Part shown: one piece after another, positions 1 through 64,000 of the stretch
Layout of the letters: each line of letters opens with the position of its first letter
How positions within the stretch are numbered: position 1 is the first letter of the stretch
NCBI RefSeq assembly: GCF_019753045.1
Contig: NZ_JAIELN010000002.1
Span: 372,001 to 436,000, forward strand
DNA: 64,000 bases
Reading direction: 5' to 3'
From: Hyphomicrobium sp.
GTDB taxonomy: Bacteria; Pseudomonadota; Alphaproteobacteria; Rhizobiales; Hyphomicrobiaceae
Notes under the pieces: generated by a model
What the model was told of the DNA's origin: nothing
Databases searched by the model: none
Seen by the model: the letters and a program-made list of their open reading frames with translations, nothing else
Position numbers and translations under genes: made by a program

Positions 1-1
1 C

Positions 2-202
2 CTGAAGGTCGGGCTGACCATTCCCGGCACGCCGCATGCGATCGAGCCGTTCAGTAAAGCGGCCGACATCGCGGGCGACACGACGTTCCTGATCGGCGCC
101 TGGAACTTCGCCGACGAGCTGATCGCAAAGATCAGGCGGCACAGCGGCGGCGCGTCACCGAAGTTCGTCATCTATTTTCCGAAGCTTCTCGAGATCGGGT
201 GA
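2..202 (+). CDS. SAM-dependent C-methyltransferase, C-terminal end (partial)
   Basis: Only the last 66 residues are in the window; the gene enters from the left in the frame that stops with TGA at 200-202. The visible tail contains FLIGAWNFADELIAKIR and ends FVIYFPKLLEIG. This resembles the C-terminal domain of class I sugar C-methyltransferases (NovU/BusB type, methyltransf_14), whose last strand has an AWNFADEI-like motif. Such enzymes methylate NDP-deoxysugars or related glycans, which fits the neighbouring glycosyltransferases. The stop lies 6 nt before the next start, so the two genes are probably cotranscribed. The family call rests on a short stretch, so the substrate is unknown. Confidence 0.6.
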   Translation: MKVGLTIPGTPHAIEPFSKAADIAGDTTFLIGAWNFADELIAKIRRHSGGASPKFVIYFPKLLEIG

Positions 203-208
203 GGCTCA

Positions 209-985
209 ATGCCCAAGCGGGTCGTCGTCTCGCATTTCTTCAACGAAGCTTATCTGTTGCCCTGGTGGCTCCGCCATCATCGCGAGATCTTCGATCACGG
301 TGTCCTGATCGATTATCATTCGACGGATGACTCCGTTGCAATCTGCCGCGAACTCGTGCCCCATTGGGAAATCGTGCCTTCCGAAAACGCCACGTTCGCG
401 GCGCTTCTGTGCGATTTCGAAGTGATGAAGCATGAGCAGCGCTTTCCTGACGCCTGGAAGCTCGTGCTCAACACCACGGAATTTTTCATGGCTCCGGGCC
501 TGGCGAAGATGGAGCGCTTGGTCGCCCAGCACGACTTGACCGGTGTGCGCCTGCCTGGTGCCGTGATGGTCGATACCGACCCGAATAGCCCGCCCGATCC
601 GTTGCGGCCGTTGGTCGAGCAAAAGGCGACGGGCATTTGGGAGGACGAGATCGACTTCGCCGCCCTCGCCATTCCGGGGCTGACATTTCCGACCCGAAGC
701 AGGCTCTATCATCGCTACACGATCGGCGCCTATACGCCCGGCCGTCACGATTCCCATTTGCCGCGCCAATGCAACGGCAGCCGCGAACTCGGATCGATCC
801 GGTGGTACGGTTTCAGTCCGTGGTCGAATGCATTCAAGGCGCGCAAGCTTCAGATTTCGGACCGGCGCGACTCCTTCGACATCAAGAACGGTTTCGGCGC
901 GCAGCATCAAGCCGACATTGCCGAGCTTGATGGACGCTGGTCTAAGCTCAGGCCGTTGAGTGGCAAATTACGTAACGCCGCTTAA
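209..985 (+). CDS. glycosyltransferase family 2-like protein
   Basis: A 258-residue cytoplasmic protein beginning MPKRVVVSHFFNEAYLLPWW. The FFNEAYLLPWWLRHHREIFDHG stretch matches the N-terminus of GT2_4-type glycosyltransferases, in which a conserved N-E and an L-P-x-W-L-x-H-H motif start the nucleotide-sugar fold. DYHSTDDSV at about residues 34-42 is the equivalent of the usual D-x-x-S-x-D-x-T segment. ATG follows GAGG with a short gap, directly after the methyltransferase stop. It probably acts in surface polysaccharide or glycan modification; donor and acceptor cannot be read from the sequence. Confidence 0.65.
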   Translation: MPKRVVVSHFFNEAYLLPWWLRHHREIFDHGVLIDYHSTDDSVAICRELVPHWEIVPSENATFAALLCDFEVMKHEQRFPDAWKLVLNTTEFFMAPGLAKMERLVAQHDLTGVRLPGAVMVDTDPNSPPDPLRPLVEQKATGIWEDEIDFAALAIPGLTFPTRSRLYHRYTIGAYTPGRHDSHLPRQCNGSRELGSIRWYGFSPWSNAFKARKLQISDRRDSFDIKNGFGAQHQADIAELDGRWSKLRPLSGKLRNAA

Positions 986-1003
986 TACCGCCGAACGCCG
1001 CGA

Positions 1004-2440
1004 CTATCCGAAATTCGGCATTTCCGTCGCGGCAATCGTCTCGCGCAGTATTCTAGCCTGATCGCGCGTCGCGAACACCTCGAACCCGCGCCGCTCCAGT
1101 TCACGGCGACGCAGCTCGTCGAGAACGAGCGCCACGCAGGTCCTGACGATATCGTCATAGGGAACCGCCAGCATTGCGCTTCTGATGTCCTCGTCGATCT
1201 CCGTGCGAGGACCGCACTCCGACACGACCGCCTTCCGGTTCGCGAGAAGATACGAGGTCCGAACGATCTCGTGGATGCTGTCTTCGTAGAAGTGCACGTT
1301 CAGAACAACTTTCGCTTCCGCAATCGCCCGGTCACGCGCCTCTCCGTAAACGCTGAAGAGATGCTTGACGTTGAGTCCGGCCGCCACGAGACCCGCAAGA
1401 ACCGCTTGGCGGCGCGGATTGAGGCTGCCGTAAAAGAGAACGTCGGTGCTCTGTTCAGTTCGGGGCAGATTGCGCGTCATCTCCGGCGTGTAGCCGATGC
1501 TGAAATGGCGGGCATACCGGCTACCCGTAAGGCGGCGCAAAGCCTCGATGTTGCGCACGCTGTAATCCCAGACCGCTAGCCGGCTCAATAGGCTCAAATA
1601 GACCGGCCGCGAGCGCACATCGAATCCAGTGACCTGCTCGAGATTGACGATCACCGTGTTCGACGGAATCCGGTCAGCAAGTTCCTGCGAGTCGATGAGA
1701 TGAGCGCCGAGCAGCAGATTGATGCCGGAGTTTCCGAGCGCGTTGGTTTTGCGCTGAACGTCGACGCCGAGTGATCTGAATGCGCTCTCGAAGCAGAGCG
1801 TGAGGTCGTCGAACGCAGCCGAGTGCGGATTGCCCTCCGGCGTGATCGTGACGATGGTGACTTGGCGCCACGCTGGAGGGATGAGGTCGTTGCTGAGAAA
1901 CTCCAGCCCAAACAAATCCGCATCGGGCAACGCAGCGGGTTGAGCGGCTGGCGGCGAGGTAGCCGCAGACTTGAGACGAGCCGACTGTTGCGAAACGGCA
2001 GACTGAAGCTTGCTGTGCAGTGCAAGTGCGTTCGGCTCGAGACCGAGTGCCGTGGTGTAAGCTTCCGCAGCCTCGTCGAACTGGCCGAGGTTGATGAATA
2101 TATCGCCCAGCATCTCCCACGACGATGCGGAATTGTAGCCGAGGCTGATGGCCTTTCCTTTGGCTCTCGCTGCGAACTCGAGCTGGCCCATGGGGATGAG
2201 AACCGTCGCCAGCGCTTCGTACGCTTCGGCCGTGTCGGGCTCTTTCACGATCGCCTTGGCGAAGAGCTCTGCGGCGGCATCGAGTTCACCGCTGCGCGCC
2301 ACCTGCAACCCTTCTAGGAGCAGTTCCGTAGCCGAGGCCGCAGCGGCATCGAATGCCGCGACGTTGCCGTGAAGTCCTTCCGCAGGCGACTCGCCGTCAT
2401 CGATCAGGTCGGACAGCGAAGGCCATTGTTTCGTCGCCAT
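1004..2440 (-). CDS. TPR-repeat glycosyltransferase-like protein
   Basis: 478 residues in two parts. Residues about 40-155 form three tetratricopeptide repeats (for example AAELFAKAIVKEPDTAEAYE and AAEAYTTALGLEPNALALHS). Residues about 185-475 resemble a GT-B glycosyltransferase-like region with VLFYGSLNPRRQAVLAGL followed by VLNVHFYEDSIHEIVRTSYL and a VVSE segment, as in Glyco_trans_1_2 proteins. The start is supported by GGAG ten bases upstream of ATG. It is convergent with the GT2-like gene, with only 18 nt between their stops. TPR-GT fusions commonly act in polysaccharide or protein glycosylation; the exact activity is unknown. Confidence 0.65.
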   Translation of the reverse strand: MATKQWPSLSDLIDDGESPAEGLHGNVAAFDAAAASATELLLEGLQVARSGELDAAAELFAKAIVKEPDTAEAYEALATVLIPMGQLEFAARAKGKAISLGYNSASSWEMLGDIFINLGQFDEAAEAYTTALGLEPNALALHSKLQSAVSQQSARLKSAATSPPAAQPAALPDADLFGLEFLSNDLIPPAWRQVTIVTITPEGNPHSAAFDDLTLCFESAFRSLGVDVQRKTNALGNSGINLLLGAHLIDSQELADRIPSNTVIVNLEQVTGFDVRSRPVYLSLLSRLAVWDYSVRNIEALRRLTGSRYARHFSIGYTPEMTRNLPRTEQSTDVLFYGSLNPRRQAVLAGLVAAGLNVKHLFSVYGEARDRAIAEAKVVLNVHFYEDSIHEIVRTSYLLANRKAVVSECGPRTEIDEDIRSAMLAVPYDDIVRTCVALVLDELRRRELERRGFEVFATRDQARILRETIAATEMPNFG

Positions 2441-2557
2441 CGAGTTCTCCGGGCAAACACACTCAAACGGAGATTTCGCCGAAAAGGGGAGCCGCCGAGC
2501 GCATTTTGAGATTTAGACCGGGAACCATGCGCGAGACTGTCGCCCGCGCGCGCAGGC

Positions 2558-2950
2558 TTAGAGCGATCCGGAGCCGGAATGACCGGCGCTGCCCGCTCGC
2601 TCCTTGGCGATGGCCGCGATGGCCCGAACGCGCAGTTGCTCGATGGCAGCCGCCTGGTCGCAGAGGAAGACGTACGCCGGGTCCGTCTCCCCGAGGGCAG
2701 GAAGGAGCTTGATCCCCGCCTTGTGCCACACGGACCATGCGATCTCGCCGGCGAGGACCATGTCGGGAGAGAAAGAGATCTGAATGGGGTCGCCGGTCGC
2801 AAGACCCTGGATTCCATCGACGCGGAGACCGGACGCGGAAAAATCGACGACCCGCACGCTCTGACTAACACCCCGGCATTCGAGGATCGCAGTAAAGCTG
2901 ACCCGCTGCCTCGGATCCCGTCTGCGCAAGAAATTTCGTGACAAAGCCAT
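2558..2950 (-). CDS. PilZ domain protein
   Basis: About 130 residues from the ATG at 2950. The basic stretch NFLRRRDPRQRVSFTAILEC carries the RxxxR motif, and VVDFSASGLRV carries the D/NxSxxG motif of PilZ cyclic-di-GMP receptors. The ORF is open upstream to a TTG at 3043 but the extra residues are not PilZ-like, so the start at 2950 is preferred; it has no strong Shine-Dalgarno. Single-domain PilZ proteins near exopolysaccharide genes often adjust polymer production or motility in response to c-di-GMP, which is an inference here. Confidence 0.75.
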   Translation of the reverse strand: MALSRNFLRRRDPRQRVSFTAILECRGVSQSVRVVDFSASGLRVDGIQGLATGDPIQISFSPDMVLAGEIAWSVWHKAGIKLLPALGETDPAYVFLCDQAAAIEQLRVRAIAAIAKERAGSAGHSGSGSL

Positions 2951-3214
2951 TTGCGGCATCCCGCCCCAACCAGTCGTCGAACTCTCAAAACATGACGGCA
3001 GAAGCAATCCGGTCGCGGCCTGCATGCTCTGAACAAGATTCAAAGTGGTTATAAAGTACTATCTAAGAATTATCAGATCGTTACGACGATTCCAAAAAAC
3101 CGACGTACGAGATCCATTCCACACCTTCGCACAATGCACGGCACGACGAAGCGTTGCATTTCTCCAAAAGGACTAGTTAATTAAGGTTAATACTCTCGAT
3201 TCGAGGAGAAGTTT

Positions 3215-3457
3215 ATGCGACCAGAACTTGAGGCCGTACTTGAAGCTTACCGGCAGGATGCAGCTGTCGAGGAGCAATTGATCCAGGAAATTCTGACCGT
3301 GCTCGCCGTAACCGGCGCGGCGCGCAAGCGGACCATCCAGGAGCTATCGCAGGTCATCAGTCGTCACACCATAAAGGCCGCCGAAGACCGCGACTATCGT
3401 CAGAGTTCGGAAGAGCTGGCGCGCTACGATTTTCATCAGCCGCTTCGGCAGATGTAG
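3215..3457 (+). CDS. small hypothetical protein (80 aa)
   Basis: An acidic, probably helical 80-residue protein (MRPELEAVLEAYRQDAAVEE at its N-terminus) with no signal peptide or membrane segment. ATG is preceded by GAGGAGAAG at good spacing, the main evidence that it is translated. Its 3' half overlaps, on the opposite strand, the tail of the NusG-like ORF at 3357-3740, so one of the two is probably not a full functional gene. I do not recognise the family. Confidence 0.45.
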   Translation: MRPELEAVLEAYRQDAAVEEQLIQEILTVLAVTGAARKRTIQELSQVISRHTIKAAEDRDYRQSSEELARYDFHQPLRQM

Positions 3458-3740
3458 CGCGGGCACGCGTGCAGACGACGGATCTCACGCCGACCGTCGA
3501 TAGGATGGGCCGCCATCGGCTTTGCGTGGAAGCCAGACACACGAAGAGGTAGCCCGGAAAGAGAGGGCGAAGCACATCGCTCACGCGCCGGGCGTGCCGA
3601 ATTTGCTTTCGGATCACCGGCACATAAACATCGTATCCCTGATTTCGAAGATTGAACGCCGCAGTTCGCTCACGGTTCGGATGAGTGCTGACCGCAATCC
3701 AGATGGCATTGGAGCCGCGTTCGGAAACAAAGCAGTTCAT
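3357..3740 (-). CDS. NusG/UpxY-like antiterminator, N-terminal domain only
   Basis: The first ~80 residues look like a NusG N-terminal (NGN) domain: NAIWIAVSTHPNRERTAAFNL, then GYDVYVPVIRKQIRHARR, LRPLFPGYLFVCL and a final VGVRSVV. This is the pattern of specialised NusG paralogues that antiterminate polysaccharide operons. ATG at 3740 has a strong GGAGGTCACAC leader. The protein is only 127 residues, and after VGVRSVV it becomes an unrelated tail; the expected linker and KOW domain are missing. It is therefore truncated or decayed, although an exopolysaccharide sugar transferase starts 177 nt away on the other strand. Confidence 0.5.
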   Translation of the reverse strand: MNCFVSERGSNAIWIAVSTHPNRERTAAFNLRNQGYDVYVPVIRKQIRHARRVSDVLRPLFPGYLFVCLASTQSRWRPILSTVGVRSVVCTRARATSAEAADENRSAPALPNSDDSRGLRRPLWCDD

Positions 3741-3916
3741 GTGTGACCTCCGCAAATAGCGCGAAAGGACTAGCACTCAAGAGTGCTGTGGAGCCATGCG
3801 AGGCGACCGCTTATCCACAATTGCTCATGATGTAGAACTTGCTGGGCTAATCAAGAAGAACTAGTCCTTAGCCGGCGCGGTCCACCGACGCGACGCGCAT
3901 CTCTCGGAGCCGCTGA

Positions 3917-5356
3917 ATGCACCGTTTCGTTTTGCTGTCAGTTGATGTTGCGTTGATTGCAATTTCGACCCTGATGGCAATTGCTCTGTGCAGCCCTCAG
4001 GCATCATCCGCCCTCGTGGGAACGTATCTCGCTTTCACGCTGGCCGTTGCAGTTCCTACGCTATTGATTTTCGGATTGAATCGCACCGTTTGGCGGTTCA
4101 CATCGCTGAACGATTGCTTGCCGATCCTGGTCGTCGCTATTTGGATCGTGGCGCTGGCGACAGCGGCAGTTTTTTCCTTCGATGGCGTGCAGGCCATTCC
4201 CCTTTCATTGCCGGTAATGCATGGACTGCTCATCCTATGCCTGCTAGTGGGAGTGCGGGCAGCAATGCGTCTGCGGCACTCGCTGAGACGTCGCGCGCGG
4301 CTGGCGAGAGCGCTCGCTCGTGATGGACGGCAGAGCGTTCTGCTCGTCGGTCTGAGCCCGATTGCCGATCTTTTCTTGCGTTGCGCCGCCGAGAATGCAC
4401 ACGAGCGTATTCACGTCGCCGGAATTTTATCCGACGCCGAGCGGCATCACGGCCGACTGCTGCGCTCGTGCAGGATCCTCGGTCGCCCTGAAGCCGTGGA
4501 GGACGTTTTTCATGACCTTTCGGTTCACGGTGTACGCATCGACAGCATCGTTCTTGCGACGCCGTTGGATCAGCTGTCGGCAGCCTCGCAGAGGTCGCTG
4601 GCCAATTTGGAAACGAATCACGGAATTCGCGTAGACCATCTCTCGGCGCAATATGGTTTGGGCGAGCTGACGTCCAACGTGGCTGCGGCCGTTGATGATG
4701 TTTCATCGGCGCAGGTCAACACCCCGCTGGTCCCGGGCTCAGGCGGCGGCAATCTCGCGCCAAGTTCGTATTTGCGATGGAAGCGCCTGATCGACGCGAC
4801 GTTGGCGCTGATAGGCATAATTTGTCTGGCGCCTTCGATGGTGGTCATCGGCATCATCGTCATGCTGGATGTCGGATATCCGCTGATATTCTGGCAGCAG
4901 CGGCCAGGCGCATTGGGGAGGCCGATACGGATACTGAAGTTTCGCACCATGGGACGCGCACGTGACCAGAACGGACGCGCGCTGACCGATGCGGAGCGTG
5001 TCTCGAAGGTCGGAGCTCTGCTTCGCCGCCTTCGGCTCGACGAGCTGCCACAGGTTTACAATGTGCTGCTCGGACATATGTCGCTCGTGGGACCCCGGCC
5101 GTTGTTGCCAGTTGATCAACCGTCGTTTTCAGCGGCGCGCTTGCAGCTTCGGCCGGGCTTGACGGGCTGGGCGCAGATAAAGGGCGGGCGCCACCTCTCC
5201 GTCGAAGACAAGGCCGCGCTCGACCTGTGGTACATCAGGAACGCGTCGTTCGCTCTCGATATGCTGATCCTCCTGAACACCGCCCGGACGATCCTTTTCG
5301 GCGAACGGGTTGACCATCGGGCCATAGCCCAGGCCTGGCGCGACCTCAGGCCATAG
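3917..5356 (+). CDS. undecaprenyl-phosphate sugar-1-phosphate transferase (WcaJ/ExoY-type)
   Basis: 479 residues, typical for polyisoprenyl-phosphate hexose-1-phosphate transferases, which put the first sugar of an exopolysaccharide repeat on the lipid carrier at the inner membrane. Residues about 4-115 form four membrane segments, followed by a Rossmann-like CoA-binding region (about 120-260) and another membrane helix near 290-312. The C-terminal bacterial sugar transferase domain has KFRTM (341), DELPQ (375), SLVGPRPL (389), PGLTGWAQ (413) and DLWYIRN. Shine-Dalgarno is weak. It is the key enzyme of the polysaccharide genes at this end; the sugar is unknown. Confidence 0.88.
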   Translation: MHRFVLLSVDVALIAISTLMAIALCSPQASSALVGTYLAFTLAVAVPTLLIFGLNRTVWRFTSLNDCLPILVVAIWIVALATAAVFSFDGVQAIPLSLPVMHGLLILCLLVGVRAAMRLRHSLRRRARLARALARDGRQSVLLVGLSPIADLFLRCAAENAHERIHVAGILSDAERHHGRLLRSCRILGRPEAVEDVFHDLSVHGVRIDSIVLATPLDQLSAASQRSLANLETNHGIRVDHLSAQYGLGELTSNVAAAVDDVSSAQVNTPLVPGSGGGNLAPSSYLRWKRLIDATLALIGIICLAPSMVVIGIIVMLDVGYPLIFWQQRPGALGRPIRILKFRTMGRARDQNGRALTDAERVSKVGALLRRLRLDELPQVYNVLLGHMSLVGPRPLLPVDQPSFSAARLQLRPGLTGWAQIKGGRHLSVEDKAALDLWYIRNASFALDMLILLNTARTILFGERVDHRAIAQAWRDLRP

Positions 5357-5495
5357 CCCTGCGATCTTAGACTTATGTCCGCCTCGGAACCCGTTGGCGC
5401 CACAAGAAGTTTGAGCGGATTGGGGAGGCGGAAGCTTCCTCGGAGAAGGGGCGTTAACGGATGGGTTCCTGAAACAATTGGACATATTTGAAGAA

Positions 5496-5642
5496 ATGAG
5501 GCAGAGTTTAGCCGCTTTTCTACATCGTGATGTTCACGACGCCGGTACTTCGGCGGATGCCGCTATTCCTTCTGCTAACGTCCGTTTCGAGTTACGCCCC
5601 GTGTCGATCGAGGCGTTCGAGTTTGTGTTGTGTGGAGTTTGA
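5496..5642 (+). CDS. possible 48-aa leader ORF before the Crp/Fnr gene
   Basis: ATG at 5496, preceded by GAAGAA, opens a 48-codon frame that stops with TGA at 5640-5642, two bases before the Crp/Fnr start at 5645. Such spacing would allow translational coupling. The peptide (MRQSLAAFLHRDVHDAGTS at its start) has no recognisable domain. It may simply be untranslated leader; the evidence is position only. Confidence 0.25.
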   Translation: MRQSLAAFLHRDVHDAGTSADAAIPSANVRFELRPVSIEAFEFVLCGV

Positions 5643-5644
5643 GT

Positions 5645-6373
5645 ATGCTGCGACCAGGATCCGGTGATGCCGGCAGCAAAATCCTCGTCCGAAGAGTGCC
5701 TGGGCGCCATCGCGAGGCGGGCAAGATCCGCACCCTCGCACGCGACGAACTCCTTTTTGAAACAGGCGATCTCAAGACAAACGTTTATCGCGTCGAAGCG
5801 GGCGCGCTTTGCATCTCTTGCACCCGCCGTGACGGGACGATGGAGATCGTCGAATACGCGCTTGCCGGGGATGTCGTGGGCATGGGCTTCTTGGAGCGGC
5901 ATGCCTGCAGCGCGCGCGCTTCTGTGAAGACTGTCGTCCGCTGCTTTCGGCTCGATGCAACCGACAAGCTGATCGCCAGCGACGCTCATAACAAGGCGAG
6001 ATTCGACGAAGCCGTGGAGCGCGAGTTCGTTTTCCGCCGCGAAAGCCTGGCGAGATCTTCGCGCAATCAGCCGATGGTGCGCCTCGCGGCATTTTTGACG
6101 GCTGTCTCGCAACGCAGTCACGCCGAAGGCGGCGATCCTACGTTCATCGACGATACGGTGAACTGCGGTGTCATCGCCGATTTTCTCGGCCTCGACATCG
6201 AGGCGTTGACGATCGCGCTGACGCAGCTTGAGGCGCGCGGACTGATCGAAGCGGCTCCTCCCCATGGGCTGCGCTTGAAAGATCTGAGCGCGCTCAAAGC
6301 GGTTGCCGACGAGCAAGGCATGACGTCCGGCTCGCAGGCGTCGGATGACGTATTGCGGGCGGCACTTCAGTAA
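5645..6373 (+). CDS. Crp/Fnr family transcriptional regulator
   Basis: 242 residues from the ATG at 5645, which has GGAG seven bases upstream (a GTG at 5630 is less likely). The cyclic-nucleotide-binding-like beta-roll is seen as LARDELLFETGDLKTNVYRV through GDVVGMGFLE, and the C-terminal winged helix as CGVIADFLGLDIEALTIALTQLEARGLIE, with the recognition helix in the second half. No cysteine cluster of Fnr type is present at the N-terminus, so this is not an Fe-S oxygen sensor; FixK-like or other Crp subfamilies fit better. It is followed by a glycosyltransferase-like gene. Confidence 0.8.
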   Translation: MLRPGSGDAGSKILVRRVPGRHREAGKIRTLARDELLFETGDLKTNVYRVEAGALCISCTRRDGTMEIVEYALAGDVVGMGFLERHACSARASVKTVVRCFRLDATDKLIASDAHNKARFDEAVEREFVFRRESLARSSRNQPMVRLAAFLTAVSQRSHAEGGDPTFIDDTVNCGVIADFLGLDIEALTIALTQLEARGLIEAAPPHGLRLKDLSALKAVADEQGMTSGSQASDDVLRAALQ

Positions 6374-6544
6374 TCAGCTCGCCCCTCCCGGCTTCCTCCC
6401 TATGTGGTCGGCCCCAAATTGTGGGCCTCTACAATCGGACAGAATTGTCCCACTGCCGCTCCGAACGTGAATGGCTGCATGCAGAGCAATGGACACTGAA
6501 TCTTCGCCCGGGTTACGCTCCGCCCGCGTCCCGGGGGAATATGC

Positions 6545-7450
6545 ATGGATGTGTCGGCCTTTCTTGGTCTGAAGAGACGTCCCATCCCGATCATCGTGCT
6601 TCCGAAGGCACGGCTCGGCAACAAAATGCTCCAATATATGTTCTGTACGGGCCTCGCTCGCCGCATACCGGGCGCTGCGGCATTCAACGGTAGCATGCCT
6701 GAATGGTCTATACCGGCCGGCTATCCAACCGTACCTCGGGACCGTACGCTCCGGGTCGAAGGCGGTCATGAATTCGATATCGACGCGATCGTGCGCGAAT
6801 TCCACGAGAGCGGATACCAGGGCATAGAATGGTCCGGCTTCGCCTTTCGGATCGAGTATTACGATAGAGAGTGGGTTGAGCCGCTATTTAACGGAAGGAA
6901 AATAAGAGCGCCGCGATATGGAGACGATACGCTCGTCATTCACATTCGCGCAGAAGATATCCTCGAGGGAAGGCATAAGAATTATTGGCCTCTGCCTTTT
7001 GCCTATTTCGATAAGCTGATCAATGAGACGGGGCTGCGGCCGGTATTCATCGGCCAAACGCACGACGACAACGAATATTGCCGAAGGCTTCGCGGGCACT
7101 ATCCGGAGGCTGAATTCTCACCGCGCGCGTCGCCTGTTTTTGATTTTGAAATTCTGGGGCGCGCAACGCACATCGCCACCTCGGTGAGTTCGTTTGCGTG
7201 GCTCGGATGCTGGCGCTCGTCGGCGAAGACAATCTATCTTCCGATCGCCGGGCTCGCTGACCCGCGTCAACGCCCCGACGTGGATGTCCTGCCGATCGGA
7301 GATCAACGCTACAAGTTCCATCTGTTCGAACTCGGTACTTGGCATGCTTCCGCCGATCAATTCGCCTATCTGTACGATGGCGAGGGCCGCTTCGAACCCA
7401 TTACGCATGATCAGGCGGCGCAGTTGAAAAAGTTGCGCGCCGTCGCTTAG
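6545..7450 (+). CDS. GT11-like (fucosyltransferase-like) glycosyltransferase
   Basis: 301 residues. VLPKARLGNKMLQYMFCTGL resembles the GGLGNQMFQYA opening of alpha-1,2-fucosyltransferases, and LVIHIRAEDI around residue 131 resembles the HxRxGD peptide that binds GDP-fucose; the third motif may be ATSVSSFAWLG near residue 216, equivalent to the S-S-F-S-W segment. This supports a GT11/GT-B fucosyltransferase-type fold although the motifs are divergent, and the substrate may not be fucose. The start follows a GGGGG run. It extends the glycan gene set of the left end. Confidence 0.55.
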   Translation: MDVSAFLGLKRRPIPIIVLPKARLGNKMLQYMFCTGLARRIPGAAAFNGSMPEWSIPAGYPTVPRDRTLRVEGGHEFDIDAIVREFHESGYQGIEWSGFAFRIEYYDREWVEPLFNGRKIRAPRYGDDTLVIHIRAEDILEGRHKNYWPLPFAYFDKLINETGLRPVFIGQTHDDNEYCRRLRGHYPEAEFSPRASPVFDFEILGRATHIATSVSSFAWLGCWRSSAKTIYLPIAGLADPRQRPDVDVLPIGDQRYKFHLFELGTWHASADQFAYLYDGEGRFEPITHDQAAQLKKLRAVA

Positions 7451-7622
7451 AGCTCGCGAGCTTGCAGGTGCAGGAAGTTGTCCTGCATCCAAATGAGAAC
7501 ATCGAGCGACCTTTTGACCGCTACGATTGCCATCAAGTCGACGCTTCACGCACATCAGTCTTGACGCGGGAGGCGAATGCACGAATCCCTTCGCTCTCGC
7601 CAAGATGGAGAATGCAAAACAC

Positions 7623-8726
7623 ATGAGCGATCACTCGTTTGCCGCGATCAACAAACAGCTATCGCTCTCGCGCCGGATGTTTCTTGGAAGTTCGCTAGCA
7701 GCCGCAACTCTACCCGCGGTCGAACGAGCAGAAGACGCAGCGCCGATTGGAAATCTCCAGCCTCGCCAGCTTCCGGCGCGCAGCTTGCCGGTGCCGACGA
7801 CTGTCAGCAAGGAGCTGCAAGCCGTCATCGCCGCTCCATATGCACCCGAATGGAACGCACTCCCCGAGGATGCTGCAGCCTGGAAAGATCTTGCGGCGAA
7901 GAGCGCGGAAAGCGCGGCTCCGGCAGTGGCGGCAATTCGCGAACGTTTCGGCCTGACGGTCGAGAAGACAACGATGGCAGGCGTCCCTGTCTTCGTCATC
8001 ACGCCGAAAGAGATCGCGCCGCAGAATCGCGAACGGCTTCTCGTTCACGTTCACGGTGGCGGCTACGTCCTCTTTCCGGGCGAAGCAGGAGCCGGTGAAG
8101 GCATGATGATGGCAGGCCACGGCAAATTCAAAGTCGTCTCGATCGATTACCGGATGGCGCCGGATTTTCCCTATCCCGCGGCGCTTGATGACGTCATGGA
8201 CGTGTGGCGCGTGTTGATGGCCGCATACGACCCTCGCAAGATGGCGATCTTCGGAACCTCCGTCGGTGGAGCGCTGACTTTGTGCGCGACGCTTCGGGCA
8301 AAAGCCGAAGGGCTTGCGCTTCCGGGCGCCATCGGACCCGGAAGTCCTCTAGCTGATCTCACGTGGTCGGGAGATACGATCATGGCCAACGCGTTTGTCG
8401 ACAACGCCTTGGTCTCGCGACGCAGCTGGGCAACCGGGGCAAGCGCCATCTACGTGGGCCAGCAGGATCCGCGCGATCCGATGCTGTCGCCGATCTTTGG
8501 CGACTTCAGTGGTTTCCCACCCGCGATCCTGACATCGGGAACGCGCGACCTGTTGCTGAGCGATACCGTACGCACGCATCGAAAGCTTCGCCAAGCCGGC
8601 GTCGTCGCGGAGCTTCAGGTTTTTGAAGGCCAGAGCCACGCCCAATATCTGACCCCGTCATTGCCTGAGTCAGACGAGGCGTTCGCAGAAATAGCGAAAT
8701 TTTTCGAAGCTCATCTTGCCTCCTAG
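7623..8726 (+). CDS. Tat-exported alpha/beta hydrolase (HSL-type esterase)
   Basis: About 367 residues from ATG 7623 (an in-frame ATG at 7605 is also possible). The N-terminus has a twin-arginine signal, LSRRMFLGSSLAAATLPAV. The hydrolase domain has the HGGG oxyanion motif of the hormone-sensitive lipase family (VHVHGGGYVLFPG), the nucleophile elbow GTSVGG (family usual GDSAGG), an acid-bearing SGTRDLLLSD and a final histidine in EGQSHAQY. It should hydrolyse short esters or lactones in the periplasm. It stands alone between a glycosyltransferase and a long non-coding gap. Confidence 0.8.
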   Translation: MSDHSFAAINKQLSLSRRMFLGSSLAAATLPAVERAEDAAPIGNLQPRQLPARSLPVPTTVSKELQAVIAAPYAPEWNALPEDAAAWKDLAAKSAESAAPAVAAIRERFGLTVEKTTMAGVPVFVITPKEIAPQNRERLLVHVHGGGYVLFPGEAGAGEGMMMAGHGKFKVVSIDYRMAPDFPYPAALDDVMDVWRVLMAAYDPRKMAIFGTSVGGALTLCATLRAKAEGLALPGAIGPGSPLADLTWSGDTIMANAFVDNALVSRRSWATGASAIYVGQQDPRDPMLSPIFGDFSGFPPAILTSGTRDLLLSDTVRTHRKLRQAGVVAELQVFEGQSHAQYLTPSLPESDEAFAEIAKFFEAHLAS

Positions 8727-8749
8727 TATTCGGGGGAAGTCATAAAAGA

Positions 8750-8783
8750 GATTGTGACGGGCCAAAATAAAACCGTCACAATC
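8750..8783. repeat. perfect 11-bp inverted repeat
   Basis: GATTGTGACGG at 8750-8760 and its exact complement CCGTCACAATC at 8773-8783 flank an A-rich 12-nt spacer. It lies 23 nt after the esterase stop and 160 nt before the repeat-protein gene. It is not followed by a T-run, so it is a poor intrinsic terminator on either strand; a protein-binding dyad or an mRNA-stabilising hairpin is more likely. Confidence 0.55.
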
Positions 8784-8799
8784 AGTATTCGCCATATAT

Positions 8800-8840
8800 C
8801 GCCCTGATGCCAAAAATGAGCATATATATCAGGCGTTTTT
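8800..8840 (+). terminator. possible terminator after the esterase gene
   Basis: CGCCCTGAT (8800-8808) can pair with ATCAGGCG (8828-8835) with one bulged C and is followed by TTTTT. The 19-nt loop is long, so the call is weak; it would serve the esterase transcript. Confidence 0.3.
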
Positions 8841-8942
8841 CATTGCATTCGATGCACGCAATTTTAAACATAGTGGATTCAAATACGATCCTGCCGGCGC
8901 TGAGACAGTCGCAAATAAATCGCCAAGCGAGGATCATCTCCA

Positions 8943-9569
8943 ATGTCATACATGCGCATTATGCTTGCAATTGTCCTGACCGGACTTGCTTTCCCCGCAG
9001 AGGGGATTTCCGCTTTCGCTGAAGACGCTATGCCGTCGCCCTCCGATGCAGCGTTTGCGCGTGAGCGCAACGCCGAGATCGACGCCTCGGTTGCTCGCGT
9101 CGAAGATCTACAGGCTGCCGACTTCGAACTCGCCCAGAACGCCGAAATTGAAAAGGCGTCCGCTGCATACGCTCAGGCGAAGTTCGAGCGCGAACGCAAC
9201 GACGAGATCAACGCATCCCTGGCCGCGGTTGCAAACCTGCGCGCTCGGGAAGCACAGGACGTCGCGGAAGCCGAATTCGAAAGTCGGCAAAACGCCGAAG
9301 CCGACGCCTCGATGGCTCGCGTTGCGGCTCTTCAGCAAGCGGAGTTCGAAAGCGACCGCAATCGTGAAATTGACGCCGCTATGGCCGCCTATCAGGACGC
9401 CAAATTCGCGGACGAACGCAATGCCGAGATCGCAGCGTCATTGGCCGCAGTCGAGACGGCGCGGCGGGAAGCGGAATTCGCAGCCGCGCGAAATGCGGAA
9501 ATCGAAATCTCGCTATCCGAGGTCAAGTCTCGCCAGGGATCCTTGGTGACCGGTAGCATCGCGCAATAA
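8943..9569 (+). CDS. exported coiled-coil repeat protein
   Basis: 208 residues: a signal peptide (about 1-26, ending SAFAEDA-like) then an almost entirely helical, Ala/Glu-rich body. The body is built of seven units, each starting with F and containing a xxRNAEI-type core (for example FARERNAEIDASVARV, FERERNDEINASLAAV, FADERNAEIAASLAAV). Unit lengths run 23, 20, 31, 23, 20, 24 and 22 residues, and units 1-3 resemble units 4-6 in order, so a three-unit block has been duplicated. It may form an amphipathic or coiled-coil rod in the periplasm or on the envelope. I do not know a named family. Confidence 0.7.
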   Translation: MSYMRIMLAIVLTGLAFPAEGISAFAEDAMPSPSDAAFARERNAEIDASVARVEDLQAADFELAQNAEIEKASAAYAQAKFERERNDEINASLAAVANLRAREAQDVAEAEFESRQNAEADASMARVAALQQAEFESDRNREIDAAMAAYQDAKFADERNAEIAASLAAVETARREAEFAAARNAEIEISLSEVKSRQGSLVTGSIAQ

Positions 9570-9654
9570 TAACGCATTAGCCGGCCTTCGCGATCAACGC
9601 CTGTCCAAGACCAACGTGCTGTCGGGCCTTGCGCGGGCCCGATTGTCCGGGATC

Positions 9655-10656
9655 TCAGATCCCCATCATCGTCATGATGCGTTCTACCGCGAGCGTCGGA
9701 AGAAGCGTGCCGTCGCGAACGGATTGTTCGATCTTCGGAAGCTCTGCCGCGACACTCGGATTGGCCCTCAGCGCACCCATGAGCCGGTCTTCGAGCATAT
9801 CGCGCATCCAGGACACGGCCTGAGATTGCCGGCGCGTTTCAAATTCGCCTGTCCCCGTCATCTTCTTCCGGTGGTCGAGAACCTTTGCCCAAAGCTCCTT
9901 CAGCCCACGGTTATCCCGTCCGGATACAGTCAAAACGGGCGGAAACCACGTCGCGCCATGCGGCGTGAAAATCTGCAGCGCATTTTTGTATTCGGCCGCC
10001 GCGCTTTCGGCGCGCTTGATGTTGTCGCCGTCCGCCTTGTTGATGGCGATCATGTCGGCAAGCTCGATGATGCCTTTCTTGATGCCTTGCAAATCGTCGC
10101 CGCCGCCCGAAAGCAGTAGCACCAGGAAGAAATCCACCATATCGGCGACGGCGACTTCGGACTGACCGACGCCCACCGTCTCGACGATGACGACATCGAA
10201 GCCTGCCGCTTCGACGAGCGCCATGGTCTCGCGCGTGCGCCGCGTCACGCCGCCGAGCGTGCCCGACGAAGGCGATGGCCGGATGAACGCATTCTTCTCC
10301 TGCGCGAGCGAACTCATGCGTGTCTTGTCGCCGAGGATCGAGCCGCCTGAGCGTTTGGAAGTCGGATCGATGGCGAGAACGGCGACCAGGTGCCCTTCGG
10401 CAAGCAGGTTCATCCCGAGCTGATCGATTGTCGTCGACTTGCCGACGCCGGGAACGCCGGTGATGCCGAGCCGCACGGCCTTGCCGGTTTTGGGCAGTAG
10501 CTCCTGCAGCACCTGCTGGGCGAGCCGGCCGTGGTCGGGGTTTGAGCTTTCCACAAGCGTTATGGCGCGAGCGAGAAGCGCCCGGTCGCCGTTGGCGATC
10601 CCCGAGACATAGTCGGCGACGGAAATTTTGTGGGCTGGGAGGGCGGTAACGGGCAT
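9655..10656 (-). CDS. meaB: methylmalonyl-CoA mutase-associated GTPase MeaB
   Basis: 333 residues from ATG 10656, the family's usual length. It has the Walker A motif GVPGVGKS (about 67-74), AIDPTSKRSGGSILGDKTRM, the switch region FIRPSPSSGTLGG, the Walker B-like VIVETVGVGQSE and the NKADGDN guanine-specificity motif: a G3E-type P-loop GTPase of the MeaB/ArgK group. These proteins load and protect B12-dependent acyl-CoA mutases, as in the ethylmalonyl-CoA pathway of methylotrophs. No mutase gene lies in this window. The gene is convergent with the repeat protein and divergent from the DUF900 lipoprotein. Confidence 0.92.
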   Translation of the reverse strand: MPVTALPAHKISVADYVSGIANGDRALLARAITLVESSNPDHGRLAQQVLQELLPKTGKAVRLGITGVPGVGKSTTIDQLGMNLLAEGHLVAVLAIDPTSKRSGGSILGDKTRMSSLAQEKNAFIRPSPSSGTLGGVTRRTRETMALVEAAGFDVVIVETVGVGQSEVAVADMVDFFLVLLLSGGGDDLQGIKKGIIELADMIAINKADGDNIKRAESAAAEYKNALQIFTPHGATWFPPVLTVSGRDNRGLKELWAKVLDHRKKMTGTGEFETRRQSQAVSWMRDMLEDRLMGALRANPSVAAELPKIEQSVRDGTLLPTLAVERIMTMMGI

Positions 10657-10833
10657 GGCTGCGAAGGTGAATCCTGTTCGTTCATCGGTGGAGACGATGG
10701 GCAGGAAAGACGCTTTCCCGCAAGCCGGGAATTCGACGCTCTTCCCCGTCACAATCTCATGCCATAGAGCCGGTTGCTTGGCGGCCGTAAGCTGCCTAGC
10801 TTGTGGCCGGGCCGCGTCCTAGGGGAGGGTAGC

Positions 10834-12570
10834 GTGATTTGGGTTGCTGAAGGCTGGCGTAGACCAGTGCGCCGGACGGGATTGGGGTTGACGATACTCG
10901 CAGCCTGCGGATTGCTCGCAGCCTGTAGCGAAGCTCCGAAAGTCGGCAAGGACCGTGCGGAGCCGCCGAGCCAGGCCCAGGAAAGCGCGCAGCCTCCCCC
11001 GCCGCCGGTAGCCAATGCGCCCGCAGCGCCGGAAGCGGCGCCGCCTCCCGAAGCGAAGCAACAAAGCGAAGATATGGGAGGAAGCAGGGACTCCGACTCC
11101 CAGACGGATGCCTACAAAAAGGACGAGGCGGAGCCCGGCTCCAGCTCGACGTTCGAGCATGAAGCCAACGGAGGGTCCGGTCCGAAAATTCCGTCCGTTA
11201 TCGGGGAAGGCCGGATCGGCGCTGGTGCTCCTTCGCCTTCGGCGGAAGAACCCAAAGAATCGGCGCCCCCGACTGAGGTTGAGCCTAAAGCGGTCGGCGC
11301 TGCTCCGCCTCCGCCGCCGGAACCGTCCGAGCCGGCCGGTGGCGCTGCACCGCCGGAGCCTCCGGCGGCTTCCGCCGAAGCACCAGCCCCTAAGCCCCGC
11401 GCGAGCTATGCGCAGCCGCCCGCGCCATCGGCTGCCATGCCGGCTCCGCCGCCTCCGCCCGCTCCGGCCGCCGTTGTGCCGCCGCCCGCAGCGCCTTCCG
11501 CCGCTGCACGCGCTGCGATCGAGAGCGATCCTTCGAAGAAGTTCAAAGTCGTTCCGGTCTTCTATGGAACCGATCGGGCTATCGAGCCTGATCCGGCCCG
11601 CCTGCAATTCGGATCGGAGCGGGGTCACAAACTGCAATTAGGGCGCGCGCTTATCTCAGTTCCTCTCAGCCATAAGGTGCCGCATATCGAGCGGCCGACG
11701 GTCTACGAGATCCCGTATTTCAAATACAAGATTTACGAAGAGAAAGAGGACCCGAACAAGCATTTCACGCTGCAGGAAATTAAGAGCCTCACGGAAGAGC
11801 AGATGCTAGCGCTCGTCAAAGAGCAGCTCGCGAAGTCCTCGACGTTCAAGGATCACGCCTTCGTCTTCGTGCACGGCTTCAACACGTCCTTCGACTGCGC
11901 CCTCTATCGGACCGCGCAGATCACATACGACCTCGGCTTCGACGGCGTGCCGTTCGTCTACAGTTGGCCCTCTGGCGGCAAGGTCGCGAGCTATACCTAT
12001 GATCGCGGCAGCGTCGAACAGGCGGAGCCGCGGCTCGCTGAATTTCTGACGATGGTCATTCAGAAGAGCGGCGCGAAATCCATCAGCCTCATAGCGCATT
12101 CGATGGGTAACGAGCTGTTGCTGCGTGTGCTGGAAAGGCTGAAGCCCAAAATTCCAAACGGTGTGGTGATCAGCCAAGTCATTCTCGCGGCGCCCGACGT
12201 CGACCGCGATAAGTTCAATATCATCGCCCGCGAGATTTCGAGTTTTGCGAGGGGCGTAACGCTCTATGCGGCGTCCAACGATCGCGCTCTCGGTTATTCG
12301 GCGCGGTTCTGGGGCGGCGTTCCGCGCGCTGGCGATATTCCAAAAGACGGACCGTTGATCATTCCGGGCGTCGACACCATCGACGTGACGGCAGTATCGA
12401 CGGACGCGCTCGGCCTCAACCACTCGGGCTATGCGGAAAATCCCGCCTTGCTCGACGACGTCAAAGCGCTCGTCTCATTGGGAATCCGTCCGCCGGACAA
12501 ACGCTTGAAAAGCATTTTGGCGGTGGAGTCGGCGGCTGGAACCTTCTGGCGATTTCAGGCGACCAATTGA
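10834..12570 (+). CDS. lipoprotein alpha/beta hydrolase (DUF900)
   Basis: 578 residues starting at GTG 10834, chosen because AGGGGAGGG lies just upstream and because the resulting N-terminus is a lipoprotein signal: basic residues, a hydrophobic core and the lipobox LLAAC. Residues about 35-245 are a low-complexity Pro/Ala/Glu linker. Residues about 255-560 form the DUF900 hydrolase: FYGTDRAIEPD, then VFVHGFNTSFDCALYRTAQI, the nucleophile elbow LIAHSMGNELL, AAPDVDRDKF and a late histidine in LNHSGYAENP. The domain is probably tethered to a membrane and held away from it by the linker; substrate unknown. Confidence 0.85.
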   Translation: MIWVAEGWRRPVRRTGLGLTILAACGLLAACSEAPKVGKDRAEPPSQAQESAQPPPPPVANAPAAPEAAPPPEAKQQSEDMGGSRDSDSQTDAYKKDEAEPGSSSTFEHEANGGSGPKIPSVIGEGRIGAGAPSPSAEEPKESAPPTEVEPKAVGAAPPPPPEPSEPAGGAAPPEPPAASAEAPAPKPRASYAQPPAPSAAMPAPPPPPAPAAVVPPPAAPSAAARAAIESDPSKKFKVVPVFYGTDRAIEPDPARLQFGSERGHKLQLGRALISVPLSHKVPHIERPTVYEIPYFKYKIYEEKEDPNKHFTLQEIKSLTEEQMLALVKEQLAKSSTFKDHAFVFVHGFNTSFDCALYRTAQITYDLGFDGVPFVYSWPSGGKVASYTYDRGSVEQAEPRLAEFLTMVIQKSGAKSISLIAHSMGNELLLRVLERLKPKIPNGVVISQVILAAPDVDRDKFNIIAREISSFARGVTLYAASNDRALGYSARFWGGVPRAGDIPKDGPLIIPGVDTIDVTAVSTDALGLNHSGYAENPALLDDVKALVSLGIRPPDKRLKSILAVESAAGTFWRFQATN

Positions 12571-12645
12571 GTTTCCCGCAACTGAGGCTCCGATGACCGG
12601 GGCCTCAGTAAGGGACAACCTAGTAACTCGGTAAAAACAACAGGC

Positions 12646-12855
12646 TCACCCCTGCCGGCGTTTATTGCCGATGGCGGCTCTGTGCGATGGGCTATCATCC
12701 CGTTCCGAGTGGTGTCTCCGCTCTGAAACCGTAATGCCGTAAAATAGCAGCGCCCCGAGAATTATGGGCGCCCCAATGACGGACAGCAGCAAAAGCAATT
12801 CGTTCAAATATTGGTCCACGGCCCAGATCTCCAGACCAAATTTCCACCCGACCAT
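12646..12855 (-). CDS. small single-pass membrane protein
   Basis: 69 residues from ATG 12855. One hydrophobic segment (LLLLLSVIGAPIILGALLFYG, residues about 19-39) is followed by a charged His/Arg-rich tail. Short proteins of this shape, with an LGAPI/LGGPI transmembrane core and a basic tail, recur in Alphaproteobacteria without assigned function. There is no good Shine-Dalgarno and longer in-frame starts exist up to 12960, so the N-terminus is uncertain. Confidence 0.4.
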   Translation of the reverse strand: MVGWKFGLEIWAVDQYLNELLLLLSVIGAPIILGALLFYGITVSERRHHSERDDSPSHRAAIGNKRRQG

Positions 12856-12953
12856 AAAACACAGCCGAAACCCCAAAAGTTCCTGTCCGTTCGCTCGCTC
12901 CGGGAAGCATCTGCCAGCGCGACGAAGCATAACGAACACATCCGTCAAAACCG

Positions 12954-12979
12954 GGAACACTGGCTGCGCGGCGGCGGTT
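12954..12979 (+). promoter_or_regulatory. sigma-EcfG-type promoter of the DUF4142 gene
   Basis: GGAAC (12954-12958), 17 nt, then GGTT (12976-12979). Alphaproteobacterial general-stress sigma factors recognise GGAAC-N16/17-CGTT; the -10 differs at the first base. The element is 38 nt upstream of the ATG. Confidence 0.45.
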
Positions 12980-13017
12980 ACGAGCCCACAGGTCGAATGA
13001 CCATAGGAGAGATCGAT

Positions 13018-13527
13018 ATGAGAGTAATTTTAACAATCATCGCAATGGGCTTTGCGTTGCCGGTGCTCGCCGCGGATGACCCAAGTCAGACCAGGGACTT
13101 CGTATCCAACGCGACGGTCGGCAATAAATTCGAAATCGACACAAGCGAGCTTGCATTGAAATACGGAAGGTCACCCGAGGTGCAAAGCTTTGCGCATCAA
13201 ATGATCACCGATCATACGAAGGCCGGGGAGGACCTGAAGAAGGCGCTCGGCGAGGCCAAGATAGAACCGCCCGAGAATGCACTCGATATGACGCACGAAG
13301 CTAAATACGCGAAGCTTCGCCTCTTCACGACCAAAGAAGGCTTCGACTCCGCTTACGCATATGATCAGCTGAAAGCTCACGAGGACGCGGTCGCTAAGTT
13401 CAAGGATTATGCCGCGAACGGACCGACTCCTCAGGTGAAGGCCTTTGCCGTCGCATTGTTGCCAACACTCGAGCATCATCTGACGATGGCCAAAGATCTC
13501 AATGATAAGATGCGCTCACACAGCTAG
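13018..13527 (+). CDS. exported DUF4142 protein
   Basis: 169 residues from ATG 13018, which has AGGAGAGATCG in front. An N-terminal signal peptide (MRVILTIIAMGFALPVLAAD) precedes a ferritin-like four-helix DUF4142 domain with FVSNATVGNKFEIDTSELAL, VQSFAHQMITDHTKAGEDL and a C-terminal LLPTLEHHLTMAKDLND. These secreted proteins are widespread in rhizobia-like bacteria and are often stress-induced, in line with the EcfG-type promoter upstream. The biochemical role is unknown. Confidence 0.85.
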   Translation: MRVILTIIAMGFALPVLAADDPSQTRDFVSNATVGNKFEIDTSELALKYGRSPEVQSFAHQMITDHTKAGEDLKKALGEAKIEPPENALDMTHEAKYAKLRLFTTKEGFDSAYAYDQLKAHEDAVAKFKDYAANGPTPQVKAFAVALLPTLEHHLTMAKDLNDKMRSHS

Positions 13528-13560
13528 CGGTGAAGAGATTTTTAAGAGCACTCAAATTGC

Positions 13561-13599
13561 AAAATTAAAAAAGGCCCCGAAGTGGGAAGCTTCGGGGCC
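13561..13599 (-). terminator. intrinsic terminator, minus strand
   Basis: A 10-bp stem GGCCCCGAAG / CTTCGGGGCC (13599-13590 with 13582-13573) is followed on the minus strand by TTTTTTAATTTT. On the plus strand there is no T-run, so it does not primarily serve the DUF4142 gene even though it lies 46 nt after its stop. Confidence 0.8.
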
Positions 13600-13640
13600 A
13601 AGACAATATCATCTAATGAATGTACGGGAGCGTACAATAG
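13561..13640 (-). ncRNA. candidate small RNA with C-rich loops
   Basis: Read on the minus strand, a hairpin TGTACG-CTCC-CGTACA (13636 to 13621) is followed after 21 nt by a strong intrinsic terminator with loop CTTCCCA. Both loops expose pyrimidine stretches complementary to Shine-Dalgarno sequences. No convincing gene lies on this strand directly upstream: a 68-codon frame at 13770-13976 has no recognisable product. No clear -35/-10 was found, so the 5' end is a guess. Confidence 0.4.
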
Positions 13641-13994
13641 AAAAACCCTAAAACAACAGCTCCGATTCGGCAATCGCCGACGTCGATCTCGGCGCCGATA
13701 CGCACGCGATTTAGCGGCTATTTTGGCCGGTTTTCTCGGATTTCAACATTCAACGTTCTTGCGCATATTTCACGCGTGCATTGAAGCCGCTTTTGACTGC
13801 CATAGCGCCAAGCAACCTACGTCCGCTTCCGTCATCGCGAACGATGCAATCTGCTCGTCTCGTAGGAAATGCCCGGCGCACGTTGCGAGCCAAGCAGAGC
13901 CAATATCAAAGCCGGAAGCAATTTCGCCTTCTTGTGTGATTGAGTGAATGCCCGCTAGTACGTGGGAGGATCGCAATCATGAGATAGGCATGCC

Positions 13995-14924
13995 GTGAGT
14001 AAGCTTGACGATGTCGTCAAAGAAATCGCTGACGAGATGCGGCGCAGGCCCGAACGGGGAGAAGTCGCAACCTACATTCCCGAATTGGCGCGCGTTGACC
14101 CAAAAGCCTTCGGCATCGCCGTCATCGACGCCGAAGGAAACGTCGCAGCCGCTGGCGACGCCGATACGCCGTTTTCAATTCAAAGCATCTCGAAGGTGTT
14201 CACGCTGACGCTTGCTTTAGGAAAGGTCGGCGACAGGCTTTGGAAGCGGGTCGGCCGCGAACCGTCAGGAAGCCCCTTCAACTCTATCGTCCAGCTCGAA
14301 AACGAGAAGGGCATTCCGCGAAACCCCTTTATCAATGCCGGCGCGATCGCCGTGACGGATCTGATCCTCTCCGGCCATTTGCCCCGTGAGGCGCTGGGCG
14401 AAATCCTGAGGTTCATGCAGTTCCTGGCCGATGATTCGACCATAACAATCGATCAGCAGGTGGCGGCCTCCGAGCAGCGCACCGGCTTCCGCAACGCCGC
14501 GCTCGCCAATTACATGAAGTCCTTCGGACACCTCGATAACCCCGTCGACTTCACGCTCGGGGTCTACTTTCACCACTGCGCCATCGCGATGTCTTGCAGA
14601 CAATTGGCCATGGCCGGACGCTTTCTTGCACAATTTGGCAGCAATCCGTCCACCGGACATGCAGTTGTGCAGCCAGAGAGGGCGCGTCGGATTAACGCTC
14701 TCATGCTGACCTGCGGCCATTACGACGGATCGGGCGAATTCGCCTACCGCGTCGGCCTGCCGGGCAAGAGCGGGGTAGGCGGCGGCATCCTGGCAGTGGC
14801 TCCCGGCAAGGCCTCAATTGCCGTCTGGTCGCCCGGATTGGATACGACAGGCAACTCGCGGCTGGGGCAGATTGCACTCGAGCATCTTACCCACCGGATG
14901 GGCTGGTCGATCTTCGGTGCGTGA
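13995..14924 (+). CDS. glsA: glutaminase
   Basis: 309 residues starting at GTG 13995, the length of bacterial class B glutaminases. It converts glutamine to glutamate and ammonia in the cytoplasm. Conserved blocks are [19 protein letters not shown], the SxxK catalytic pair in SIQSISKVF (S64, K67), [29 protein letters not shown], a CSGN-equivalent region near the middle and the final [18 protein letters not shown]. The gene lies a kilobase from the glutamine synthetase on the same strand, so opposite halves of the glutamine cycle sit together. Confidence 0.95.
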
Positions 14925-15181
14925 GGATTAGGCGAAGGGCCGGCGCGATGCATTGTGCTTCGACGCGCCCGAATTTTTTCGCGCGCAGGTTCTCGCAGTG
15001 CAGGGGGAGTTACGAGAGAACCGTTGGGCTGGAAGTGGCCAGAATATAAACCGTTTTGGTGACCGGGCGGCAATCAGCGCCCACCGCGCGGGGAAGGGCC
15101 AAAAACGCCTTTCCCGCGGTATCGATCAGTGTCTGCAGTCGATGGAATTCACGTTACGCATGACGCCTACAAACTTCGAGC

Positions 15182-15382
15182 TCAGCTCCAACGCACCAGT
15201 TCGGCGTCTTCTTCAATGGCCGCTTCGTGATACCAGCAGCTGCCAAACTCGACGTGTCGCGCGAGCCGGTAGGGCACGATTGCGGAAGCCTTCTTGACGA
15301 GCCGTTGTCCGTGTAGGGACGCACGTCCGCCTCTCGGGAATTGGTAGATCTTTGCCGTTTGTCGATACTGGATCTCGGTCAT
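15182..15382 (-). CDS. DUF2735 protein
   Basis: 66 residues from ATG 15382, chosen because GGAGAGACAAGA precedes it. TAKIYQFPRGGRASLHGQR and FGSCWYHEAAIEEDAE are the two signature blocks of DUF2735, a short cytoplasmic family of Hyphomicrobiales of unknown function. In this order these genes are often found next to a type II glutamine synthetase gene, as here, where the two are divergent across a 468-nt region holding an NtrC-like site. A role linked to nitrogen status is an inference from that context. Confidence 0.85.
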   Translation of the reverse strand: MTEIQYRQTAKIYQFPRGGRASLHGQRLVKKASAIVPYRLARHVEFGSCWYHEAAIEEDAELVRWS

Positions 15383-15476
15383 TCTTGTCTCTCCAAGCCT
15401 CACCGGCCGCACGGCGCAACCGGTTCGGCATCCATTTTCGCCTGATTATGCTGATGCCTCAATAAAAATCAGCAGT

Positions 15477-15493
15477 TGCACATATTATGGGCA
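15477..15493. promoter_or_regulatory. NtrC-like binding site
   Basis: TGCAC (15477-15481), 7 nt, GGGCA (15489-15493) matches the NtrC dyad TGCAC-N7-GTGCA at nine of ten positions. It lies between the divergent DUF2735 and glnII genes. I did not find a sigma-54 promoter of good quality beside it (the best minus-strand candidate near 15414-15429 has GC instead of the invariant GG). Confidence 0.45.
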
Positions 15494-15612
15494 TGCTTGG
15501 TTTTGTGTCTTTGGATAGCATCCGTGCCGTGGTGAACGCGCTTTGCAACCGCCGTGTTCCGCCACATCTCGCCAGGCTTCGTAATGAACCTGCATCACAT
15601 GAGGGAGAATGA

Positions 15613-15813
15613 ATGCTGACCGGCGTGGCTCAGGTTGAGAGCAAGAGCCTCTACCCCGGGCGAGCGTTCGCAAGCGTTTCTCGATCGACCGTTGCTGCCC
15701 GCTGGCGGCTTCAGGACGGCCCCTCGGTTGAAGCAGCTTCTCGCGCATTCGTGGCGCGCCCCGCCGTTTCGGGCGCCCGCGGCCAAGCGTGCCGGCGGCA
15801 GCGCACGCAGTAG
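15613..15813 (+). CDS. possible 66-aa leader ORF before glnII
   Basis: ATG 15613 has GAGGGAGAA just upstream and opens a 66-codon frame ending 37 nt before glnII. The product is Ala/Arg-rich with no domain or signal. The good ribosome-binding site is the only support; it could be an upstream ORF or chance. Confidence 0.25.
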   Translation: MLTGVAQVESKSLYPGRAFASVSRSTVAARWRLQDGPSVEAASRAFVARPAVSGARGQACRRQRTQ

Positions 15814-15850
15814 GGAATTCTCAGACGTCAAACTTAGGGAGCACTAAAGA

Positions 15851-16888
15851 ATGACGAAGTATAAGCTCGAGTACATCTGGCTCGATGGTTACACGCCGGT
15901 TCCGAACCTGCGTGGCAAGACGCAGATCAAGGAATACAGTGCATTCCCTGATCTCGCTGATCTCCCGCTCTGGGGTTTCGATGGCAGCTCGACCATGCAG
16001 GCCGAGGGCCACAGCTCCGACTGCGTTCTGAAGCCCGTCGCTCACTATCCCGATCCCGCTCGCACGAACGGCGTGCTCGTCATGTGCGAAGTCATGATGC
16101 CGGACGGCAAGACGCCTCATGCTTCGAACAAGCGCGCAACCATTCTCGATGATAGCGGCGCCTGGTTCGGCTTCGAGCAGGAATACTTCTTCTACAAAAA
16201 TGGCCGTCCGCTCGGCTTCCCTGAGACCGGCTATCCGGCTCCGCAGGGGCCGTACTATACGGGCGTCGGCTACAAGAACGTCGGCGACGTCGCGCGCAAA
16301 ATCGTTGAAGAGCATCTCGATCTCTGCCTCGCCGCTGGCATCAACCACGAAGGCATCAACGCCGAAGTCGCGAAGGGCCAGTGGGAATTCCAGATTTTCG
16401 GCAAGGGCTCCAAGAAGGCCGCTGACGAAATGTGGATCGCGCGTTACCTGCTGCTCCGCCTCACGGAGAAGTACGGCATCGACATCGAATTCCACTGCAA
16501 GCCGCTCGGCGACACCGACTGGAACGGCTCGGGCATGCACGCCAACTTCTCGACCGAGTACATGCGTACGGTCGGCGGCAAGGAGTACTTCGAGAGCCTG
16601 ATGAAGGCCTTCGACAAGAACATCGATGAACACATCGCGGTTTACGGTCCGGACAACCATATGCGCCTGACCGGCAAGCACGAGACGGCGCCGTGGAACA
16701 AATTCAGCTACGGCGTTGCAGATCGTGGCGCTTCGATCCGCGTGCCGCACTCGTTCGTCAACAACGGCTACAAGGGTTACCTCGAGGATCGCCGTCCGAA
16801 CTCGCAGGGCGACCCATACCAGATCGCTTCGCAGATCCTGAAGACGATCTCCGAAGTACCGGCTGGCGCCGTCGCAAAGGCAGCTTAA
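15851..16888 (+). CDS. glnII: glutamine synthetase type II
   Basis: 345 residues, the size of bacterial GSII (the eukaryote-like form), not the ~470-residue GSI. It condenses glutamate and ammonia to glutamine with ATP. Seen: the beta-grasp segment LPLWGFDGSSTMQAEGHSSD, the metal-ligand region WFGFEQEYFFYKNGRPLGFP, AGINHEGINAEVAKGQWEFQ, the ATP-site segment NGSGMHANFST and the glutamate-site ADRGASIRVPHSF. GSII of rhizobia is not adenylylated and is controlled transcriptionally by NtrC, consistent with the NtrC-like site upstream. A GC-rich hairpin follows the stop. Confidence 0.96.
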   Translation: MTKYKLEYIWLDGYTPVPNLRGKTQIKEYSAFPDLADLPLWGFDGSSTMQAEGHSSDCVLKPVAHYPDPARTNGVLVMCEVMMPDGKTPHASNKRATILDDSGAWFGFEQEYFFYKNGRPLGFPETGYPAPQGPYYTGVGYKNVGDVARKIVEEHLDLCLAAGINHEGINAEVAKGQWEFQIFGKGSKKAADEMWIARYLLLRLTEKYGIDIEFHCKPLGDTDWNGSGMHANFSTEYMRTVGGKEYFESLMKAFDKNIDEHIAVYGPDNHMRLTGKHETAPWNKFSYGVADRGASIRVPHSFVNNGYKGYLEDRRPNSQGDPYQIASQILKTISEVPAGAVAKAA

Positions 16889-16897
16889 GTCTCTCAA

Positions 16898-16929
16898 TCA
16901 CGGCGCCGGCTCACCAGTCGGCGCCGTGA
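16898..16929 (+). terminator. terminator of glnII
   Basis: An 11-bp perfect stem TCACGGCGCCG / CGGCGCCGTGA with a 10-nt loop starts 10 nt after the glnII stop. The downstream sequence CTCTATC is only weakly T-rich, so it may slow rather than fully stop transcription. Confidence 0.5.
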
Positions 16930-16996
16930 CTCTATCTGGATCGGCTCGGCCGATAAGCACGCTTCGCATTTTGCATCCGGCTACACGGCGCAGTCC

Positions 16997-17896
16997 CTAT
17001 TGGATCGCCGCTGACCTCTTGCCGAGAAGCACCGCTTTTCTACCGCGCGAAGACGTCCGCTGGTGTTTGACCCTTCGCGATGCGGATTTGACTGAGCTCT
17101 TCTGCGGCTCCGGCGGCGTGACGTCCGCAACGAGCTCAAGCGCGGTTTTCGGCTTCAGCAGGACGACCTTGTAGCCTCCCGCCTTCAGTTTCGCGAGCAG
17201 CCCAGGCACCGCGTCAGCCGTCCATTTGTGTATGTCGTGCATCAGGATGATGCCGCGACCGCGCGCCTTGAGGCCCGCCATAACCCTCGCGATGACCGGT
17301 GCGGAGCTACGCATGCGCCAGTCGGATGAATCGATGTCGACAGCAAACTGCGCGATGTTCCGGCTCTTGAAGTAGTCCTCGGCGAGCTTGCTGCTCGAAA
17401 GATAGGGATAGCGGAAGAACGGCGCGACCGGCTGCGGACTGTTCTTCTGAACGATGTCGAACGTCGCTTCGACCTCATGCGTGACTTCAGGCAACGCAAG
17501 CCGCGCGAGATTGGGATGAGACCAGGTGTGCGTCCCGATCGTATGTCCCTGGTCCGCAACTTCTTTGACGATCTCCGAATGCACGGCCACCATTTCGCCG
17601 ACCATGAAGAAGACTGCCTTGGTGCATTCCTTCGCGAGGGCGGCGAGAATCGCCCGCGTATCCTTCGGAGAGGGCCCGTCGTCGAATGTGAGAACGACCT
17701 CGCCCGCAGCAAGGAAATTCGGATCGCCATGAGGTGCGCCGATCCAAGGGCCGCCGGTCGTATCGACCTCGATCGTTCTTGAAACGCCGAGCGTGCCCTC
17801 GGGGCACGCATCATCCGCATATGCGGGAGACAATCGGGTGCCGCCCACCACTAAGATAGCTGCGGCGGCAATGCCTAAAATCCACTGAGGTCGCAT
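16997..17896 (-). CDS. polysaccharide deacetylase (NodB-type)
   Basis: 299 residues from ATG 17896, with an N-terminal signal peptide ending near SPAYADD. The NodB homology domain has motif 1 VVLTFDDGPSPKDT, motif 2 HTIGTHTWSHPNLA (metal-binding H-x-x-x-H), motif 3 FFRYPYLSSS, the tryptophan-containing DIDSSDWRMRS and the terminal GIILMHDIHKWT histidine motif. It is a carbohydrate esterase 4 enzyme, probably periplasmic, removing N- or O-acetyl groups from a glycan such as peptidoglycan or exopolysaccharide. The C-terminus is a short basic tail. Confidence 0.9.
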   Translation of the reverse strand: MRPQWILGIAAAAILVVGGTRLSPAYADDACPEGTLGVSRTIEVDTTGGPWIGAPHGDPNFLAAGEVVLTFDDGPSPKDTRAILAALAKECTKAVFFMVGEMVAVHSEIVKEVADQGHTIGTHTWSHPNLARLALPEVTHEVEATFDIVQKNSPQPVAPFFRYPYLSSSKLAEDYFKSRNIAQFAVDIDSSDWRMRSSAPVIARVMAGLKARGRGIILMHDIHKWTADAVPGLLAKLKAGGYKVVLLKPKTALELVADVTPPEPQKSSVKSASRRVKHQRTSSRGRKAVLLGKRSAAIQ

Positions 17897-18328
17897 GCAA
17901 CATCCAACTTGAGAAAAGCCCCCGCCCAATCATCGATGCGGATAACGACGCGCGCTCAACAGGAGCAGCAGCCACAGTGCGAACGTGCGTAGGCGGCACC
18001 AATGCCGGCCAACTAGGCAAAGCCCCGCGAACGTACTGCGGGTACGCGGTCTCGTAGCAACCGCCAACGAATATTACAACTTGACCTCGCGGTCACCCAG
18101 CTTGGAGGCACGCGTACCTCAAAAATCGGTATACCTCCGGCATGTATGCAACATCTTTAGATTTTGCTTGCGATTTCACGAGCGCGCCAGCGCGCTTTGC
18201 GCGTTGCGGTTGACCGCTTCGCCACATCACGATCGCGATTTCAAGATGCAATTTTCTCAAAAGCGCAGGGCAATAGACGCCGGAAGGGCTCCGCACGTCG
18301 ACTCGTTAACAACGACTTGAAGCGCCGG
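17897..18328. other. 432-nt intergenic region, nothing recognised
   Basis: No frame here has a good start signal, family motif or neighbour-like codon use. I saw no terminator with a T-run and no promoter that I would defend. It separates two minus-strand units. Confidence 0.4.
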
Positions 18329-18550
18329 TTATTTCGGAAGCGGCTTCGATTCCGATGGCGATACGTGCGCAGACTGATCCTGCGGTGCGTTAGTCGTAAC
18401 TCCCTCCATCCGGGCAGGAGTCTTCATAATGAACGCAAGTGTAAAGCCACCAAGAACCAGAACCGCGATCAGCGTCGACAAGATAAGAACGCGAAAATTT
18501 GTCCTTCGCGAACTGCCCTGTCTAACTTCTGTTGGGGTCTTCTGCGCCAT
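18329..18550 (-). CDS. small membrane-anchored protein after the oxidase subunit IV gene
   Basis: 73 residues from ATG 18550 (a TTG at 18565, overlapping the upstream stop, is an alternative). A single transmembrane segment (VLILSTLIAVLVLGGFTLAF) near residues 22-41 is followed by a hydrophilic tail. The gene follows the oxidase subunit IV gene at a distance of 7 nt or overlaps it, so the two form one unit. Function unknown. Confidence 0.5.
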   Translation of the reverse strand: MAQKTPTEVRQGSSRRTNFRVLILSTLIAVLVLGGFTLAFIMKTPARMEGVTTNAPQDQSAHVSPSESKPLPK

Positions 18551-18557
18551 GCCTCGG

Positions 18558-18749
18558 TCAACCAAAGAAATATGCCAGCGCGATCAGAATGACCGCGGCG
18601 TGAGCCACGAAAAGCATCACTCCACGGAGGAAGCCGCGATAGGTGTCGATGTGGTGTTCGAAGTCTTGCGCATTGGGCGCATAAGGCTGCTTCTCTATAG
18701 CCGCATGCTCGATGCCTTCCTCTTGAAGCATTTCCAGCGAGGTAGCCAT
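18558..18749 (-). CDS. aa3-type cytochrome c oxidase subunit IV
   Basis: 63 residues from ATG 18749, behind a strong GGAGGCGACA site. The pattern FEHHIDTYRGFLRGVMLFVA followed by a hydrophobic helix ending AYFFG is the pfam07835 (COX4_pro_2) signature: a short cytoplasmic segment with H-x-x-T-Y-x-x-F followed by one membrane helix. The Paracoccus subunit IV packs against the aa3 oxidase. No other oxidase genes are nearby, so this is an orphan copy, preceded by an EcfG-type promoter. Confidence 0.75.
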   Translation of the reverse strand: MATSLEMLQEEGIEHAAIEKQPYAPNAQDFEHHIDTYRGFLRGVMLFVAHAAVILIALAYFFG

Positions 18750-18774
18750 TGTCGCCTCCAAGATTTGGAAGTTA

Positions 18775-18799
18775 AACCCTGGCCAAGAGTTGGCGTTCC
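18775..18799 (-). promoter_or_regulatory. sigma-EcfG-type promoter of the oxidase subunit IV gene
   Basis: On the minus strand GGAAC (18799-18795), 16 nt, GGTT (18778-18775). The -35 and spacing fit the EcfG consensus, and the -10 has G in place of the first C. The start codon is 26 nt downstream, leaving a plausible short leader. Confidence 0.45.
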
Positions 18800-18927
18800 C
18801 GGTCGGCCACGCTGATCCGTCTGGTCGTTACCAACCTTTTGTCATCGGCGCTCAAGCTTCGCTCAAAGGCCATGTGCCCACCAGCTTGAGGCGTGGGCAC
18901 AGGCCCGCGATTCAACACAACAAATAA

Positions 18928-19362
18928 TCAGTAGCCGCCGCAGTAGCGGCTGCAGCGACGGCAGAATCCATAACCGCCGCCATAATAAGGATAGTAACCG
19001 CCTGTCCATCCCCACCCCGGTCCCCACCACCACGGCCACCATAAGCCAGCACCAACGAAGCGTCGACCGAAGAACGGTCGTCCATGGAACCTTGCGGGAC
19101 CGCGGAATCCGAATCCCGGACCGCGGAAGCCTGGACCTCGGAATCCGAACCCACGACCGCCGAAGCGAGGACCGCCAAATCCGCGGAAGCCGCCGCCTCG
19201 GAACCCGCCACCACCAAATCCTCCATGGAAACCTCCTCCGCCGAAACCTCCATGGAATCCGCCGCCCCCAAATCCTCCGTGAGCAGCCTCCGCAACCGGT
19301 GCCATCGAAATGACGGCCAGCGACGCGACAGCCGCCATCGCAATCCGCTTAAATTTATTCAT
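18928..19362 (-). CDS. exported glycine-rich protein
   Basis: 144 residues. A signal peptide (about 1-26, ending PVAEAA) is followed by Gly/Phe-rich tandem units of the form GGFGGGGFH, then by GFRGPGF-type units, a Trp-rich WWPWWWGPGWGW stretch and a C-terminal segment with three cysteines (FCRRCSRYCGGY). Low-complexity exported proteins like this are common in the order and have no assigned function; they may coat the envelope or bind metals. The frame is chosen over the overlapping 18912 frame because only this one has the signal peptide. Confidence 0.65.
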   Translation of the reverse strand: MNKFKRIAMAAVASLAVISMAPVAEAAHGGFGGGGFHGGFGGGGFHGGFGGGGFRGGGFRGFGGPRFGGRGFGFRGPGFRGPGFGFRGPARFHGRPFFGRRFVGAGLWWPWWWGPGWGWTGGYYPYYGGGYGFCRRCSRYCGGY

Positions 19363-19713
19363 GGAGAAACCTCATGACTCGTCAGAAATTGACGTCAGCA
19401 CGCGGATAAAGTTGTTTTAAGTTTCATCGCGCAACGCTCCGGCAAAAGCCGGGCCTGGAACGTTGCGGTACTGGTCGCGCGCGCCGGACGACGCAAAAAA
19501 AGACCAAGCAGTTTAGCTGATGGAGTTACGCTCGACATGGCGCGTAGTTTCATCATCCGATAGATGTGAAACGACTGCATCTTCGAGTGCGGCGCGTTAA
19601 TGCCCGATGATATTCGAACTCGGGCGAGAGCGCTTTTTGCGGGTCCGCCGCTTCTGAAGTCTTTTTATTGAGATGCGAATGCATTGCCTCGGTTCGCTAG
19701 GACCGAGGCTAAC
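19363..19713. other. 351-nt intergenic region with one hairpin
   Basis: No gene is supported. GCCTCGGT (19686-19693) and ACCGAGGC (19702-19709) form a perfect 8-bp hairpin just after the receiver gene stop (minus strand). There is no T-run after it, so it is at best a weak terminator or a 3' mRNA stabiliser. Confidence 0.4.
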
Positions 19714-20133
19714 TCAGCTGGCGGCAAGCCGGCTGGCAATGAGACTGTTCACAACAATCGAAACGTCGTCGGGATTGTACGGCTTTGCGAGGATCGGCGT
19801 ATTCGGATAAAGCGAGCTGAGTTCGGCTACGCCTGCACCCGTGCAGATCGCGAAGGGGATGCCCTTGACATCGAGGGAACGCGCGAGCGGCGCCGCTTCC
19901 CCGTCCTCCAGAAGATAATCGACCACGGCGATGTCGATCTCTTCGCGCTCGAGAGCTTCGAGCGCATCTCGCACCGTCGCGGACGGTCCGATGACCTGGC
20001 AACCATAGCCCCTGAGGATGTCTTCAAGATCAAGGGCGACGAGCGTGTTGTCTTCGACAAGCAGCACACGCGGCGGGCGGACATGTCCGAATATCTTCGT
20101 ATCCACCATGCTTGCCGAACCGGAATACGTCAT
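19714..20133 (-). CDS. stand-alone response regulator receiver protein
   Basis: 139 residues from ATG 20133, with GGAG eight bases upstream. A single CheY-like receiver: the acidic pocket in VLLVEDNTLVALDLEDIL, the phospho-acceptor aspartate in DIAVVDYLLEDGEA, the threonine in FAICTGAG and the lysine in PILAKPYNPDD. There is no output domain, so it acts by protein contact or as a phosphate shuttle. Similar single-domain receivers occur in stress signalling circuits of this order. No kinase is adjacent; the hybrid kinase 2 kb away is a candidate partner only by proximity. Confidence 0.85.
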   Translation of the reverse strand: MTYSGSASMVDTKIFGHVRPPRVLLVEDNTLVALDLEDILRGYGCQVIGPSATVRDALEALEREEIDIAVVDYLLEDGEAAPLARSLDVKGIPFAICTGAGVAELSSLYPNTPILAKPYNPDDVSIVVNSLIASRLAAS

Positions 20134-20235
20134 ACCGTCAACTCCGAAAACACCTACTTCATGCCGTTCCCGGGATTAATCAATCCGATAAAACAGCAAC
20201 TTACCGTGCAGTCGTGAAATTGTAAGCATACGTAG

Positions 20236-20261
20236 GGAACGGTTTTAGGGGGATCCTCGTT
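20236..20261 (+). promoter_or_regulatory. sigma-EcfG promoter of the ribbon-helix-helix gene
   Basis: GGAAC (20236-20240), 17 nt, CGTT (20258-20261): a full match to the general-stress consensus. It points to the gene at 20338, with a leader of about 70 nt. Confidence 0.65.
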
Positions 20262-20337
20262 AACACGGGCCGTAGCTCAAATTGAGCGAGTTACTAACTA
20301 TGAGCCGGCGAAAACAAGCGCCCGAGGAGATTTTGCC

Positions 20338-20592
20338 ATGAGCGCAGCTGCAAATAGGGATGAACGGCTCCAGATTATGCTTGAGCCGGAAGAACTGAGA
20401 GCTGTCGATGACTTCCGCTACAAATACCGCCTGCCGAGCCGCGCCGCGGCGGTGCGCGAATTGTTGAAGCGTGGGCTGACCAGCGCGCCGACAGGTACGG
20501 TTGATGACCATTCCCGATCGCAGGATTTTGGAGTTCTCCGGATTGCCAACGGCAGCCGCTTCAAGGACGCAGACAGTACCGACGGGAAGTAG
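20338..20592 (+). CDS. small ribbon-helix-helix-like protein
   Basis: 84 residues from ATG 20338, behind GAGGAGATTTTGCC. RLQIMLEPEELRAVDDFRYK followed by RLPSRAAAVRELLKRGL has the beta-strand, helix, turn, helix order of CopG/Arc-type DNA-binding proteins, including the S-R-A-A-A-V-R-E-L-L helix typical of the family. The last 30 residues are polar and probably disordered. A full EcfG promoter lies upstream, so it may be a stress-induced small regulator. There is no adjacent toxin, so it is not an obvious antitoxin. Confidence 0.6.
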   Translation: MSAAANRDERLQIMLEPEELRAVDDFRYKYRLPSRAAAVRELLKRGLTSAPTGTVDDHSRSQDFGVLRIANGSRFKDADSTDGK

Positions 20593-20931
20593 GTGCTGCA
20601 TTTTTGGCGTGTCATCGCGAGCGACCGGGCTACGCGCGCTGTGAAGCGGCGGCTTTGGGGTAGGGGATCAAAGCTTCCATTCGACACTTCGTCTCGAATG
20701 AAATTTAACGGTCGAGGTGCGGTTCACTGCTTCACGATCGATGACGGGCTGGCCGATGCGCGATCCTTCAGCAAGAGTTTTATCGAGACGCAATCGATGC
20801 GCTCGTGCGCGCAGCCTTCGGTTTCCTTCCCGCCAAGACGAACCTTTGCTGTCCCAGATCGGGAAAATCGAACCCGCTGGTGCGGCGCTTCTCATGCTTG
20901 GAGACTCAGGAAAAATTTTGCGTACGAGGCG
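20593..20931 (+). other. 339-nt intergenic region, nothing recognised
   Basis: Lies between the ribbon-helix-helix gene and the promoter of the candidate small RNA. Short frames exist here but none has a family motif or credible ribosome-binding site. Confidence 0.4.
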
Positions 20932-20956
20932 GGAACCGGAGATCGCGGTGGTCGTT
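20932..20956 (+). promoter_or_regulatory. sigma-EcfG promoter of the C-loop small RNA
   Basis: GGAAC (20932-20936), exactly 16 nt, CGTT (20953-20956). This is a perfect consensus match; a start site about 7 nt downstream would fall at the first base of the first hairpin of the RNA. Confidence 0.75.
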
Positions 20957-20962
20957 TTCCAC

Positions 20963-21062
20963 CTACAATCTCCCCCAAGATTGTAGTCTAGGCGCTACTC
21001 CCCCCGATAGCGCCGTCCCATAAGACGCCGGCTTTCCCCCCGAAGCCGGCGTCTTCTCGTTT
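20963..21062 (+). ncRNA. GsrN-like stress small RNA with three C-run hairpin loops
   Basis: About 100 nt. Hairpin 1: CTACAATCT / AGATTGTAG (20963-20971 with 20978-20986), loop CCCCCA. Hairpin 2: GGCGCTA / TAGCGCC (20991-20997 with 21008-21014), loop CTCCCCCCGA. Hairpin 3: a 13-bp stem (21022-21034 with 21043-21055), loop TCCCCCCG, ending in CTCGTTT. All three loops present runs of 5-6 C, able to pair with GGGGG-type Shine-Dalgarno sites. The perfect EcfG promoter puts it in the general stress response. Caulobacter GsrN, a sigma-T-dependent RNA with a C-rich targeting loop, is the closest known design; I cannot test homology. Confidence 0.7.
21022..21062 (+). terminator. intrinsic terminator ending the small RNA
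   Basis: AAGACGCCGGCTT pairs perfectly with AAGCCGGCGTCTT over 13 bp, followed by CTCGTTT. The T-tract is short but the stem is very stable. No coding gene precedes it closely. Confidence 0.7.
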
Positions 21063-21317
21063 GGCATCCCCCATACGAAAATCGTAAAGTGAAAATCGTG
21101 AAATGACGACGTGACTGCAGCGTCGATCGTCTCTCAGTCTTCTCCGGCCTGCGCCGGCCGCTCATCGGATTCGAAATGCGGCCACCGGATTGAACTCTGC
21201 GACTGATTGCTCAGCGTGCGACGTTATTCGAGCGCGCGCCGCGCAACAAACGGATGTGGCGAAGGTTTGCACCTCATCGGAGCTGTTTCAGCTCCTCCAA
21301 GAATGAGGAAAGCTCAA

Positions 21318-21773
21318 ATGCAGACATTGCGTAAGTTGGCGACTGTCGCTGCCGCGGCGCTTGCGGTTACGGCATTCTCCATTTCTGCCGATGCCCACGG
21401 TGGCGGCGGCGGAGGCGGTGGTCACGGAGGAGGCGGGGGAATGGGAGGCGGTGGCTTCATGGGAGGCGGTGGGGGAGGGGGCGGAATGGGTCACGGAGGC
21501 GGCGGCTTCGGTGGTGGCATGGGACATGGCGGCATGGGCATGGGCGGGATGGGCCCCCACGGCTGGAGCGGCGGTGGCTTCGAAGGGCACGGATTCCGCG
21601 CCGGTCCAATGGGCGGAAATTTCCGTGGAGAACACGGAGGTCATCACGACCATCACGGCCATTTCAGACGCGGCCCGTTCTTCGCGTTTGGCTATGACGG
21701 CTATTACGACGACGATTACTACTGCTACTGGCGCTACGGACGGCGCTACTGCGGCTACGGATATGGCTATTGA
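21318..21773 (+). CDS. exported Gly/His-rich protein
   Basis: 151 residues from ATG 21318, preceded by GAGGAAAGCTCAA. The signal peptide (about 1-27) ends at ISADAHG. The mature part is Gly/Met/His-rich, with GGGGGG runs, GMGHGG units and an HGGHHDHHGHF cluster, and ends in a Tyr-rich DDDYYCYWRYGRRYCGYGYG segment. The His clusters and two cysteines suggest metal binding, but this is inference. It resembles the glycine-rich exported protein at 18928 in layout, not in sequence detail. A strong terminator follows at once. Confidence 0.6.
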   Translation: MQTLRKLATVAAAALAVTAFSISADAHGGGGGGGGHGGGGGMGGGGFMGGGGGGGGMGHGGGGFGGGMGHGGMGMGGMGPHGWSGGGFEGHGFRAGPMGGNFRGEHGGHHDHHGHFRRGPFFAFGYDGYYDDDYYCYWRYGRRYCGYGYGY

Positions 21774-21775
21774 TG

Positions 21776-21803
21776 AAAAAGCCCCGGATATCCGGGGATT
21801 TTT
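21776..21803. terminator. bidirectional terminator after the Gly/His-rich gene
   Basis: The palindrome CCCCGGATATCCGGGG (21782-21797) is flanked by AAAAAG and ATTTTT, three bases after the stop codon. A-run and T-run on either side make it functional in both directions. Confidence 0.8.
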
Positions 21804-21830
21804 CATGCGCGCGAGCCGTAGAAAATAGAG

Positions 21831-21854
21831 AGCCCTGCCATCGCTGGCAGGGCT
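21831..21854 (-). terminator. hairpin, probably ending the kinase operon
   Basis: A 10-bp perfect stem AGCCCTGCCA / TGGCAGGGCT with a TCGC loop. On the minus strand it is followed by CTCTATTTTC, a moderate T-tract; the nearest minus-strand gene is the hybrid kinase ending at 22087. The 232 nt in between hold nothing I can name. Confidence 0.45.
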
Positions 21855-22086
21855 GACAGGAACACGTCACCCTCACGCTTGGCGGTATCGGCTCCCGCTG
21901 TGCCGACCGTTCAAGCAGCGACGCTCTTCCCGCTGAAGGAGGCAGCCAATACAGAAAATTGTGGTCACAAACAATTCACAATCCGACGCAGCGTGTAACA
22001 GGTTGTGATCTAGATGCCACGTTTGGAAAGCGGCTCGCCGGCGAACGGTGAGGCCGGCCCCGCGTCGGCTATTGCGTGGACGACGA

Positions 22087-23904
22087 TCAGAAAGGATTTC
22101 TTCCGCCCGATGCGGCGACCGGAACGCGATGACGCGTGCTAATTCCTGCTCCGTCGCACACGGCTTCGATCGCGTGAAGCAGCACATCGATCTCGAACGG
22201 CTTGCCGATGTGTGCCGTCATGCCTGCCGCATAACAGCTCGCGATTTCGTTCGGGAGAACGTTCGCCGTCATGGCGATGATCGGAACTTGGCTTTGATTT
22301 GGCGGCAGCTTCCGGATTTCCTTCGTCGCCGCGAGGCCGTTCATCCCAGGCATCTGCATGTCCATGAGGATGACATCGAATGATTCCGACTGCACCAGCA
22401 GAATGGCTTCGGCGCCGCTCGCGGCCGTCACGGCGCGATGTCCTGCACGTCTCAGCACGGTGGATGTGAGCCGTCTGTTTGGCTCCATGTCGTCGACCAC
22501 CAGAACATTCAGGCCGCCGGGGCCAGCTGGCTTCGAATCCGCAGACCGCTCGGTTGACGGCTGTGACCGGCTGACGGCGAGCGGCAATTCAAACCAAAAA
22601 GCCGACCCGTCGCCGAGCACGCTGTCGACGCCGATCCGGCCGTCCATGGCAACGACGATGCTCTTGCTGATGGCGAGCCCCAGGCCCGATCCTGCGAAGC
22701 GCCGCTCGTAACTTCCATCGAGCTGACTGAACCTGTTGAACAATTCCGGTATCGACTTTTCCGGTATGCCAGGACCGGTATCTTTGACGACGAAGCGAAC
22801 GATGACGTCGTCAGCCGACCGCTTCACCCACTTGGCATGGACATCGACACGGCCAACCGCCGTGAATTTTACGGCATTGCCGACGAGATTGACGAGCACC
22901 TGCCTGACGCGCTGTGCATCCGCCAAAACTGCGACCTCATCCAAAGCGCCGTCGACTTCAGCGCTCAAGATTAGCCCCTTCGCCCGTGCGTCGACCTGTA
23001 TCAGCGACAGGCAGCTCTCGATGATCGGACGGAGCAGGGTAGGGGCGAGCACCAGCTTCATGCGCCCGGCTTCGATTGCGGAAAAGTCGAGGATGTCGTT
23101 CACGGTGTTGAGGAGCGACCGTCCCGCATCCCGCACGATCTCCAGATCGCGCGCATCTTCAGTATTGAGGCTGCGTCGCGCCAGAACGAGGCTCGTATAG
23201 CCAATGACGCTGTTCAGCGGCGTTCTGATTTCATGGCTCATCGTCGCGAAGAATTCTGACTTCGCCGAAGTCGCGCGCTGCGCCGACTCATTCGCGGCCT
23301 TCGCATCGGCAATGGACACTTTGAGCCGCTCCAGAACCTTGAGCCGCTCCATGAACATGCGAGCGTTTGTCATGATGAGCACGACCAGAAAAACTAAAAA
23401 GCTCACCGCGAGCGCGCAGAGGACGAAATTTTCTCTGCCGCCGAGAATGAGCAGTTTCAGAATGAGCGGGCCAAGGATGGTCCCCGCGTAGGTGAGTGCG
23501 GCCGCGGGGATCGGCGCGAGCAGAATGCTGCCGCTTGCAGCCATGCCGATGACAAATGCTGTGAGGATAGCCTCGCTGGTCCCGCTTACGGCGCCAGCCC
23601 ATGCCGCTGCCAGGAACGACCAGGGGAGCGCAAGTAGGACTGCGAATACAAGAGCATTCCGGGCGCTTCGTGTCGTGTCGGCATTATGGCGCTGCTTCGA
23701 GGCCGTGCGAGGCAACGAACGCACCCCTGCCAAGCCGCAAACGGCGAACGAGAAGAGGAGCCAAAGAAAAAGATGGTGAGCCGGAAAGGTGTTCCAAAAT
23801 GCCGCTGCGGCGAGCGCCACATTGACGCCATAGCCGGCCATTGCATAGGGCGTGACGCGGGCGACGGCGGCCAATTGATCGCGATGAAGCCGCAGCTTAG
23901 TCAC
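22087..23904 (-). CDS. membrane hybrid histidine kinase with C-terminal receiver
   Basis: 605 residues. Residues about 15-178 hold six or so membrane segments, with no PAS or periplasmic domain. HisKA has FFATMSHEIRTPLNSVIGY with the phospho-accepting H224; the HATPase domain shows LVNLVGNAVKFTA (N box), VKDTGPGIPE (G1) and FAGSGLGLAIS (G2). The receiver at about 465-590 has VLVVDDMEPN, the phospho-aspartate D515 in ILMDMQMPGMNG and KPF. The membrane part may itself be the sensor. The gene overlaps the upstream Hpt gene by 8 nt, so the two are translated together; the phosphorelay would run kinase, receiver, Hpt, then a distant regulator. Confidence 0.92.
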   Translation of the reverse strand: MTKLRLHRDQLAAVARVTPYAMAGYGVNVALAAAAFWNTFPAHHLFLWLLFSFAVCGLAGVRSLPRTASKQRHNADTTRSARNALVFAVLLALPWSFLAAAWAGAVSGTSEAILTAFVIGMAASGSILLAPIPAAALTYAGTILGPLILKLLILGGRENFVLCALAVSFLVFLVVLIMTNARMFMERLKVLERLKVSIADAKAANESAQRATSAKSEFFATMSHEIRTPLNSVIGYTSLVLARRSLNTEDARDLEIVRDAGRSLLNTVNDILDFSAIEAGRMKLVLAPTLLRPIIESCLSLIQVDARAKGLILSAEVDGALDEVAVLADAQRVRQVLVNLVGNAVKFTAVGRVDVHAKWVKRSADDVIVRFVVKDTGPGIPEKSIPELFNRFSQLDGSYERRFAGSGLGLAISKSIVVAMDGRIGVDSVLGDGSAFWFELPLAVSRSQPSTERSADSKPAGPGGLNVLVVDDMEPNRRLTSTVLRRAGHRAVTAASGAEAILLVQSESFDVILMDMQMPGMNGLAATKEIRKLPPNQSQVPIIAMTANVLPNEIASCYAAGMTAHIGKPFEIDVLLHAIEAVCDGAGISTRHRVPVAASGGRNPF

Positions 23905-24280
23905 TGGCGGCCTCCATATACGCCCTCAACGCGGCCATGGCGCGTTCGCCGGCGTACTTAATTTCTACCTGCGCCGAAAGCATATCTGCCCGCGCGTGAT
24001 CCCGGGCGAATTCCCTCAATTTCTCCGCTGCCGACATCAGCTGGCACATTCCGAGCGTGCCGGTGAAATTAATGAGATCGTGGCAGATCGCTTCAATTTG
24101 CGACGGTGAGAGCTCCAGCGATTGGAGATTCAGAAGGCGTTGTTCAATGGCGGTCGCGAATTCGCCGATAATATCGCGAAAGCCGACCAAATCGAGATAG
24201 CCGCGCATACGCAGCAGCTTTCCGGCATCTAGGACCGTGCCCTCGTCGATAATCAAGGCCTCGAGATTTGCAGATTTCAT
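23897..24280 (-). CDS. Hpt-like phosphotransfer protein
   Basis: About 127 residues from ATG 24280 (a TTG at 24289 is also in frame). It is all-helical. ICHDLINFTGTLGM matches the Hpt signature HxLKGxxxxxG, but the conserved K after the L is N here; the phospho-accepting histidine is residue 67 of this start. The gene is directly upstream of, and overlaps by 8 nt, a hybrid kinase whose receiver would need such a partner. The substitution may change the kinetics or reflect a degenerate Hpt. Confidence 0.65.
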   Translation of the reverse strand: MKSANLEALIIDEGTVLDAGKLLRMRGYLDLVGFRDIIGEFATAIEQRLLNLQSLELSPSQIEAICHDLINFTGTLGMCQLMSAAEKLREFARDHARADMLSAQVEIKYAGERAMAALRAYMEAASD

Positions 24281-24289
24281 CGGGGGCAA

Positions 24290-24628
24290 ATGATTGTTTC
24301 ATCAACGCGCGGGGCACGCTTATCAACCCCCCGGAATATCTTCGTTGCAATGCGTTACTCTGAGCTTAACCGAGGCTGTCAGCATCCCGATTGGATAAAC
24401 GCTATTCATTTTACGCGCCCTTGGAATTGAAGAAGCGCGTAACCTCTCGGTCAGAAAAGTTAACGAATGCATTTTGCGCTTCCCGGATAGGTCCGAAGCC
24501 GGATGAGGAAGCGCATGGCGCCACGAGCAGGGCGGTGTCCGCCAGTTAGTATCGCTGCGAGAACTCCAGCCTTTCTATTGCCGTCGTTGGGCTTGCTGAA
24601 TGGCCTTGGGGAGTAAAGGGCGTCAGTT
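24290..24628. other. 339-nt divergent intergenic region
   Basis: Separates the Hpt-kinase operon (minus) from the exported protein gene (plus) and must hold promoters for both. I found no EcfG-type element and no symmetric operator worth naming. Confidence 0.4.
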
Positions 24629-25285
24629 ATGAAATCAGTTGCGTCAGTCGTTGTACCGGTTGTGGCCTTGCTCGCCGCTTATGGACCGCCGGCTTTTGCA
24701 GATCCCGCATTCGCGGCGGCCGAGCCGCAATCCGAAGACTCGACACCCCTGCCGTCATTCGTCCCGTCATCGGGCCAGGAAAAATATGCGTCGGCCTTGC
24801 ACGCTAATCGCGGCCAGGCTGTCGCCGCGCGCCAGGAAGCGGAAAAAAACAGCGCCCTCTTCGCCGGAATGACAACCGGTTCAATTTCGAAAAGCGACGA
24901 TGTTGCGCCGTCCAAGCCAAAGCCGTCCGAGCCTGATCCCGCGGTCGCCGATCCGGAAAAGCTTGCATCGCGGCCAATGACGGAAGCGCCATCCGGACGC
25001 TCGATCATGCTGGCGTCGAACCGGTCGGCCGAGGATACAACCGAAAAGAGCTCGGCTCCGCCGAAGGAGGCTCCCCCAACCGATCGTACAAAAGGCAATG
25101 GGAACACGCACCGCATTCCACAGAAAGCCCTCGCCAAAGCGACGCGAAACTCTCGAATGGCCGAACGCGAAGAACGCGAGACGGGCACGACCGCTTCAAT
25201 GGCGCTCGCAGCCGCAGGGCAAAAGGCCAGCGTCATCGATTTGCTGACCAACCCGGCGTTGTGGTGGCACTCAGGGCGCGAATAA
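24629..25285 (+). CDS. exported hypothetical protein
   Basis: 218 residues with a signal peptide (about 1-24, ending PAFADP). The mature part is Ser/Pro/Glu/Lys-rich and probably disordered: PEPDPAV-like linkers, a LFAGMTTGSIS segment near residue 76, and a short conserved-looking end (ASVIDLLTNPALWWHSGRE). GGAGTAAAGGGCGTCAGTT lies upstream of the ATG. The GMTTGSIS motif recurs in exported proteins of this order but I know no function. It converges with the RND permease gene; a short hairpin spans the stop codon. Confidence 0.6.
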   Translation: MKSVASVVVPVVALLAAYGPPAFADPAFAAAEPQSEDSTPLPSFVPSSGQEKYASALHANRGQAVAARQEAEKNSALFAGMTTGSISKSDDVAPSKPKPSEPDPAVADPEKLASRPMTEAPSGRSIMLASNRSAEDTTEKSSAPPKEAPPTDRTKGNGNTHRIPQKALAKATRNSRMAEREERETGTTASMALAAAGQKASVIDLLTNPALWWHSGRE

Positions 25286-25306
25286 AGCGCCCTGCCTCAG
25301 GCGACG

Positions 25307-28300
25307 TTATTTGGTCTTCGGTGCGATCATGGCAGGCTCCGCAGGCTTCTTCCGGGACCGGCGCCATTCTTCGAAGCGCTGAATGACGACGAAGAACGAG
25401 GGAACGAACAGCACCGCGAGACACGTCGAAGCGAGCATGCCGCTGAAAACGGTGATGCCGATCGATTTGCGCGCCGATGCCCCGGCGCCGGTCGCAAACA
25501 CCAGCGGCGCGACGCCCAGGATAAACGCGAACGACGTCATCAGGATCGGCCGGAACCGGGCCCGCGCCGCCTCCAGCGCGGAATCGAAGATCGGCTTGCC
25601 CTCGGCCCGCAATTCGCGCGCGACCTCAACGATCAGAATGGCGTTCTTCGCCGAAAGGGCAATCAGAAGCACGAGTCCGATCTGGACATAGAGGTTGTTA
25701 TCGACGCCGGCTGCGGTCAACACCAGCACTGGGCCGAGCAGCGATAACGGAACCGCCAGGATAACCGACATGGGCGCGTACCAGCTCTCGTACTGACCGG
25801 CGAGCACCAGATAGACGAGAAGCATTGCAAGCGCGAACACGTAATAGATTTGGCCGCCGACGAGCTTCTCCTGATAGGACAGCGCCGTCCACGAATAGCC
25901 GACGCCGGGCGGCAGCGTCTTCGCGGCAATCTCTTCCATGAGCGCGATGGTCTGCCCGGATGAAAAGCCCTTGGCCGGTACGCCGACGATAGCGGCCGAC
26001 GGATAGAGATTATAAAGGCTGATGAGCGAGGCCCCGATGTGGGGCGTAATCGTGAGAACCGTGCCGAGCGGGATCATGTCGCCGTTCTGGTTCCGCACCC
26101 TGAGAGCAAGAATATCGTCAGGCGACATTCGGAATGCAGCATCGCCCTGCACGTAGATCTGGAAGACGCGTCCGAACTTGTTGAATTGGTCGACGTAGCT
26201 AGAGCCGAGATAGCTCGCAAGCGTCGAGAACACTTGGTCGGTCGTCAGCAGAAGTGTCTGAACTTTCTCGCGGTCGATTGTAACCTTATATTGCGGAGCG
26301 GTCGCGCGGAAAGTGGTCGAAGCACGCGCGATGCTCGACTGAGTGCTGGCCGCGTGCACCATGGCGTTGACCGAGCTTTCGAGCTTCGCCAAATCGAAGC
26401 TGCTGTCGCGCAACTCGATCTGCATCGTAAAGCCGCCCGCATTGCCGATGCCCTGGATCGGCGGCGGCGGCACGACCAGAACGTGACCGTCCTGGATGTC
26501 AGCGAGCTTCTCGTTGAGAGTTTTATAGAGCGATGCCAAGTCCTGGCCCGGACCGCGCGCGCTCCAATCTTTCAGCATGATGTAGGCAACGCCGGCATTG
26601 GCGAGCGAAGCACTGTTGTCGAGAGCCGATATGCCGGCAATGGTAATGACGCGCTCGACGCCCGGCACCGCATTGGCGAGCTGTTCAACCTGCTCGAGCG
26701 ATTTCTGCGTTCGCCCGAGCGCCGCACCGTCGGGAAGCTGCACGGCGGCGATCAAATATCCTTGGTCCTCGATCGGCAGAAAGCCGGTCGGGACGCGCGA
26801 CATTCCGTATATAGCGCCACCGATGATTGCCAGCGCGATGAGAGACATCAATCCGCTGTGGCGGGCCATGCCGCCGATCAAGCCGGCGTAGCGGTCCTCC
26901 ATACGCTGATAGATGGCGTTGAAGCCGCGGTAGAAGAAGTTGCGGTTTTCGGGCGGCACGGGACGCCGAAGCCAAAGCGCGCATTGGGTGGGCTTCAGCG
27001 TTGCCGCGTTGATCGCGCTGATCAACGCTGTCGCGGCGATGACGAGAGCGAACTGCGCGTACATCTGCCCCGTGAGCCCCGGCAGGAAGGCGGATGGCAA
27101 AAACACCGCCATCAGCACCAGCGTTATGCCAATGATCGGGCCCATCAACGCGTTCATGGCGGCAATCGCGGCGTCGTTGCCGGACATGCCTTTCTCGATG
27201 TTGTGGGCAGCGCCCTCGACGACGACGATCGCATCGTCGACGACAATACCGATAGCGAGAACGATCGCGAACAACGTCGAGAGATTGACCGAAAAACCCA
27301 ACGCCGCCATGGCGGCGAAGGCACCGATGATCGTCACCGGCACCGTAGTGGCCGGAACCAGCATCGCGCGCCAATCCTGCAGGAACGCGAGGATGACGAT
27401 CAGCACCAGAAAACCAGCTTCGATCAGGGTCTTGTAAACTTCCGACACCGCCTGCTGCACGAAAACCGTGGTGTCGAACGGAATGGAGTAGGCGACGCCT
27501 TCCGGAAATTCTTTCGCGAGCGCCTTCATTTTCGTGCCGACTTCGGTGGCGACATCGAGTGCGTTCGCCCCGGGTGTCAGGAAAATCGCGAGGCCGGCAG
27601 CTTGGTTTCCGTTGAGTTTGAAAATCTGCGCGTAGGTCTGCGCGCCGAGTTCGACCCGGCCGACATCGCGCAACCGGGTCAAATCTCCGGCCGTACCCGT
27701 TTTGACGACGACATTCGCGAATTGCTCCGCATCTTCGAAGCGCCCGACAACGTCGACCGTGTATTGGAATGTCTGCGCGCCTGCTACAGGCGGCGCCCCG
27801 ATCTGTCCCGCCGTCACCTGTTGGCTCTGCTGCTGCAGCGCCTGGATCACGTCCTGCGCGTTGAGCCCGCGCGCCTGCATCTTTTCCGGATCGAGCCAGA
27901 TGCGCATCGCATATTGACCCGCCCCGAATACGTTGACGTTGCCGACCCCCGGCAACCGCGCGATTTCATCCTTCAGTCGGATCGTCGCGTAGTTGCTGAG
28001 ATAAAGGCTATCAAATCGATTGTCGGGGGAAGTCAGCGTGACGATCTGCAAAATCGCCGTCGACTTCTTCTGAACGACGACGCCCTGCACTTGTACGGAT
28101 TGCGGCAGTGACGCCATCGCAGCCGAGACGCGGTTCTGCACGAGAACTTGCGCCGCGTTGAGATCGGTGCCGATGTCGAACGTGACGGTCAGCGAGTAGC
28201 TGCCGTCCGACGCCGCGTAGGACTGCATGTAGAGCATCCGCTCCACACCGTTCACCTGCTGTTCGATAGGCAACGCAACCGTATCGATCACCGTACGGGC

Positions 28301-28462
28301 ACTCGCGCCTGGATAGCGCGTCGTCACCTGCACCGTCGGCGGAACGACGTCCGGGTATTGGGAAACGGGGAGCCGAAGTAATGAAACGAGGCCGATAACC
28401 ACGAACAGAAGCGCGATGACGTTCGCGAGAACCGGACGCTCGATGAAGAATTTCGAGATCAT
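25307..28462 (-). CDS. RND efflux permease (HAE1/AcrB type)
   Basis: 1051 residues with the RND layout of 12 membrane segments and two large periplasmic loops. The N-terminus ISKFFIERPVLANVIALLFV, the early PVSQYPDVVPPTVQVTTRYP and the TM4 motif AIGIVVDDAIVVVEG with paired aspartates are hallmarks of the hydrophobe/amphiphile (HAE1) subfamily, which exports drugs and solvents with proton uptake. The start overlaps the adaptor stop by 4 nt (ATGA), so the two genes are one operon. No outer-membrane factor gene is present, so it must use a TolC-like protein encoded elsewhere. Confidence 0.95.
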   Translation of the reverse strand: MISKFFIERPVLANVIALLFVVIGLVSLLRLPVSQYPDVVPPTVQVTTRYPGASARTVIDTVALPIEQQVNGVERMLYMQSYAASDGSYSLTVTFDIGTDLNAAQVLVQNRVSAAMASLPQSVQVQGVVVQKKSTAILQIVTLTSPDNRFDSLYLSNYATIRLKDEIARLPGVGNVNVFGAGQYAMRIWLDPEKMQARGLNAQDVIQALQQQSQQVTAGQIGAPPVAGAQTFQYTVDVVGRFEDAEQFANVVVKTGTAGDLTRLRDVGRVELGAQTYAQIFKLNGNQAAGLAIFLTPGANALDVATEVGTKMKALAKEFPEGVAYSIPFDTTVFVQQAVSEVYKTLIEAGFLVLIVILAFLQDWRAMLVPATTVPVTIIGAFAAMAALGFSVNLSTLFAIVLAIGIVVDDAIVVVEGAAHNIEKGMSGNDAAIAAMNALMGPIIGITLVLMAVFLPSAFLPGLTGQMYAQFALVIAATALISAINAATLKPTQCALWLRRPVPPENRNFFYRGFNAIYQRMEDRYAGLIGGMARHSGLMSLIALAIIGGAIYGMSRVPTGFLPIEDQGYLIAAVQLPDGAALGRTQKSLEQVEQLANAVPGVERVITIAGISALDNSASLANAGVAYIMLKDWSARGPGQDLASLYKTLNEKLADIQDGHVLVVPPPPIQGIGNAGGFTMQIELRDSSFDLAKLESSVNAMVHAASTQSSIARASTTFRATAPQYKVTIDREKVQTLLLTTDQVFSTLASYLGSSYVDQFNKFGRVFQIYVQGDAAFRMSPDDILALRVRNQNGDMIPLGTVLTITPHIGASLISLYNLYPSAAIVGVPAKGFSSGQTIALMEEIAAKTLPPGVGYSWTALSYQEKLVGGQIYYVFALAMLLVYLVLAGQYESWYAPMSVILAVPLSLLGPVLVLTAAGVDNNLYVQIGLVLLIALSAKNAILIVEVARELRAEGKPIFDSALEAARARFRPILMTSFAFILGVAPLVFATGAGASARKSIGITVFSGMLASTCLAVLFVPSFFVVIQRFEEWRRSRKKPAEPAMIAPKTK

Positions 28463-29658
28463 GGGGCGCCATCCGCTTTCGGCTCGGCTTCGGGCTTGGC
28501 GATAGTCTTCAGCTCGGGCTCGATCTTCTGGCCCGGGACGACCGTCATCAACCCCGATATGATGACGCGATCATCCGGAGTGATGCCCTTCTCGATGACG
28601 CGCAGATCGCCGACCTGCTGTCCGAGCTCGACTTTGCGCGGCTCGATCACGTCGTCTTTGTTGACGATGAGCACGTAGCGGCCGCTCTGATCGCTGCCGA
28701 TCACGCGGTCCGGAATGAGAAGCGAGCCCGGCTGTTTCGCTCTGGGAACGCGAACGCGAACAAAATAGCCAGGAAGCAGCGCGCGATCCTTGTTCGGCAA
28801 TACGCCACGCACGGCAAGCGTTCCCGTCGCGGCCGTGATACTCGGCGCGACGTAGTCGAGCGTGCCTTGATGCGGATATCCATTCTCGCTCTGAAGGCCG
28901 ATTTCAACGGGAATTTTCTTGAGTTCCTCGTTGGTTATGCCCCGCGCCTTCATCTCGGAGCGGATCTCCTGAACGTCGACCTCGCTGATGGAAAAATTGA
29001 CGTAAATCGGCTCGAGTTGGACGATGGTCGCGAGTGTCGTCGGGCTGCCCGCGCCGACGAGTTGGCCCAACGAGACTTCGCGGGATGTCACGATGCCGTC
29101 GAATGGCGCGCGAACTTCCGTATAGCTGAGATTGAGCTTTGCCTGATCGATATCGACCTGTGATTGCTGCTGCTTCGCGACCGCTGCGGCTTTATTTGCA
29201 GTCGCCGTGTCGAGCGTGGCTTGGCTGGCGATATTCTTGGCGGCGAGATCCAGCTGGCGATTGTAATCGGCCGTAGTCTGCGTTGTGGTCGCGGTCGCAC
29301 TCGCAAGTCCCGCCTCGGCCTGCTGAAGCGCAAGCTGATAGGGTTGTTGCTCGATCACGAACAGCACCTGACCGGTCTTTACGAAGTCGCCGTCCTGATA
29401 CTTGATCGCTTCGACGAAACCCTGAACGCGGGCGACCAGCGTCGTGCTGTTGACCGCCGCAGTGCTGCCGGTGGTGGTCAGATAGCGCGTCACCGATTCC
29501 TTCAATGGCAGCGCCACATCGATTTTCGGGGGAGGCGGTGGAACGAACGTATTCTTATCGCCGCACGCTGAAAGCGCGAGTGTTGAAGCAACGAAGCACG
29601 CCACGGTCCCGCGCCATCCCCGGCCGAAGCCCGGCGAACGTGAGATGGCTTGTGTCAT
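28459..29658 (-). CDS. RND efflux periplasmic adaptor lipoprotein (HlyD/AcrA type)
   Basis: 399 residues from ATG 29658 (the frame is open to 29712). A lipoprotein signal with lipobox LSAC leads to a Pro-rich spacer, then the lipoyl/barrel-sandwich halves (VEAIKYQDGDFVKTGQVLFVI and SYTEVRAPFDGIVTSREVSL), an alpha-hairpin rich in Ala/Gln between them, and the beta-barrel and membrane-proximal domains. It links the permease to an outer-membrane channel. It is the first gene of the operon; its promoter should lie in the 490-nt gap shared with the second RND system. Confidence 0.93.
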   Translation of the reverse strand: MTQAISRSPGFGRGWRGTVACFVASTLALSACGDKNTFVPPPPPKIDVALPLKESVTRYLTTTGSTAAVNSTTLVARVQGFVEAIKYQDGDFVKTGQVLFVIEQQPYQLALQQAEAGLASATATTTQTTADYNRQLDLAAKNIASQATLDTATANKAAAVAKQQQSQVDIDQAKLNLSYTEVRAPFDGIVTSREVSLGQLVGAGSPTTLATIVQLEPIYVNFSISEVDVQEIRSEMKARGITNEELKKIPVEIGLQSENGYPHQGTLDYVAPSITAATGTLAVRGVLPNKDRALLPGYFVRVRVPRAKQPGSLLIPDRVIGSDQSGRYVLIVNKDDVIEPRKVELGQQVGDLRVIEKGITPDDRVIISGLMTVVPGQKIEPELKTIAKPEAEPKADGAP

Positions 29659-30150
29659 GCAACTGCGCCCGGACGATCGCAGTACGGATTCGTCACCCAT
29701 AGTGAAACCCACAATGTTAGAAGAAATTGGATAAAGGCGGTGCGATGACGTTAGGTCATTTGGCTCAGCCCGTATAGATCTCGATGATCGTAATTATAGG
29801 TTGCTGTACAACTTCGGGAGCCGCAGGTTTTCGATTAAAATGATGCCTTGCAACATGAGTTAGCGCTGGGCGACGTCTCCGCTTGGCAGCACATCTACCT
29901 CACTGATCTTTGTCTCCTTTGGCCCTGCGCTTGGGCGATCCCGCTTATCCTTGAAGTCCACATCGCTGATCGCCCTGTCTGCCGTTGATCGGCGACTTTT
30001 GGCGGGAGCGAATTGCTTTGGTTTCGCTGGAATTCACGCCCTCACAAATACCGCTAGTCTGGGCCGGATCTTTGGAGCATTCTATCCCGAAAACGTGCGG
30101 ATTTTTTCCCGATATTCGCGGGGGTTAATCCGGGCACGACGGAGGCGAGC
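29659..30150. other. 492-nt divergent region between two RND operons
   Basis: Holds the promoters of both efflux operons. No adjacent regulator gene exists and I found no long inverted repeat. The stretch around 29700-29860 is markedly more AT-rich than its surroundings. Confidence 0.4.
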
Positions 30151-31173
30151 TTGCAGGTCCCCGCAATAATAAGAACATTACTAATGGTAGGCAGCGTCGC
30201 CATTCTTGCCGGCTGCAACGCACCGCATTCCGAAGAGGCCGAAGAACGAAACAACGTACCCGACGTTGTTCCCCCTCCCGTGCACACGATCGTTCTCGCC
30301 GCGTCGAACGAACCTGTGAAGCTCGAGGGTATCGCGACGGTGCTCAATCCAGATGCGCTCCTGCAACTCGACGCGGACATCCGCTCTGCGACGGTCGCGG
30401 CCAACTTCAGTCATGGACAGCTCGAGCGCTTCAAAGCGTCGACCATGCTGTCGAGGCAGACACTCGAAAACGCCGTCCGTCAGGAAGGTATCGACGCGTC
30501 CCAGCTGAAGCTGTTGCTGACGCGCCTTCAACAATCTTGGGGCGATAAGGCCCCGTTTCTGAACGCCGACGCCCGCCAGACATTGATGGCCGATATTGCG
30601 AATGGCTCGCGCGCGGTGCTTCGTCTCGATTTCTCCGACATGGCGGCGGACCTGCCCCGGAATGTTCGCGTCGTTCCCCTTCGCGGAGGCTCGGAAACGA
30701 AGGTCGATGTTCTGTGGGCCGCGCCCTCGGGAAATCTCGCGATGCCGGGAGTGTCTTTCTTCGGCTTGATCAACGCGGGCCCTGGTCTTCGCGCCGGCGA
30801 CCGGGCGCGTGTCATCGCCGACAGTCCGGAGAGACTGAACGGCGTCGTCATTCCGAGTTCTGCTCTGGTCGTCTTCGGCGGCAAATCCTGGTGCTATGTC
30901 GAAACGGAACCGAGCAAATACGAACGCAAGCTCGTGTCGTTGGAAGCGCCGGTTGACGATGGATTTTTCGTAGAAAGTGGCTTCGACCCCGGCACGCGCG
31001 TCGTGGTGAAGGGCGCGTCCGTTCTGCTCGCACGTGAAGCGGCGCCCGGAAGCTTCGATGACGACGATGATGATGGTCCCGGGCCCCAGGCACCTGCAAC
31101 AGCGGGGACGGCAAAGCCCGCTGCCTCGTCCGTGGCGCAAGGCCATTCCGCACCAACAAATGATCCGGACTAA
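30151..31173 (+). CDS. RND efflux adaptor-like lipoprotein
   Basis: 340 residues starting at TTG 30151, chosen for the GGAGGCGAGC directly in front. The lipobox is LAGC. The middle has a coiled-coil hairpin (QLERFKASTMLSRQTLENAV), a barrel segment around LPRNVRVVPLRGGSETKVDV, and GDRARVIADSPERLNGVVIP followed by GFDPGTRVVVKG, typical of the last domains of efflux adaptors. The lipoyl halves are much less clear than in the other adaptor, and the C-terminus carries FDDDDDDGPGPQ, an acidic run. It sits 6 nt before the RND permease. Confidence 0.75.
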   Translation: MQVPAIIRTLLMVGSVAILAGCNAPHSEEAEERNNVPDVVPPPVHTIVLAASNEPVKLEGIATVLNPDALLQLDADIRSATVAANFSHGQLERFKASTMLSRQTLENAVRQEGIDASQLKLLLTRLQQSWGDKAPFLNADARQTLMADIANGSRAVLRLDFSDMAADLPRNVRVVPLRGGSETKVDVLWAAPSGNLAMPGVSFFGLINAGPGLRAGDRARVIADSPERLNGVVIPSSALVVFGGKSWCYVETEPSKYERKLVSLEAPVDDGFFVESGFDPGTRVVVKGASVLLAREAAPGSFDDDDDDGPGPQAPATAGTAKPAASSVAQGHSAPTNDPD

Positions 31174-31179
31174 GCCGGC

Positions 31180-34100
31180 ATGAACGCGCTCATCCGCTGG
31201 TCGATCCGCTATCGTGGTTTCGTCGCACTGCTTTCCGTCGTATGGTTCATCGCCGGAAGCATTCTCGCGCTGCGGGCGCCGCTCGACGTTTTCCCCGAGT
31301 TCGTACCACCGCAAGTCACGATCCAGACCGAGACGCCCGGCCTCGCGCCTGAGCAGGTCGAGCAGATCGTCACCCGCCCAATCGAGGCGGCGATCGTCGG
31401 TGGACCAGGCATAGATACGGTTCGATCGGAATCCATCTACGGCCTGTCGGTCGTGCTCGTCACATTTGAAGAGGGCGCCGACGCCACCGCTGCGAGGCAA
31501 GGCATCGCAGAACGTCTGACGACGCTCAATGGCAAATTGCCGACGGGCATTGGGCCGCCGAAGCTGACACCATTGACGTCGAGCACGATGGATGTGCTGA
31601 AGCTCGGCCTCGTTTCCGATCAGGTCGATCCCTATACACTCCGCGATATCGCCGATTGGACCGTCAAGCCGCGCTTGCTTGCCGTGCCGGGAATTGCGCG
31701 CGTCACAGTGTACGGGGGGGCGATCAGACAGGTTCAGATTCAGCCTGACCTCGAGCGGATCGCCGCGCTCGGCCTGACTGTAACCGATGTCATGGACGCG
31801 GCCAGCGCAGCCATCGCGCTTCGCGGTGGTGGTGTCGTCGAAACGTCGTCCCAACGGATCACCATCGCAACGCCGCCACCGGCGCCCGATCCGCGCACGA
31901 TATCCCAAGCCGTCGTCACGATGCAGAACAACCGGCCGGTCCGCCTGGCCGATGTCGCGACGGTGACGATCGGCCCCGCACCGAAAATCGGCGACGCGAC
32001 GATCATGGGGCAGCCCGGCGTCTTGATCACGGTCTCCGGGCAGTTCGGCGCGAATACTCTCGAAGCCACCAACGCGACCGAGGCCGCGCTTGCAGAGTTG
32101 ACGCCGGCACTCGAGCGGCGCGGCGTAACGATATATCCGGCACTGCACCGCCCGGCATCGTTCGTCGTTCGCGCGTTGAAAAATCTCGAGACCGCTCTGA
32201 CCCTCGGATCGGCTTTGATCTTGTTCGTGCTCTACGCCTTTCTCAGAAGCGTACGCGCGTCGCTGATCTCGTTTCTCGCAATCCCATTGTCGCTGCTCGC
32301 CGCTGTGGTCGTGTTGAGCGAATTCGGCCAATCGTTGAACACTATGACGCTCGGCGGCTTCGCGCTCGCGCTCGGCGTTCTCGTCGATGACGCAATCATC
32401 GATATCGAGAATATCGCGAGACGCTTGCGCCTCGCGGGACCTGGCGCCGACCGGCTGAGTATCATCGAGGATGCGTCCATCGAAATTCGCGGTTCCATGC
32501 TTTACGGCACGCTCGCGGTGATTTTTGCATTCTTCCCGGTGCTCTTTGCGGGTGGCGTGCAGGGCCGGTTCATCGGGCCGATGGCGTTGACGTTCGTCAT
32601 CGCGGTGCTCGCCTCGATGCTCGTCGCGCTGACCGTCACGCCCGCGTTGTGCGCGTTGCTTCTGACGAAGACCGAGGACACGAAGGAATCGCCGCTCCTG
32701 AAAAGTCTCAAAGCCGCTCAGCGGTGGGTCTTGGCGCGCGTCCAACGGGCTTGGGGCACGACGGTTCTTCTGCTGACGGCAAGCGCGCTGGCGGCCGCCG
32801 CGGCCGTGCCCTTCCTTCACAGCGAGCTCATCCCGCAGTTCCGCGAAGGCCATTTCGTGCTGCAGATGTCGATGGCGTCTCCCGGTACGTCGACGGATGA
32901 CGTCGTGGCTGTCGGCGAGCGCGTCACGGCGGCACTGCTGAAGCTACCGTTCGTTGACACCGTCGGCCATCAGATCGGCCGCGCCGAAGCGGGCGAAGAT
33001 ACCTGGAGCGTCGACAAGAGCGAATTTCACATCGAGCTGAAACCGGTACACGATAAAAGCGAGGAAGAAGCCCAGAGCATCATTCGCGACACGCTTCGCG
33101 GCTTCCCGGAGGTCAGAAGCGAGACATTGACGTTCCTAGGCGATCGCATCAGCGAAAGCCTGAGCGGGGAAACGGCTCAAGTCGTCATTAGCTCTCTCGG
33201 AACCGATCTCGCGTCGCTCGAAAGCGCGGCGGCCGCAATCCAGAAAGCCGTTGCGGATGTTCCAGGCGTCACCGATCTTAGAATGCCGAGAAGCGCGATG
33301 GTGCCGACGCTGTCGGTCAAGCTCGATCCGGTCGCGCTCGCAAGCTACGGCCTTTCCGCGCGTGACGCTCTCGATACTATACAGACCGCATTCGCCGGAA
33401 CGACCGTCGGCCAGACGTACGATGGCGCGCGCACCGTAGACGTCGTCGTCATTCTGTCGCCCGACGACCGCAACCGCATAAGCGAACTCAGCAAGCTGAT
33501 GGTCGGCAACGCCACGACCCGAACGCCTTTGAAGAACGTCGCAACAATCGAGATCACGGAAGGCCGGTCGAACATTCAGCACGACGGCGGTCAACGTCGC
33601 GTCGCCGTCACCTTCAACGGCGCGAAGGGCCATTCCCTTCGCGAGATCGTCGCCGAAGCGCGTCAGCGCGTCGAAGCGCTTCAATTGCCTAAGGACGTTT
33701 ACGTCGCGTTCGCGGGACAGGCCGAGGCGGAGCGCCAGGGCCAAATCCGCCTCGCCGGTCTAACCGCCATGAGCACTGCGCTCATCATCGCGGCGCTGAC
33801 GATGGCGTTCCGTCGTCGGGGGCTCGCGGCGTTGGTGCTGATCAATTTGCCGTTCTGTCTGATCGGCAGCATCGCGGCGATTGTCGTGAGCGGCATTGGC
33901 ATGACGCTCGGAAGTCTCGTGGGCCTGATTACCGTTTTCGGCATCGGCGCGCGCAACTCCGTCATGATGCTCGCGCACGTCGAGCATGTGGCGGACGTGG
34001 AAGGGAAGGGCTGGAATCCCGAAACCATCCGCCTCGCGGCGTCCGAGCGCATGGCACCGGTCTTCATGACGGCGCTGATGGCGGCGCTCGGGCTTGTGCC

Positions 34101-34320
34101 TCTAGCTTTGGGCCTTGGTCGGCCGGGACACGAAATCGAAGCGCCGATGGCGATCACCGTGCTCGGCGGCCTGACGACGGCGACGCTGCTTAATCTCGGT
34201 GTTTTGCCGGAAGCACTTATTCGGTTTGGCCGCCTGCTCCGAATTTCGGGCGCCGCGCCGAAGGCACAAACAGCCGAACCGAAATTGGAGCCGGCCGCTA
34301 AAGCCGCCGCGGCCGAATAA
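31180..34320 (+). CDS. RND efflux permease (CzcA/CusA-like group)
   Basis: 1046 residues. The N-terminus NALIRWSIRYRGFVALLSVV, APLDVFPEFVPPQVTIQTET and PGLAPEQVEQIVTRPIEAAI match the heavy-metal-efflux branch of the RND family, unlike the neighbouring HAE1 pump. TM4 reads LALGVLVDDAIIDIENIARR, a D-D variant; classic metal pumps have a D-G pair, so the substrate may not be a metal. The C-terminal TM block contains GLITVFGIGARNSVMMLAHV. Together with the adaptor 6 nt upstream it forms a pump lacking its outer-membrane factor. Confidence 0.9.
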   Translation: MNALIRWSIRYRGFVALLSVVWFIAGSILALRAPLDVFPEFVPPQVTIQTETPGLAPEQVEQIVTRPIEAAIVGGPGIDTVRSESIYGLSVVLVTFEEGADATAARQGIAERLTTLNGKLPTGIGPPKLTPLTSSTMDVLKLGLVSDQVDPYTLRDIADWTVKPRLLAVPGIARVTVYGGAIRQVQIQPDLERIAALGLTVTDVMDAASAAIALRGGGVVETSSQRITIATPPPAPDPRTISQAVVTMQNNRPVRLADVATVTIGPAPKIGDATIMGQPGVLITVSGQFGANTLEATNATEAALAELTPALERRGVTIYPALHRPASFVVRALKNLETALTLGSALILFVLYAFLRSVRASLISFLAIPLSLLAAVVVLSEFGQSLNTMTLGGFALALGVLVDDAIIDIENIARRLRLAGPGADRLSIIEDASIEIRGSMLYGTLAVIFAFFPVLFAGGVQGRFIGPMALTFVIAVLASMLVALTVTPALCALLLTKTEDTKESPLLKSLKAAQRWVLARVQRAWGTTVLLLTASALAAAAAVPFLHSELIPQFREGHFVLQMSMASPGTSTDDVVAVGERVTAALLKLPFVDTVGHQIGRAEAGEDTWSVDKSEFHIELKPVHDKSEEEAQSIIRDTLRGFPEVRSETLTFLGDRISESLSGETAQVVISSLGTDLASLESAAAAIQKAVADVPGVTDLRMPRSAMVPTLSVKLDPVALASYGLSARDALDTIQTAFAGTTVGQTYDGARTVDVVVILSPDDRNRISELSKLMVGNATTRTPLKNVATIEITEGRSNIQHDGGQRRVAVTFNGAKGHSLREIVAEARQRVEALQLPKDVYVAFAGQAEAERQGQIRLAGLTAMSTALIIAALTMAFRRRGLAALVLINLPFCLIGSIAAIVVSGIGMTLGSLVGLITVFGIGARNSVMMLAHVEHVADVEGKGWNPETIRLAASERMAPVFMTALMAALGLVPLALGLGRPGHEIEAPMAITVLGGLTTATLLNLGVLPEALIRFGRLLRISGAAPKAQTAEPKLEPAAKAAAAE

Positions 34321-34331
34321 ATTCTTGTCGC

Positions 34332-34545
34332 TCAAAGCGGGAGTTTGAACCGATCGACCACGTAGATGGTCAGCTGTTTTGGGGTCATGTTCGCCCGCTC
34401 TCATGAAGCCAGTCACCAAAAAGGCGATGCGCTCGCGACTCGCGGTGTCGGTCTCTTTGATGGCAAGTTCACTGCAAGCGAGGTCCATCGCCTGCTGCAT
34501 GATATCGAGGTGTTCGCTGTCTATGACCCCACGGGGAAACGGCAT
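34332..34545 (-). pseudogene. frameshifted small conserved protein gene
   Basis: From ATG 34545 (GAGGG eight bases upstream) the frame reads PFPRGVIDSEHLDIMQQAMD, then LACSELAIKETDTASRERIA and MRAGEHDP, a plausible small helical protein. At CCCCAAAA (minus strand, 34384-34377) the frame runs on into the antisense of the RND gene. A shift of one base there instead gives KQLTIYVVDRFKLPL and a stop at 34334-34332, ending in the intergenic space as expected of a ~70-residue protein. This indicates a single-base indel in a homopolymer, or a sequencing error. GGAAC-N17-CGTC lies upstream at 34604-34579. Confidence 0.5.
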
Positions 34546-34648
34546 CTCGGCCCTCGCCATCGACCAACCTTGCGGCAAGACGCCGAAGATCGTTGAATGG
34601 TTCCCGCGTCGCTCGGGAAGCGGCCCGGCCGTGGCCAAAAAGTTCCAT

Positions 34649-35734
34649 TCAGGTCCCGCTTAAGATCCGCCCGCTTCCGCGGTTGGGGCGGACGTGGACG
34701 AACGCGCCGGCTTCGAACGCCCCCACCGCTGTGCGCCGCGGCGTATCGATCATCAGCTTCTGGCCGCCGCCGATTTCCACGAACAACCGCAACGTCGGTC
34801 CATAGAACACGGTCGACATGATTTGCGCCGCGACGGCGTCATCCGAAGGAGACGCAAGGACAGACAACTCTTCCGGCCGAATACAAACGAGAACAGGCGC
34901 GCCGGGCGCCGGGGCCGCTCCCCGATCTGCCGGCACTTCGAGCGTCATCGGTCCCGCCGCCACGCGATGAAACGCGCCCGTCGTCTCCAGAGCCTTGCCC
35001 TCGATGAGGTTCATCGTCCCGATGAAATGCGCGACGAAGCGCGTCGCCGGCGCGTCGTAGAGTTCCGCGGGCGATGCGATTTGCTCGATTTTTCCGCGGT
35101 TCATCACGACGATGCGATCCGAAATCGAAAGCGCTTCGGTCTGATCGTGCGTAACCATAACGAACGTCGTGCCGAGGCGCGCCTGGAGACGCTTCAATTC
35201 AATCTGCATCTGCTCGCGTAAATTCGCGTCGAGAGCCGAAAGAGGCTCATCGAGCAGCAGCACGCGCGGGGAACAGACGAGCGCTCGCGCCAGGGCGACG
35301 CGCTGGCGTTGACCGCCCGACAGCATTGAAACGCGTGCATGGATTTTGTCGCCAAGCCCGACGAGATCGAGCGCCTCTTTCACCTTTCGGCCAATCTCGG
35401 CGCCCGAAACTTTGCGAAGCGTCAAGCCGAACCCGACGTTCTCCGCGACGTCCATGTGCGGGAAAAGTGCGTAGTCCTGAAACACGGTGTTGAGCGGGCG
35501 GTCATAGGGGCGTAGCGCAGTGATGTCCTGCCCATCGAGAAGCACCCGTCCGCTCGTCGGCTGCTCGAATCCCGCCATCAGCCGCAAGCTCGTCGTCTTT
35601 CCGCAACCTGACGGGCCAAGGAGGCTGACGAATTCGCCATGCCCGATATCGAGATCGACGTTGTCGAGACCGACCGTGCCGCCGTCGAACACCTTCGAAA
35701 CAGCTTCAAGGCGCAGGAGCGGATCACGCACCAT
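34649..35734 (-). CDS. potA: polyamine-type ABC transporter ATP-binding protein
   Basis: 361 residues from ATG 35734, which overlaps the stop of the cupin-HTH gene. Walker A is GPSGCGKTT, followed by the Q loop in TVFQDYALFPHM, the signature LSGGQRQRVALARAL, Walker B VLLLDEPLSALD and the H loop in VTHDQTEALSISD. The C-terminal TOBE domain (after about 245) is that of PotA/FbpC-type importers. It energises uptake of a small cation such as putrescine or spermidine with the permeases and binding protein just upstream. The longer frame up to 35842 runs into the regulator gene and is not used. Confidence 0.9.
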   Translation of the reverse strand: MVRDPLLRLEAVSKVFDGGTVGLDNVDLDIGHGEFVSLLGPSGCGKTTSLRLMAGFEQPTSGRVLLDGQDITALRPYDRPLNTVFQDYALFPHMDVAENVGFGLTLRKVSGAEIGRKVKEALDLVGLGDKIHARVSMLSGGQRQRVALARALVCSPRVLLLDEPLSALDANLREQMQIELKRLQARLGTTFVMVTHDQTEALSISDRIVVMNRGKIEQIASPAELYDAPATRFVAHFIGTMNLIEGKALETTGAFHRVAAGPMTLEVPADRGAAPAPGAPVLVCIRPEELSVLASPSDDAVAAQIMSTVFYGPTLRLFVEIGGGQKLMIDTPRRTAVGAFEAGAFVHVRPNRGSGRILSGT

Positions 35735-36350
35735 TGCTGATCTCATTCGGCTTCGCCGTATTGATCCAGATGATCTCGCACCGCTCTTTGCCGCGATTGC
35801 GGAATGCGTGCTCCAGCGTGCTCTTGAAAGCAAAGCTATCACCGGCCTTGAGCAGATAAACGACGCTGTCGATCGTCAATTCGACTTGTCCTTTCCTCAC
35901 GATGCCGAACTCGTGGCCGGCGTGGCTGTAGGAATGTCCGGTTCCGCAGTCGGGATCGACGGAGACGAGTAGTCCCGTCAGCACCGAGCCCGGTGGCGAA
36001 AGAAGCTCCTTGCGAATGCCTTCCGATCGAACGGGTATGTCCTTCCGGTGCGCCGCCCGAACGACATAGAGATCGCCGCCGTCCTCCTGGCTTTCCGCAA
36101 GTAGGCTGTGCGGCTCGACGCCGAGCGCCGCCGCAAGCGGCCACAGCACGCGCACGCGCAACGAAGATATTCCCCGTTCTATTTGACTGAGCGCGCCGAC
36201 AGAAATGCCGGCGCGCTGCGCAACGTCTGAGAGACCCAATTTCCGCTCGAGACGCGCCGCGCGGATGCGGCGCCCGAGACGAACATCAGACTCTGGTGGC
36301 ACTTGCTCCAAGACTTCCGCACGCCCTTCGCTCGTTTTCGTCCGAACCAC
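35724..36350 (-). CDS. XRE-cupin regulator (PuuR-like)
   Basis: 208 residues: an N-terminal helix-turn-helix (RIRAARLERKLGLSDVAQRA then ISVGALSQIERGISS) and a C-terminal cupin domain (HSYSHAGHEFGIVRKGQVEL then LLKAGDSFAFKSTLEHAFRN). This is the PuuR layout: repressors of polyamine and amine catabolism that sense the substrate through the cupin. It lies inside the transport operon between the binding protein and ATPase genes, so it probably controls its own operon; a likely operator is the TTTCAC dyad at 39269. Confidence 0.88.
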   Translation of the reverse strand: MVRTKTSEGRAEVLEQVPPESDVRLGRRIRAARLERKLGLSDVAQRAGISVGALSQIERGISSLRVRVLWPLAAALGVEPHSLLAESQEDGGDLYVVRAAHRKDIPVRSEGIRKELLSPPGSVLTGLLVSVDPDCGTGHSYSHAGHEFGIVRKGQVELTIDSVVYLLKAGDSFAFKSTLEHAFRNRGKERCEIIWINTAKPNEISNGA

Positions 36351-36419
36351 GTTGCTTCCCTTCCTTCGAAAGTTTCAGAGTTTTGGACTGCGGATGCTCG
36401 AAACCTGCTCGCCTGTTGG

Positions 36420-37484
36420 CTAGCCGCCGGCCTTCACCTTCTCGAACATTTTAGCGAGATCGTCGTTCTGCTTCATCGGCCCGGTGAAAACCGTGCTCTT
36501 CAAAACTTCGTCCGGTTCGGCCGGAAGCTGCAGCCGGTCGAGTTCCTCTTTCGGAACGAGAGCAAACGCCGCGCTCGATGCGCTGCCATAGCCATACTGC
36601 GTGATCAGCTCTTTGCCTGACGCGCCTTCGAGACGGCTGTTGATGAAGTCGTAGGCGAGATCGATGTTCTTGGCGTCCTTCAGCATCACGAACCCGCAGC
36701 TCCAGGTCAGCATGCCTTCCTTCGGCTTCATGAATTCGACCTTGACGCCTTGCTTCTTGAGCGTCGTGGCCGAAGCGTTCCAGGTCATCGCGGCGACGAG
36801 TTCGCCACTCGCAAGCGATTGCTCGACGGATGTCATGTCCGTCGTGTAGGCGCGAAGAAGCGGTCGCTGCTCGCGCAGCTTCGCCGCAACCTTCTCGAGT
36901 TCCTCGGCCGACATGTCAAACGGACTGACACCGGCGAGAAGCGCCGCAACCACAGGCGTATCGTGCACGGCGTCGATCGTCGCGATCCGCCCGCTGTATT
37001 GCTTGTCCCAGAGGAGATTCCAGGAAGGCGCCGGGTCCTTCACGAGATCGGTGCGATAGAGAATGGAGGTGTTTCCCCAATCCCACGGAACCATCCAGAC
37101 CTTGCCGTCGCCCGCCTGGATGTCAGCCAAATTCTTGAACACCGGGAAAATTGTATCCCAGTTCTTGATGCGCTTCGTATCGATCGGCTGCAGCAGGCCC
37201 TCCTTGTTCCAGCGCGCGATCTTGTCGTAGCAGGGATGCGCGAGGTCGGGATGGAAGCCCGCTTTGACCTTGGTGAAGGCCTCGTCGTCATCGCTGAAGA
37301 CGGAAGCTTCGACGCCATCGGGATGAGCGCCGAGGAAGCTCTTGTTGAAGTCCGGCAATTCGTAACCGGACCACGTAAAGTACGTCAGCTTGTCGGCGGC
37401 GAGTGCGGGTGTTGCGAGTGAGGCGATGATCGTCGCAAGGCCGGCGGCCCTGCGAAGCATTGTGCGTGTCGTCGAACCGTCCAT
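36420..37484 (-). CDS. potD: polyamine-type periplasmic binding protein
   Basis: 354 residues from ATG 37484, behind GGGAG. A signal peptide ends near ATPALAAD. The mature protein starts KLTYFTWSGYELPDFNKSF, typical of PotD/PotF-like receptors, and holds WMVPWDWGNTSILYRTDLV, the domain-crossing WNLLWDKQYSGRIATIDAVH and a Trp-containing LTWSCGFVMLKDAKN. Such proteins bind putrescine, spermidine or similar amines in the periplasm. It belongs to the operon running from 39237 to 34649. Confidence 0.88.
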   Translation of the reverse strand: MDGSTTRTMLRRAAGLATIIASLATPALAADKLTYFTWSGYELPDFNKSFLGAHPDGVEASVFSDDDEAFTKVKAGFHPDLAHPCYDKIARWNKEGLLQPIDTKRIKNWDTIFPVFKNLADIQAGDGKVWMVPWDWGNTSILYRTDLVKDPAPSWNLLWDKQYSGRIATIDAVHDTPVVAALLAGVSPFDMSAEELEKVAAKLREQRPLLRAYTTDMTSVEQSLASGELVAAMTWNASATTLKKQGVKVEFMKPKEGMLTWSCGFVMLKDAKNIDLAYDFINSRLEGASGKELITQYGYGSASSAAFALVPKEELDRLQLPAEPDEVLKSTVFTGPMKQNDDLAKMFEKVKAGG

Positions 37485-37507
37485 GACTTTATACTCCCTG
37501 TTCGCGC

Positions 37508-38344
37508 TCAAGAAATCGGCAGAGGTCTTGGTGTAGTGACGGGAAGTTCGTCGCTCGCCGCACCGCGCCGCCGGATGATCTCGGCGACGGTGGCGATAAC
37601 GATCGATGCAAGTAGAATGAACGTGCCGAGCGCCATGACGCTCGGAAGCGCCTTCGGAAAGCGCAGCTGCCCCCAGACGTAAAGCGGCAACGTCGGCTCC
37701 GCGCCTGATAGAAAAAACGCGACGATGAATTCATCGAACGACGTCAAAAACGACAACATGAACGATGATGTGATCGCGGGCGCCGCGAGCGGCAGAACGA
37801 TACGCCGGAACGTTGTCCATTCATGCGCGCCGAGATCCATCGCGACTTCGCTGAAACTTCTGGGCAGCGACGAAAAGCGGCCCCGCATGATGACGACGGC
37901 GGTCGGCAGCGCAACGAGCGTGTGACCGAGCACGATGGCGATCCGCGAGGGTCCAAGGCCCGCGAGGTTGACGAGTACGAGAAGCGCGATCCCGACAATG
38001 ACGCCGGGAATCAATATCGGCAGACGGCAGAGCGCCGATATCACCCGCGCCGTACGGTTCCCCCCGGCGACTTCCATGTAACCGACCGTGACGCCGATTG
38101 ATGTCGCAAGGAACGCCGCAGAAACGCCGACGATCAAACTCGTCTGAAAGGCACGGTGCAGGTTCTCGTTCCCGAAAAGGCTTCGATACCATTCGAGCGT
38201 GAACCCGCTCAGCGGAAAAGCCGCTTGGATCGAATTGTTGAACGAGAAGAGCGGGATGATCGCGATTGGTAGATACAGAAACAAAACATACGCGACGACG
38301 TAGACCGTGAGCCAAGGCGCTTTTTGGGAGCGTGCCGGGGTCAC
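37508..38344 (-). CDS. potC: polyamine-type ABC permease (PotC-like)
   Basis: 278 residues starting at GTG 38344, which overlaps the stop of the first permease as GTGA. The frame runs upstream to 38866 but that part is antisense-like and shadows the other permease. Six membrane segments are seen, with the EAA loop EVAMDLGAHEWTTFRRIVLP, where the ATPase docks, and SFLTSFDEFIVAFFLSG, typical of PotC. It forms the channel with the partner permease. Confidence 0.9.
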   Translation of the reverse strand: MTPARSQKAPWLTVYVVAYVLFLYLPIAIIPLFSFNNSIQAAFPLSGFTLEWYRSLFGNENLHRAFQTSLIVGVSAAFLATSIGVTVGYMEVAGGNRTARVISALCRLPILIPGVIVGIALLVLVNLAGLGPSRIAIVLGHTLVALPTAVVIMRGRFSSLPRSFSEVAMDLGAHEWTTFRRIVLPLAAPAITSSFMLSFLTSFDEFIVAFFLSGAEPTLPLYVWGQLRFPKALPSVMALGTFILLASIVIATVAEIIRRRGAASDELPVTTPRPLPIS

Positions 38345-39237
38345 GTTCTGCTCCCAAAACGTTTGTCGGCACGGCGCGCGACGACCACGACCGCAAGGAT
38401 AACGAGCATGACGATGACGGAGAGCGCGGCTCCGAACGGCCAGTCGTTGGCCTTTCCAAACTGAGCCTGGATCATCGAACCGATCATCGTGCTGTTCGGA
38501 CCGCCGACGAGCGCCGGCGTCACGTAATCGCCGACGGTCGGCACGAATACGACGAGCGCGGCGGCCATGACGCCCGGCATCGAAATCGGCAAGATGATCT
38601 TGCGGAATATCGCTGTTGGACGCGCGCCGAGATCTTCGGCCGCTTCGATCAGGGATCGGGGCACATTCTCGAGCGCGACATAGATCGGCAGGATCGCGAA
38701 CGCCGCGTAAGCGTGCGCGAGCGTGATCACGACAGCGGCCGGTGTGTTGAGGAATGCGAGGATCGGCTCTGACGTTATGCCGGCCGTCATGAGCGCCGAG
38801 TTCAAGACGCCATTGAACGCAAGGACGACCTTCCACGCGAAAACGCGCAAAAGATAGCTCGTCCAAAACGGCAGCGTTACGATGAAGAGTAAGAGTGCCC
38901 GATGCTTGCCGGCGTGAAACGCGAGATAGTAGGCGACCGGATATGCCGTCACGACAGTCGCGAGCGTGACGAGCCCGGCAATCGCCAGCGAACGCAATAT
39001 CACCGTCGCGTAGAGCGGGTCCGTCAGTGCCGCTTTGAAATTGTCGAGCGTGAAGGCGCCGCCAAGCAGCGATCCGTCATTCGTGCGGAAGCCGAGAAAC
39101 AGAACGACCCCAAGCGCGAAAAGCACCAGCACCGATGTTGCGAGCGCGCCCGGTGCCGTCATGCCAATTCCGAAAAGCCGCCGCTGGCGCTCGGAAGCGG
39201 CCGGTAACGCGAGGACAGATTCGGAGGACACGGACAT
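38341..39237 (-). CDS. potB: polyamine-type ABC permease (PotB-like)
   Basis: 298 residues from ATG 39237 (GTG at 39243 is an alternative). Membrane segments include ALATSVLVLFALGVVLFLGF and the region LPFWTSYLLRVFAWKVVLAF, the usual PotB signature W-x-S-x-L-x-R-x-x-A-W. The EAA loop is EAAEDLGARPTAIFRKIILP. It opens the transport operon; a TTTCAC dyad lies 32-47 nt upstream of its start. Confidence 0.9.
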   Translation of the reverse strand: MSVSSESVLALPAASERQRRLFGIGMTAPGALATSVLVLFALGVVLFLGFRTNDGSLLGGAFTLDNFKAALTDPLYATVILRSLAIAGLVTLATVVTAYPVAYYLAFHAGKHRALLLFIVTLPFWTSYLLRVFAWKVVLAFNGVLNSALMTAGITSEPILAFLNTPAAVVITLAHAYAAFAILPIYVALENVPRSLIEAAEDLGARPTAIFRKIILPISMPGVMAAALVVFVPTVGDYVTPALVGGPNSTMIGSMIQAQFGKANDWPFGAALSVIVMLVILAVVVVARRADKRFGSRT

Positions 39238-39268
39238 GTGCACGCATTCCTGAATTCTCGCGATAGTT

Positions 39269-39284
39269 TTTCACATTTGAGAAA
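39269..39284 (-). promoter_or_regulatory. candidate operator of the transport operon
   Basis: TTTCACATTTGAGAAA has imperfect dyad symmetry. The same TTTCAC core in a dyad occurs before the oxidase at 40587 and before the dehydrogenase at 55086. It is in the position expected for a repressor or activator of the operon starting at 39237. Confidence 0.4.
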
Positions 39285-39300
39285 TTGTCAATCCGCCCAC

Positions 39301-40587
39301 TTACTTTTCCAGCATGTCCACGAGGCGATACCAGGCGATCGCCACCCCGATTCCAACATTCCGAAACGCATGGAAGGGGATCGGCCGGATCGGCGTCGGC
39401 GGAAACGGGAGAAGTTCCGCGTTCTTCGTGACGAAATAGTCGACAAGCCGAGGACCGAGGCCGGTCATCAGGCCGATACCCCGGCCCTGGCATCCGGCTG
39501 CCACGAGCAATCCCGGCTCGGGTTCGTGCACATGGGGCAGGTGATCGAGCGTCATCGCGATACGTCCGTACCATCGATTTTCGATCGGGACATTGGAAAG
39601 CGCCGGATAGAGCCGCTTCAAGGCGTGCTCGAGATGAGCCCACGCTGAAGGGTCTGCCGGATCGGACATCGATCCGCGGCCGCCGAGCAGCATACGGCCG
39701 TCGGGACCCTTCCGATAATAAACGACGATACGGCGGGAATCTGAGACCACCTGCCCCTCCGGCAGGATCGTTGAGAGAAGCGCATCCGAGAGCGGCGCAG
39801 TCGCGATTTGAAATGAATGCAGCGGCAGAAGCGTCCGCGCGAGACCCGGAACGAGGGCATCAGCATAGGCATTCGTCGCGACGATGACGCCGTTCGCAGA
39901 GAGAGAACGGCCATCGGCGGACTTGAGAACCCAAGCGGAATTCTCACGTTTTAGCGCCGTTATTCGCGTGTTTTCGGCAATGCGGGCGCCCGCATCGATG
40001 GCCACCCGCGCCAGCTCGCGCGTATATGCGAGCGGTTGGATAGCGCCGCCGCGAGGGTCGAGCCAACCGCCGTGATATCCGCGCGCGCCGGTGAGGCCGC
40101 TGACATCGGCCGCGCTCAAAAGCTTGGCCGGTACGCCCCTTGCAGCCCATTGCTTGGCGCGCTGCTCGGCGGTCCGCACCGCACCCTCCGAGTGGGCCGC
40201 CTGGATCCAACCCGCTCGCTGGATGGGCACATCGAGTTTCTCGCGCGCAATGAGATCGAAGACGCCGTCTGCGAGCAATGCCCCGAAACGCACGAGAGAC
40301 TCGCCGCGCTTTTCGCCAAAATGTTGGAGCAGCCAATCCGGATCGTACTTCAGCCCGGGGATGACTTGGCCGCCGTTGAGGCCCGATGCACGATCGCCGA
40401 CATTCGCCGCTTCAAGAACACAGACGGAAAGTCCGCAGCGTGCTGCGTGAAGGGCTGAGGAAAGACCGAGAATTCCGCCGCCGACGATGGCGAGATCGAC
40501 TTTTTCGCTCGGCTTCAACGCGTCGGAGGCCAGGGGCGCGAAAGTGCGCTCGGCCCACACGGACTTTGCTTGGTAGCCGGCAACCAT
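39301..40587 (-). CDS. FAD-dependent amine oxidoreductase (DAO, PuuB-like)
   Basis: 428 residues. The N-terminal dinucleotide site VDLAIVGGGILGLSSALHAA is followed by LEAANVGDRASGLNGGQVIP, the DAO family GAGTSGRNGG-like segment, and the C-terminal VAAGCQGRGIGLMTGLGPRL closes the FAD site. It resembles gamma-glutamylputrescine oxidase and other DAO-type amine oxidases, which release an aldehyde, ammonia and hydrogen peroxide. Its position between an aldehyde dehydrogenase gene and a polyamine-type transporter supports oxidation of an imported amine. Substrate is not known. Confidence 0.88.
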   Translation of the reverse strand: MVAGYQAKSVWAERTFAPLASDALKPSEKVDLAIVGGGILGLSSALHAARCGLSVCVLEAANVGDRASGLNGGQVIPGLKYDPDWLLQHFGEKRGESLVRFGALLADGVFDLIAREKLDVPIQRAGWIQAAHSEGAVRTAEQRAKQWAARGVPAKLLSAADVSGLTGARGYHGGWLDPRGGAIQPLAYTRELARVAIDAGARIAENTRITALKRENSAWVLKSADGRSLSANGVIVATNAYADALVPGLARTLLPLHSFQIATAPLSDALLSTILPEGQVVSDSRRIVVYYRKGPDGRMLLGGRGSMSDPADPSAWAHLEHALKRLYPALSNVPIENRWYGRIAMTLDHLPHVHEPEPGLLVAAGCQGRGIGLMTGLGPRLVDYFVTKNAELLPFPPTPIRPIPFHAFRNVGIGVAIAWYRLVDMLEK

Positions 40588-40618
40588 CGTTCGCCCCCCT
40601 ATGAAGCGGGACGCAGGT

Positions 40619-40634
40619 TTTCACTAATATGAAA
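40619..40634 (-). promoter_or_regulatory. candidate operator of the amine oxidase gene
   Basis: TTTCACTAATATGAAA: five-base arms TTTCA / TGAAA around six bases, 31 nt upstream of the oxidase start. It shares its core with the sites at 39269 and 55002. Confidence 0.4.
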
Positions 40635-40748
40635 GATTGTAAAGCGGGTTCAGGCCGGCCGCCCTGTTTGAGATACCCGGTGAAACGAAGTGGGGCGCGC
40701 AGACCTTCATCTGCGCGCCCCGATAGTGCCCCAACCAATGCCTGTTCT

Positions 40749-41021
40749 TCAGCCTGCAGCCGAAGGATCAATGACCGTCTTGACTTCGATGATGCGGTTC
40801 GCGGGGAAGCCGCTGAGTTCCGCATGCTTGCGGATCGCATCCTCGTCCTTTGCGAGATAGACGCAGAATGTGCTGTCGCCCGCGATGTAGGAGTGAAGCC
40901 ACTGCACGTCCGGCCCTAACTTCGCCAGGGCAGCGTTGGAAGTCGCTGCTGCGCCTTTCAGCTGCTCCGCACTTGAATCGCCGACGCCGGGTATGTTCCG
41001 TTCGATAACGTACTTTTTCAT
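40749..41021 (-). CDS. DUF4242 protein
   Basis: 90 residues from ATG 41021, with AGGGAG just upstream (a GTG at 41027 is less likely). KKYVIERNIPGVGDSSAEQL, VQWLHSYIAGDSTFCVYLAK and IRKHAELSGFPANRIIEVKT are the three blocks of DUF4242, a small ferredoxin-like (dimeric alpha-beta barrel) domain. A Streptomyces member (SCO4226) binds nickel. It ends the catabolic operon starting at 46481; role unknown. Confidence 0.85.
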   Translation of the reverse strand: MKKYVIERNIPGVGDSSAEQLKGAAATSNAALAKLGPDVQWLHSYIAGDSTFCVYLAKDEDAIRKHAELSGFPANRIIEVKTVIDPSAAG

Positions 41022-41118
41022 TTTCACTCCCTTGGCTTCTTGGGCGCGTCCGTATCACCGGACGCGACAGTTTTAAAGACAGCCTTCCATCGGGCCGTCT
41101 ATGGAAAACTTGGCAGTG

Positions 41119-42603
41119 TTATGAAGCGTAGTTGACCCAAACGGTCTTTGTCTGAAGATATTTATCGAGACCTTCGCGTCCGTTGTCCTTGCCGTAGCCC
41201 GATTGCTTGAAGCCGCCCCAACCGACAGCTGCATCGAACTGGTTATAGGTATTGATCCAGACTGTGCCGGCTTGGATCGCTGCGGCGGCAGCGTGGGCCT
41301 TGGAGATGTCGCGTGTCCAGATCCCGGCCGCGAGACCGAAGTTGCTGTTGTTCGCCCGCGGCACGAGATCGTCGAGAGAATTGAATTTCTGGATCGTAAG
41401 AACGGGTCCGAAAATCTCTTCCTTGACGACGCTGGCGTTATCGTCCGCCCCGCAGAGGACGGTCGGCTCATAGAACGAACCGGATGCCAGATCGCCTTTG
41501 CCCCGCGCTCCCCCGATGGCAACGTCGATACCGCCCTTGCGCGACTGTTCGACGAAGCCATTGACCCGCGCAAGCTGGTCTTCGGAAATCAGCGGCCCCA
41601 TCGTCGTATCGGCGTTCAAACCATGGCCGAGCTTGAGCTGCTTCGCTTCCGATACGACGCGGTCGACGACGCGGTCGTAGACGGCCGCATCGACCATAAG
41701 GCGTGAGCCCGCCGAGCAGACTTGCCCGCTGTAGAAGAAGATCGCGCCTGCGGCGACCGAAGCGGCGGCGTCGACGTCGCAATCGGCGAAGATGATGTTC
41801 GGGTTTTTGCCGCCCAGTTCCAGCGAGACATGCTTGAGCGTCTTGGAAGCGCTGCGCGCGATATGCTTGCCGACCTCTTCGGAGCCCGTGAACGAAATCT
41901 TGGCGACGCCCGGATGCTCAACGAGCGCCTGGCCCGTCGTCGCGCCTTCGCCCGTCAGAACGTTGAGAACGCCGGGCGGGATGCCTGCTTCGAGGGCAAG
42001 CTTTCCGAGAATGAGGGCCGAAAGCGGTGTCTGCTCAGCGGGCTTCAAGATGACGGAGCAGCCTGCGGCGAGAGCCGGGGCGATCTTGAAGCAAGCTTGG
42101 CAGAGCGGAAAATTCCACGGAACGATCGCAGCAACGACGCCGACGGGCTCGCGGCGCGTATAGACGTGCATGTCAGGAGCGTTGACGGGAATGGTCTCGC
42201 CCGCGAGCTTTGTGCACCAGCCGGCGTTATAGCGAAGCGCACCCACGGCCAACGGAATGTCGACCGCTGCGATGTGCACCTTGGGCTTTCCGGAATCCAG
42301 GCTTTCGACTTCCGAAATCCATGCGGTATCGCGTTCGATAAGGTCAGCGAACCGCATGATGAGTGCAGCGCGTTCGCTCGGCGCCATTTTCTGCCACACC
42401 TGCTGCGCCGCTTGCGACGAGGCGACAGCCGCATCGACGTCCGCCTGCTTGGCGTGCTGGACCGACGCCAGCACTTTTCCAAATGCCGGATCGAAAGTTT
42501 CGAAACTCTCTCCCGACGTGCTGCCGACCTCGGCTCCGCCAATTACGAGCTTGTGCTGCGCGGACAGAAATTCGGTCGTCTGCTTCGAAGCGGAATTCGA
42601 CAT
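41119..42603 (-). CDS. NAD(P)-dependent aldehyde dehydrogenase
   Basis: 494 residues, full length for the ALDH superfamily. PWNFPLCQACFKIAPALAAG and FTGSEEVGKHIA mark the cofactor fold, the catalytic glutamate lies in LELGGKNPNI and the nucleophilic cysteine in SGQVCSAGSRL; the oligomerisation tail has GGFKQSGYGKDNGREGLDKY. It is closest in style to betaine-aldehyde and gamma-aminobutyraldehyde dehydrogenases. It would oxidise the aldehyde made by the monooxygenase or amine oxidase encoded next to it. It follows the 51-residue membrane protein gene. Confidence 0.93.
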   Translation of the reverse strand: MSNSASKQTTEFLSAQHKLVIGGAEVGSTSGESFETFDPAFGKVLASVQHAKQADVDAAVASSQAAQQVWQKMAPSERAALIMRFADLIERDTAWISEVESLDSGKPKVHIAAVDIPLAVGALRYNAGWCTKLAGETIPVNAPDMHVYTRREPVGVVAAIVPWNFPLCQACFKIAPALAAGCSVILKPAEQTPLSALILGKLALEAGIPPGVLNVLTGEGATTGQALVEHPGVAKISFTGSEEVGKHIARSASKTLKHVSLELGGKNPNIIFADCDVDAAASVAAGAIFFYSGQVCSAGSRLMVDAAVYDRVVDRVVSEAKQLKLGHGLNADTTMGPLISEDQLARVNGFVEQSRKGGIDVAIGGARGKGDLASGSFYEPTVLCGADDNASVVKEEIFGPVLTIQKFNSLDDLVPRANNSNFGLAAGIWTRDISKAHAAAAAIQAGTVWINTYNQFDAAVGWGGFKQSGYGKDNGREGLDKYLQTKTVWVNYAS

Positions 42604-42688
42604 TTAGAGGTTCACCTACGCTGGTTGAGTGCGAGCGAGCGAGGATGGCTGCTCATCGAAAAAAACGCTGATCGCCGGGATGCTGGCA

Positions 42689-42844
42689 TCACCACGGCCA
42701 TCCCCAGATCAGGAGGCCGGCGGGAAAGACTACTCCAAGCGCCACGAGCGCGAGCCAATCCCAAAAGGTGAAACTTGCGTTATCCGCGGTCGCGTTTTCG
42801 AAAGAGCGAATGCGCCGTTCAAGTTCTGGATCGAAGCCGCCCAT
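42689..42844 (-). CDS. 51-aa single-pass membrane protein
   Basis: ATG 42844, with AGGGAAT ten bases upstream, opens a frame of 51 codons. The N-terminal half is polar (MGGFDPELERRIRSFENAT) and the C-terminal half is one membrane helix (WLALVALGVVFPAGLLIWGW), ending at TGA 42691-42689. It lies between the EthD and aldehyde dehydrogenase genes on the same strand, with 43 and 85 nt on either side, so it is in the operon. A real composition (charged head, Trp-capped helix) supports translation. Function unknown; it could be an anchor or a small transporter subunit. Confidence 0.6.
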   Translation of the reverse strand: MGGFDPELERRIRSFENATADNASFTFWDWLALVALGVVFPAGLLIWGWPW

Positions 42845-42887
42845 GCCGGATTCCCTATATCTGTTCGCCTGTCGTGTTCGCAGCGCC

Positions 42888-43187
42888 TTAAATATCAGTC
42901 GTCAGGATCGTCACTCCGCCGTTGGCGAAATTGGCGACGTCAGCCACCGCCGCCTTGCCGGCTTCCGAGTTGAGAGACGCCTCGAGATCGGCCTTGGAAG
43001 CATAGTCGAGAAACGCGACGAGATGCACCGGCTTCGCGTCATCGCTGCTGGTGACCGCGCCGCGGCTATACCTGAAGTCCTTGAGGAGAGGCATCTTCGC
43101 TGCGAGCGGAGCGTGCACGTCCCTATAGTACGCGTCGAACTTCGCGGCGTCGGTCGGCACACCGTAAATTACTGTGAGGCGTATCAT
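42888..43187 (-). CDS. EthD family protein
   Basis: 99 residues from ATG 43187, behind GGAGCGAACCA. IRLTVIYGVPTDAAKFDAYY, the YRDVHAPLAAKMPLLKDFRY block and VHLVAFLDYASKADLEASL are typical of EthD, a dimeric ferredoxin-like fold first seen in ether degradation by Rhodococcus. It may be an accessory or a small enzyme acting on the monooxygenase product. The start overlaps the flavin reductase stop by 4 nt, showing tight coupling. Confidence 0.88.
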   Translation of the reverse strand: MIRLTVIYGVPTDAAKFDAYYRDVHAPLAAKMPLLKDFRYSRGAVTSSDDAKPVHLVAFLDYASKADLEASLNSEAGKAAVADVANFANGGVTILTTDI

Positions 43188-43714
43188 TGGTTCGCTCCGT
43201 CGCTTTCGAATGGAAGCATTTTTCTGCGCGCATAGACCATTGGATTCAACTTGCCCGCGCGCTCGATTTCGACCACCCGGCCGATGACGATCTTGTGGTC
43301 GCCGGATTCGATGATCTTATCGAGTTCGCATGCGACCGCGACGACGCAGCCGTCGATCCTCGGGAGCCCGAAAACGTCGGCCTCCCATTCCACGCCGTTG
43401 AATTTATCCGGCGATTTCCCGGAGAACTTCATTGCAACGCTTTGCTGGCCGTGCGCCAGCACGTGCACGAGAAAGCGGCCATGAGACTGGATGGCTGCGA
43501 GCGTGTTCGATCCATGATCGAAGCACGCCAGCATCTGAGGCGGGTCGAGCGACAGCGAAACGACCGCGGAAAGCGTTGCCCCCGATGGCGCGCCGTCGGG
43601 CCCCCATGACGTGATGACCGTGACGGCGCCCGGCATGTCGCCCATCGCAGAGCGAAACTCACCAGGATCGACGGGTTGGAGGCCTTTCATCGCGAGTTCG
43701 CTGGTTTGAAGCAT
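43184..43714 (-). CDS. flavin reductase (HpaC/RutF-like)
   Basis: 176 residues from ATG 43714, which shares one base with the amidohydrolase stop (TGATG). FRSAMGDMPGAVTVITSWGP, GATLSAVVSLSLDPPQMLAC and FLVHVLAHGQQSVAMKFSGK are the flavin-binding blocks of the split-barrel flavin reductase family. It supplies reduced FMN or FAD to a partner monooxygenase; the luciferase-like enzyme three genes upstream in the same operon is the obvious partner. Confidence 0.92.
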   Translation of the reverse strand: MLQTSELAMKGLQPVDPGEFRSAMGDMPGAVTVITSWGPDGAPSGATLSAVVSLSLDPPQMLACFDHGSNTLAAIQSHGRFLVHVLAHGQQSVAMKFSGKSPDKFNGVEWEADVFGLPRIDGCVVAVACELDKIIESGDHKIVIGRVVEIERAGKLNPMVYARRKMLPFESDGANQ

Positions 43715-45408
43715 CAATTCCCCGCAGTCTTCGTACGGTCCCAGATCTGCTTGCCGTTTTTGAACACGAGATCGACTTTGAGCTTCGGCAACTCGTCGAC
43801 GGCAACGGCGTGCGGATCGCGATCGAGGACGATCAGATCGGCGAACTTGCCGGGGGCGATGCTGCCGCGAACGTCATCTTCGCCAAGCACGGATGCCGCG
43901 TCGAGCGTGTGCAGTCTAAGCGCCTGATCGAGCGTGATTGCTTCGTCGGCGTCGAGCGTTGCGCCGGAATACGTTTCCCGCTTGAGACAGCACCAGACGC
44001 TGAAGAGAGGATTCGTTGCGCCTCTTTCCGAGCCGACCCAAACGTCCGAGCTGCCCGACAGCCGCCAGCCCTGCTTCATGAGCGTGGAGAACGAGAAGCG
44101 GCCGATCGCGCCGTGCTCGCCAAGATAGTCGGGGAAGTATTCGCCGAAAGTGTAGAGGAACACAGGTTGGGGAACGGGGATGATGCCCGCCGCAGCCCAC
44201 TTATCCGCTGTCACCTCGGAAGGCATCAGGTTGCCCGCGTGCTCGATACGCGTGCGGATCCGCCCTGTTGGAGCGCCGCCCATTTCGAGAAGCGTATCGC
44301 AAACCCATTCTTGCGCCCGGTCGCCGTTGGCGTGAACCGCCAACTGCAAGCCCGCATTCTGCGTCAGTTCGATCGCGCGCTGGGCAAAGCCCTTATCGAG
44401 CGCGACCTCGCCGCGGAATGTGTGTCCGCCGCGGCATCCGCACACGAGATACGGAAATTTGACGGCCGCGCTCTTCGCAGAGAAGCCACCGTCGGCGAAC
44501 AGCTTGACGCCCTGGATGCGGAAGAGATCGTCCGGCGCGGTGACGGAAATACTCTTCTTCCAATTGCATGCCGCCTCGAGCGCCAGTGTTCCTGGTGCCC
44601 AGAGATATGTCCGCACGGATACCGGCAGGTCGCCGCGAGCGGCCATATCGTTCATGATCTGCTGCCCGTCGACCGTCTCGGAGATTTCCCCGATCGTCGT
44701 GACGCCGAACTGCGTGAAGAGCTTCGGAATGCCCGTCTGCAAGGCGGCAGCCAGCTGTTCGCGATCCATGGCCGAGAACGGCAGCAGATTGTCCATCTCC
44801 TTCACGATGCCGGTCGGCTCACCCGACTCATCGCGCTCGACGCTCGGAAGGCCCGTGATCGAATAGGGAGGCGGGGAATAGTTGCGGTCGATCATGCAGA
44901 CCGCAAGCGCCTTCGAGTTGAGGATGGTGAGATGGCCGCCAGCGCGCAGCGCAACAGGATGCGCAGTGCTCACGCGATCGAGTTCGTAGCGCGTCGGAAA
45001 GCGCTTCTCGGCGAGCTTGCGGTCGAAAAAGAGATTGGCTTGGCCAACGACCCATTCGCCCGGAGGCGTCTCGACGGCTTTTGCCGAGAGCGCCGCAATG
45101 ACTTGGTCGATCGTACCGCATTCCGGTGCGCGGCAGTCGACAACGCCGTAAGAGGAACGGCATGCAACTTCGATATGGGCGTGAGGATCGACGAAGCCCG
45201 GCATGACTGGACGATCGCCGACATCGATGATCCGCGTTTTCTCGTCGGTGACCGCAGAGATTTCGTCACGGCGGAGCAGGCGCAAGATGCGCTTGCCTCG
45301 CACGGCAACGGCTTCGATCCGCGGATCGGTCTCAGGGTCCATCGTTATGATGCGACGGCTGAGAACGACGATGTCTGCCGGTTCTGGAGTGCTATCGATT
45401 CCGGTCAT
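43714..45408 (-). CDS. amidohydrolase (YtcJ-like, Amidohydro_3)
   Basis: 564 residues. The metal-site HxH is in PGFVDPHAHIEVACRSSYG; further conserved parts are IQGVKLFADGGFSAKSA, LQLAVHANGDRAQEWV, IRTRIEHAGNLMPSEVTAD, SGSSDVWVGSERGATNP and the C-terminal GSIAPGKFADLIVLDRDP. YtcJ-type enzymes hydrolyse C-N bonds of amides or cyclic compounds, often with broad specificity. There is no signal peptide, so it is cytoplasmic. It overlaps the monooxygenase gene by 4 nt and the flavin reductase gene by 1 nt. Confidence 0.92.
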   Translation of the reverse strand: MTGIDSTPEPADIVVLSRRIITMDPETDPRIEAVAVRGKRILRLLRRDEISAVTDEKTRIIDVGDRPVMPGFVDPHAHIEVACRSSYGVVDCRAPECGTIDQVIAALSAKAVETPPGEWVVGQANLFFDRKLAEKRFPTRYELDRVSTAHPVALRAGGHLTILNSKALAVCMIDRNYSPPPYSITGLPSVERDESGEPTGIVKEMDNLLPFSAMDREQLAAALQTGIPKLFTQFGVTTIGEISETVDGQQIMNDMAARGDLPVSVRTYLWAPGTLALEAACNWKKSISVTAPDDLFRIQGVKLFADGGFSAKSAAVKFPYLVCGCRGGHTFRGEVALDKGFAQRAIELTQNAGLQLAVHANGDRAQEWVCDTLLEMGGAPTGRIRTRIEHAGNLMPSEVTADKWAAAGIIPVPQPVFLYTFGEYFPDYLGEHGAIGRFSFSTLMKQGWRLSGSSDVWVGSERGATNPLFSVWCCLKRETYSGATLDADEAITLDQALRLHTLDAASVLGEDDVRGSIAPGKFADLIVLDRDPHAVAVDELPKLKVDLVFKNGKQIWDRTKTAGN

Positions 45409-46481
45409 TCAGCTGCAATCTTGTGCTCGCGGTCGACAGCGGGGATGACCTCCGTGCCGATCAAGTGGATGCTCTTCATGATCTCTTCGTGAGGAACGCC
45501 GTCGATGCGCAGCAAAACCTCATCGATGCCCATGGCTTCAAGCTTCCGAAGCCGCTCGATGAAGTCGGCGGGCGAGCCGATCAACACGGAAGGCGTCTCG
45601 GTCATCAGGAAGTCGAGATTGGTCTCGTTGGCTTCCAAAAGCTGGATGCGCTCGAGGTATTCGTAGCTCGGGTTCTTGGATAGCGGCACGTAAAGATCGA
45701 GAATGAACTTGAAATAACCGAGCGCGACATCGCGAGCGATGCGGGCAGCCTCAGCGCGCGTCGGCCCGCAGAACGAAGTCGCAACGTAAAGCCCCATGTA
45801 GGAGTTGGGGTTCGGCATCGCGTTGCGGCCGGTCGGATAGGCATTGCGATAGGCGTTGATGCATTCCTGCAGGTAATCGAACCCGAAGTAATTTTCGAAA
45901 CACATTGCGCCGATCTGCATTTCGCCCGCCGAAGCATGGGTCTTGACGCTGGAGGCGGCAACGGACACAGGAGGATGGGTATCCTTATCGAACGAGGGGA
46001 CGATCGTTCTCTGCGGAATTTTCCAAACAGGACCGTCATGCTCGAGTTGGTCGCTGGCGAAGATCTTGGCCAGCACGGCCATCGAATCGTTCCATTGTTC
46101 GACAGTTTCATTCGGCTTCACGCCGAAGGCACCGAGCGTCGTGAGATTGTTGGAGCGGGCGGTGCCGATCTCTGCGCGGCCATTAGAAACGATGTTGAGC
46201 GTTGCAAGGCGCTCGGCGACGAGGATGGGATGATTCCACTTCAGCAATACCGAGCACATGACGCGCAGCTTGATGCGCTTGGTGTGCTGCGAGACGGCGG
46301 CGTAGAGCACCTCCGGAGCGGAGACGGTGAACCGGGGAGGGCTGAAATGCTGTTCCGAAGTCCCCCAGGTCGAGAACCCCAGTTTGTCTGCGAGGGCGAC
46401 CTCTTCGATGATGTCCCGGTAGCGTTGGGCGTAACTCACGCCCGGCATTACTTCGCCTTCCTGAAGGATCCCTACTTTCAC
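45405..46481 (-). CDS. luciferase-like (LLM) flavin-dependent monooxygenase
   Basis: 358 residues starting at GTG 46481 behind GGGAG. The TIM-barrel bacterial-luciferase fold is visible in YRDIIEEVALADKLGFSTWG, SEQHFSPPRFTVSAPEVLYA (equivalent of the EHHF motif), HPILVAERLATLNIVSNGRA and GSPADFIERLRKLEAMGIDE. It uses reduced flavin and oxygen to oxidise an organic substrate. It is the first gene of a seven-gene operon with its own flavin reductase. It resembles neither the RutA nor the DmoA/NtaA groups closely as far as I can judge; substrate unknown. Confidence 0.93.
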   Translation of the reverse strand: MKVGILQEGEVMPGVSYAQRYRDIIEEVALADKLGFSTWGTSEQHFSPPRFTVSAPEVLYAAVSQHTKRIKLRVMCSVLLKWNHPILVAERLATLNIVSNGRAEIGTARSNNLTTLGAFGVKPNETVEQWNDSMAVLAKIFASDQLEHDGPVWKIPQRTIVPSFDKDTHPPVSVAASSVKTHASAGEMQIGAMCFENYFGFDYLQECINAYRNAYPTGRNAMPNPNSYMGLYVATSFCGPTRAEAARIARDVALGYFKFILDLYVPLSKNPSYEYLERIQLLEANETNLDFLMTETPSVLIGSPADFIERLRKLEAMGIDEVLLRIDGVPHEEIMKSIHLIGTEVIPAVDREHKIAAE

Positions 46482-46501
46482 CGATGGCCGCTCCCATAAC
46501 C

Positions 46502-46546
46502 GTAATTCGTCAAAATATCATTAGATAATGCTGTAATTCGTACGAA
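46502..46546. promoter_or_regulatory. phased repeats between the LLM operon and the Lrp gene
   Basis: GTAATTCGT occurs at 46502-46510 and again at 46533-46541, 31 bp (three helical turns) apart. Between them is the dyad CATTA-GA-TAATG (46519-46530), and the second repeat overlaps the palindrome TTCGTACGAA (46537-46546). AT-rich, helically phased sites are typical of Lrp/AsnC binding, and a tandem Lrp gene starts 102 nt away. Confidence 0.5.
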
Positions 46547-46647
46547 CTTACGTGTCAAGACTGGGAAACGCATTCCGGGCTTGATCCAATCGCGAGGTTC
46601 GGGCTCTTTCGCAGGAGCGGTGTATCGTGCTGGCTGGGGAGGCTTGA

Positions 46648-47664
46648 ATGAAGGGAACTATGACGACGCCGGACTATCTCCGGCTCGTCGCATCGCTCGA
46701 CAATCTCGATCGGAGCATCGTTTCGCTGCTGCAAGCTGATGGACGGATGCCGTTCTCACGCATCGCGCGCGAAGTCGGAGTGACCGAGAAGACCGCGCGC
46801 ACGCGCGTCCTTGATCTGATCGAGCAGCGAGTGATGCAGATTACTGCGGTTACCGATCCATCGGTGCTGGGCTATGGCGCGGCAGCGCTCCTTTGCATGA
46901 CGAACCGGCCGGACCGTCCAGCGAGTGAAATTGCACGGCAGCTCCAGAGCATTCCCTCGATCGATTACGTCGTCGTTTCGGCCTCTCATTTTTCTCTTTT
47001 CGCCGAAGTTCTTTGTCGCGATCGCGCCGCCCTGCAGGCGACGATCGAAAACGAGGTCGGCAAAATCGAGGGCATTCAGACGATCGAGATCGTGCCCTAT
47101 CTCAGTCTCCACTATCAGCTCGCGCATTTCGCGGCCGCCCAGAACAAGGCCGAGAGCGAGACGGGCGTGCGGCCCCGAGAGATAGACGGAATGGATGTTC
47201 GCATCATTCGCTCGCTGAGCGAGGACGGACGCAAGCCGTTTTTGCAGGTCGCTGAGGAACTCGGCGTTTCTGAAGGCCAAGTGCGTTTGCGGTTCAAGAA
47301 TTTGTCAGATACCGGCACCGTCAGTGTCATCGCGTTGATCAACCCGATGAGCCTCGAGTTCCGGTCGATGGCGTGGGTCGGGATCAATGTGGCGGCCGGG
47401 CATAGCGTGAAGGACGTCGCCGATGCGTTAGCGCGATTGGCGAATACAACCTACATTGTCATCTGCGCCGGGCGCTATGACATCCTGACGGAATTCATCT
47501 GCCAGACAGATCGCGAACTGCTCGATGTGATCGACCAGAGCGTCCGGTCGCTTCAGGGAGTTGCTCGGCTCGAAGTGTCGATTTACAGCAATCTTTTCTA
47601 CAAGCGTCTCTCGACCATCCGCGATGAGACGATATCCGATCAGCAGGAACGGGCGGGCGCCTGA
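46648..47664 (+). CDS. tandem Lrp/AsnC-type regulator
   Basis: 338 residues, twice the usual ~160. Each half has an AsnC helix-turn-helix and a RAM sensor domain: LDRSIVSLLQADGRMPFSRI with VTEKTARTRVLDLIEQRV in the first, MDVRIIRSLSEDGRKPFLQV with VSEGQVRLRFKNLSDTGTV in the second. ATG has GGGAGG upstream. It is divergent from the luciferase-like monooxygenase operon and is the likely regulator of it and of the transporters that follow. The effector may be the substrate or an amino-acid-like product. Confidence 0.9.
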   Translation: MKGTMTTPDYLRLVASLDNLDRSIVSLLQADGRMPFSRIAREVGVTEKTARTRVLDLIEQRVMQITAVTDPSVLGYGAAALLCMTNRPDRPASEIARQLQSIPSIDYVVVSASHFSLFAEVLCRDRAALQATIENEVGKIEGIQTIEIVPYLSLHYQLAHFAAAQNKAESETGVRPREIDGMDVRIIRSLSEDGRKPFLQVAEELGVSEGQVRLRFKNLSDTGTVSVIALINPMSLEFRSMAWVGINVAAGHSVKDVADALARLANTTYIVICAGRYDILTEFICQTDRELLDVIDQSVRSLQGVARLEVSIYSNLFYKRLSTIRDETISDQQERAGA

Positions 47665-47768
47665 TGGCCGTGCGCGTCCCGCTTCTCCGCCAATCCCACC
47701 CAGTCCTTTCGAGCAGAACAGCGTCTCTCGGCTGATCTCTCAGAACCCGCATCACGGATCATCATCAT

Positions 47769-49055
47769 ATGCCGCCACCGCTCTCCCGTGCGCTCGCCAA
47801 AGTGCAGTATCGAATCTTGCCTCTGCTGATCGCGGGTTATTTCACGGCCTACCTGGACAGGGTCAATGTCAGTTTCGCAGCGCTTCAGATGAATGCGGAT
47901 CTTTCGATCCAGCCTGAAGCGTTCGGATTCATCGCCGGCGTGTTTTTTCTCGGCTATTGCCTCTTCGAGGTTCCGAGCAACATCGTCATGTCGCGGGTAG
48001 GCGCGCGAATTTGGCTGGCGCGGATAATGGTTACGTGGGGCCTGTTGTCGGCCTCGACGGCATTCGTCACCGACGTCAAGGTTCTCGCAGTTCTACGTTT
48101 CACGCTCGGTGCGGCGGAAGCGGGCTTCTTCCCGGGCGTCATCTACTATCTCACCAACTGGGTTCCGGCGGCGGAACGCGCTCGCGTCGTATCCATCTTC
48201 ATGATGGCCGTCCCGATATCCACGGTTGTCGGATCGCCGCTCTCTGGCTGGATCCTGGATGCATGGAACGGCGTCCTGGGATTCCGTGGATGGCAATGGC
48301 TGTTCGTGCTTGAGGCCGTGCCCGCAATCGTCCTTGGCGTGATCTGCTTCTTCGTTCTTGTGGATACGCCCGCAAAGGCAAAATGGCTGTCCGAAGAAGA
48401 GCGCGACGCACTGCTTGCCCGTCTCAAGGCCGATCGTGAAGTGAATATCCCGAGCCACAGTCACTCTATCCGAGGGGCTTTGACGGATCGGCGCGTGCTG
48501 GTCCTTGCCGCCTCCTGCTTTGGCACAGGCATAGGACTCTATGGGCTGGGCTTTTGGCTGCCTCAAATCGTCAAGAGCATGTCCTTGACGAATACCGAAA
48601 CAGGCTTTGTCGTCGCCGTGCCATACCTGATCTCCGCGCTTTTCATGTGGGCATGGGGCCGCCATTCGGATCAGACGGGCGAACGCATTTGGCATATCGC
48701 GATCCCGAACTTTGTCGCAGCGGCCGCCTTTGCGTTGTGCGCTTTCGTATCTTCACCGGTTCTGTTGCTCGTCCTGCTGACCATCGCATCCGCTTGCACA
48801 CTGTCGATTTTCCCGGTCTTCTGGACCGTACCGGCGGCGATCCTCACAGGGCCCGCGGCCGCAGCCGGGATCGCACTTATCAATTCCGTCGCAAACAGCA
48901 GTGGTTTTTTCGGCCCGTATCTGGTTGGCTTCGCCAAGCAGCAGGGCGCATCTTCGCAGTATGCCATCGCGCTGCTGGCTGTCTTCATGCTGGCAGGTGC
49001 TGTGCTGGTGCTCTCGATGGACTTTGGAATCAAGAAAATCGCGAAGAAATCGTAA
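47769..49055 (+). CDS. MFS transporter (anion:cation symporter type)
   Basis: 428 residues with 12 membrane segments. GYFTAYLDRVNVSFAALQMN (TM1), the loop RVGARIWLARIMVTWGLLSA with the MFS motif A, and LGAAEAGFFPGVIYYLTNWV are typical of the ACS subfamily (phthalate, tartrate, allantoate and hexuronate carriers). It probably imports an organic anion by proton symport. It sits between the Lrp regulator and the NCS1 permease on the same strand and may belong to the same catabolic unit. Confidence 0.92.
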   Translation: MPPPLSRALAKVQYRILPLLIAGYFTAYLDRVNVSFAALQMNADLSIQPEAFGFIAGVFFLGYCLFEVPSNIVMSRVGARIWLARIMVTWGLLSASTAFVTDVKVLAVLRFTLGAAEAGFFPGVIYYLTNWVPAAERARVVSIFMMAVPISTVVGSPLSGWILDAWNGVLGFRGWQWLFVLEAVPAIVLGVICFFVLVDTPAKAKWLSEEERDALLARLKADREVNIPSHSHSIRGALTDRRVLVLAASCFGTGIGLYGLGFWLPQIVKSMSLTNTETGFVVAVPYLISALFMWAWGRHSDQTGERIWHIAIPNFVAAAAFALCAFVSSPVLLLVLLTIASACTLSIFPVFWTVPAAILTGPAAAAGIALINSVANSSGFFGPYLVGFAKQQGASSQYAIALLAVFMLAGAVLVLSMDFGIKKIAKKS

Positions 49056-49064
49056 GGGGGGAAA

Positions 49065-50459
49065 ATGAGTTCGACGCAGGACAGCGTAGCCGAATCCGGC
49101 TGGCCGCTGACGGTCAAAGACCGGACGTGGACGACGAGACAGTTGACCGTCGTCCTGCTTGTGACCGCCTGCGGGAACTGGTCTTATCTCATTGGCCAAT
49201 ACGTCGCCTTCTATCTCGATTTCAAAATGGGTGTCTCGGCGTTGATCGCAGGATCGATGATCGGGATGTTGATGCTCACGCTTGCCGTCGTGCCGATGTC
49301 GACGAAATACGGCATCGACTCGATCGCAGCGTCGAAGCCGCAGTTCGGCAATCGCGGCTGGTTGATCACCGTCTTCCTGCAATATGCGTCGATCATCGGC
49401 TGGAATACCCTGCTGCTCGTATTCTTTGGAAAAGCCGTTGCTCAAGCTCTGATCACGCTGGGATTGGCCGATCCGGAAAGCTCCCTCACGATCGTCAGAA
49501 TTGTATCGGGGGTGACGTGTATCGTCGTCTATCTAGTGCTGCTTCGCGGGCTCAAGGGTCTTGAAGCCGCCTCCAACGTGCTCTTCTTCGTCGTCGTGGG
49601 CATCGGCATTTGGATGCTCTATCAGCTGCTCTCCTCGAACGCGGAAGCTCTGGCCGTCGCAAAGCCGTCGATGGCGTCGCCAAGCTTGGCCTGGAATTAC
49701 GTCACGGGCGTCGAAATCAGCATCGTTTCGCTTCTTGGGTTCTGGGCATACTTCGGCACGATCGTCCGTGAATCGCCGTCTCCGTCGAAGTCTGTGTTGC
49801 CGTCCATGCTGGCGATGGGATTGTCGCTGCCATTGCTGAGCATTGTCGGGCTCGCAGCGATGCTGGTGCTGCAGGTGCCGGACCCGACCGCGTGGCTCGT
49901 GTCTCTCGGCGGCCCGCTCTATGGCCTCATTGCGTTGCTGCTGATCATGGCCGCCAATCTTGGGCCATCGCTCGCCGGTGTCTATTCGACCGCCATAGGC
50001 CTGCGCCGCGTGCCGGCCCTCGGAGATGCGCGCTGGGGCACGCTCATTCTCTTTTCGATCGTGCCGGTCGCGGCAGTCGGCATTCTCATCCCCGAAGAGT
50101 TCTTCTCGAACTTCGGCACGTTCTTGGCGTTCATCGGCGTCTTCTTTGCGCCGCTATGCGCGATCCAAATCGCCGATACCTTTTTGCTGCGGCGCAATTC
50201 GCTTAACGTCCGTGGGATCTATCAAGATGGACCGGGCACGCCTTACGAATTCTGGGGCGGCTTCAATCCGGCCGCTCTGCTCGCGATGGCGGCAGGTTTC
50301 GCAACCTATCTCTATCTTCTGAATCCTGTCTCCTACGAGAGCAGGTGGCCTTACGAATATACCACCGCTTCGCTACCGGCCGCTCTCATCGCCGGGATCG
50401 TGTTCGTCGCCGTGACGCGTCTCCTCGTCATGCGCATGAGGAAAGGCGACTACAAGTAA
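49065..50459 (+). CDS. NCS1 family purine/cytosine-type permease
   Basis: 464 residues, 12 membrane helices, with GGGGGGAAA before the ATG. It begins with a short polar arm (ESGWPLTVKDRTWTTRQLTV), then GNWSYLIGQYVAFYLDFKMG and the substrate-site helices WNTLLLVFFGKAVAQALITL and SIVSLLGFWAYFGTIVRES, typical of the nucleobase:cation symporter-1 family, which carries cytosine, allantoin, hydantoins or thiamine. It lies 9 nt after the MFS gene. With the divergent monooxygenase operon this points to a nitrogen heterocycle as substrate, an inference. Confidence 0.88.
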   Translation: MSSTQDSVAESGWPLTVKDRTWTTRQLTVVLLVTACGNWSYLIGQYVAFYLDFKMGVSALIAGSMIGMLMLTLAVVPMSTKYGIDSIAASKPQFGNRGWLITVFLQYASIIGWNTLLLVFFGKAVAQALITLGLADPESSLTIVRIVSGVTCIVVYLVLLRGLKGLEAASNVLFFVVVGIGIWMLYQLLSSNAEALAVAKPSMASPSLAWNYVTGVEISIVSLLGFWAYFGTIVRESPSPSKSVLPSMLAMGLSLPLLSIVGLAAMLVLQVPDPTAWLVSLGGPLYGLIALLLIMAANLGPSLAGVYSTAIGLRRVPALGDARWGTLILFSIVPVAAVGILIPEEFFSNFGTFLAFIGVFFAPLCAIQIADTFLLRRNSLNVRGIYQDGPGTPYEFWGGFNPAALLAMAAGFATYLYLLNPVSYESRWPYEYTTASLPAALIAGIVFVAVTRLLVMRMRKGDYK

Positions 50460-51116
50460 GCCTCGAACTGTCGAGCTGGACCGCGCGCCCCGAGCTGGCG
50501 GCGCGCGGATAACCTCGCGCGCCCGCACCATTGCGCAATATTTCGAGAGACGCTTCGCGTCGTCGCGCTCAGGATGCGTATGGAAATCGGATGGCGACGC
50601 GGGGCGGGTATCCGAGCGCCCACTGTAAAAAGAAAGCCCATAAGAGCGGAAGGGGGTCGTTGACTTAGATCAATTTGCGAAATACGGTCGTCTAAGTCTT
50701 CTGAAATACGCATTACGGTTTGCTGCTGCTTGCCTGATGCGCAACCTGCCTCGAATTTGGACAAACATCCAAATCGAGGCGCCATTCGACGGACGTGAGA
50801 CGCAACGCGCGTTGAACGGACTAATTGAACTGTCTTCAATGTCGGCCGAGCGCCGCGGGGGCACGATGCATTCTTGGAATGCCGAAGTGGCGATCGGGCC
50901 GCGCAATGCGCCGGCCGTGGCTTTTTCAAAAGCCCGGGCCATTCGCCTTCTTCGCTCCGCCGAACGCGCGCTGTCTCATCGGCGCGCCGGGCTTCGTCAT
51001 CAGGCCGATCTGCGCGCCGCCCCGACGAGACTTTCTCCAGTCATCGAACTCGGGCGAAACGCGATCCCGCCTGACCTACTTCGCAACAGCACCAGCAGCC
51101 ATCGGGAGTTTCTGAA
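50460..51116. other. 657-nt region without a supported gene
   Basis: Several short frames exist on both strands, but none has a family motif, signal peptide or clear ribosome-binding site. It contains a Crp/Fnr-type dyad at 50660 and must hold the promoter of the ABC transporter operon at 51117. Confidence 0.45.
50660..50673. promoter_or_regulatory. Crp/Fnr (FixK/Anr)-type box
   Basis: TTGAC-TTAG-ATCAA matches the TTGAT-N4-ATCAA consensus with one mismatch. It is 444 nt before the binding-protein gene, so it would control a long leader or an unannotated transcript. Confidence 0.4.
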
Positions 51117-52280
51117 ATGAATGACGGTGAAGGTAAGACCAACAAGAAGACTCTGTCTCGCCGCCAGATACTGCAGACGGGCAGTGTCCTAGCCGGCGCC
51201 GCGCTTTTGCCGATGCCCGCAATTATCGGGCGCGCTTACGCACTCGACGCCAAGGACGCTTTCAAGGGCGAAGAGTTGACGGTTTGCGCCTGGTCCGGTG
51301 GTTACCTGGACTCATTCAAGACCGCGATTTCCGATCCGTTCAACGCCAAGTACGGCACGAAGGTTTCGCTCGTCGGTGGCTGGGATCAGATGGTCGCGCA
51401 GATGAAGGCGGCGCCGGCAGGCAAGCCTCCGTTCGATATCACCATCTCTGAGGAATACACCACGCTCGGGGCGCTCGCCGAAGACCTCTACGCGAAGACC
51501 GACAGGTCCAAGCTTCCTCAGCTTTCCGAAGTGCAGCCGTTCTACCTCACGGCACGGCCGGAAGCCGCTCGCGACTACGGCGTGCCGTTGGGCCTCGGCT
51601 TCCTGCTCCCGATGATGAACACGGCGCTCACGACCGACAAGCCGCTCAGCTGGTCGACGATGTGGGACAAGGATCTCGAAGGCAAGCTCGCGCTCGACGC
51701 CGGCGCCTACTGGTGGCTGATCGCAATCTCGGCTCTGTGGGGCGCCAAGGTCGACTTCAACACCTTCTATGACTGGAAGCCCGGCATGGCGTCCGATCCC
51801 ATCTTCGATGCGGTCGAACGGCTGCGACCCGCCAAGTACTACAAGGATGGCGCTGAACTCTCGTTCCTCATGCTGCAGGAGCAGGCGTCGTTTGCGGAGA
51901 TATATTCGGCCGATGCTCTCGGTCTCATGCAGAACGGCGGCCCGACGTACAAGACCGGTATTCCGACGGACGGCACCGTCGCTTACGGCGACTGGTACAT
52001 CAAGGTTAAAGGCACGCAGCACGATGCGCTTGCAGACGCCTTCCTCGGCTATTTGCTTGAAAAAGAGACGCAGGATCGTTTCATTCAAGTGCAGATGTCG
52101 GTGATGTCGCGTAAGGACGTGAAGGTTCCGACCTTCTGGAACAACTATCCTGTAACGAACGAAGACCTGGTGAAAAACGTGCGCTTGATGACGATGCAGG
52201 GCCTGGAGCGGTTGTTGCCGAACTTCGACGCAATGGGCGAGCGCTTCCAACAAGCAGTGCTTAAGACTTCGAAGGGCTAA
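51117..52280 (+). CDS. ABC transporter binding protein (polyamine type, Tat signal)
   Basis: 387 residues. The N-terminus has a Tat motif, LSRRQILQTGSVLAGAALLP, rather than the Sec signal of the first system. The mature part has LTVCAWSGGYLDSFKTAISD, WDQMVAQMKAAPAGKPPFDI, LGFLLPMMNTALTTDKPLSW and GTVAYGDWYIKVKGTQHD, consistent with extracellular solute-binding family 1/PotD-like proteins. It delivers a small solute to the permeases encoded downstream. It heads the operon 51117-54985. Confidence 0.88.
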   Translation: MNDGEGKTNKKTLSRRQILQTGSVLAGAALLPMPAIIGRAYALDAKDAFKGEELTVCAWSGGYLDSFKTAISDPFNAKYGTKVSLVGGWDQMVAQMKAAPAGKPPFDITISEEYTTLGALAEDLYAKTDRSKLPQLSEVQPFYLTARPEAARDYGVPLGLGFLLPMMNTALTTDKPLSWSTMWDKDLEGKLALDAGAYWWLIAISALWGAKVDFNTFYDWKPGMASDPIFDAVERLRPAKYYKDGAELSFLMLQEQASFAEIYSADALGLMQNGGPTYKTGIPTDGTVAYGDWYIKVKGTQHDALADAFLGYLLEKETQDRFIQVQMSVMSRKDVKVPTFWNNYPVTNEDLVKNVRLMTMQGLERLLPNFDAMGERFQQAVLKTSKG

Positions 52281-52288
52281 GACTGAAT

Positions 52289-53293
52289 ATGGTTTGCGCC
52301 CTTCGGTTGGAACGTGTCGTCAGGCGTTATGGAAATCACGCCGCAGTCGATGAAATCGATCTCTCGGTCGAGAAGGGTGAGTTTCTCACTCTTCTCGGCC
52401 CGAGCGGCTGCGGGAAGACGACCACACTCCGTCTCATAGGCGGGATGGATCGTCCTGACGGCGGCATCATCGAAATCATGGGGCGCAGAGTCGATCGCCT
52501 GCCGAGTCACAAGCGCGATACCGCCACCGTCTTTCAATCCGGAGCGTTGTTTCCTCACCTCACGGTGGCGGAAAACGTCGCTTACGGATTGAAGATGCGC
52601 GGCGTATCGAAGGGCGATATCGCCCCGCGCGTGAAGCGCATCCTCGATGTCGTGAGGATGGAGAGTTTTAGCCAGCGCTATCCGGCAGAGATGTCGGGCG
52701 GCCAGCGCCAACGCGTGGCGCTGGCGCGCGCCATGGTCGTCGAACCAAGCATATTGCTTTTTGACGAGCCGATGAGCGCGCTCGATCTGAAACTGAAGCT
52801 CGAGCTGCGCTCTGAGATCCGCCGCCTTCATGAAGAGCTGGGCTATACGGCTGTCTTCGTGACGCACGATCAGAGCGAGGCAATGGCGCTCTCCGATCGC
52901 ATCGCAGTCATGAACAAGGGCAAAATCGAGCAGATCGGTTCGCCCATCGAAATATTCGAAAGACCCGCGAGCGAATTCGTCTACGCCTTCGTCGGCGAGT
53001 CCTGTTCGCTGCGGCTGCCGCCCGCTCTCGGCGGAACTGGCCCGGATGTGGCAGCCGGAAAAGTCTTCATCCGTCCGACGAGCCTCGGATTGGTCAACGG
53101 AGCCGGCGCCGAAAACGAGGTCCTGGCGCGCATCACATCGGTCGAGTACCTCGGCGGCATATATCGAATCCATGCCGAGACGGATCGCGGCAATCTTTTC
53201 TTCGATAGCCCGGCAGCTCCGGCCGTCGGCCCCGACCACATGGTCAAGGTTGGCTGGAAGACAGCCGACGCAACCTATTTTCCGAACTCATGA
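52289..53293 (+). CDS. polyamine-type ABC transporter ATP-binding protein
   Basis: 334 residues. Walker A is GPSGCGKTT, the Q loop VFQSGALFPHL, the signature MSGGQRQRVALARAM, Walker B ILLFDEPMSALD, the H loop VTHDQSEAMALSD, followed by a TOBE domain (about 280-330). It is the ATPase of the second importer and is coupled to its permease: the stop overlaps the next start by 4 nt (ATGA). Confidence 0.92.
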   Translation: MVCALRLERVVRRYGNHAAVDEIDLSVEKGEFLTLLGPSGCGKTTTLRLIGGMDRPDGGIIEIMGRRVDRLPSHKRDTATVFQSGALFPHLTVAENVAYGLKMRGVSKGDIAPRVKRILDVVRMESFSQRYPAEMSGGQRQRVALARAMVVEPSILLFDEPMSALDLKLKLELRSEIRRLHEELGYTAVFVTHDQSEAMALSDRIAVMNKGKIEQIGSPIEIFERPASEFVYAFVGESCSLRLPPALGGTGPDVAAGKVFIRPTSLGLVNGAGAENEVLARITSVEYLGGIYRIHAETDRGNLFFDSPAAPAVGPDHMVKVGWKTADATYFPNS

Positions 53294-54183
53294 CTGTCGA
53301 GGCTGACATCGTGCCGAGCCGCTCAAAGGTCTCGGCAGCACTGCCGAGCATCCCATGGCTGATGCTGCCGACGCTGGTGTTTATCGTCTTCGCTTTCGGC
53401 TGGCCGCTGCTCTATCTGCTGCGCATGAGTTTCAACATACATCCCGCGCAAGGGATCTATGTCGAGGCATGGTCGCTGCAGAACTATCTGGTCGTGATGA
53501 CCGAGCCCAACATGCTCGCCATGATCGGCAGAACGATCTACATCTCGTTGGTTACCGCTACTGTCACCGTCGTCGCCGCATTTTTCTTCGCGCAATTCGT
53601 TTGGCTGCGCGAAGGGCGCAATAAGGTTATGCTGCTCGCCATAGCCATCGCGCCGATGTTGATCTCCGAGGTCTCTGTCATCATCGGATGGCGGATGTTC
53701 TTTCCTTCGAACGGTCTTCTTTCCTACGCGCTGATCTCGACCGGGCTCAGCGATCAGAAGGTCAACCTCCTCGGCACACAGATCGCGGCGATCGTCGGCC
53801 TATCCTACATCTCGATTTCATATTGCTTCTTCTCGATCTTGAGCGTTCTGAACGGGATCGATCGCAATCTTCTGACCGCCAGCGGCGACCTTGGCGCATC
53901 GCCACTACGAACCTTCTTCACGGTCCTCCTGCCCCTCTCAAAAGGCGGCATCGCAGCAGCGTTCACGCAGGCGTTCGTCTTCACGATGGGCATCTACGCG
54001 ACCACGAACGCGCTCGGACCGGATTCGCTCTGGACGATGCCCTACGAAATCCAACTTCAGATGCTGACGCGCCGCAACTGGCCGATGGCCGCCGCGATTT
54101 CCGTCGTGTTGATTGCGATCATCGCTGCGACGGCGCTCGTGGCGCAATGGCTCCGGCATAGAAAGGCATCGAGCCATGCTTGA
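53290..54183 (+). CDS. polyamine-type ABC permease (PotB-like)
   Basis: 297 residues, six membrane segments (for example LPTLVFIVFAFGWPLLYLLR). ISEVSVIIGWRMFFPSNGLL lies in the periplasmic loop region, and the EAA loop reads LTASGDLGASPLRTFFTVLL, in which the first E-A-A is replaced by T-A-S. It overlaps its neighbours at both ends, 4 and 8 nt. Confidence 0.9.
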   Translation: MTVEADIVPSRSKVSAALPSIPWLMLPTLVFIVFAFGWPLLYLLRMSFNIHPAQGIYVEAWSLQNYLVVMTEPNMLAMIGRTIYISLVTATVTVVAAFFFAQFVWLREGRNKVMLLAIAIAPMLISEVSVIIGWRMFFPSNGLLSYALISTGLSDQKVNLLGTQIAAIVGLSYISISYCFFSILSVLNGIDRNLLTASGDLGASPLRTFFTVLLPLSKGGIAAAFTQAFVFTMGIYATTNALGPDSLWTMPYEIQLQMLTRRNWPMAAAISVVLIAIIAATALVAQWLRHRKASSHA

Positions 54184-54985
54184 GGACCGCGCCTTCGGAT
54201 ATCTCCATCGCGCTTTTGCGGCGATCTTCATTCTGTACGTGCTGGTTCCGCTCGGCATCACAGCAGTCATGGCGTTCAGCGACGACAACGTCATCCGCTT
54301 TCCGATCCGCGGCTTTTCCGGACGCTGGTTTGCCCAGTTCTTCAACGACGCACAGTGGATCAACGCCGCCTGGAACTCACTCCACATCGCGGTTTTGACC
54401 GCTTTCATGTCGATGATCCTGGCGCTGCCGGCGTCTTACGCACTGGCGAATGGCAAAAAAGCCCGGCCTGTCTTGCAAACGCTTTTGATCTTACCTCTCT
54501 TTGTACCAGGCGTCGTGCTCGGCATATCGGTGGCGATGGCTCTCGGCTCGGTCAGTCTGTTCGGATACGATCTGTTCGGCTCCAAATTCCTCGTCGCTTG
54601 CGCACACACGCTTTGGGCGCTTCCGTTGGCGATCACGGTTCTCGTGCCGACGTTCGAAACGCTCGACAAGAGTTTGATGGAGGCGGCTGGCGATCTCGGC
54701 GCGCCGCCGCTCAAGGCGTTCTTCAACGTCATCATGCCCGTCGCGATGACCGGCATCGTCTCGGCAGGCCTGTTTGCATTCATCACGTCACTGAATGAAT
54801 TCATCATGGCGCTGTTCTTGACGACGCGCGAAACGCAGACATTGCCGGTTATGCTTTGGCTGTCGCTCCGCTCGAGCGCGACACCTCAGATCGCGGTCGC
54901 GTCGTTCGTATTGGCGGCTTCGGTGTTCACGGCCGTTGGTCTCGCCTACGTCTGGTACGGACTTTCACGCCGCGGCAAAAAATAA
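54176..54985 (+). CDS. polyamine-type ABC permease (PotC-like)
   Basis: 269 residues from ATG 54176, inside the end of the previous gene; the frame opens further upstream at 54113 but that part is the shadow of the first permease. FIRFPIRGFSGRWFAQFFND-like segment after TM1, the EAA loop LMEAAGDLGAPPLKAFFNVI and FITSLNEFIMALFLTTRETQ are typical of PotC. It ends the transport operon; the N-methyl/amine dehydrogenase gene follows 100 nt later. Confidence 0.9.
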   Translation: MLEDRAFGYLHRAFAAIFILYVLVPLGITAVMAFSDDNVIRFPIRGFSGRWFAQFFNDAQWINAAWNSLHIAVLTAFMSMILALPASYALANGKKARPVLQTLLILPLFVPGVVLGISVAMALGSVSLFGYDLFGSKFLVACAHTLWALPLAITVLVPTFETLDKSLMEAAGDLGAPPLKAFFNVIMPVAMTGIVSAGLFAFITSLNEFIMALFLTTRETQTLPVMLWLSLRSSATPQIAVASFVLAASVFTAVGLAYVWYGLSRRGKK

Positions 54986-55001
54986 AATACGTCAAGAAAA
55001 A

Positions 55002-55035
55002 TCACATATGTGAAAATTTCGATTGAAAATTTCAC
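55002..55035 (+). promoter_or_regulatory. candidate operator before the dehydrogenase gene
   Basis: The perfect palindrome TCACATATGTGA (55002-55013) is followed by two copies of GAAAATTTC (55012-55020 and 55025-55033), the second running into TTTCAC. On the minus strand the palindrome reads TTTCACATATGTGA, close to the dyad at 39269. AT-rich by contrast with its surroundings, and 50-85 nt before the gene start. Confidence 0.5.
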
Positions 55036-55085
55036 GATGACAGATGAAGATCTGCGGAGGGAAAATCAGTCGATAGGTAGGTTTT

Positions 55086-57536
55086 ATGTCGTCGTTCCGG
55101 AATCGCGTCGAGGTTCTGATTGTCGGGGGCGGCGTAGCCGGCGTCTCGATTGCCTATCACTTGGCGAAGCTCGGCATCACCGATGTCATGCTTTGCGAAC
55201 GCAAGCAGCTGACGTGCGGCACGACCTGGCACGCAGCCGGCCTCGTCACCCAGCTCCGCGCCACGCGCAACATGACGGAGCTGGCGAAATACACGGGCGA
55301 ACTCTTCGCCAGCCTCGAATCCGAAACAGGCCAGGCAACCGGCTTCCGTCAGAACGGTGCGCTCCGCGCGGCGAAAACGGAAGGCCGTTTCGAAGAGTTG
55401 AAGCGCGGCGCCTCGATGGCGAGAAATTTCGGTCTGCCCGTTGAGGTCTTGCGGCCGGAAGAACTCAAGGAGCGCTGGTCGCCATTGAACACAGACGGCC
55501 TCGTCGGTGGCCTTTGGGCGCCGAAAGACGGGCAGGTCAATCCCGTCGACGTGACGATCGCGATGGCGAAGGGTGCGCGCAAAGCCGGCGCAACGATCCT
55601 CGAGAACGTTCGCGTCGAACGCATCCTCATCGAAGGCGGCCGCGCCGTTGGCGCGATCACCGATCAGGGCGAAGTTCGCGCTGATAAGGTCGTCATCTCC
55701 GGCGGAATGTGGTCGCGCGATCTCGCCGCGCTGAGCGGTGTATCGCTTCCGCTCCACGCCGCCGAGCATTTCTACATCGTCACCGAACAGCTGCCGAACC
55801 TGCCGCGCGATCTACCCGTTCTCTTCGTCACCGACGAGGAGGCCTATTACAAAGAGGACGCTGGCAAGATCTTGCTCGGCTGCTTCGAGAAGAATGCCAA
55901 GCCGTGGGGACATGAAGGCATTTCGCCCGACTTCTGCTTCGACTCTCTGCCCGAGGACTTCGAGCATTTCGAGCCGATATTGGAAAGGGCGATGAACCGC
56001 GTACCGATGCTCGCGGATGCAGGCATTCAGCTTTTCTTCTGCGGTCCCGAGAGCTTCACGCCCGATGACCGGTATCTGCTTGGCGAAACGCCGGAGGTCG
56101 AGAATCTCTTCTGCGCATGCGGCTTCAATTCCATCGGCATTCTGTCGTCCGGCGGCGTCGGCAAGGCATTGTCGCAATGGATCCGCGACGGCCGTCCGCC
56201 GGTCGAGCTGACGGACGTCGACGTTCGCCGCATGATGCCGTTCCAGTCGAACAGCAAATATCTTTATGACCGGACGACCGAAACGCTCGGCCTGCTTTTC
56301 GATATGCACTGGCCCTACCGGCAGTTCGAAACGGCGCGCAACGTCCGCCGCAGCCCGTTCCACGACAGGCTGATCGCGCAAGGCGCGTTCATGACCGAGG
56401 CCGCAGGCTTCGAACGTCCCGGCTTCTTCGGTGCACCGGGAACGAAGCCCGAAATCGAATACAGCTACGGACGCCAGAACTGGTTCAACCTGGCAGCGGA
56501 AGAGTGCCGGGCGACGCGCGACGCAGTCGCCTTGTTCGACCACAGCTGCTTCACAAAATTCGCAGTCGACGGCCGTGACGCCTGTGCCGCGCTCAATCGC
56601 ATTTGCGCCAACGATATCGACGTTCCAGTCGGCCGTCTCGTCTATACGCAGTGGCTGAACGAGCACGGCGGCATCGAGGCGGACGTCACCGTCACGCGCC
56701 TCTCTGAAACGTCCTTCATGGTTGTCTCGATTGCAGTATCGCAGGTTCGCGATTTTGCGTGGCTGACGCGGCACCTGCCGAAAGACGCGCACGTTTTCGC
56801 GCGCGACATCTCTTCCGGACTGCCGATGCTGGCGCTGATGGGCCCGAAGTCGCGCGAGCTTCTAAGCTCCATCTCGAATGCGGACCTCTCGAACGCCGCA
56901 TTTCCGTTCGGCACCAGCCGCGAAATCGAGATCGGATACGCCAAGGCGCGCGTGAACCGCGTGACCTTCGTCGGCGAGCTCGGCTTCGAGATTCTGATGC
57001 CGGCCGAATTCGCCCAGCACATCTTCGATGTTCTTGTCGAAGCAGGAAAAGCCTTTGGCCTGAAGCAGGCCGGCTATTTCGCGATGAATTCGCTGCGCAT
57101 GGAGAAAGGCTACCGGCACTGGGGCCACGACATCGGCGAAGACGACACCCCGCTCGAAGGCGGGCTCGGGTTCGCTGTCGCCTGGGACAAGAAGGGTGGC
57201 TTCATCGGCCGCGAGGCGCTCCTGAAGCAGCGCGACAGCGGTCCGCTGAAAAGACGGTTGGTGCAAATCCAACTCGAAGGCGATGACGCGCCGTTGCTCT
57301 ATCACGAGGAGCCGATCTGGCGGGACGGCAAGGTGATCGGTTCGATCACGTCTGGCGGCTACGGCCACCGTATCGGCGCGTCGCTCGGCATGGGCTACGT
57401 GCGCTGCGAAGAGGGCGTCGACGCTGCGTGGCTCGCCGCTGCACCGCTCGAAGTCGAAGTCGCGTGGAAGCGCTATCCGGCACGCGCGCAGCTTGCGCCC
57501 TGGTACGACCCGAAGAGCGAACGCATCAAAAGCTGA
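55086..57536 (+). CDS. FAD/folate-dependent dehydrogenase (dimethylglycine dehydrogenase-like)
   Basis: 816 residues in the order DAO oxidase (1-about 370), FAO_M linker, GcvT aminomethyltransferase (about 430-690) and GcvT C-terminal barrel (about 700-810). The FAD site is [40 protein letters not shown] holds the histidine that carries covalent FAD in dimethylglycine and sarcosine dehydrogenases. [20 protein letters not shown] is the GcvT folate region. It should oxidise an N-methyl group and pass the formaldehyde unit to tetrahydrofolate, suiting a methylotroph. It follows a polyamine-type importer, which may bring in the methylated amine. Confidence 0.92.
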
Positions 57537-57542
57537 GCGGGT

Positions 57543-58106
57543 TTAGAATTCAGAACCTAGTCGCCGCGCGGCCGCGAGAATGTTCTCCGGCCCCGGCGGT
57601 CCTTCAATTGCGTCGAACAGAATTTCGAGCCGCGTCTCGGCAATCCCGCAATAACCTAGGATGCCGACTTCGAGCTGCGTGCGCATCGCGTCGTCATAGC
57701 CGCGTTTTGCGTAGGTCTCTGCTGAACTTCCCGCGATGGCGAGCATCCAGGCGCGCGACTGCGGATATTTCTTATCGCCGTAAGCCCAACCGTTATTCCA
57801 AACGCGGTCGATCCAGCCCTTGAGAAGGGCCGGCATCGACCACCACCATACCGGAAAGATCATCACGGTCGCGTCGTTACGTTCAATTCGCGCCATCTCG
57901 CTTTGAACCGCAGCCGAATAGACCTTGTTGGAATCAGCCCAGTCGGGTTCATCGGGTTCACGTAGTACGGGGTCGAATGATTCGGCCGTGAGATCGGCAA
58001 CTTCGATTTCGTGTCCGTTCTTCTTTGCAGCTTCGGCGAAAGCCTTGGCAACGGCATAGGTGAGCGAGTCGGAGCGCGGATGCGCAGTGACGAGAAGAAT
58101 TTTCAT
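57543..58106 (-). CDS. NAD(P)H:quinone oxidoreductase-like flavoprotein
   Basis: 187 residues from ATG 58106 behind GAGGA; the longer frame to 58199 has no support. KILLVTAHPRSDSLTYAVAK and MIFPVWWWSMPALLKGWIDR are the FMN-binding parts of the flavodoxin-2 family (KefF, MdaB, NQO1). It transfers electrons from NAD(P)H to quinones or other acceptors, often as a protection against reactive species. It lies 6 nt from the stop of the dehydrogenase on the opposite strand. Confidence 0.88.
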   Translation of the reverse strand: MKILLVTAHPRSDSLTYAVAKAFAEAAKKNGHEIEVADLTAESFDPVLREPDEPDWADSNKVYSAAVQSEMARIERNDATVMIFPVWWWSMPALLKGWIDRVWNNGWAYGDKKYPQSRAWMLAIAGSSAETYAKRGYDDAMRTQLEVGILGYCGIAETRLEILFDAIEGPPGPENILAAARRLGSEF

Positions 58107-58242
58107 CCGTGCAAAATCCTCGGTGAAGCGAAGGGAAAGACTGCGGGGGCCCCGGGACCGGGCCGTCACCATCCATAACATGGCAACGCCTGGCCGCATG
58201 AAGCCCCCGCTCCGTTAGCAAGAAAGAAAAGCGGTCGCGATA

Positions 58243-59757
58243 TTACGACTTCGCCGGCTCGAAGCTTTCCGCCTTGGAATACGGGAACCACCAGAAGTCC
58301 TGGTTCGAAGCTTTCGGATCGATCATCACGAACTTGGTATTCTGGAATTGCGCAAGGCCCTCCGGTCCAAGCTGACGGCCGCTTCCTGAAAGCTTCCGTC
58401 CGCCGAAGGGCAGGGCGTCATTGTCGAGTAGAGGCGCGTTGACCCAGAGGATGCCGGATTCGATTTCGCGCACTGCGCGGAAGGCTTCATCCATATCGAG
58501 CGAATAGAGATTAGCGCCGAGCCCGAACCGAGAGCGATTGGCGAGCGTGATGGCTTCGTCGAAACTCTTCACCTTGCAGATCGGCGCGACGGGACCGAAC
58601 GGCTCTTCGTTGAGAATCTCCATATCGGGAGTGACGCCGGACAGAACGGTCGGCTCGACGAACCAGCCGCGGTTGAGCGCTGCGGGACGTCCGCCGCCCG
58701 TTTCCACCTTGGCGCCCTGTTGGCGCGCGCGCGCGATCAGCCCTTCGAAACGATCGCGCTGACGGCTGGTCGCGAGCGGGCCGAGATCGACGGCGCCGAG
58801 ACCGTTGCCGATGCGAAGCTTGCGCGCCTCGGCGACAAGCCCTTCGACGAAGGCGTCGTGAATGTCTTCATGAACGTAGAACCGCTCAGCCGACGTGCAG
58901 ACCTGACCGCAATTGAGATACGCGGCGAAGGCGGCGCCTCTGACGGCCATGTCGAGCGGCGCTGACGGCATGACGATAAACGGATCGTTGCCGGAAGCTT
59001 CGATGAGGCTCGGTTTGAAACTCTCCGCGCACGTCCGCGCCACGGCCTGACCGACAGCAACGGAACCAGTATAGGCAACGCCATGCGTCTTCGGGCTCGC
59101 GATGAGGCGCTGGCCGACGCGCGCGCCGCCTGTCACGACCTGCAGCAACCCAGCCGGCAGACCCGCGAAAACTTCCATGAATTTGAGCGTGGTCAGGCTT
59201 GTCTGTTCATGCGGCTTGATGATGACGGAGTTTCCGCCCGCCAGCGCCGCCGCGGCTTCCCAGCACAACAGAACGAGCGGATAGTTGAACGGCAGGATGA
59301 TGACGATCGTGCCGAGCGGCTCCTTCACGCTGAAATGAAACTGCCCGGGAACCGTAGCGCCAGCGAGGCGTCCGGTCTCGTGCCGTGCGAGTTCGGCGTA
59401 ATAATCGATTGCGGTCGCGCACCACGAAACCTCGTCCGTGGATTCTTTGAAGGGCTTGCCTTCTTCGCGCGTCAGGCATTCGGCGAACGGGCGGCTGCCT
59501 TGACGAAGCGCCGACGCAATGTCGTGCAGAATGACGGCGCGGCTTCGCGCGTCCATCGCCATCCAAACGCCGCGCGCGTCATTCGCGACGTCGATGGCGT
59601 GGTCGACTTCGTCGTCGGGACAGTCGGCGATCGACCCGAGCTTATCCTCCGTCGCCGGATCGATGACGTCGAAACGTTCGCTCGCTCGGCTGGCAACATA
59701 TTTGCCCCCGACGTAGATCTTGCCGGACAGGAATGCGAAATCGTCCAGAGCCGCCAT
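58243..59757 (-). CDS. NAD(P)-dependent aldehyde dehydrogenase
   Basis: 504 residues, from ATG 59757 with GGAG upstream. LPFNYPLVLLCWEAAAALAG and YTGSVAVGQAVARTCA mark the cofactor fold; the general base is in LIEASGNDPFIVMPS (the E-A-S-G-N-D-P variant instead of E-L-G-G-K) and the nucleophile in LNCGQVCTSAERF. The terminal GGRKLSGSGRQLGPEGLAQF is typical. It differs clearly from the other aldehyde dehydrogenase in the window. It probably oxidises an aldehyde made by the flavoenzymes nearby. Confidence 0.92.
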   Translation of the reverse strand: MAALDDFAFLSGKIYVGGKYVASRASERFDVIDPATEDKLGSIADCPDDEVDHAIDVANDARGVWMAMDARSRAVILHDIASALRQGSRPFAECLTREEGKPFKESTDEVSWCATAIDYYAELARHETGRLAGATVPGQFHFSVKEPLGTIVIILPFNYPLVLLCWEAAAALAGGNSVIIKPHEQTSLTTLKFMEVFAGLPAGLLQVVTGGARVGQRLIASPKTHGVAYTGSVAVGQAVARTCAESFKPSLIEASGNDPFIVMPSAPLDMAVRGAAFAAYLNCGQVCTSAERFYVHEDIHDAFVEGLVAEARKLRIGNGLGAVDLGPLATSRQRDRFEGLIARARQQGAKVETGGGRPAALNRGWFVEPTVLSGVTPDMEILNEEPFGPVAPICKVKSFDEAITLANRSRFGLGANLYSLDMDEAFRAVREIESGILWVNAPLLDNDALPFGGRKLSGSGRQLGPEGLAQFQNTKFVMIDPKASNQDFWWFPYSKAESFEPAKS

Positions 59758-59958
59758 TGGTCTCTACTCCGTTGCTGAGTTCAGAGCCTCAGTGTATAAA
59801 TTTATCGAACATAGCGCCATAAAAATATGATCGCCGTCGCGCTTCGCGATGTCGATCTGGAGCGTTGACGACCCGGCATCCAAACGTGATGACGTGGGTT
59901 ACGCGCAAGCGCTGGAGCGTATTTGCGAAACACCGACATTCGCGTGGATGGGAAGACG

Positions 59959-60570
59959 ATGGCTGAGCGAAAAAAAGCGGTAGTTGCGGTCACCGCGAAG
60001 GCTCGCGCACGCGCGGAGGCAAGCGAGCTTGCGGTTGGGTCCCGTCTCAAGCAGGTGCGCGAAGCAGCAGGCCTTTCGCAACGCGAACTCGCCAAGCGAG
60101 CGGGCGTCACCAACGCGACCGTATCGACAATAGAGCAGGAAACCCACGCACCATCACTTGCGTCGCTTCATCGTCTGCTGACGGCGATACCGATCTCACT
60201 CGCGGATTTCTTCGCATTGCCGGTGTCGCAGAAAAACGCACTTTTTTACAATGCGGAGGATCTCGCCGTCGTCTCCCGCGGCGCCGCCGATCTTCGCGTT
60301 CTCGGCGGTGAGCGCCGGGACAAGAGGCTTCAAATGTTCATTGAGCGCTATAAGCCAGGCGCCGGCACTGGCGACGATCCCATTATTTACGACGGCGAAA
60401 CCGCGGTCCTGGTCATCGAAGGGACGATCGAAGTCGAAGTCGGCGGCGAGACGTACCGCCTGCGCAAAGGTGGTGGTTATCAGCTTTTCGGGCGCGTGCC
60501 CTATTGGTTGCGCAACGTCGGCAAGACCGAAGCGGTTGTGGCCTGCGCGTGCACGCCACCCATCTTCTGA
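59959..60570 (+). CDS. XRE-cupin transcriptional regulator
   Basis: 203 residues from ATG 59959 (GGGAAG upstream). The N-terminal helix-turn-helix is KQVREAAGLSQRELAKRAGV with TNATVSTIEQETHAPSLASL; the cupin sensor domain has ALFYNAEDLAVVSRGAADL, EVEVGGETYRLRKGGGYQLF. PuuR-like layout. It is divergent from the aldehyde dehydrogenase gene at 59757, which it may regulate. Confidence 0.88.
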   Translation: MAERKKAVVAVTAKARARAEASELAVGSRLKQVREAAGLSQRELAKRAGVTNATVSTIEQETHAPSLASLHRLLTAIPISLADFFALPVSQKNALFYNAEDLAVVSRGAADLRVLGGERRDKRLQMFIERYKPGAGTGDDPIIYDGETAVLVIEGTIEVEVGGETYRLRKGGGYQLFGRVPYWLRNVGKTEAVVACACTPPIF

Positions 60571-60588
60571 GCGCCAATGTTTTGAGAG

Positions 60589-61197
60589 TCAGTAGGACGG
60601 CGGTGTGATTGCCCAGACGACGACGGTCTCTACGCTGCCCGGATTGCGGTAGCGATGAGGCGTTGTCGAAGGAAAGCTGAAGCTATCGCCTTCTCGCAGC
60701 ATGAACGATTGTTCGCCGATCCACAGTTCGAGCGACCCGGCGAGGATCAGCCCGGCCTCTTCGCCATTATGCGTATAGGGCGTTCCGGCCTCCGTTGATC
60801 CGGGCGGAAATCGCGACATCAGCAACTCAAGCTGCCCGCGCAGATTGGGCGACAGCAGCTCGTCGGTTATCCCCGACGAAAAGCGCAGCGTACGCCTGTT
60901 GCCCGCGCGCACGATATAGTCGCGCTCGTCCGGGTCTCCACCCTCTGCGTTGTGCAGAAACCATCCGATGGTGACGCCAAGCGCCTTGGCAATATCATGC
61001 AACGTCTTGATGCCGGGAGAAGCAATTCCACGCTCGATCTCACTCAGATGCCCGATCGACAACGAAGTCGCGAGGGAAAGCTCCTTTATCGTCAGCCGTT
61101 TGGCTTTTCGGAGGTCGCGAATTTCCGCACCAACGCGCGTCGGCGTCAGATCTTCGTCCTCCGAAGCCGTCGCCGCCTTCTCAATTGACGCCGGCAT
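60589..61197 (-). CDS. XRE-cupin transcriptional regulator
   Basis: 202 residues from ATG 61197, preceded by GGGGGA (a GTG at 61227 is an alternative). The helix-turn-helix is IRDLRKAKRLTIKELSLATS with SIGHLSEIERGIASPG and the cupin domain has THNGEEAGLILAGSLELWIG and MLREGDSFSFPSTTPHRYRN. Third regulator of this kind in the window. It is divergent from an AraC regulator, with an inverted repeat in between. It is probably a repressor of amine or amino-acid catabolism genes. Confidence 0.9.
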   Translation of the reverse strand: MPASIEKAATASEDEDLTPTRVGAEIRDLRKAKRLTIKELSLATSLSIGHLSEIERGIASPGIKTLHDIAKALGVTIGWFLHNAEGGDPDERDYIVRAGNRRTLRFSSGITDELLSPNLRGQLELLMSRFPPGSTEAGTPYTHNGEEAGLILAGSLELWIGEQSFMLREGDSFSFPSTTPHRYRNPGSVETVVVWAITPPSY

Positions 61198-61249
61198 TTG
61201 CGTTCCCCCAGGCCTTTGATTAGTCACGCCTAAAATTTCAACTTGTCAG

Positions 61250-61275
61250 GCGAAATTTGCAAGGCATAATTTCGC
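61250..61275. promoter_or_regulatory. inverted repeat between two divergent regulator genes
   Basis: GCGAAATT (61250-61257) and AATTTCGC (61268-61275) form a perfect 8-bp dyad with a 10-nt spacer, ending just before the AraC-type gene start. A similar half-site AAATTCGCAATA follows at 62214-62225, after that gene and before the next. Confidence 0.45.
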
Positions 61276-61276
61276 A

Positions 61277-62206
61277 ATGATGAATTTGCCCGATAGCTCT
61301 GCGCCCCCGCGTGATGGCCATCCCGATATTTTGTCGGCGAAAGCGTGGATAGGCAAACTCGGCGGAAGCCCAGTGAGGCCTCAGAGCTTCGCGGCCTCGC
61401 CGGTTCTGGCAATCGGTCATTTCCGCTTCGACGGCTTGGCGGAAGAAGTCGAATGTCCGAAGCTCCCTTTTCATTACGTCTCGGTTGCGCTCGGTGGACC
61501 GTTGGTCATCGAAGCGTGCCTCGGCGGGGAAAAGGTCAAAGGACGTGTTCTGCCCGGTCAATCCCTGATCATGGCAGCGGAGCGCAGCAACGTGTGGCGC
61601 TGGGACCGGCCGACGGAAGAAGCGCACGTATTCCTGCACGCTGATTTTCTCGACAGGATTGCGGCTGAGGCCGGCAACGGCCGCGCAGACATCTCCGATC
61701 GCCTCGCGTTCACGGACACGCCGCTTCGTCATACGATCCTGGCGCTCACCGAAGAAATGCAGCGTCCCGCAAGCATTTCGCCGCTTTTCTTCGATATGGC
61801 CGCCGATGTCATCGCGCGCCGCATCCTGTTCCGCCATTGCCAGAAAGATGGAAAGCCAGGCGCGAGCACGGCTGGCGCGTTGACGGCGCGTCAACTGCGC
61901 CGCGTGCTGTCGCTCGTCGAGGATCGCCTCTCGGAAGATATCTCGCTCGACGACCTGGCGGGAGCTGCAGGGTTAAGCCGCTTCCACTTCGTACGAGCGT
62001 TCAAGACGGCCGTCGGAACGCCGCCCCACCGCTGGCTCGTCGGGCTGCGTATCGAACGCGCCAAGGAATTGCTCCTGAGCCGCACCACGACCATCATCGA
62101 CGTCGCCTCGCTGGTCGGATTCGAAAGCCAGAGCCATTTCGGCCAGGTTTTCCTTAGCCACGTCGGCATGCCTCCCCGTGAATGGCGCCGCCGCGCCCTT
62201 TCCTGA
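61277..62206 (+). CDS. AraC family transcriptional regulator
   Basis: 309 residues. The C-terminal DNA-binding domain carries two helix-turn-helices: LSRFHFVRAFKTAVGTPPHR with WLVGLRIERAKELLLS, and IIDVASLVGFESQSHFGQVF followed by GMPPREWRR. The N-terminal ~180 residues are a cupin-like sensor. It is transcribed toward the acyl-CoA-dehydrogenase-like gene, its probable target. Confidence 0.9.
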   Translation: MMNLPDSSAPPRDGHPDILSAKAWIGKLGGSPVRPQSFAASPVLAIGHFRFDGLAEEVECPKLPFHYVSVALGGPLVIEACLGGEKVKGRVLPGQSLIMAAERSNVWRWDRPTEEAHVFLHADFLDRIAAEAGNGRADISDRLAFTDTPLRHTILALTEEMQRPASISPLFFDMAADVIARRILFRHCQKDGKPGASTAGALTARQLRRVLSLVEDRLSEDISLDDLAGAAGLSRFHFVRAFKTAVGTPPHRWLVGLRIERAKELLLSRTTTIIDVASLVGFESQSHFGQVFLSHVGMPPREWRRRALS

Positions 62207-62297
62207 GCAAAATTCGCAATATTCCGAGAGACCGGCGCCTCTTCTCCCGCCCATCATCCCCCCGCAAGGGCGAGGTGGCCGCTCGCGGGAGATGAGC

Positions 62298-63701
62298 ATG
62301 ACGACAATGTGGGGCGATAGCGCCTATTACGGACTGGATGCAGAGTTCAATCCGGACTGGTTTTTAACTGCAGAGCAAAAACAGCTTCGCCGTGAGCTGA
62401 TCGAGGTTTGCCACAAGGTCCTGCGGCCGAACGCGATCGAGTGCGATAAGACGAGCGCTTATCCGCGCGCAAACATCGAAGCGCTAGCCAAGCTGCGGCT
62501 TCTGGCTGCCATCGTGCCAAAGGAAATGGGCGGCCGAGGCGAAAATCATGTCGGGATCACGATGATCGCCGAGACGATCGCAAGGTATGGCTGTCCGTCC
62601 ACCGCGCTGATCTACATGATGCATATGGTGGCCGTCGCCGGGCTCGTCTATCGCGCCAAAGGCAACACCGAGATCGAGAGCCTGCTGTCGCGGATCGACA
62701 GCGAATGCCTCATCGGCACCGCGTCATACACCGACCCCGAAACCGGCGGACATTTCTGGTACCCCAAAATGTCGGGTGCGAAACGCGTCGAAGACGGCTG
62801 GCACGTGCACAAGAAAGCCGCCTGGACGACGTCGTCCGGCTACGCCGACTGGTATATCTCTCAGACGACGAGCCCGGACTTCGACGGCAACTACGGCAAC
62901 CTTTCCGTATTCCTCTTTTACAAGAATGAAGTGCAGGGTTCCGCCGGCAAGTGGGACGCGATGGGCATGCACGGCAACCAGTCCGGCCCAGTCGAGATCG
63001 ACACGGTCGTTCCGCTGAACCGCATCGTCGGCTGGCCGGGCGATGGAGCGATGTCCAACGACGAGGCGATCGATCCGCTCGCGATGCTCATGTATGCGGG
63101 CTCGTATAACGGCGTCGGGCTCGCCTGTATCGACGTTGCCAAAAGACACGTGACACGCAAGGCCCATGTGCAATATGGCCGCCGCGTCGCCGACTATCCG
63201 ACGATTCAGGACGTGTTCGGCCGTGCGATCATGGATGCCCAAGCCTCGCGCTTGTATGCCTACTCCGTCGCAAAGGCTTTGGACGACGCGACAGACGGCG
63301 GCCGCTGGGACATTTACTACGAAGACCCAAAAGCGATGCCGCGCTCCGAATACGCGTTATGGTGCTTCAAGGCGAAATTTCTTTCGACGCGGTTCGCATT
63401 CGAAGTCTCAGACAAGATGCTCCAGGCCTGCGGCGGCCGAGGCTATATGCGCGACCTCGAGCTCGAGCGTCTCGTGCGCGACTCGAAGGCCGGTTGGATC
63501 ATGGCGCCGTCCAACGAAGTCACCGCGCAACTCATCGGCAAATGGGGCCTGTTCGGGGCCGAAGCGATCGACTGGTGGAATCAGAAGGTCGACGAGCCCG
63601 TTCTGATGACTGAGCTGGGCAAGCTCGACGACGCAGGCAAAGAGCGGATCATCGCGAAGTTGAATTCCGAGCTTCAAGCCAGGAAGGTCGCCGCAGAATG
63701 A
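62298..63701 (+). CDS. acyl-CoA dehydrogenase-like flavin monooxygenase/dehydrogenase
   Basis: 467 residues from ATG 62298 (GGGAG six bases upstream; ATGs at 62292 and 62307 are alternatives). The acyl-CoA dehydrogenase fold is shown by LAAIVPKEMGGRGENHVGIT, ECLIGTASYTDPETGGHFW, the KLQACGGRGYMRDLELERL-like end (MLQACGGRGYMRDLELERLV) and a C-terminal helix bundle. The four bases shared with a flavin reductase gene (ATGA) suggest it is not a true acyl-CoA dehydrogenase but the oxygenase part of a two-component flavin monooxygenase (group D, as HpaB, DszC or SfnC). The substrate is unknown. Confidence 0.82.
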   Translation: MTTMWGDSAYYGLDAEFNPDWFLTAEQKQLRRELIEVCHKVLRPNAIECDKTSAYPRANIEALAKLRLLAAIVPKEMGGRGENHVGITMIAETIARYGCPSTALIYMMHMVAVAGLVYRAKGNTEIESLLSRIDSECLIGTASYTDPETGGHFWYPKMSGAKRVEDGWHVHKKAAWTTSSGYADWYISQTTSPDFDGNYGNLSVFLFYKNEVQGSAGKWDAMGMHGNQSGPVEIDTVVPLNRIVGWPGDGAMSNDEAIDPLAMLMYAGSYNGVGLACIDVAKRHVTRKAHVQYGRRVADYPTIQDVFGRAIMDAQASRLYAYSVAKALDDATDGGRWDIYYEDPKAMPRSEYALWCFKAKFLSTRFAFEVSDKMLQACGGRGYMRDLELERLVRDSKAGWIMAPSNEVTAQLIGKWGLFGAEAIDWWNQKVDEPVLMTELGKLDDAGKERIIAKLNSELQARKVAAE

Positions 63702-64000
63702 TGGCTGCAGACGATTGGATCTCGCCCGACGACCCGTTGAACCTGCGCAAGGCCCTCAGCTGCTTTGCAACGGGCATCACGATCATCACGGGAACGACGG
63801 AAGAAGGTGCGCGCTTCGGATTGACGGCATCATCGTTCCAGCCTGTCAGCCTGACGCCGCCGCTCGTCCTCTACAGCGTCCGCAAAGGCGCGGCCAGCGT
63901 CGGTCTTGTGAAGGGCAGCGGATCGTTCTGCGTGAACGTCCTTCGTCACGAGCACGTCGAACTCGCGAAGCGTTTCGCGGCTCCGATCGCAGATCGCTTC
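63698..64000 (+). CDS. flavin reductase (partial, runs off the window)
   Basis: ATG 63698 overlaps the previous stop as ATGA (ATG 63701 is also in frame). The 101 residues seen include LRKALSCFATGITIITGTTE, LTASSFQPVSLTPPLVLYSV and GSFCVNVLRHEHVELAKRFA, the split-barrel FMN-binding blocks of the HpaC family. It should provide reduced flavin to the overlapping oxygenase gene. The C-terminal half is outside the window. Confidence 0.88.
   Translation, partial: MMAADDWISPDDPLNLRKALSCFATGITIITGTTEEGARFGLTASSFQPVSLTPPLVLYSVRKGAASVGLVKGSGSFCVNVLRHEHVELAKRFAAPIADRF

Follow-up and report, generated by a model that had tools for sequence, protein, structure and literature searches.

A conserved RNA gene with three C-run hairpin loops behind an EcfG-type promoter in Hyphomicrobium, and its candidate G-tract targets

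The window analysed here, a stretch of 64,000 nucleotides of Hyphomicrobium DNA, contains a short interval that raises two questions: is it the gene of a small RNA made in the general stress response (GSR), and what might the C-run loops of such an RNA bind? The interval opens with a promoter of the type read by the general stress sigma factor EcfG, GGAAC-N16-CGTT, at 20932..20956 on the + strand (GGAAC 20932-20936, 16 nt, CGTT 20953-20956). The small RNA gene itself is placed at 20963..21063 (+), its start following from the promoter spacing, its end from the last hairpin, and its standing as a gene from conservation in five congeners. It consists of three hairpins within 100 nt, all with perfect stems. 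Hairpin 1 (20963..20986, +) has a 9-bp stem (20963-20971/20978-20986) and the loop CCCCCA, which is unpaired at 1.0 in the fold ensemble. Hairpin 2 (20991..21014, +) has a 7-bp stem (20991-20997/21008-21014) and the loop CTCCCCCCGA, of which five C's are unpaired at 0.99-1.0 and the remaining bases are mostly largely paired. The linker GTCCCAT (21015..21021, +) is unpaired, with GTCC invariant across the six orthologues described below, and is followed by hairpin 3 (21022..21055, +), with a 13-bp stem (21022-21034/21043-21055) and the loop TCCCCCCG, a probable terminator with a weak U-tail. The promoter, the three perfect hairpins and their C-run loops had been picked out in a sequence-only reading of the same DNA; all are read directly from the letters, and the fold of 20955-21070 agrees, giving the same three hairpins at -47.8 kcal/mol (z -8.44, with none of 200 shuffles as stable). 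The C-runs are accessible in the computed ensemble, in line with that reading.

The arrangement is rare in this genome. Counting as a C-run hairpin any perfect stem of 6 bp or more that closes a loop of 4-11 with 4 or more consecutive C's, we found 28 on both strands of 456 kb of the window genome, the three of the window RNA included, and only these three have a same-strand neighbour within 120 nt. C-run loops are not typical of this genome's terminators: of 20 terminator-like hairpins in the 456 kb, none has a run of at least 4 C's in its loop, and the idea was rejected. Hairpin 3 was missed by that terminator-like filter because its tail is U-poor (CTCGTTTGG in the window genome); the tail reads CATTTTTT in two of the orthologues, G008 and G015. 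Of the earlier description of hairpin 3 as a 13-bp terminator, the perfect 13-bp stem thus stands, while the terminator part is weakened by the tail and by a terminator scan of 20600-21320 that found none. In the same 20600-21320, a sigma-70 scan gave no site upstream of the RNA; its one weak hit is at 21061-21090.

By frequency alone, the promoter motif is at the level of chance (3 in the window against 2.7 expected, and 110 in the whole genome against 108 for a reversed control), and the promoter of the window RNA is credible solely because the motif is kept at all six orthologous loci. There, GGAAC-N16/17-CGTT lies 31-32 nt 5' of the RNA in every case, and the interior of the spacer has diverged, which upholds the proposed RNA gene with its EcfG-type promoter. 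Of the 49 places listed as covariance-model matches 40 were inspected, the six orthologous loci included, and the motif was found at none of the other 34, one of which (L027) has only 3 nt of upstream sequence. Across 22 genomes of the genus, the motif is followed by CCCCC within 6-36 nt at 64 sites, where the reversed control gives 20. The 64 are an overcount: in six cases a longer C-run was counted a second time, and recurring orthologous sites, of which some appear to be coding, raise the number further. NepR is present in all 22 genomes. The GSR locus of the window genome encodes an EcfG-like sigma factor, PhyR and a HisKA_2-type kinase with a CHASE3 domain, and by eye the same promoter motif occurs 5' of further GSR-locus genes in many congeners. 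On this sequence evidence, we hold with good confidence that the window RNA is probably EcfG-controlled.

BLAST finds the RNA in six of the 22 Hyphomicrobium genomes: the window genome (G000), G003, G020, G006, G008 and G015. A pattern built from hairpin 1 and the linker matches Hyphomicrobium facile DSM 1565, a Hyphomicrobium MAG and a Proteobacteria MAG. In 103 genomes of the family, BLAST gave three extra matches only (L018-L020), all short; these were rejected as homologues, being 24-29 bases long and, by eye, inside apparent coding sequence, and a distant BLAST search in plasmids was likewise set aside, with one match of 31 bases. A covariance model built from four orthologues recovered the two left-out ones, which score 88 and 86 bits. 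Some match with E up to 0.1 was seen in 36 of the 103 family genomes, with non-orthologues at 52 bits or less. Among 397 sampled genomes of the order, for which filters were strict and the scoring covered 10 candidates per genome, 19 had a match; only the window genome itself and G015 scored above 45 bits, and the best matches of the other 17 have no EcfG motif.

Every one of the six carriers has, upstream of the RNA, an orthologue of the same gene, an 84-aa ORF at 20338..20592 (+) with no Pfam or NCBIfam match at E 0.001, whose product we take to resemble a ribbon-helix-helix protein. The ORF is matched at 83-94% in the five other carriers, and five further congeners have only 43-52% matches to it. 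A second EcfG-type site lies 5' of this ORF, at 20236..20261 (+), as GGAAC-N17-CGTT in three of the six genomes and, by eye, as GGAAAC...CGTT at the same place in the other three.

In global comparison with the window sequence, the RNA is 97% identical in G003, 94% in G020, 86% in G006, 87% in G008 and 85% in G015. The values for the 20338 ORF, in the same order of genomes, are 88, 85, 80, 74 and 75%; for the promoter stretch 84, 84, 67, 57 and 69%; for the spacer 61, 63, 45, 39 and 40% (shuffled baseline 38, against G015); and for the 150 nt that follow the RNA 62, 57, 48, 49 and 47% (shuffled baseline 46). The RNA, at 85-97%, is therefore held more tightly than the adjoining gene, at 74-88%, and its flanks are at shuffled level in the two most distant genomes. 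An RNA that stays above its neighbouring gene, between flanks that fall to the shuffled level, is best explained as a selected RNA gene, and we conclude that the element almost certainly is one. The alternative, that it is a chance arrangement or a mobile repeat and no gene, fits the chance frequency of the promoter motif taken alone. Against it, the window genome has a single full-length copy, and the element is kept in place in six genomes whose flanks have diverged, with the RNA above both flanks and neighbouring coding sequence, so that we give this alternative next to no probability.

The glycine-rich gene at 21318 offers another explanation, in which the element would be a cis-acting leader or attenuator, since the gene is on the same strand and begins about 260 nt 3' of hairpin 3. 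However, it has no match in the flanks available for G006 (L012, about 1.5 kb) and G015 (L013, and L061 with 8 kb), and where it is found its distance from the RNA varies, although orthology is uncertain because the protein is of low complexity. In addition, the 150 nt 3' of the RNA are near the shuffled level in G006, G008 and G015, and inspection by eye saw no start codon with a ribosome-binding site within the RNA. A cis-acting role is thus very unlikely.

The sequence-only reading had gone further in claiming that the stems differ and that the loops are what has been kept. The six orthologues do not bear this out: of 28 base pairs 23 are invariant, one is broken in one sequence and four vary yet stay paired, only one pair changing on both sides; one position in the stem of hairpin 2 is CG, UA or UG in different orthologues. 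These pairs were counted on the model alignment, which leans towards structure, the DNA alignment having misplaced hairpin 2 of G008 and G015. Covariation among the six is not above that of shuffles (158 of 500), and the structure is therefore consistent with covariation and unproved by it. C-runs of 4 to 6 are kept in all 18 loops. Loss of stems or C-runs in relatives, which the earlier reading had named as a point against the RNA, is seen at none of the six orthologous loci; the other 16 genomes have no identified orthologous spacer and are uninformative in this respect.

G015 also has a second, diverged copy of the RNA (contig C2, L051 1001-1105; 52 bits, E 1e-9). Its stems are changed and all three of its hairpins keep C-run loops; its promoter keeps GGAAC at -31, without CGTT. 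Judged from sequence comparison, this copy is the best evidence that the loops may outlast the stems, and it is here that the earlier claim finds support.

Other RNA-like elements with C-rich loops were observed in the course of the model searches. Four (L028, L029, L030 and L034), in congeners and other members of the family, are further three-hairpin RNAs with C-rich loops, mostly C-runs, and without the EcfG motif. A recurring element of several genera of the family has the form GGCGCCGTCCC...CCCCCC...GGCGTC followed by a C-run terminator hairpin (L037, L038, L040, L053, L055, L057 and L060), and shares GCGCCGTCCC with the window RNA.

What, then, might the RNA do? We consider it most likely, with modest confidence, that it acts as an antisense RNA on G-tract ribosome-binding sites and blocks them, a reading in which we infer transcription, EcfG dependence, repression and targets alike. 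When the general stress response is on, RNA polymerase with sigma-EcfG would make a trans-acting small RNA of about 100 nt, each hairpin of which would expose a run of 4-6 C's. These loops would block the translation of selected mRNAs by pairing with the G-tracts of their ribosome-binding sites. On a GGGGG-type site the C-runs would form an unbroken G-C helix, where 16S rRNA would need a G-U wobble; in the canonical GGAGG, the A would interrupt the helix. The GGGGG class (for example the permease gene at 49065) would therefore be silenced and most other genes spared. By analogy, such a mechanism would combine an architecture like that of sX13 of Xanthomonas with control like that of GsrN of Caulobacter.

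The proposal that GGGGG-type ribosome-binding sites are the partners is supported by their enrichment in the window genome. In 456 kb, GGGGG is found at -22..-3 of 19 of 334 gene starts, against 2 at -60..-41 and 4 at +30..+49, the starts being crude script calls of the longest frame and not those of a gene finder. The same 334 starts give GGAGG at 8 (controls 4 and 2) and CCCCC at 2 (controls 1 and 2). When starts were chosen partly by Shine-Dalgarno score, the counts were 21 for GGGGG and 20 for GGAGG of 334. By these two crude counts, GGGGG-type sites in the window genome are no rarer than GGAGG. In the five relatives, with syntenic 70-kb stretches summed, GGGGG is found at 9 of 241 starts against controls of 2 and 6, and the excess there is therefore weak. 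Two genomes that lack the RNA also have such sites (8 of 158 starts in G004, with controls 1 and 0; 4 of 159 in G005, with controls 1 and 4), from which it follows that the window RNA is not the cause of the GGGGG class.

A candidate target is the GGGGGG ribosome-binding site at 49056..49061 (+) of the NCS1-type permease gene at 49065, which had already been named as an example. Of five window genes with G-tract sites, the permease alone has 5 or more G's in every one of the six genomes, and in fact never fewer than 6; its orthologue in G005, without the RNA, has GGGGG as well. The HTH-cupin gene at 61197, followed in the syntenic stretches, has at least 5 G's in five of the six and GGGG in G020. 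For the FAD oxidoreductase at 40587 there are 5 G's in G003 and G020, 4 in G006, and no match in G008 and G015. The gene at 6545 is matched in G003 only (GGGGG), and that at 58199 keeps its G-tract in G003, its other matches beginning inside the protein. Predicted duplex energies at the permease site are -13.4, -16.7 and -18.5 kcal/mol for the three loops against -11.3 for the 16S anti-Shine-Dalgarno (anti-SD) sequence; with canonical AGGAGG they are -6.6 to -9.7 against -11.1. We used what we take to be the 16S rRNA tail. Overall, the C-loops are predicted to beat the 16S anti-SD at the three GGGGG sites tried, and the anti-SD to beat the C-loops on AGGAGG and on the site of the 20338 ORF itself.

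This predicted separation bears on a further explanation, that the RNA is an unselective anti-SD RNA, or else a C-rich decoy for a protein such as Rho or an RNA chaperone and not an antisense RNA. C-rich single strands bind Rho, and several C-rich RNAs occur in the genus. However, the C's of the window RNA are confined to short closed loops, the predicted pairing sets GGGGG apart from GGAGG sites, and base pairing in the analogues sX13 and B11 is described as supported by loop or target mutations (PMC3771888, PMC12395582). We therefore regard unselective binding or a decoy as quite unlikely, and keep to a selective antisense RNA.

The analogue suggested at first was GsrN, which is described as activating katG through the katG 5' leader (PMC5869019). 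The window RNA could likewise be a positive regulator, with C-loops that stabilise or activate stress mRNAs by binding their G-rich 5' leaders instead of covering ribosome-binding sites; it has a promoter of the same sigma-factor class and C-rich loops. However, katG (TIGR00198) was found in only three of the six carriers, and the roughly 260 nt upstream of it lack any G-run of at least 4 in G000 and G015; those of G020 contain a single GGGG, some 158 nt before the gene. With no G-run of 4 near its start, katG is not supported as a conserved target. Moreover, G-tracts in the window genome are enriched at the position of the ribosome-binding site, and the GSR locus has an RNA of its own, which answers better to the GsrN criteria. 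An activator of this kind is accordingly unlikely.

In the text consulted, the search for GsrN-like RNAs outside the Caulobacteraceae relied on location at the GSR locus, an EcfG site and transcription (PMC5869019). By eye, a candidate of this kind lies beside ecfG-nepR-phyR in 15 of 20 Hyphomicrobium genomes examined (of the 22, G018 and G021 were left out), all six carriers of the window RNA included; with the strict motif it was not seen in G001, G004, G010, G011 and G012. In the window genome it is on contig C11 of G000 (L131 2100-2240). It has GGAAC-N16-CGTT, then a C-rich stretch, mostly CTCCCTCCC(C)ACTCCCCC, which forms an internal loop, and then a terminator-like hairpin whose loop is a C-run. 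Twelve sequences were aligned, leaving out the divergent forms of G007, G016 and G017, and give a consensus fold in which five pairs differ on both sides; for the window genome's own sequence the fold has a z of -5.07. No Rfam family fits, the best score being 12.8 of 40 bits. This RNA of 15 of the 20 genomes would extend the GsrN class.

The window RNA lies elsewhere. In G020, a single contig, it is at 3130771 and the two NepR matches are at 504858 and 2279420; in the window genome it is on C1, and the NepR matches are on C11 and C4. It thus has a near-consensus EcfG promoter as GsrN does, and is not positioned at the ecfG-nepR-phyR locus (the published exception of C. crescentus aside). A separate RNA sits at that locus, and the window RNA is not its GsrN candidate; it was also rejected as a replacement of GsrN in its clade, as all six carriers have both RNAs. 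It is therefore a second C-rich RNA with an EcfG motif, seen in one set of six genomes. The GSR-locus RNA being C-rich as well, targets cannot be assigned to a single one of the two. Tentatively, one can imagine that general stress acts through the pair of C-loop RNAs, silencing mRNAs with GGGGG sites, while those of the GGAGG type stay translatable. If this were true, translation would be switched by mRNA class, and the type of ribosome-binding site would mark the class.

The window RNA appears to be undescribed in the literature searched. Among the matches listed, there was no small-RNA or EcfG study of Hyphomicrobium, no noncoding-RNA transcriptome work on this genus covering the RNA, and, for EcfG together with a C-rich small RNA, only the work on GsrN. 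An Rfam scan of the window at gathering thresholds gave no match; the sub-threshold scores, among 13 listed, include 6C at 37.1 of 47 bits, ar14 at 30.4 of 58.8, Scr3202 at 28.5 of 52, CcsR1 at 16.9 of 65.3 and sX13 at 15.4 of 50. We take sX13 to be gammaproteobacterial, and the mycobacteria of 6C RNA and B11 to belong to a different phylum from Hyphomicrobium.

The sequence-only reading had also pointed to the alpha-r families. Like the window RNA, ar14 or NfeR1 (RF02344) has three hairpins with one motif in every loop and stems that differ between hairpins, and NfeR1 has a sigma-70 promoter signature where the window RNA has an EcfG-type one (PMC10746234). The model match of ar14 is full-length and weak, and its anti-SD motif CCUCCUCCC is absent from the loops CCCCCA, CTCCCCCCGA and TCCCCCCG, so that membership was rejected on both threshold and motif. 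The alpha-r7 RNAs are likewise described as having three stem-loops with C-rich motifs (PMC3771888); no match of that name is among the 13 listed. 6C RNA (RF01066), with B11, shares C-run hairpin loops, that of the terminator included, and the C-rich terminator loop of B11 acts at guanine tracks beside ribosome-binding sites (PMC12395582); the 6C match falls below threshold and spans just hairpins 2 and 3.

GsrN and the Rhizobiaceae GsrN-like RNAs share with the window RNA an EcfG-class promoter and an exposed C-rich loop (PMC5869019), but the window RNA differs in having three hairpins with closed C-run loops, in lying away from the GSR locus and in having no conserved G-tract at katG. Three C-loops on one RNA, put forward in the sequence-only reading, are indeed present and are already known from sX13 (RF02232), which has three stable stems with loops of 4C, 4C and 5C and represses mRNAs whose G-motifs lie close to the start codon (PMC3771888). 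The two RNAs are without sequence relation, and sX13 is encoded at the polA locus, with no EcfG control mentioned in the text consulted (PMC3771888). By analogy, sX13 is nevertheless the closest known system in function. The window RNA is thus a known principle in a new lineage and a new combination: it joins the three-C-loop architecture of Xanthomonas to the alphaproteobacterial general stress response, and it suggests a concrete code, in which a C-run loop would recognise GGGGG rather than GGAGG ribosome-binding sites.
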